From Acholeplasmatales bacterium (GTDB lineage Bacteria; Bacillota_I; Bacilli_A; Acholeplasmatales; Anaeroplasmataceae), in contig JAILPD010000032.1 in the NCBI GenBank assembly GCA_024690445.1, forward strand, positions 1 to 13,575: DNA of 13,575 nucleotides. Reading direction: 5' to 3'. The notes under the pieces were generated by a model, which worked only from the letters and a program-made list of their open reading frames with translations, was not told the DNA's origin and searched no databases. The position numbers and the translations under genes were made by a program. How positions within the stretch are numbered: the stretch's first letter is position 1; each line of letters opens with the position of its first letter. Shown here one piece after another: positions 1 to 13,575 of this stretch.

Positions 1-37
1 GTAAGTTTAATCTTGCGAGAGTAGGTAGTTGCCAGGC
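1..37 (+). rRNA. rrf: 5S ribosomal RNA, 3' end (partial)
   Basis: The first 37 bases match the 3' end of a bacterial 5S rRNA: TGCGAGAGTAGG at 14-25 is the conserved late helix/loop segment, and the GCCAGGC end at 31-37 would pair with the missing 5' end. The gene starts outside the window. No hairpin terminator follows, and tRNA-Asn begins 27 bases later, so the rRNA operon most likely reads through into that tRNA. Confidence 0.85.
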
Positions 38-64
38 TTTCTCTTTGATTTATATATTATTCTT

Positions 65-141
65 GCCTTCTTAGCTCAGTTGGTTAGAGCACCTGACTGT
101 TAATCAGGGTGTCGTAGGTTCAAGTCCTATAGAGGGCGCCA
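65..141 (+). tRNA. tRNA-Asn (anticodon GTT)
   Basis: A full cloverleaf can be folded. The acceptor stem pairs 65-71 with 131-137, allowing G-U. The anticodon stem 92-96/104-108 encloses loop 97-103 with anticodon GTT at 99-101. The T stem is 114-118/126-130 with a TTCAAGT loop. Discriminator G138 is followed by an encoded CCA (139-141). It lies just after the 5S rRNA and is probably the last gene of the rRNA transcript, because a terminator follows at 157-181. Confidence 0.96.
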
Positions 142-156
142 CGATTAACAATTAGG

Positions 157-181
157 AGAAATACAGTTGTATTTCTTTTTT
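157..181 (+). terminator. Rho-independent terminator ending the rRNA-tRNA-Asn unit
   Basis: An 8-bp perfect stem (AGAAATAC at 157-164 with GTATTTCT at 169-176) has an AGTT loop and is followed by a run of T residues through 181. It separates tRNA-Asn from the next promoter. Confidence 0.85.
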
Positions 182-199
182 AATTTTATAAGAATAAAG

Positions 200-228
200 T
201 TGACATAAAAATATTGATAATGTACAAT
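200..228 (+). promoter_or_regulatory. Sigma-A-type promoter for tRNA-Val/tRNA-Thr
   Basis: A perfect TTGACA -35 box (200-205) lies 17 bp from a TACAAT -10 box (223-228). The predicted start near 234-236 is only about 10 bases before tRNA-Val, so the two following tRNAs have their own promoter and do not depend on the rRNA operon. Confidence 0.85.
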
Positions 229-245
229 AAAACTTGTCAAGTCAT

Positions 246-321
246 GGAGGACTAGCTCAGTTGGGAGAGCATCTGCCTTACAAGCAGAGGGTCAGCGGTT
301 CGAGCCCGTTGTCCTCCACCA
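246..321 (+). tRNA. tRNA-Val (anticodon TAC)
   Basis: A perfect 7-bp acceptor stem (GGAGGAC at 246-252 with GTCCTCC at 311-317), a D arm with TAGCTCAG, an anticodon loop CTTACAA giving anticodon TAC, and a TTCGAGC T loop are all visible. Discriminator A318 is followed by an encoded CCA. Its length of 76 is standard. It is the first gene of a two-tRNA transcript. Confidence 0.97.
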
Positions 322-325
322 TTTT

Positions 326-401
<76 letters not shown>

Positions 402-443
402 TTTAATTAGTATTATAAAAATTTATTTAAATTTATCTTTTAA

Positions 444-474
444 AAAACGACTTTCATGAAGTCGTTTTCTTTTT
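444..474 (+). terminator. Rho-independent terminator after tRNA-Thr
   Basis: A 10-bp perfect stem (AAAACGACTT at 444-453 with AAGTCGTTTT at 459-468) has a 5-base loop and is followed by CTTTTT. It ends the tRNA-Val/tRNA-Thr unit and insulates the aldolase gene. Confidence 0.9.
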
Positions 475-494
475 GTCTTAATATGCTAGAATTC

Positions 495-523
495 TTGTAA
501 AAATCAGGCAAATGATTTATAAT
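495..523 (+). promoter_or_regulatory. Sigma-A-type promoter of the aldolase gene
   Basis: TTGTAA (495-500) and TATAAT (518-523) are separated by 17 bp. The predicted start is near 530, leaving a leader of about 30 bases that carries the ribosome site GGGAGG (545-550), 10 bases before the ATG at 561. Confidence 0.82.
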
Positions 524-560
524 AAATTTAGCATTAAAACATTAGGGAGGTAATTTATAT

Positions 561-1433
561 ATGCCATTAGTAAACGCAAAGGACATGGAAGCAAAGGCAT
601 TAGCAGGTCATTACGCTGTCGGAGCTTTCAATATTAACAATCTTGAATGGACAAAGGCCATTCTAACAACTGCTCAGGAATTAAATTCACCAGTTATGTT
701 AGGTGTATCTGAGGGTGCAAACAAATATATGTGTGGCTATGAAGTAGTAGCTGATATGGTTAAGGCAATGATTAAGTCATTAAATATTACTGTACCAGTT
801 GCATTACACTTAGACCATGGTACTTATGAAGGAGCTAAGAAGGCTTTAAAGGCTGGTTATTCTTCAGTTATGTTCGATGGTTCTCACTATCCATTAGAAG
901 AGAACTTAGAAAAGACTAAGGAAATCGTTACAATTGCTCATTTCTTAGGAGCTACAGTTGAAGCTGAAGTTGGTACAATCGGTGGAGAAGAAGACGGAGT
1001 TGTAGGTATGGGCGAAGTTGCTGATCCAGAAGAATGTGCTTTATTAAAGTCTACAGGTATCGATATGTTAGCTGCTGGTATTGGTAATATCCATGGTAAG
1101 TATCCAGCAAACTGGAAGGGACTTCAATTTGATGCATTAGCTAATATCAAGGCTAAGGTTGGTGATTTCCCACTAGTATTACATGGTGGTACTGGTATTC
1201 CAGAAGACCAAATTAAGAAGGCTATTTCTTTAGGTGTTACAAAGATTAATGTAAATACTGAATGTCAATTATATTTCCAAGAGGCTACAAGAAAGTATAT
1301 TGAAGCTGGTAAGGACTTAGAGGGTAAGGGATTTGACCCACGTAAGTTATTAGCTCCAGGTGTAGACGCAATTAAGGAAATTGTAAGAATCAAAATGGAA
1401 ATGTTTGGTTCTGTAGGTCATGGTAACGACTAA
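561..1433 (+). CDS. fba: Class II fructose-1,6-bisphosphate aldolase
   Basis: This is a cytosolic glycolytic and gluconeogenic enzyme that interconverts fructose 1,6-bisphosphate with dihydroxyacetone phosphate and glyceraldehyde 3-phosphate, using a divalent metal. The 290 residues fill a TIM barrel of the short Bacillus FbaA-like kind. LDHG at 84-87 supplies the catalytic Asp85 and metal ligand His86. The other expected metal ligands are His178 (NIHGK) and His208 (LHGGTG), and TKINVNTE (227-234) is the phosphate-binding strand. The start is fixed by GGGAGG at 545-550 and by the family-typical MPLV opening. The gene has its own promoter and is followed by a weak terminator that may let some transcription pass into the next gene. 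Ketose- and tagatose-bisphosphate aldolases are close relatives, but overall similarity to FbaA makes fructose-bisphosphate aldolase the best call. Confidence 0.95.
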   Translation: MPLVNAKDMEAKALAGHYAVGAFNINNLEWTKAILTTAQELNSPVMLGVSEGANKYMCGYEVVADMVKAMIKSLNITVPVALHLDHGTYEGAKKALKAGYSSVMFDGSHYPLEENLEKTKEIVTIAHFLGATVEAEVGTIGGEEDGVVGMGEVADPEECALLKSTGIDMLAAGIGNIHGKYPANWKGLQFDALANIKAKVGDFPLVLHGGTGIPEDQIKKAISLGVTKINVNTECQLYFQEATRKYIEAGKDLEGKGFDPRKLLAPGVDAIKEIVRIKMEMFGSVGHGND

Positions 1434-1445
1434 TCAATAATATTT

Positions 1446-1477
1446 AGGGAACGCACTAAAATACGTTCCCTTTATTT
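1446..1477 (+). terminator. Terminator or attenuator between the aldolase and the RpiB-like gene
   Basis: An 8-bp perfect stem (AGGGAACG at 1446-1453 with CGTTCCCT at 1464-1471) has a 10-base loop. The T tract after it is interrupted (TTTATTT). No convincing promoter fits in the 20 bases before the next gene, so the structure probably terminates only part of the transcripts. Confidence 0.75.
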
Positions 1478-1497
1478 AAGAATAAGGAGAAGAAAAG

Positions 1498-2136
1498 ATG
1501 AGAATTGCTTTAATTAATGAAAATTCACAGGCAGCAAAGAATAAAATTATTTATAATACATTAAACAAGGTTGCCACTAAATATGGACATGTAGTAGATA
1601 ACTATGGTATGTTCGGTGCTGATGATAAGCCACTTACTTATGTTCAAAATGGTTTATTAGCAGCTATTCTAATTAATTCAAAAGCTGCAGACTTTATTGT
1701 TACAGGATGTGGTACTGGTGCTGGTGCTATGTTAGCATTAAATTCATTCCCAAAGATGCTTTGTGGTTTAGTTGTTGAACCATCTGATGCATATTTATTT
1801 GGTCAAATCAATGATGGTAATGCTATTTCTATGCCATATGCAAAGGGCTTTGGCTGGGGTGCTGAATTAAATCTTGAAAATGTATATGAAAATTTATTTA
1901 AGGCTCCATTTGGTGGAGGCTATCCAAAGGAAAGAGTAGTTCCTGAACAAAGAAATAAGAAAATCTTAGATGGTGTTAAGGAAATTACTCACAGACCAAT
2001 GATCGATATCCTTAAGGAAATTGATAAGGATTTCTTACTTGAAACTATTGATAGAGATTCATTTAAGAAATATTTCTTCGCAAACGCAAAGGATAAAGAA
2101 ATTATCGATTTCGTTAAGCAAGTATTAGGAATGTAA
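1498..2136 (+). CDS. RpiB/LacA/LacB-family sugar-phosphate isomerase-like protein, C-terminally extended
   Basis: The first 150 or so of 212 residues have the RpiB/LacAB Rossmann-like fold: a MRIALINE first strand, TGCGTGAGAM at 69-78 with the conserved Cys71, and QINDGNAIS at 103-111 where the family has its HNxAN motif. Classical members interconvert ribose/ribulose 5-phosphate or galactose/tagatose 6-phosphate. Two residues differ. The N-terminal Asp-His motif is replaced by ENS (8-10), and the catalytic-base His of HNxAN is replaced by Ile104. A GGGYPKERVVPEQRNKK segment (139-155) leads into an extra C-terminal helical region of about 60 residues, making it clearly longer than the usual RpiB of about 150. 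Ribosome site AAGGAGA (1484-1490) supports the start. Family membership is firm, but substrate and activity are not; the neighbouring aldolase suggests sugar phosphate metabolism. Confidence 0.85.
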   Translation: MRIALINENSQAAKNKIIYNTLNKVATKYGHVVDNYGMFGADDKPLTYVQNGLLAAILINSKAADFIVTGCGTGAGAMLALNSFPKMLCGLVVEPSDAYLFGQINDGNAISMPYAKGFGWGAELNLENVYENLFKAPFGGGYPKERVVPEQRNKKILDGVKEITHRPMIDILKEIDKDFLLETIDRDSFKKYFFANAKDKEIIDFVKQVLGM

Positions 2137-2137
2137 T

Positions 2138-2923
2138 ATGGGCGGATTTGGAGGAGGTCACTCTGGTGGTGGATTCCATGGTGGAGGATTTCATGGAGGT
2201 CATTCATCAGGAGGTTTTCATTCATCAGGTGGATTTAGACCACATCATCATACAACATTCATCTATGTAGGCGGAAGAAGATATGAAACTCGTGGTAATA
2301 ATAATAACAGTGGCTATAAAAAGCCTTCAATAGTCTCATCAATTATTATCGCAGTTGCCATTTTATTTATTGGTTTCATAATATTCTTTGGTAATTACCA
2401 TAAGCCATATCAGGCAATTATAACAAGTACAGATAGAGCTTATGATGTATTTGAACGAGAATATTATGAAGTCTATACATTTGATTATAATGTAAATGGA
2501 ACAACTTATCATGGTAAAGGTGACGATGATTTAGGTCCTAATGGTGAATTTACTATTAATCTAGGAGAAAAATATACAATTTATGCTCGCGCATTTGAAC
2601 CTAGTTCATATTCATTTGAAAATAATAATGGAATTGCATTTTTCTTATTATTTGTATCTATTGCTATAAGTGGTGTAATAGTTATTAGTACTTTTAGTAA
2701 TTTAAAGAATTATAAAAAGAGATTAGAATCTATTGGCGACTTAAATGGTGATGGAAAATTAGATGAAAAGGATATAGAAATATATCTAAGTAGAAAAAAT
2801 GGCTTCGATAAAACAGAAGAAAAAAGAGAAGAAAAAAAGGATAAAGAATGTCCTTATTGTGGCTCATTAATAGATATTAATGAGAAGTTTTGTCCTAACT
2901 GTGGAGCTAATTTAAATTATTAA
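2138..2923 (+). CDS. Two-pass membrane protein with Gly/His-rich N terminus, EF-hand-like loop and zinc ribbon
   Basis: I do not recognise this 261-residue protein as a named family. Residues 1-40 are almost only Gly, His, Ser and Phe in GGFH-like repeats, ending in HHH (36-38). One hydrophobic helix spans about 64-84 and a second about 165-186. Lys61-Lys62 before the first and KNYKKR after the second predict that both ends are cytoplasmic, with the 80-residue loop between outside. After the second helix DLNGDGKLDEKD (201-212) matches an EF-hand or dockerin calcium loop, with Asp/Asn at positions 1, 3, 5, 9 and 12. A Lys/Glu-rich linker follows, then a zinc ribbon with CPYC (238-241) and CPNC (252-255). 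It starts one base after the stop of the RpiB-like gene (TAATATG) with AGGA at 2127-2130, so it is cotranscribed. Function unknown; metal sensing or binding is only a guess. Confidence 0.8.
   Translation: MGGFGGGHSGGGFHGGGFHGGHSSGGFHSSGGFRPHHHTTFIYVGGRRYETRGNNNNSGYKKPSIVSSIIIAVAILFIGFIIFFGNYHKPYQAIITSTDRAYDVFEREYYEVYTFDYNVNGTTYHGKGDDDLGPNGEFTINLGEKYTIYARAFEPSSYSFENNNGIAFFLLFVSIAISGVIVISTFSNLKNYKKRLESIGDLNGDGKLDEKDIEIYLSRKNGFDKTEEKREEKKDKECPYCGSLIDINEKFCPNCGANLNY
2146..2240 (+). repeat. Degenerate tandem GGA/GGT-CAT repeats coding GGFH-like units
   Basis: The first 100 bases of the membrane-protein gene consist of imperfect short repeats coding GGGFH, GGFH and HSSGGF units. Codons vary (GGT/GGA, TTC/TTT), which suggests the protein repeat is old or maintained at the protein level and is not a recent slippage product. 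Confidence 0.6.
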
Positions 2924-2931
2924 TTTTAAAT

Positions 2932-2957
2932 AGATGGCAAAATTTGCCATCTTTTTT
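2932..2957 (+). terminator. Strong Rho-independent terminator
   Basis: AGATGGCA (2932-2939) pairs with TGCCATCT (2945-2952), extendable by one A-T pair to leave a 3-base loop, and the stem runs directly into six T residues. It closes the aldolase-region transcript before the lipid operon promoter. Confidence 0.9.
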
Positions 2958-3010
2958 CTATTTATGTGGAAAAATGTTAACAAATACGCTAAATTGTGTG
3001 ACAAAAATGT

Positions 3011-3025
3011 TTAGTTTAGTTGACA
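3011..3025 (+). promoter_or_regulatory. Operator-like motif, copy 1, over the -35 box
   Basis: TTAGTTTAGTTGACA matches the motif at 3056-3070 in 13 of 15 positions and includes the whole -35 hexamer. Protein bound here would block RNA polymerase. FapR and FabT control fatty acid operons in many Bacillota, but the sequence does not clearly match either consensus as I know it. Confidence 0.5.
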
Positions 3026-3047
3026 TTATTTCTGTTTATTATATAAT
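3020..3047 (+). promoter_or_regulatory. Sigma-A-type promoter of the fatty acid/polyketide-type operon
   Basis: A perfect TTGACA (3020-3025) and a perfect TATAAT (3042-3047) are 16 bp apart. The predicted start is around 3053-3055, giving a 40-base leader to the first ATG at 3095. No other convincing promoter was found down to 13575, so this is probably the main promoter for 13 genes. Its -35 box lies inside one copy of a repeated motif and its start point inside another, consistent with repression by a DNA-binding regulator encoded elsewhere. Confidence 0.88.
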
Positions 3048-3054
3048 AATAACG

Positions 3055-3070
3055 GTTAGTTTAACTGACA
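3055..3070 (+). promoter_or_regulatory. Operator-like motif, copy 2, at the predicted transcription start
   Basis: TTAGTTTAACTGACA (3056-3070) repeats the upstream motif 45 bases away. With the base before it, it forms an imperfect palindrome, GTTAGTT-T-AACTGAC (3055-3069), matching in 6 of 7 positions per arm. The symmetry suits a dimeric repressor. Confidence 0.55.
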
Positions 3071-3094
3071 CATTTTTGGTAGGAGATTAAAAAA

Positions 3095-3337
3095 ATGACA
3101 GATTTAGAAATTAAACAGCAGTTAAAAGATTTTATCGTTTCAGAATTAGGTGTAGATGCAAATGAATTACAATTCGATACACCATTATTCGGTGATGGAA
3201 TCGGTCTTGATTCAATTGACTCAATTGAAATCATTTCATTTGCTGATGAGGCTTTCGGTGTTTCAATGAACGGTGTTGCAAAAGAACATTTCTTATCAAT
3301 TGACACTATCGCTGCTTATATTGCTGACAAACAGTAA
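3095..3337 (+). CDS. Acyl carrier protein 1 (polyketide/aryl-polyene-like motif)
   Basis: This small acidic cytosolic protein carries growing acyl chains as thioesters on a phosphopantetheine arm. At 80 residues it has normal ACP length. The arm attaches to Ser40 in GLDSID (37-42), at the start of helix II. The preceding LFGDGIGLDSID (31-42) is longer and more Gly-rich than the usual DLGADSLD of housekeeping AcpP, and resembles carrier proteins of aryl polyene and type II polyketide loci. The start has AGGAG at 3081-3085. It is the first gene of the operon and is separated from the ketosynthase by an 84-base gap with a strong hairpin, which could allow extra ACP production. A second, more standard ACP lies at 7739. 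The activating synthase AcpS/Sfp is not in the window. Confidence 0.93.
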   Translation: MTDLEIKQQLKDFIVSELGVDANELQFDTPLFGDGIGLDSIDSIEIISFADEAFGVSMNGVAKEHFLSIDTIAAYIADKQ

Positions 3338-3349
3338 TAAATCGAAGAT

Positions 3350-3374
3350 TTATCCCAGCTTCGTGCTGGGATAA
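3350..3374 (+). promoter_or_regulatory. Intercistronic hairpin between ACP 1 and the ketosynthase
   Basis: TTATCCCAGC (3350-3359) pairs perfectly with GCTGGGATAA (3365-3374) around a TTCGT loop, a 10-bp stem with a G/C-rich top. Only four T residues follow (ATATTTT), so full termination is unlikely. Partial termination, or protection of the ACP message from 3' decay, would raise ACP over the downstream enzymes. Confidence 0.75.
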
Positions 3375-3421
3375 TATTTTGGATGGCGTTGTAAAGTAAA
3401 CTTAACTAAGGAGATATAAAA

Positions 3422-5809
3422 ATGACAGAAAATAATAATAGATGCGTTGTTACAGGCTTAGGCTTAATCAACGCAATTGGTAATAATGTAAATGAATGCT
3501 GGAATAATGCATTAAATTCCGTTACAGGAATTAAGAATACTACAACAGTTGATACTAAGGATTGTTATGCAACTTTAGCAGCTGAGGCTAATTTTAAGGA
3601 TTTAGATAAGATTCCTAATACAGAGAATTTAGATAGAGTTTCTAAATTATGTATTAAGGCTACATTAGAAGCAATAGAAGATGCTAAGTTAGCTGACTTT
3701 GGTGGTAACACTAGAGTATCAGTAATTATGGGTAGCTGTGTTGGTGGTGCTGTTTCTATCGATCATTATTATAGAAATGATAAGCCAGCATCTGATGTTT
3801 GCAAGATGCCTATTTCAGCTATCGCATCAAGCGTAGCTCAATATGTTCATGCTGGTGGTGTTGTAACTAATATTGCTAACGCATGTGCTGCAGGTACAAT
3901 TTCTATCGCATATGCATGTGATTTAATTAGAGCTGGTAAGGCTGATATCGTTATTGCAGGTGGTGCTGATGCATTCGCATCTGTTCCATATTCTGGATTC
4001 TTAGCATTACATGCATTAGATTCAAATCCATGTTCACCATTCAATAAGTGCACTGGTATCACATTAGGTGAAGGTTCAGGTGCTGTTATTGTTGAATCAT
4101 ATGAGCATGCAATGAAGAGAAATGCTAAAGTTTATTGTGAAGTGTTAGGCTCAGGTGTATCATCTGATGCTCATCATATTACAGCTCCAAGAGAAGATGG
4201 AGAAGGTCAGATGAATGCTATTAATTGGGCAATTAATACATCTGGTGTAAAGAAGAATGAGATTGGTTATATCAATGCTCATGGTACTGGTACTGCTAAG
4301 AATGATAATGCTGAATTCTTATCATTACATACAATCTTCGATAATGAAAACGATAATTTATCAGTATCATCAACTAAGGCAATGGTTGGTCACTGCTTAG
4401 GTGCTGCAGGTGCTATTGAAGCAGTATTTGCTATTAAGGCATTAACTACTAATAAGGTTCCTGCAACTTTAGGATATGATAGTGATGATTTAGTAAGACT
4501 TGAGGAAAAGGCTGGAAAGATTGATTTCATTCCTAACAAGTCTAAGGATAAAGAATTAAATACAGTTATGTCTAATTCGTTCGCATTTGGTGGAAATAAC
4601 GCAAGTATTATTTTCTCTAAAGATAAGGGTGATGTTAAGACATCTAATGATAATGGTAAGGTGTATGTTACTGGTTTTGGTATTGTAACTCCATTTGGTA
4701 ATGGTGTTGAGGCTTACATTAATAACATCAATAATAATGTAAAGCCTGAATCTAATAGCATTCATTCAACAGTAGTAGCTGATGAATATGCTAAGTATGG
4801 TCAAAAGCCAACATATCGTAAGCATGATAATTTATCACAGCTTCAAGTATTATCTGGTATGCAAGCACTAGAAAATGCTAATATCACTGTAACTCCAGAG
4901 AATGCTACATCAATTGGTATTGTTGAAGGTACAGCTGATGGTGCTATGGGTACATGCTTACAATTTACAGAAAATATTGTAGAAAAGGGCTGTGCAAATG
5001 GTTCTGCATTTAAATTCCCTAATACAGTTTATAATGCTGCAGGTGGATATTTATCAATCTGTACTGGTATTAAGGGTTATAACGTTACAGTAACAAATGG
5101 TAGCCAATCAGGTTTACAATCTGTAGCTTATGCAACTAACATTATCCGTCAAGGTAAGGAAAAGTGCATTTTAGCAACTGGTACTGATGAAAATATTGAG
5201 GCTATCGCTGAAGTATATGGTAAGCTAAATGTTGTATCTAGCGATGTAACATTACCATTTGAAGGTAAGAATGGATTTACATTATCTGATGGTTCTGTAA
5301 CTATCGTATTAGAAAATGATAAGGATGCTAAGGCTCGTGGTGCTAAGAAGTATGCAGAAGTATTAGGATATGGTATGGCAACATGTGCTGTTGAATTTGG
5401 TAAGGTTAAAGGTTCTGATAAGGGCTTAGATGAGGCTATTAAGTTAGCATTAGCTGATGCTAATTTAACTATTGATGATATCGATACTATTTCAGGCTTT
5501 GCTTGTGGTTTAAAGACTATTGATGATATTGAATTAAATTCATTAAAGAGAGTATTTGGTAAGTCATTAGAAAATAAGAAGTTAATTGAGGTTAAGAATC
5601 ATGTTGGTGAGGCAAGAGCTGCTGCTGCATCTCTAAGCTTAGCTCATACAGCTTTAATGTTATCAGGTGATATTAAGTCTGATAATGGTTATAAGGTGGT
5701 AAATGATAAGGCTTCAAAGATTACAGTTGAAGCTAAAGATATGAAGAATGTATTATGTATTGCGTACGCTGCAGGTGGTACATATACTGCAATTGTTATT
5801 ACAAAGTAG
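3422..5809 (+). CDS. Tandem beta-ketoacyl-ACP synthase: active KS fused to an inactive, chain-length-factor-like KS
   Basis: KS enzymes condense malonyl-ACP with an acyl chain. At 795 residues this is about twice the length of FabF. Domain 1 (6-400) has every catalytic residue: Cys155 in NACAAGT, His287 in NAHGTGT, Lys319 in STKAMVGH, His324, and the SNSFAFGGNNAS end motif (384-395). After a polar linker (401-411), domain 2 restarts with VYVTGFGIVTPFGNG (414-428), but the Cys site reads GSQSG (Ser561), the first His aligns with Ala694 and the second with Glu730, while Lys725 remains. It is probably noncatalytic, like the chain-length factor of type II polyketide KS-CLF pairs. Fusion would fix a 1:1 pseudodimer. 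AAGGAG (3408-3413) supports the start. Reading is unbroken and codon use matches the neighbours, so this is not an assembly artefact. Product class is uncertain: fatty acid or polyene. Confidence 0.92.
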   Translation: MTENNNRCVVTGLGLINAIGNNVNECWNNALNSVTGIKNTTTVDTKDCYATLAAEANFKDLDKIPNTENLDRVSKLCIKATLEAIEDAKLADFGGNTRVSVIMGSCVGGAVSIDHYYRNDKPASDVCKMPISAIASSVAQYVHAGGVVTNIANACAAGTISIAYACDLIRAGKADIVIAGGADAFASVPYSGFLALHALDSNPCSPFNKCTGITLGEGSGAVIVESYEHAMKRNAKVYCEVLGSGVSSDAHHITAPREDGEGQMNAINWAINTSGVKKNEIGYINAHGTGTAKNDNAEFLSLHTIFDNENDNLSVSSTKAMVGHCLGAAGAIEAVFAIKALTTNKVPATLGYDSDDLVRLEEKAGKIDFIPNKSKDKELNTVMSNSFAFGGNNASIIFSKDKGDVKTSNDNGKVYVTGFGIVTPFGNGVEAYINNINNNVKPESNSIHSTVVADEYAKYGQKPTYRKHDNLSQLQVLSGMQALENANITVTPENATSIGIVEGTADGAMGTCLQFTENIVEKGCANGSAFKFPNTVYNAAGGYLSICTGIKGYNVTVTNGSQSGLQSVAYATNIIRQGKEKCILATGTDENIEAIAEVYGKLNVVSSDVTLPFEGKNGFTLSDGSVTIVLENDKDAKARGAKKYAEVLGYGMATCAVEFGKVKGSDKGLDEAIKLALADANLTIDDIDTISGFACGLKTIDDIELNSLKRVFGKSLENKKLIEVKNHVGEARAAAASLSLAHTALMLSGDIKSDNGYKVVNDKASKITVEAKDMKNVLCIAYAAGGTYTAIVITK

Positions 5810-5821
5810 GAGGATAGAAAA

Positions 5822-6550
5822 ATGGTTGCTATCGTTACAGGTGCTTCAAGAGGTATTGGTAAGGCATGTGCTGTTAGACTTGCAAAGGATGGTTATACAG
5901 TAGTTATCAATTATTCTCATAATGAGGCAAAAGCTCAAGAAACATTAGATGAAATTAAAGCATTTGGTGGAAATGGAATTATTTATAAGGCAAATGTATC
6001 AAACCGTGAAGAGGTAAATCAAATGGTTAGAGATGTTGCTAAAGAATTTGGTTCTATTGATGTATTAGTTAATAATGCAGGTGTTGTTAGAGATCAATTC
6101 TTATTAATGATGACTGAAGAAAATTTAAATGAGTGCTTCGACTTAAATGTTAAGGGTTATTTCTATATGGCTCAAGCTGTTGCTTTAAAGATGTTTAAAA
6201 AGAAGAAGGGTGTCATTATTAATATGTCATCAGTAAGTGGTAAATATTCACTTCCTGGTCAAAGTGTATACGGTGCTACTAAGGGTGCTGTAAACCAAAT
6301 GACAGCTACATTAGCTAAGGAATTAGCTCCATATGGAATTAGAGTTAATGCTGTAGCTCCTGGTTTTATTGAAACAGAAATGCTAGACGCAATTCCTGAA
6401 GATAAGAAGGAAGAATACTTAAAGGTTATTCCTCAACATAAGTTAGGGTCTACACAAAATATCGCTGACTTAGTATCTTTCTTAGCTAGCGACCAATCTT
6501 CATATATTACTGGTCAAGTAATTACTATTGATGGAGGATTATCACTATGA
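5822..6550 (+). CDS. fabG: 3-oxoacyl-ACP reductase (FabG)
   Basis: FabG is an NADPH-dependent short-chain dehydrogenase that reduces the 3-ketoacyl-ACP made by the ketosynthase to 3-hydroxyacyl-ACP. Its 242 residues are normal length. TGASRGIG (6-13) binds the cofactor, NNAG (84-87) is structural, and the catalytic set is Asn109, Ser137, Tyr150 and Lys154 (YGATK). The C-terminal ITGQVITIDGG is typical of the family. AGGAGGA (5808-5814) overlaps the ketosynthase stop and sits 7 bases before the ATG. The stop overlaps the next gene in an ATGA junction, so fabG and fabZ are translationally coupled. Confidence 0.95.
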   Translation: MVAIVTGASRGIGKACAVRLAKDGYTVVINYSHNEAKAQETLDEIKAFGGNGIIYKANVSNREEVNQMVRDVAKEFGSIDVLVNNAGVVRDQFLLMMTEENLNECFDLNVKGYFYMAQAVALKMFKKKKGVIINMSSVSGKYSLPGQSVYGATKGAVNQMTATLAKELAPYGIRVNAVAPGFIETEMLDAIPEDKKEEYLKVIPQHKLGSTQNIADLVSFLASDQSSYITGQVITIDGGLSL

Positions 6551-6993
6551 TCTTAATTAATGAGATTAATGAAAAGATTAAGCAACGTCCACCATTCCAA
6601 ATGATTGACCGCGTTACTGAAATTGTTCCAAATGAAAGTGCAGTTGGTATTAAGTGTGTTTCAGTAAATGAACCATATTTTATGGGTCATTTCCCTGGAG
6701 CTCCTATTATGCCAGGTGTATTAATTATTGAAAGCTGTGCTCAGTTATGCTCATTAGTATTTGAGGCTGATGGCACAGATACTGATAATATTTATGTATT
6801 ATTAAAGGTTGATGGCTTTAAGTTCATTAAGGCTGTTATTCCTGGTGATGTATTAAATATTAATGTTACTAAGACTAAGGTTTTAGGTCCTATTACAACA
6901 TTTGATTGTAAGGTTATTGTAGATGGTAATATTTATTCAAAGGGTACTTTATCATTTACAAAGGTTCCAAAGGATACTATTTATACTAGATAA
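6547..6993 (+). CDS. fabZ: 3-hydroxyacyl-ACP dehydratase (FabZ)
   Basis: This is a hot-dog-fold enzyme that removes water from 3-hydroxyacyl-ACP to give trans-2-enoyl-ACP. The hallmark GHFPGAPIMPGVLIIES runs from residue 47 to 63 and carries the catalytic His48 and Glu62. At 148 residues the length is normal for FabZ and shorter than FabA, which also carries a different motif. The ATG overlaps the fabG stop by four bases (ATGA), with GGAGGA (6533-6538) inside fabG. In an ordinary fatty acid cycle an enoyl reductase would act next, but none is recognisable here; the next gene is a flavodoxin-like reductase. If nothing reduces the enoyl product, chains would remain conjugated. Confidence 0.95.
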   Translation: MILINEINEKIKQRPPFQMIDRVTEIVPNESAVGIKCVSVNEPYFMGHFPGAPIMPGVLIIESCAQLCSLVFEADGTDTDNIYVLLKVDGFKFIKAVIPGDVLNINVTKTKVLGPITTFDCKVIVDGNIYSKGTLSFTKVPKDTIYTR

Positions 6994-7005
6994 AAAGGTG
7001 ATTTT

Positions 7006-7749
7006 ATGTGGGATAAGGACAAGAAGAAAAAAGTTCTTGTAATTAACGGAAGCCCAAAACTAAATAAAAGTACAACAATGTCTATTACTAATGCCTTTCT
7101 ACAAGGCTTAAATGAATTTAGTGAATGTGATATAGAAATTATCAATGTTCAAACATTAAATTTTAAGCCATGTACAGGATGCTTATCTTGTTGGGGAAGA
7201 ACAGAAGGAGAATGCATTATCAAAAATGATGATATTAGCATTGTAAAGGAAAAGATATTAAATGCTGATATCATTATTGAAAGCTTTCCACTCTTTTTCT
7301 TTGGTATGCCAGGTATATTAAAGTTATTTACAGATAGATTATTATCTATGATGCTTACATATCGTGGTCATAAACCACCAGAGGGAAATGAATCATTCCA
7401 TGGCTTAAGATATCCAGATACTAATAAGAGATTTGTTGTTATATCAAGCTGTGCTTATACTGAGGTTGATAGAGTATATGATTCAGTTAAAGCTCAATTT
7501 GATTTTATTTGTGGTAAGGGCTGCTATACAGGTATCTTTGTTCCACAAATTAAAACATTAGTAGATATTAAGAACGAGAATAAATTAAATCGATTCTTAA
7601 AAAAATATATTGATGCTGGTCGTAGCTTTGCAGAATTTGGAGAATTAGATGAAGAAGTATTACAATCTTTATCTAAACCACCATTTTCAGAAGGAGCCTA
7701 CAAAATTTTCTTAGATCAGTTTTGGCAGGAGGAAAAAAATGGCAAATAA
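7006..7749 (+). CDS. Flavodoxin-fold NAD(P)H-dependent FMN reductase family protein
   Basis: The 247-residue protein has an N-terminal VLVINGSPKLNKSTT (10-24), the FMN phosphate-binding loop of NADPH-dependent FMN reductases. CTGCLSCW (56-63) and Cys70 form a Cys-rich patch found in a subgroup of this family, and FPLFFFGMPGILKLFTDR (94-111) is the second flavin-binding region. A hydrophilic C-terminal tail of about 50 residues follows. AAAAGGTG (6993-7000) precedes the ATG. It sits between fabZ and ACP 2, in the place where an enoyl reductase would be expected, but it has no similarity that I can see to FabI, FabK, FabL or FabV. It could reduce a pathway intermediate, tailor the product, or supply reduced flavin; its substrate is unknown. 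It overlaps the next gene by 11 bases, so it is a genuine operon member. Confidence 0.87.
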   Translation: MWDKDKKKKVLVINGSPKLNKSTTMSITNAFLQGLNEFSECDIEIINVQTLNFKPCTGCLSCWGRTEGECIIKNDDISIVKEKILNADIIIESFPLFFFGMPGILKLFTDRLLSMMLTYRGHKPPEGNESFHGLRYPDTNKRFVVISSCAYTEVDRVYDSVKAQFDFICGKGCYTGIFVPQIKTLVDIKNENKLNRFLKKYIDAGRSFAEFGELDEEVLQSLSKPPFSEGAYKIFLDQFWQEEKNGK

Positions 7750-7984
7750 AACAGTTAGCTTTGAAGAAATTAAAAAACTAATTATTGAATGTGCAAATGT
7801 AAATACTGAAATAACTCCAGAATCTGTATTAAAAACTGATTTGGGATTTGATAGCATCTACGCTGTTGAAATGATTCTAGAATTAGAAGAACATTTTGGC
7901 ATTAAGATTGAAATAACTGAAATGGATACAATGATGACAGTAGCTGATGTTGTTAGCATTGTTGAAAAGAAATTAAGAGGTTAA
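7739..7984 (+). CDS. Acyl carrier protein 2
   Basis: An 81-residue phosphopantetheine carrier whose DLGFDSIYAVEM (34-45) marks the helix II start, with the modified Ser39. The rest (LELEEHFGIKIEI) is typical of ACPs. DSIY replaces the DSLD of most housekeeping ACPs, and the lysine-containing ends make it less acidic than usual. The start lies inside the end of the FMN reductase gene (11-base overlap) behind a perfect AGGAGG (7727-7732) with 6-base spacing, which predicts strong translation. It is quite different from ACP 1 (3095), so the two may serve different steps, for example starter or tailoring versus elongation. Confidence 0.93.
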   Translation: MANKTVSFEEIKKLIIECANVNTEITPESVLKTDLGFDSIYAVEMILELEEHFGIKIEITEMDTMMTVADVVSIVEKKLRG

Positions 7985-7988
7985 GCTT

Positions 7989-8411
7989 ATGAATTTAGAA
8001 GAAATTGAAAAATTAATGAAGCTTCTAGAAAATTCTTCACTTTCTTATTTAGAGGTTGAAGAAAATGGTTTAAAGATTAAATTAGATAAGAATAGTGGTA
8101 CAAGAGAAACTGTAGTTACTAAGAGTGAAAAAGAAGAAGGTGTAAGTAATTTAGCACCTACCTTAGAAGAAACAGGTAATGCTGTTACTGCGCCACTTGT
8201 TGGTACTTTCCATCAAGCACCTTATAAGGATGCTAAGCCTTTTGTTAGTGTTGGCTCTAAGGTTAAAAAGGGCGACAAGCTTTGTATTATTGAAGCTATG
8301 AAGGTTATGAATGAAATTACATCACCATTTGATGGAGTAGTTAAAGAAATACTTGTTAAGGATAATGATGTAGTTGATTTTGGTAAGAAACTATTTGTAA
8401 TTGGAGATTAA
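7989..8411 (+). CDS. accB: Biotin carboxyl carrier protein of acetyl-CoA carboxylase
   Basis: AccB carries the biotin that shuttles carboxylate between biotin carboxylase and the carboxyltransferase. The N-terminal region (1-35) is the usual helix-strand domain, followed by a charged flexible linker (about 36-65). The biotinyl/lipoyl-type barrel spans 66-139. EAMKVM (102-107) carries the biotinylated Lys105, and the thumb loop precedes it (75-90). Its 140 residues fall in the normal range, with a short linker. It lies 4 bases after the ACP 2 stop with AGAGG at 7976-7980, and 4 bases before accC. The matching biotin ligase is encoded in the same operon. Confidence 0.95.
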   Translation: MNLEEIEKLMKLLENSSLSYLEVEENGLKIKLDKNSGTRETVVTKSEKEEGVSNLAPTLEETGNAVTAPLVGTFHQAPYKDAKPFVSVGSKVKKGDKLCIIEAMKVMNEITSPFDGVVKEILVKDNDVVDFGKKLFVIGD

Positions 8412-8415
8412 TTTT

Positions 8416-9783
8416 ATGTTTAAGAAAATTTTAATTGCAAATCGTGGTGAAATTGCCGTAAGAATTATTAGAGCTTGTAAGGAGCTTGGTATTACTACGG
8501 TTGCAGTATATTCTAAGGCAGATGAGGATGCACTTCATAAGGAATTAGCTAATGAAGCTATTTGTATTGGTGATTCTGCCCCAAAGGATTCTTATTTAAA
8601 TGTAGAAAATATTATAAGTGCCGCTTGTCTTTCAGGATGTGATGCTATTCATCCTGGATTTGGCTTTTTATCTGAAAATCCTCAGTTTGCAAGAATGGTT
8701 GAAAAGTGTGGATTAACATTTATTGGACCTAACCCAGAAACTATGGAAAAGATGGGTAATAAGAGTGAGGCTGTTCAGTTGATGATTGAATCTGGTGTAC
8801 CTGTTGTTCCTGGTTCTCATAAGGCTGTATCACTAGAAGAAGGATTAGCATGTGCTGAGGAAATTGGCTTTCCAGTATTAATTAAGGCATCTGCTGGTGG
8901 AGGCGGAAAGGGTATTCGTCTTGTCGAAGATAAGGATTCCTTTACTTCTTTATATAATGAAGCTAAGGAAGAAGCTTTAAAATTCTTTTCTAATGATGAA
9001 TTATATATTGAAAAATTCATTAAGCATCCTAAGCATATTGAAGTTCAAGTAATGTGTGATAAGCATGGTAATGCTATTCATTTATTTGAAAGAAATTGCT
9101 CACTTCAAAGAAGAAATCAAAAAATGATAGAAGAAGCTCCATGTATTAGTATTTCTGCAGATTTAAAGGCTAAGCTTTATGAATCTGCATTAAAAGCATG
9201 TAAGGCTGCTAAATATGATTCAGTTGGTACTATTGAATTCTTAGTAGACGATTCAGAAAATTATTATTTCATTGAAATGAACACAAGAATTCAGGTTGAG
9301 CACTGTGTTACTGAATCTGTAACTAATGTTGATTTAGTTAAGAATATGATTAAGATTGCCTTTGGTTTACCACTTCAGTATAAGCAATCTGATATTAAAT
9401 TATATGGTCACGCTATTGAATGTCGTATTAATGCTGAAGATTCAGAAAATGATTTTAGACCTAATCCTGGTAAAATCACATTCATTAATACTCCAGGTGG
9501 TATGGGTGTAAGAATTGATTCTGCCGTATATCCTGGTTATACAATTCCACCATATTATGATTCTATGATATTAAAGGTTGTATGCTTCGCTAAGACAAGA
9601 CTTGAATGTATTAGAAAGATGAGACAAGCTTTAGAGGAATTAATAGTTGATGGTGTTAAAACAACTGTTGAATTTAATTATGTCCTATTGCATCATCCTG
9701 ATTTCATATTAGGACATTATGATACTTCATTTATTGAAGGCTTTATAGGAGAGTTAAAGGAAAATGCAAAACTCGTTCAATAA
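8416..9783 (+). CDS. accC: Biotin carboxylase subunit of acetyl-CoA carboxylase
   Basis: AccC uses ATP and bicarbonate to carboxylate the biotin on AccB. The start chosen is ATG 8416, giving MFKKILIANRGEIAVR, the standard AccC opening; an upstream TTG at 8401 in frame would add five residues inside accB and is not needed. The 455 residues hold the N-terminal domain (1-113), the ATP-grasp domain with the GGGGKG lid loop (161-166), and the catalytic EMNTRIQVEH (287-296), equivalent to Glu288, Asn290, Arg292 and Glu296 of the E. coli enzyme. Arg337 in ECRINAED matches the catalytic E. coli Arg338. After VEH the common Pro is Cys297, a minor oddity. The end overlaps accD by 20 bases. Confidence 0.96.
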   Translation: MFKKILIANRGEIAVRIIRACKELGITTVAVYSKADEDALHKELANEAICIGDSAPKDSYLNVENIISAACLSGCDAIHPGFGFLSENPQFARMVEKCGLTFIGPNPETMEKMGNKSEAVQLMIESGVPVVPGSHKAVSLEEGLACAEEIGFPVLIKASAGGGGKGIRLVEDKDSFTSLYNEAKEEALKFFSNDELYIEKFIKHPKHIEVQVMCDKHGNAIHLFERNCSLQRRNQKMIEEAPCISISADLKAKLYESALKACKAAKYDSVGTIEFLVDDSENYYFIEMNTRIQVEHCVTESVTNVDLVKNMIKIAFGLPLQYKQSDIKLYGHAIECRINAEDSENDFRPNPGKITFINTPGGMGVRIDSAVYPGYTIPPYYDSMILKVVCFAKTRLECIRKMRQALEELIVDGVKTTVEFNYVLLHHPDFILGHYDTSFIEGFIGELKENAKLVQ

Positions 9784-10639
9784 AAGAAAAGAAAAAATCC
9801 TAGAATTTAATACTGCGATGGAGGAGCTTAATTTAAGAAAAAGAATTACTGCCTCTATTCCAAAAGAAATTCCTGAGGATTTAATTGTAAAATGCCCAAA
9901 TTGTCAAAGATTTATTATTAAAGATAATTATATTTTAGATCATAAGGTTTGTCCTTATTGTAATCATCATGGAAGATTAACATCTAAAGAAAGAATTATC
10001 GATGTAATGGATTTAGGCTATACTGAGCTTTTTACTAATATAAAAGAAAAATATTTAGATTTCCCTGATTATGTAGAAAAGCTTGAAAAGGCAAAGAAGG
10101 ATTCCGGTGAAGATGAATCTGTAATGTGCGTTGAGGGAAAGATTGATGGTATTAAGTGCCTTGTTGGTGTTATGGATTCATTCTTTATGATGGGTTCTAT
10201 GGGATCTGTATGTGGAGAAAGAATTACTAGATTAATTGAAAAGGCAACAGAAGAAAAATTACCATTAATCTTATTTACAACATCAGGTGGAGCTAGAATG
10301 CAAGAGGGTGTAATTAGCCTATTCCAAATGGCTAAGACTTCAGCGGCTTTAGCTAAATATAGAGAAACTGGTCTTTATATTGCCGTATTAACTGACCCAA
10401 CTACTGGTGGTGTATCTGCCTCATTTGCAAGCTTAGCTGATATTACAATTGCTGAGCCTAATGCCTTAATTGGCTTTGCTGGTAAGAGAGTTATCGAAAG
10501 AACTATTAAAGAAACTCTACCTAAGGAATTCCAAACAGCTGAATTCTTATTAGATAAGGGTTATATTGATATGATTTCTGATAGAAAGGATTTAAAGAAG
10601 ACTTTAGCATTATTACTAAGACTTCATAATTATAGATAA
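9764..10639 (+). CDS. accD: Acetyl-CoA carboxylase carboxyltransferase beta subunit
   Basis: Together with AccA this subunit moves carboxylate from biotin to acetyl-CoA, making malonyl-CoA. The 291 residues begin with a basic tail, then the four-Cys zinc finger typical of AccD (CPNC 44-47 and CPYC 63-66). The crotonase-like core follows, with TSGGARMQEG (173-182) and DPTTGGVSASFA (211-222). The start at 9764 lies within accC, with AGGAGAG at 9747-9753 as the likely ribosome site. The gene ends one base before accA. The zinc finger and separate alpha and beta genes are those of the bacterial heteromeric enzyme. Confidence 0.95.
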   Translation: MQNSFNKRKEKILEFNTAMEELNLRKRITASIPKEIPEDLIVKCPNCQRFIIKDNYILDHKVCPYCNHHGRLTSKERIIDVMDLGYTELFTNIKEKYLDFPDYVEKLEKAKKDSGEDESVMCVEGKIDGIKCLVGVMDSFFMMGSMGSVCGERITRLIEKATEEKLPLILFTTSGGARMQEGVISLFQMAKTSAALAKYRETGLYIAVLTDPTTGGVSASFASLADITIAEPNALIGFAGKRVIERTIKETLPKEFQTAEFLLDKGYIDMISDRKDLKKTLALLLRLHNYR

Positions 10640-10640
10640 T

Positions 10641-11564
10641 ATGATATTAGAAGAAAATGAAAAAAAGATAAGTCTTCTTGAGCAAGAATTATTAGCATGT
10701 GATTCAGCTGATCCTAAGTATAAGGAATTAAAAAAAGAGCTTGAGGTTTTAAAGAATGAAACTTATAGTAATTTAAGTGCTTGGGATAGAGTATTAATCG
10801 CAAGAAGTGAAAAAAGAATTAAGGCTAAGGCTTTAATTGATAAGTTAATTACTGATTTTGTTGAATTACATGGCGATCAATATTTTTCTGATGACCAATC
10901 AATTATCTCAGGTATTGGTTATTTAGGTGATTTACCTGTAACTATACTTGCTCAAGCTAAGGGCGATAATCTAAATGAAAATTTAAAACGTAATTTTGGT
11001 ATGACTTCTCCAGAAGGATTTAGAAAGACTTTAAGACTTGCTAAAGAGGCTGAGAAATTTAAAAGACCAATTATTACTATAGTTGATACATCAGGAGCTT
11101 ACCCTGGTAAGGGAGCTGAAGAGCGTGGTCAAGCACGTGCTATAGCTCAAAATTTATATGAGTTTTCAAAATTAAAAACTCCTGTTGTAGCTATTATTTT
11201 ATCTGAAGGTGGATCTGGTGGTGCTTTAGCATTAACTGTATCTGATTATATCTTCATGTTTGAAAATGCTGTTTATTCAGTATTATCTCCAGAAGGATTT
11301 ACTTCAATTCTATTTAAGGATAAGGTACCTGTAAGTGAAGTAAGTGAGGTTATGAAGCTTACATCACATGATTTAATTAATTATGGTATCGCAGATGAAA
11401 TTATAGAAGAACCCCTTGGTGGTATTAGATATGTTAGTGATTCATTCGCAGAAAGCTTAAAGAATAGATTAATTGCTAAAATTAATGAATTAAATAAGAA
11501 AAGTGAAGAAGAATTATTAAATAATAGATACGAAAAATATAGAAGAATTGGAAGTGGAAATTAA
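10641..11564 (+). CDS. accA: Acetyl-CoA carboxylase carboxyltransferase alpha subunit
   Basis: This is the partner of AccD in the alpha2-beta2 carboxyltransferase. The 307 residues open with a helical Glu/Leu/Lys-rich segment (5-40) typical of AccA. The core has NFGMTSPEGFRK (118-129), VDTSGAYPG (148-156), the oxyanion-hole segment EGGSGGAL (189-196) and YSVLSPEG (212-219). The ATG is one base after the accD stop (TAATATG), and no Shine-Dalgarno sequence is visible before it. Translation probably depends on ribosomes finishing accD, which would keep the two subunits equal. The end overlaps the fabD start by one base (TAATG). Confidence 0.95.
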   Translation: MILEENEKKISLLEQELLACDSADPKYKELKKELEVLKNETYSNLSAWDRVLIARSEKRIKAKALIDKLITDFVELHGDQYFSDDQSIISGIGYLGDLPVTILAQAKGDNLNENLKRNFGMTSPEGFRKTLRLAKEAEKFKRPIITIVDTSGAYPGKGAEERGQARAIAQNLYEFSKLKTPVVAIILSEGGSGGALALTVSDYIFMFENAVYSVLSPEGFTSILFKDKVPVSEVSEVMKLTSHDLINYGIADEIIEEPLGGIRYVSDSFAESLKNRLIAKINELNKKSEEELLNNRYEKYRRIGSGN

Positions 11565-12469
11565 TGAAGCTTGCATTTTTATTTGCTGGACAAGGTGCAC
11601 AAGCAAAAGGAATGGGTAAAGACATTTATGATAATGTACCTCTAGCAAAAGAAATTTATGATAAATATCCTTTAATTAGAGATTTATGCTTTATTGATAA
11701 GGATGATGTTATTAATCAAACTAAATATGCACAGCCTGCTATGCTATTAACAAGCTATGTATTTGCTAAGGTATTAGAATCAAATGGTATTTTACCTGAA
11801 TATGCATGTGGTTTATCATTAGGTGAATATTCAGCACTAGCATTTGCTAATACTTGGGATTTAGATAATGCACTTGATATCATCTCTAATCGTGGTGATA
11901 TTATGCAAAATGCCTTACCTTTAGGTACTACTAAGATGGCTGCGGTAATTGGCTTAGATAGAGAAAAGGTATTAGAAGGTATCAAAACTAGTGAGGGTGT
12001 ATGCGAGGTTGCTAATTATAATTGCCCTGGTCAAATTGTTATTACAGGCGATAATAAGGGTGTTGATTTAGCAATGGAGAATATGAAGAATTTAGGAGCT
12101 TTAAAGGTAGTAGAATTAAATGTATCTGGTGCCTTCCATTCATCATTCTTGACTGATGCATCTAAGAAATTAAGAAAGGTATTAGATAAATATAATCCTA
12201 ATACTCCTAAATATAAGATTATTTATAATGTTTCTGGTAAAGAAGAAACAAGAAATATCAATGATATTTTAGAAAATCAAATTCATTCCTCAGTATATTT
12301 TGAGGATTCAATTCGTTATGCTATGGCAAATGGTGTAGATGCCTTTGTTGAAATAGGACCTGGTAAATCTTTATCTGGTTTTGTTAAGAGAGTAGATAGA
12401 AAGATTCCTTGCTATAACGTAAGTGATTTAGATTCATTAAAACAAACAATAGAAGCATTAAAGGCATAA
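11564..12469 (+). CDS. fabD: Malonyl-CoA:ACP transacylase
   Basis: FabD moves the malonyl group made by acetyl-CoA carboxylase onto ACP, feeding the ketosynthase. The 301 residues show the family's FAGQGAQ (7-13), catalytic Ser85 in GLSLGEYSA (83-91), Arg110 (NRGDIMQ), and catalytic His192 in GAFHS (189-193). The EIGPGKSLSGFVKR near 263-276 is also conserved. The length is normal. The ATG overlaps the accA stop by one base. Both malonyl-CoA synthesis and its transfer are encoded together, upstream of biotin supply genes. Some polyketide loci also carry a dedicated transacylase, so its presence does not by itself settle the product class. Confidence 0.95.
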   Translation: MKLAFLFAGQGAQAKGMGKDIYDNVPLAKEIYDKYPLIRDLCFIDKDDVINQTKYAQPAMLLTSYVFAKVLESNGILPEYACGLSLGEYSALAFANTWDLDNALDIISNRGDIMQNALPLGTTKMAAVIGLDREKVLEGIKTSEGVCEVANYNCPGQIVITGDNKGVDLAMENMKNLGALKVVELNVSGAFHSSFLTDASKKLRKVLDKYNPNTPKYKIIYNVSGKEETRNINDILENQIHSSVYFEDSIRYAMANGVDAFVEIGPGKSLSGFVKRVDRKIPCYNVSDLDSLKQTIEALKA

Positions 12470-12470
12470 T

Positions 12471-13157
12471 ATGATAACTAAGTTAAACTGGAAATTCAAA
12501 ACTAAATATCAATATTATTTAGTTGATACAATTAATTCAACTAATACTTATTTAAAGGATAATTATAATGAATATCCAGATAAGACTATTCTAATTGCTT
12601 TAGAACAAACTGCTGGTCGTGGAAGATATGATAGAGTTTGGAGAAGTGATAAGGATATCATTTTCTCTATTTTATTAAAGAAAAATGGTAATTATGAAAT
12701 TACTACTCCACTTGCAATTTGTATGGCATTAGATTCTTTTGACTTTAATGCTGGTATTAAATGGCCAAATGATATTTATTTAAATGATAAGAAACTTGCT
12801 GGTATTTTAATTGAAGATGTTTTCCAATTAAAGTTTGAAGCATCAATAATTGGAATTGGAATTAATCTTACAGATAAGGAATCTGTAGGTGGCATAGGAT
12901 TAAATATAAATATCGATAGATATGATTTAATTCATGCTATTATGAAAAACTTTGATTCATTAAATAAGCTTACACATGATGAATTAATATCTTTATATAG
13001 AAATAGAAATATTGTTTATAATAGAAAGGTTTATTATAAGGATAAGGTCTATGTAGCTAAAGATATTGATATTGATGGTCATTTAGTATTAGATGATGGA
13101 AAAAAGAAAATCGTTGTATCAAGTGATGAAATTAATATTAAGGAGTCATTATTATGA
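12471..13157 (+). CDS. birA: Biotin--[acetyl-CoA carboxylase] ligase, without DNA-binding domain
   Basis: This ligase activates biotin as biotinyl-AMP and attaches it to the Lys of AccB. The 228 residues contain only the catalytic and small C-terminal domains. STN (23-25) begins the fold, GRGRYDR (49-55) is the biotinyl-AMP loop, KWPND (97-101) and KKLAGILIE (107-115) surround the active site, and GIGINL (128-133) follows. The N-terminal winged helix of dual-function BirA is absent, so it should not act as a biotin-sensing repressor. AAAGG (12460-12464) precedes the ATG, which is one base after the fabD stop. The end overlaps bioY by four bases (ATGA). Confidence 0.93.
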   Translation: MITKLNWKFKTKYQYYLVDTINSTNTYLKDNYNEYPDKTILIALEQTAGRGRYDRVWRSDKDIIFSILLKKNGNYEITTPLAICMALDSFDFNAGIKWPNDIYLNDKKLAGILIEDVFQLKFEASIIGIGINLTDKESVGGIGLNINIDRYDLIHAIMKNFDSLNKLTHDELISLYRNRNIVYNRKVYYKDKVYVAKDIDIDGHLVLDDGKKKIVVSSDEINIKESLL

Positions 13158-13575
13158 AAACTAAAGATTTAACTATAATGGCTATTAGCTTATCGCTTAT
13201 GGTAGTATGTTCAAAGATATCATTTAATATTGGAATAATATCTTTAACTCTTCAAACATTCGCTGTTGTAATAATTAGTTTATTACTGGGATGGAAGAAG
13301 GCTGGAATTGTATTTTTAACATATATCATAATGGGATTAATTGGTATACCTGTATTCTCAACTGGTGGAGGATTTCAATATGTGCTTACTCCATCATTTG
13401 GATTTATTGTTGGATTCTTAGTAGCATCCTTAATTATTGGTAGTAATTTTGGTAAATCAAAATGGATGAAGGTAGTTAAGGGTATTATTGGCTTATTAGT
13501 ATTAGATATTATTGGTATGATTTATATGTATATAATATTAAAGTACTATTTAGAAAGTCCTAAGGCTAGTGTAAT
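13154..13575 (+). CDS. bioY: Biotin transporter BioY (ECF S component), 3' end outside the window
   Basis: BioY is the membrane substrate-binding subunit of an energy-coupling-factor biotin transporter. About 140 codons are visible and the frame is open at the right edge. They are very hydrophobic, with several predicted membrane helices. Family signatures are present: ISLTLQTFAV (29-38), LLLGWKKAG (43-51), GLIGIPVFSTGGGFQYVL (61-78) and a SFGFIVGF segment soon after. The ATG overlaps the birA stop (ATGA), with AAGGAG at 13140-13145. The EcfA/EcfT energizing subunits are not visible. Pairing with birA after accABCD makes biotin supply for acetyl-CoA carboxylase the evident role, and suggests, but does not prove, that the cell scavenges biotin. 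Confidence 0.92.
   Translation, partial: MKTKDLTIMAISLSLMVVCSKISFNIGIISLTLQTFAVVIISLLLGWKKAGIVFLTYIIMGLIGIPVFSTGGGFQYVLTPSFGFIVGFLVASLIIGSNFGKSKWMKVVKGIIGLLVLDIIGMIYMYIILKYYLESPKASV

Follow-up and report, generated by a model that had tools for sequence, protein, structure and literature searches.

The 13,575-nucleotide stretch of Acholeplasmatales DNA analysed here (the window) encodes a protein of 795 amino acids that we favour reading as a single-chain ketosynthase–chain-length factor (KS–CLF), an iterative and probably polyene-type synthase whose product would be a specialised acyl chain destined for membrane lipids. Its open reading frame lies on the plus strand at positions 3422–5809, starts with ATG and has no internal stop codon. 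Only ketosynthase-type domains were recognised in the chain by Pfam, PF00109 and PF02801 occurring twice each (8e-43 and 1.1e-47), which bears out the sequence-only reading of two ketosynthase domains in one frame. As for FabF itself, the best NCBIfam model for each of the two halves, KS1 and KS2, was TIGR03150 (FabF), but the scores of KS1 (340.9 bits), KS2 (164.5) and the whole chain (492.4) were all below the NCBI cut-off of 493.75.

Catalytic residues were assigned by alignment with FabF, FabB and type II KS and CLF rows, and E. coli FabF provided the reference columns. At the columns that hold the catalytic residues of FabF (Cys, His, Lys and a second His), KS1 has C155, H287, K319 and H324, and KS2, in which the Lys alone is kept, has S561, F693, K725 and E730. 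Thus, all four KS1 residues named from the sequence, the replacement of the Cys by Ser561 and the Glu730 at the second His position were recovered, while the first His position of KS2, previously given as Ala694, was off by one and is F693. Across the interface stretch of FabF 114–146, KS1 lacks seven residues relative to E. coli FabF in the alignment and KS2 is not shortened, suggesting that KS1 may depend on KS2.

For an estimate of conservation, 202 sequences were pooled from the best 120 of 2282 and the best 120 of 1481 homology matches and from the ORFs of fetched loci. Removal of two short sequences and nine identical copies left 191 distinct full-length relatives, a set biased toward close relatives because it was drawn from best-120 lists. 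C155, H287, K319 and H324 are invariant in all 191. At position 561 the relatives carry A (93), S (38), T (21), N (16), I (10), F (6), C (4) or V, M and G (one each). Position 693 is F in 179 relatives and H in one, position 730 is E in 189 and D in two, and R732 is present in 191/191. The full catalytic set was found in KS2 of none of the 191. The four relatives with C561 (L025 1501-3933, P0018, P0031 and P0064) all keep F693 and E730 and are thus without both His residues; C561 together with H693 did not occur among the 191. Since this residue pattern is conserved across relatives, it is not a matter of chance.

These data bear on two other views of the second half. KS2 might be a KSQ-like malonyl-ACP decarboxylase that supplies an acetyl primer, which would fit the lack of FabH in genomes having only the fusion (see below) and the conservation of Gln562 one residue past the Cys column (187/191). 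We regard this as improbable. Gln was found at position 561 itself in 0/191 relatives, and both His positions are lost (F693, E730); KSQ decarboxylation depends on His. An annotated Streptomyces CLF (locus L079) has its Gln exactly at the Cys position, whereas in the window protein it follows one residue later. Alternatively, the protein might be an ordinary FabF-type enzyme carrying a decayed duplicate half without a role, as the lower conservation of KS2 compared with KS1 (mean majority share 0.65 versus 0.80 in the 191 relatives) and its FabF-like fold could suggest. Against this, identity across the 191 relatives reaches at least 97% at 63 positions of KS2, the fusion has kept its full length in both Anaeroplasma-type and Clostridia lineages, and it is KS1, not KS2, that is shortened at the interface stretch. 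Conservation clearly disfavours a useless KS2, and we give this explanation hardly any weight.

The AlphaFold model of the full chain had a pLDDT of 91.1 and a pTM of 0.94. Its top structural match was 6riw, the KS–CLF of PfaC (TMq 0.79, 917 columns, 17% identity, rmsd 6.9), and both halves superpose on the 6riw didomain in a single alignment. The single chains in rows 2–50 of the same search reached a TMq of 0.44–0.46. In the VIA result for the whole model, the 50 rows spanned residues 1–402 only and did not include 6riw. By fold, the nearest neighbours of the KS2 model alone are FabF chains; rows titled KS/CLF correspond to the KS (A) chains 6kxd_A, 6kxf_A and 1tqy_A, and a chain named CLF was not among the structural matches listed for KS2 alone. 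A PDB sequence search with KS2 also gave FabF as best matches, with the actinorhodin CLF chain 1tqy_B at 1.1e-15. The interface segment of KS2 is weakly predicted (pLDDT 57 for block 531–540). As a whole, the model supports the view, already taken from the sequence, that KS2 would pack as a CLF-like partner at the KS dimer face and form a pseudo-dimer within one chain.

A tree was calculated from 28 halves and 21 single enzymes (49 rows, 407 columns). The 14 KS1 halves form one clade (100/99) and the 14 KS2 halves another (100/97), and both clades contain the fusions of Priestia megaterium pBM500 and of a Streptomyces plasmid. Because the half-clades are common to such distant fusions, the fusion is old and shared and its halves are not recent FabF copies. 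A recent FabF duplication is ruled out by these separate clades together with a half-to-half identity of 23.1%. KS2 and two CLF rows, one annotated as CLF and one assigned by our own reading, are located on one side of a 96/91 branch, with long branches. In AU tests, a grouping of KS2 with 11 FabF rows was weakly rejected (p 0.04) and a sister relationship of KS1 and KS2 was not (p 0.07), so that an older common origin of both halves would be compatible with the alignment. Residues, model packing and clades hence agree with the proposal of a ketosynthase fused to a CLF-like pseudo-enzyme, the second domain being inactive by its residues.

The window protein follows the type II KS–CLF pattern, an active Cys-His-His ketosynthase with a partner that has no catalytic Cys. 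In type II polyketide synthases the two are separate genes, and the ishigamide KS/CLF (6kxd) and the aryl polyene ApeO–ApeC consist of two chains each, whereas here one ORF encodes both. A FabF homodimer has two active sites. The didomain of PfaC (6riw) likewise carries KS and then CLF on one chain but belongs to a large multidomain synthase with further domains (DH); the window protein is a stand-alone didomain with discrete ACP, KR and DH genes. For PfaC-type PUFA synthases an intramolecular dimer is proposed in the accessible text of PMC13311796. That of PMC6985545 assigns CylI a part in the assembly of the granadaene chain and does not discuss a fusion. For CylI-like proteins, our comparison used the Priestia protein. 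The fusion on P. megaterium pBM500 (WP_013060151.1, 809 aa) is encoded in a plasmid cluster (L077 322-9418) with genes for a malonyl transferase, KR, ACP, DH, GcvT-like protein and PPTase, which we read from its annotation as cyl/granadaene-like. It shares with the window protein the single-chain two-KS architecture, the clades of both halves and the AFGGNN and PNTVxNAAxG motifs, but identity is 36.8% for KS1 and 30.0% for KS2, and a GcvT or glycosyltransferase was not recognised among the window proteins examined (nine by Pfam, ten by NCBIfam). A further fused KS–CLF is present on a plasmid of Streptomyces sp. HUAS 15-9 in a polyketide-like cluster (L078 4699-7053). Next to it lie another two single KS genes, a pair of dehydratase genes and a gene for KS III.

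The fusion had been thought unusual. It is real, but natural fusions of KS and CLF are already known from PfaC and exist also in Priestia and Streptomyces. A stand-alone single-chain KS–CLF in these bacteria was not found among the literature titles and abstract beginnings listed. As far as our searches show, new are a stand-alone fused KS–CLF joined to an ACC-FabD operon, the 18 genomes in which no other KAS I/II-type enzyme was found, and its acyltransferase neighbours. Such a compact protein with discrete partners, present also in a named strain (see below), would allow the role of a CLF to be studied at a fixed 1:1 ratio. The cassette points to a special acyl chain in gut Bacillota, and the fusion marks genomes in which a KS–CLF may have taken over from FabF and FabH.

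In the window, the fusion gene is part of a run of twelve genes with gaps of −20 to +84 bases (ACP1, fusion, FabG, FabZ, flavoprotein, ACP2, AccB, AccC, AccD, AccA, FabD and BirA). The features are listed in Table 1. In G016, a genome with FabF and no fusion, the order is ACP, AccB, AccC, AccD, AccA, FabH, FabK, FabD, FabG, FabF, FabZ and BirA. Compared with this operon, the window keeps the ACP-AccBCDA-FabD-BirA skeleton without FabH, FabK and FabF, and its FabG and FabZ are located in the cassette. This suggests that the cassette was inserted ahead of a canonical operon skeleton. The CX2CX2CX7C motif of the flavoprotein is present in 9/9 proteins examined, including that of the window; we take this protein to resemble iron-sulphur flavoproteins. 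The hairpin downstream of ACP1 and ahead of the fusion gene could raise the level of ACP1 relative to the genes downstream. Upstream of the operon (2138–2923) a rapidly diverging protein is encoded that is rich in Gly and His, ends in a C-terminal zinc ribbon and shows 42% and 53% identity to its counterparts in L001 and L002, where other operon proteins are 82–100% identical.

Table 1. Features of the window around the fused KS–CLF gene.
Feature	Coordinates	Strand	Basis
Promoter-like TTGACA-16-TATAAT upstream of cassette	3020..3047	+	12/12 consensus match; consensus match only
ACP1, cassette acyl carrier protein	3095..3337	+	PF00550 2.1e-8; adjoins fusion in relatives
Terminator-like hairpin between ACP1 and fusion gene	3350..3374	+	Possible attenuator, putative function
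KS1, catalytic ketosynthase half, residues 1–404	3422..4633	+	C155, H287, K319, H324
KS2, CLF-like half, residues 408–795	4643..5806	+	S561, F693, K725, E730; own model pLDDT 88.4
FabG-like ketoreductase (SDR)	5822..6550	+	PF13561/PF00106; TIGR01830 283.2 bits, below cut-off 297.75; in relatives' cassette
FabZ-like dehydratase	6547..6993	+	PF07977; NF000582 above cut-off
Flavodoxin-fold FMN reductase-like protein	7006..7749	+	PF02525/PF03358; CX2CX2CX7C motif
ACP2, first gene of canonical operon skeleton	7739..7984	+	PF00550; same place in G016 operon
AccB	7989..8411	+	TIGR00531 above cut-off
AccC	8416..9783 (ORF from 8401; start taken 8416)	+	Our reading of translation; same order in G016
AccD	9764..10639	+	TIGR00515 above cut-off
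AccA	10641..11564	+	Our reading of translation; same order in G016
FabD malonyl transferase	11564..12469	+	TIGR00128 above cut-off
BirA-like biotin ligase, last of run	12471..13157	+	PF03099

Based on these data we propose the following course of synthesis. In KS1, Cys155 is predicted to carry the growing chain and His287 and His324 to act on malonate, giving decarboxylative condensation with malonyl-ACP. The non-catalytic KS2 would complete the pseudo-dimer and line the end of the acyl tunnel, thereby setting chain length, and the fusion would fix KS and CLF at 1:1. The fused protein presumably iterates with ACP1, FabG, FabZ and FabD. KS–CLF chemistry is primed by malonyl-ACP decarboxylation, and since no FabH was recognised in the window, this kind of priming is likely here too. 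As a dedicated enoyl reductase was not recognised there either, the product is likely to be a (poly)unsaturated acyl-ACP, which the flavoprotein, being Fe-S-flavoprotein-like, may reduce or trim. The chain would then enter membrane lipid by the PlsX/PlsC route. A lipid destination is suggested by other loci, for PlsC those of the Clostridia type; the window contains neither an acyltransferase nor PlsX.

The distribution of the fusion was determined in the family to which G002 belongs (55 genomes); locus L002 of G002 (Acholeplasmatales) encodes a fusion 93% identical to the window protein. All 55 are draft assemblies of unstated completeness. The fusion is present in 22/55 genomes, in 19 over the whole query (within three residues) and in three partially. 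A separate FabF-like protein was found in eight genomes, four of which carry both (dual genomes), and 29/55 gave no match to the KS query. In a class-level sample, all four carriers among 395 genomes belong to this same family. FabH was detected in seven of the 55 genomes, namely 4/4 dual and 3/4 FabF-only, but in none of the 18 fusion-only genomes or the 29 without a KS match. A survey of enoyl reductases, covering the FabK type, detected FabK (E <= 1e-30) in 18/55 genomes: 8/18 fusion-only, 4/4 dual, 4/4 FabF-only and 2/29 without a KS match. Thus, in eight fusion-only genomes the pathway may have an enoyl reductase at its disposal and the product may be saturated. Genes adjoining FabK in the family (aldo/keto reductase, TldD-like, phosphatase family and CvfB-like) gave no functional clue. 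In two genomes without a ketosynthase match (G043 and G042; loci L051 and L056), a FabK-like gene adjoins a FabZ-like gene. In two of the dual genomes, G037 and G028, acc and fabD genes are missing from the stretch read at the FabH-FabK-FabG-FabF-FabZ locus, and probably the two systems share these genes.

A different reading assigns the fusion to primary metabolism. It would have replaced FabF and FabH in fatty-acid synthesis, priming itself by decarboxylation of malonyl-ACP and making the bulk membrane fatty acids with ACP, FabG, FabZ and FabK or another reductase. Several observations are consistent with this. In 18/22 family carriers no KAS I/II-type enzyme other than the fusion was found and FabH was not detected (0/18), and the cassette is joined to the canonical Acc-FabD-BirA skeleton. 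FabD, found once in each of 25/55 genomes, is present in 22/22 fusion genomes, 3/4 FabF-only genomes and 0/29 without a KS match, and it lies on the fusion contig in 17 of the 22, including all four dual genomes. PlsX was found in 6/6 family carriers checked, and a FabK-like protein is retained in the eight fusion-only genomes mentioned above. On the other hand, FabK was not found in 10/18 fusion-only draft genomes, the cassette coexists with canonical fatty-acid synthesis in other carriers, and related fusions sit in polyene-type clusters. Moreover, the 29 genomes without a KS match and the DegV/FakB-type proteins in 55/55, which do not discriminate between the groups, imply that fatty acids can be scavenged, and uptake could cover the remaining need. 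We therefore consider a replacement unlikely, and it is doubtful that in the 18 family genomes the single-chain KS–CLF displaced FabF and FabH altogether and is the one condensing enzyme that both initiates and elongates the chains when membrane fatty acids are made de novo. If it did, primary fatty-acid synthesis would be run by a polyene-type KS–CLF. The sequence-only description of the locus as an apparently primary malonyl-CoA operon is in part upheld by the 18 carriers; the coexistence with FabH, FabK and FabF in 4/22, and a separate FabF in most Clostridia-type carriers, speak against it.

The specialised KS–CLF that we prefer is further illustrated by the Clostridia-type carriers. The fusion was found at E <= 1e-100 in 6/299 sampled genomes of the family of G007 (Lachnospiraceae), and it was found in 6/391 of its class, two of the latter being only 32% identical. 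We searched seven such carriers, G007–G013 (five Lachnospiraceae, one Ruminococcus and one Bacteroides, the last probably misnamed). A separate FabF was present in 6/7, FabH in 5/7 and a strong FabK in 6/7; G010 gave no FabF, FabH or strong FabK match. The canonical loci of G007, G009, G012 and G013 each contain FabH, FabK and FabF. An ORF for a PlsC-like acyltransferase adjoins ACP1 in 13/16 Clostridia-type loci, as labelled by BLAST and confirmed by Pfam in L008, L010 and L014; in this count L093 and L008 come from one genome, upstream sequence is missing for L013, and L076 and L095 are without a PlsC-like ORF. Other neighbours are TetR regulators (Pfam-confirmed in L011 and L076, a weak match in L004), patatin (L010 and L016) and PPTase (L009). 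The flavoprotein is absent from the stretch read in L012, L013, L091, L092, L095 and L096. In L097–L099 a shorter fused KS–CLF (about 754 aa) occurs, and FabG is followed directly by the flavoprotein, no FabZ being labelled in the stretch read.

[Eubacterium] eligens ATCC 27750, a named strain, encodes the same fused protein and cassette at locus EUBELI_RS11640. There, a 627-kb plasmid carries the cassette, which has an AccD of its own, an AccA-like ORF, PlsX and TetR, whereas that of the window precedes ACP-AccBCDA-FabD-BirA. Two loci from the class of G007 contain fusions with 32% identity to the window protein. In L100, GcvT, the fused KS–CLF, the flavoprotein family (Pfam) and a glycosyltransferase were confirmed, and L101 shares this gene arrangement, its GcvT, fusion and flavoprotein being assigned by BLAST label. 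The position of a flavoprotein relative beside a GcvT-type gene and a fused KS–CLF suggests a possible link of the cassette to cyl-like clusters. Taken with the neighbours in the Clostridia-type loci, these two loci point to a specialised acyl chain.
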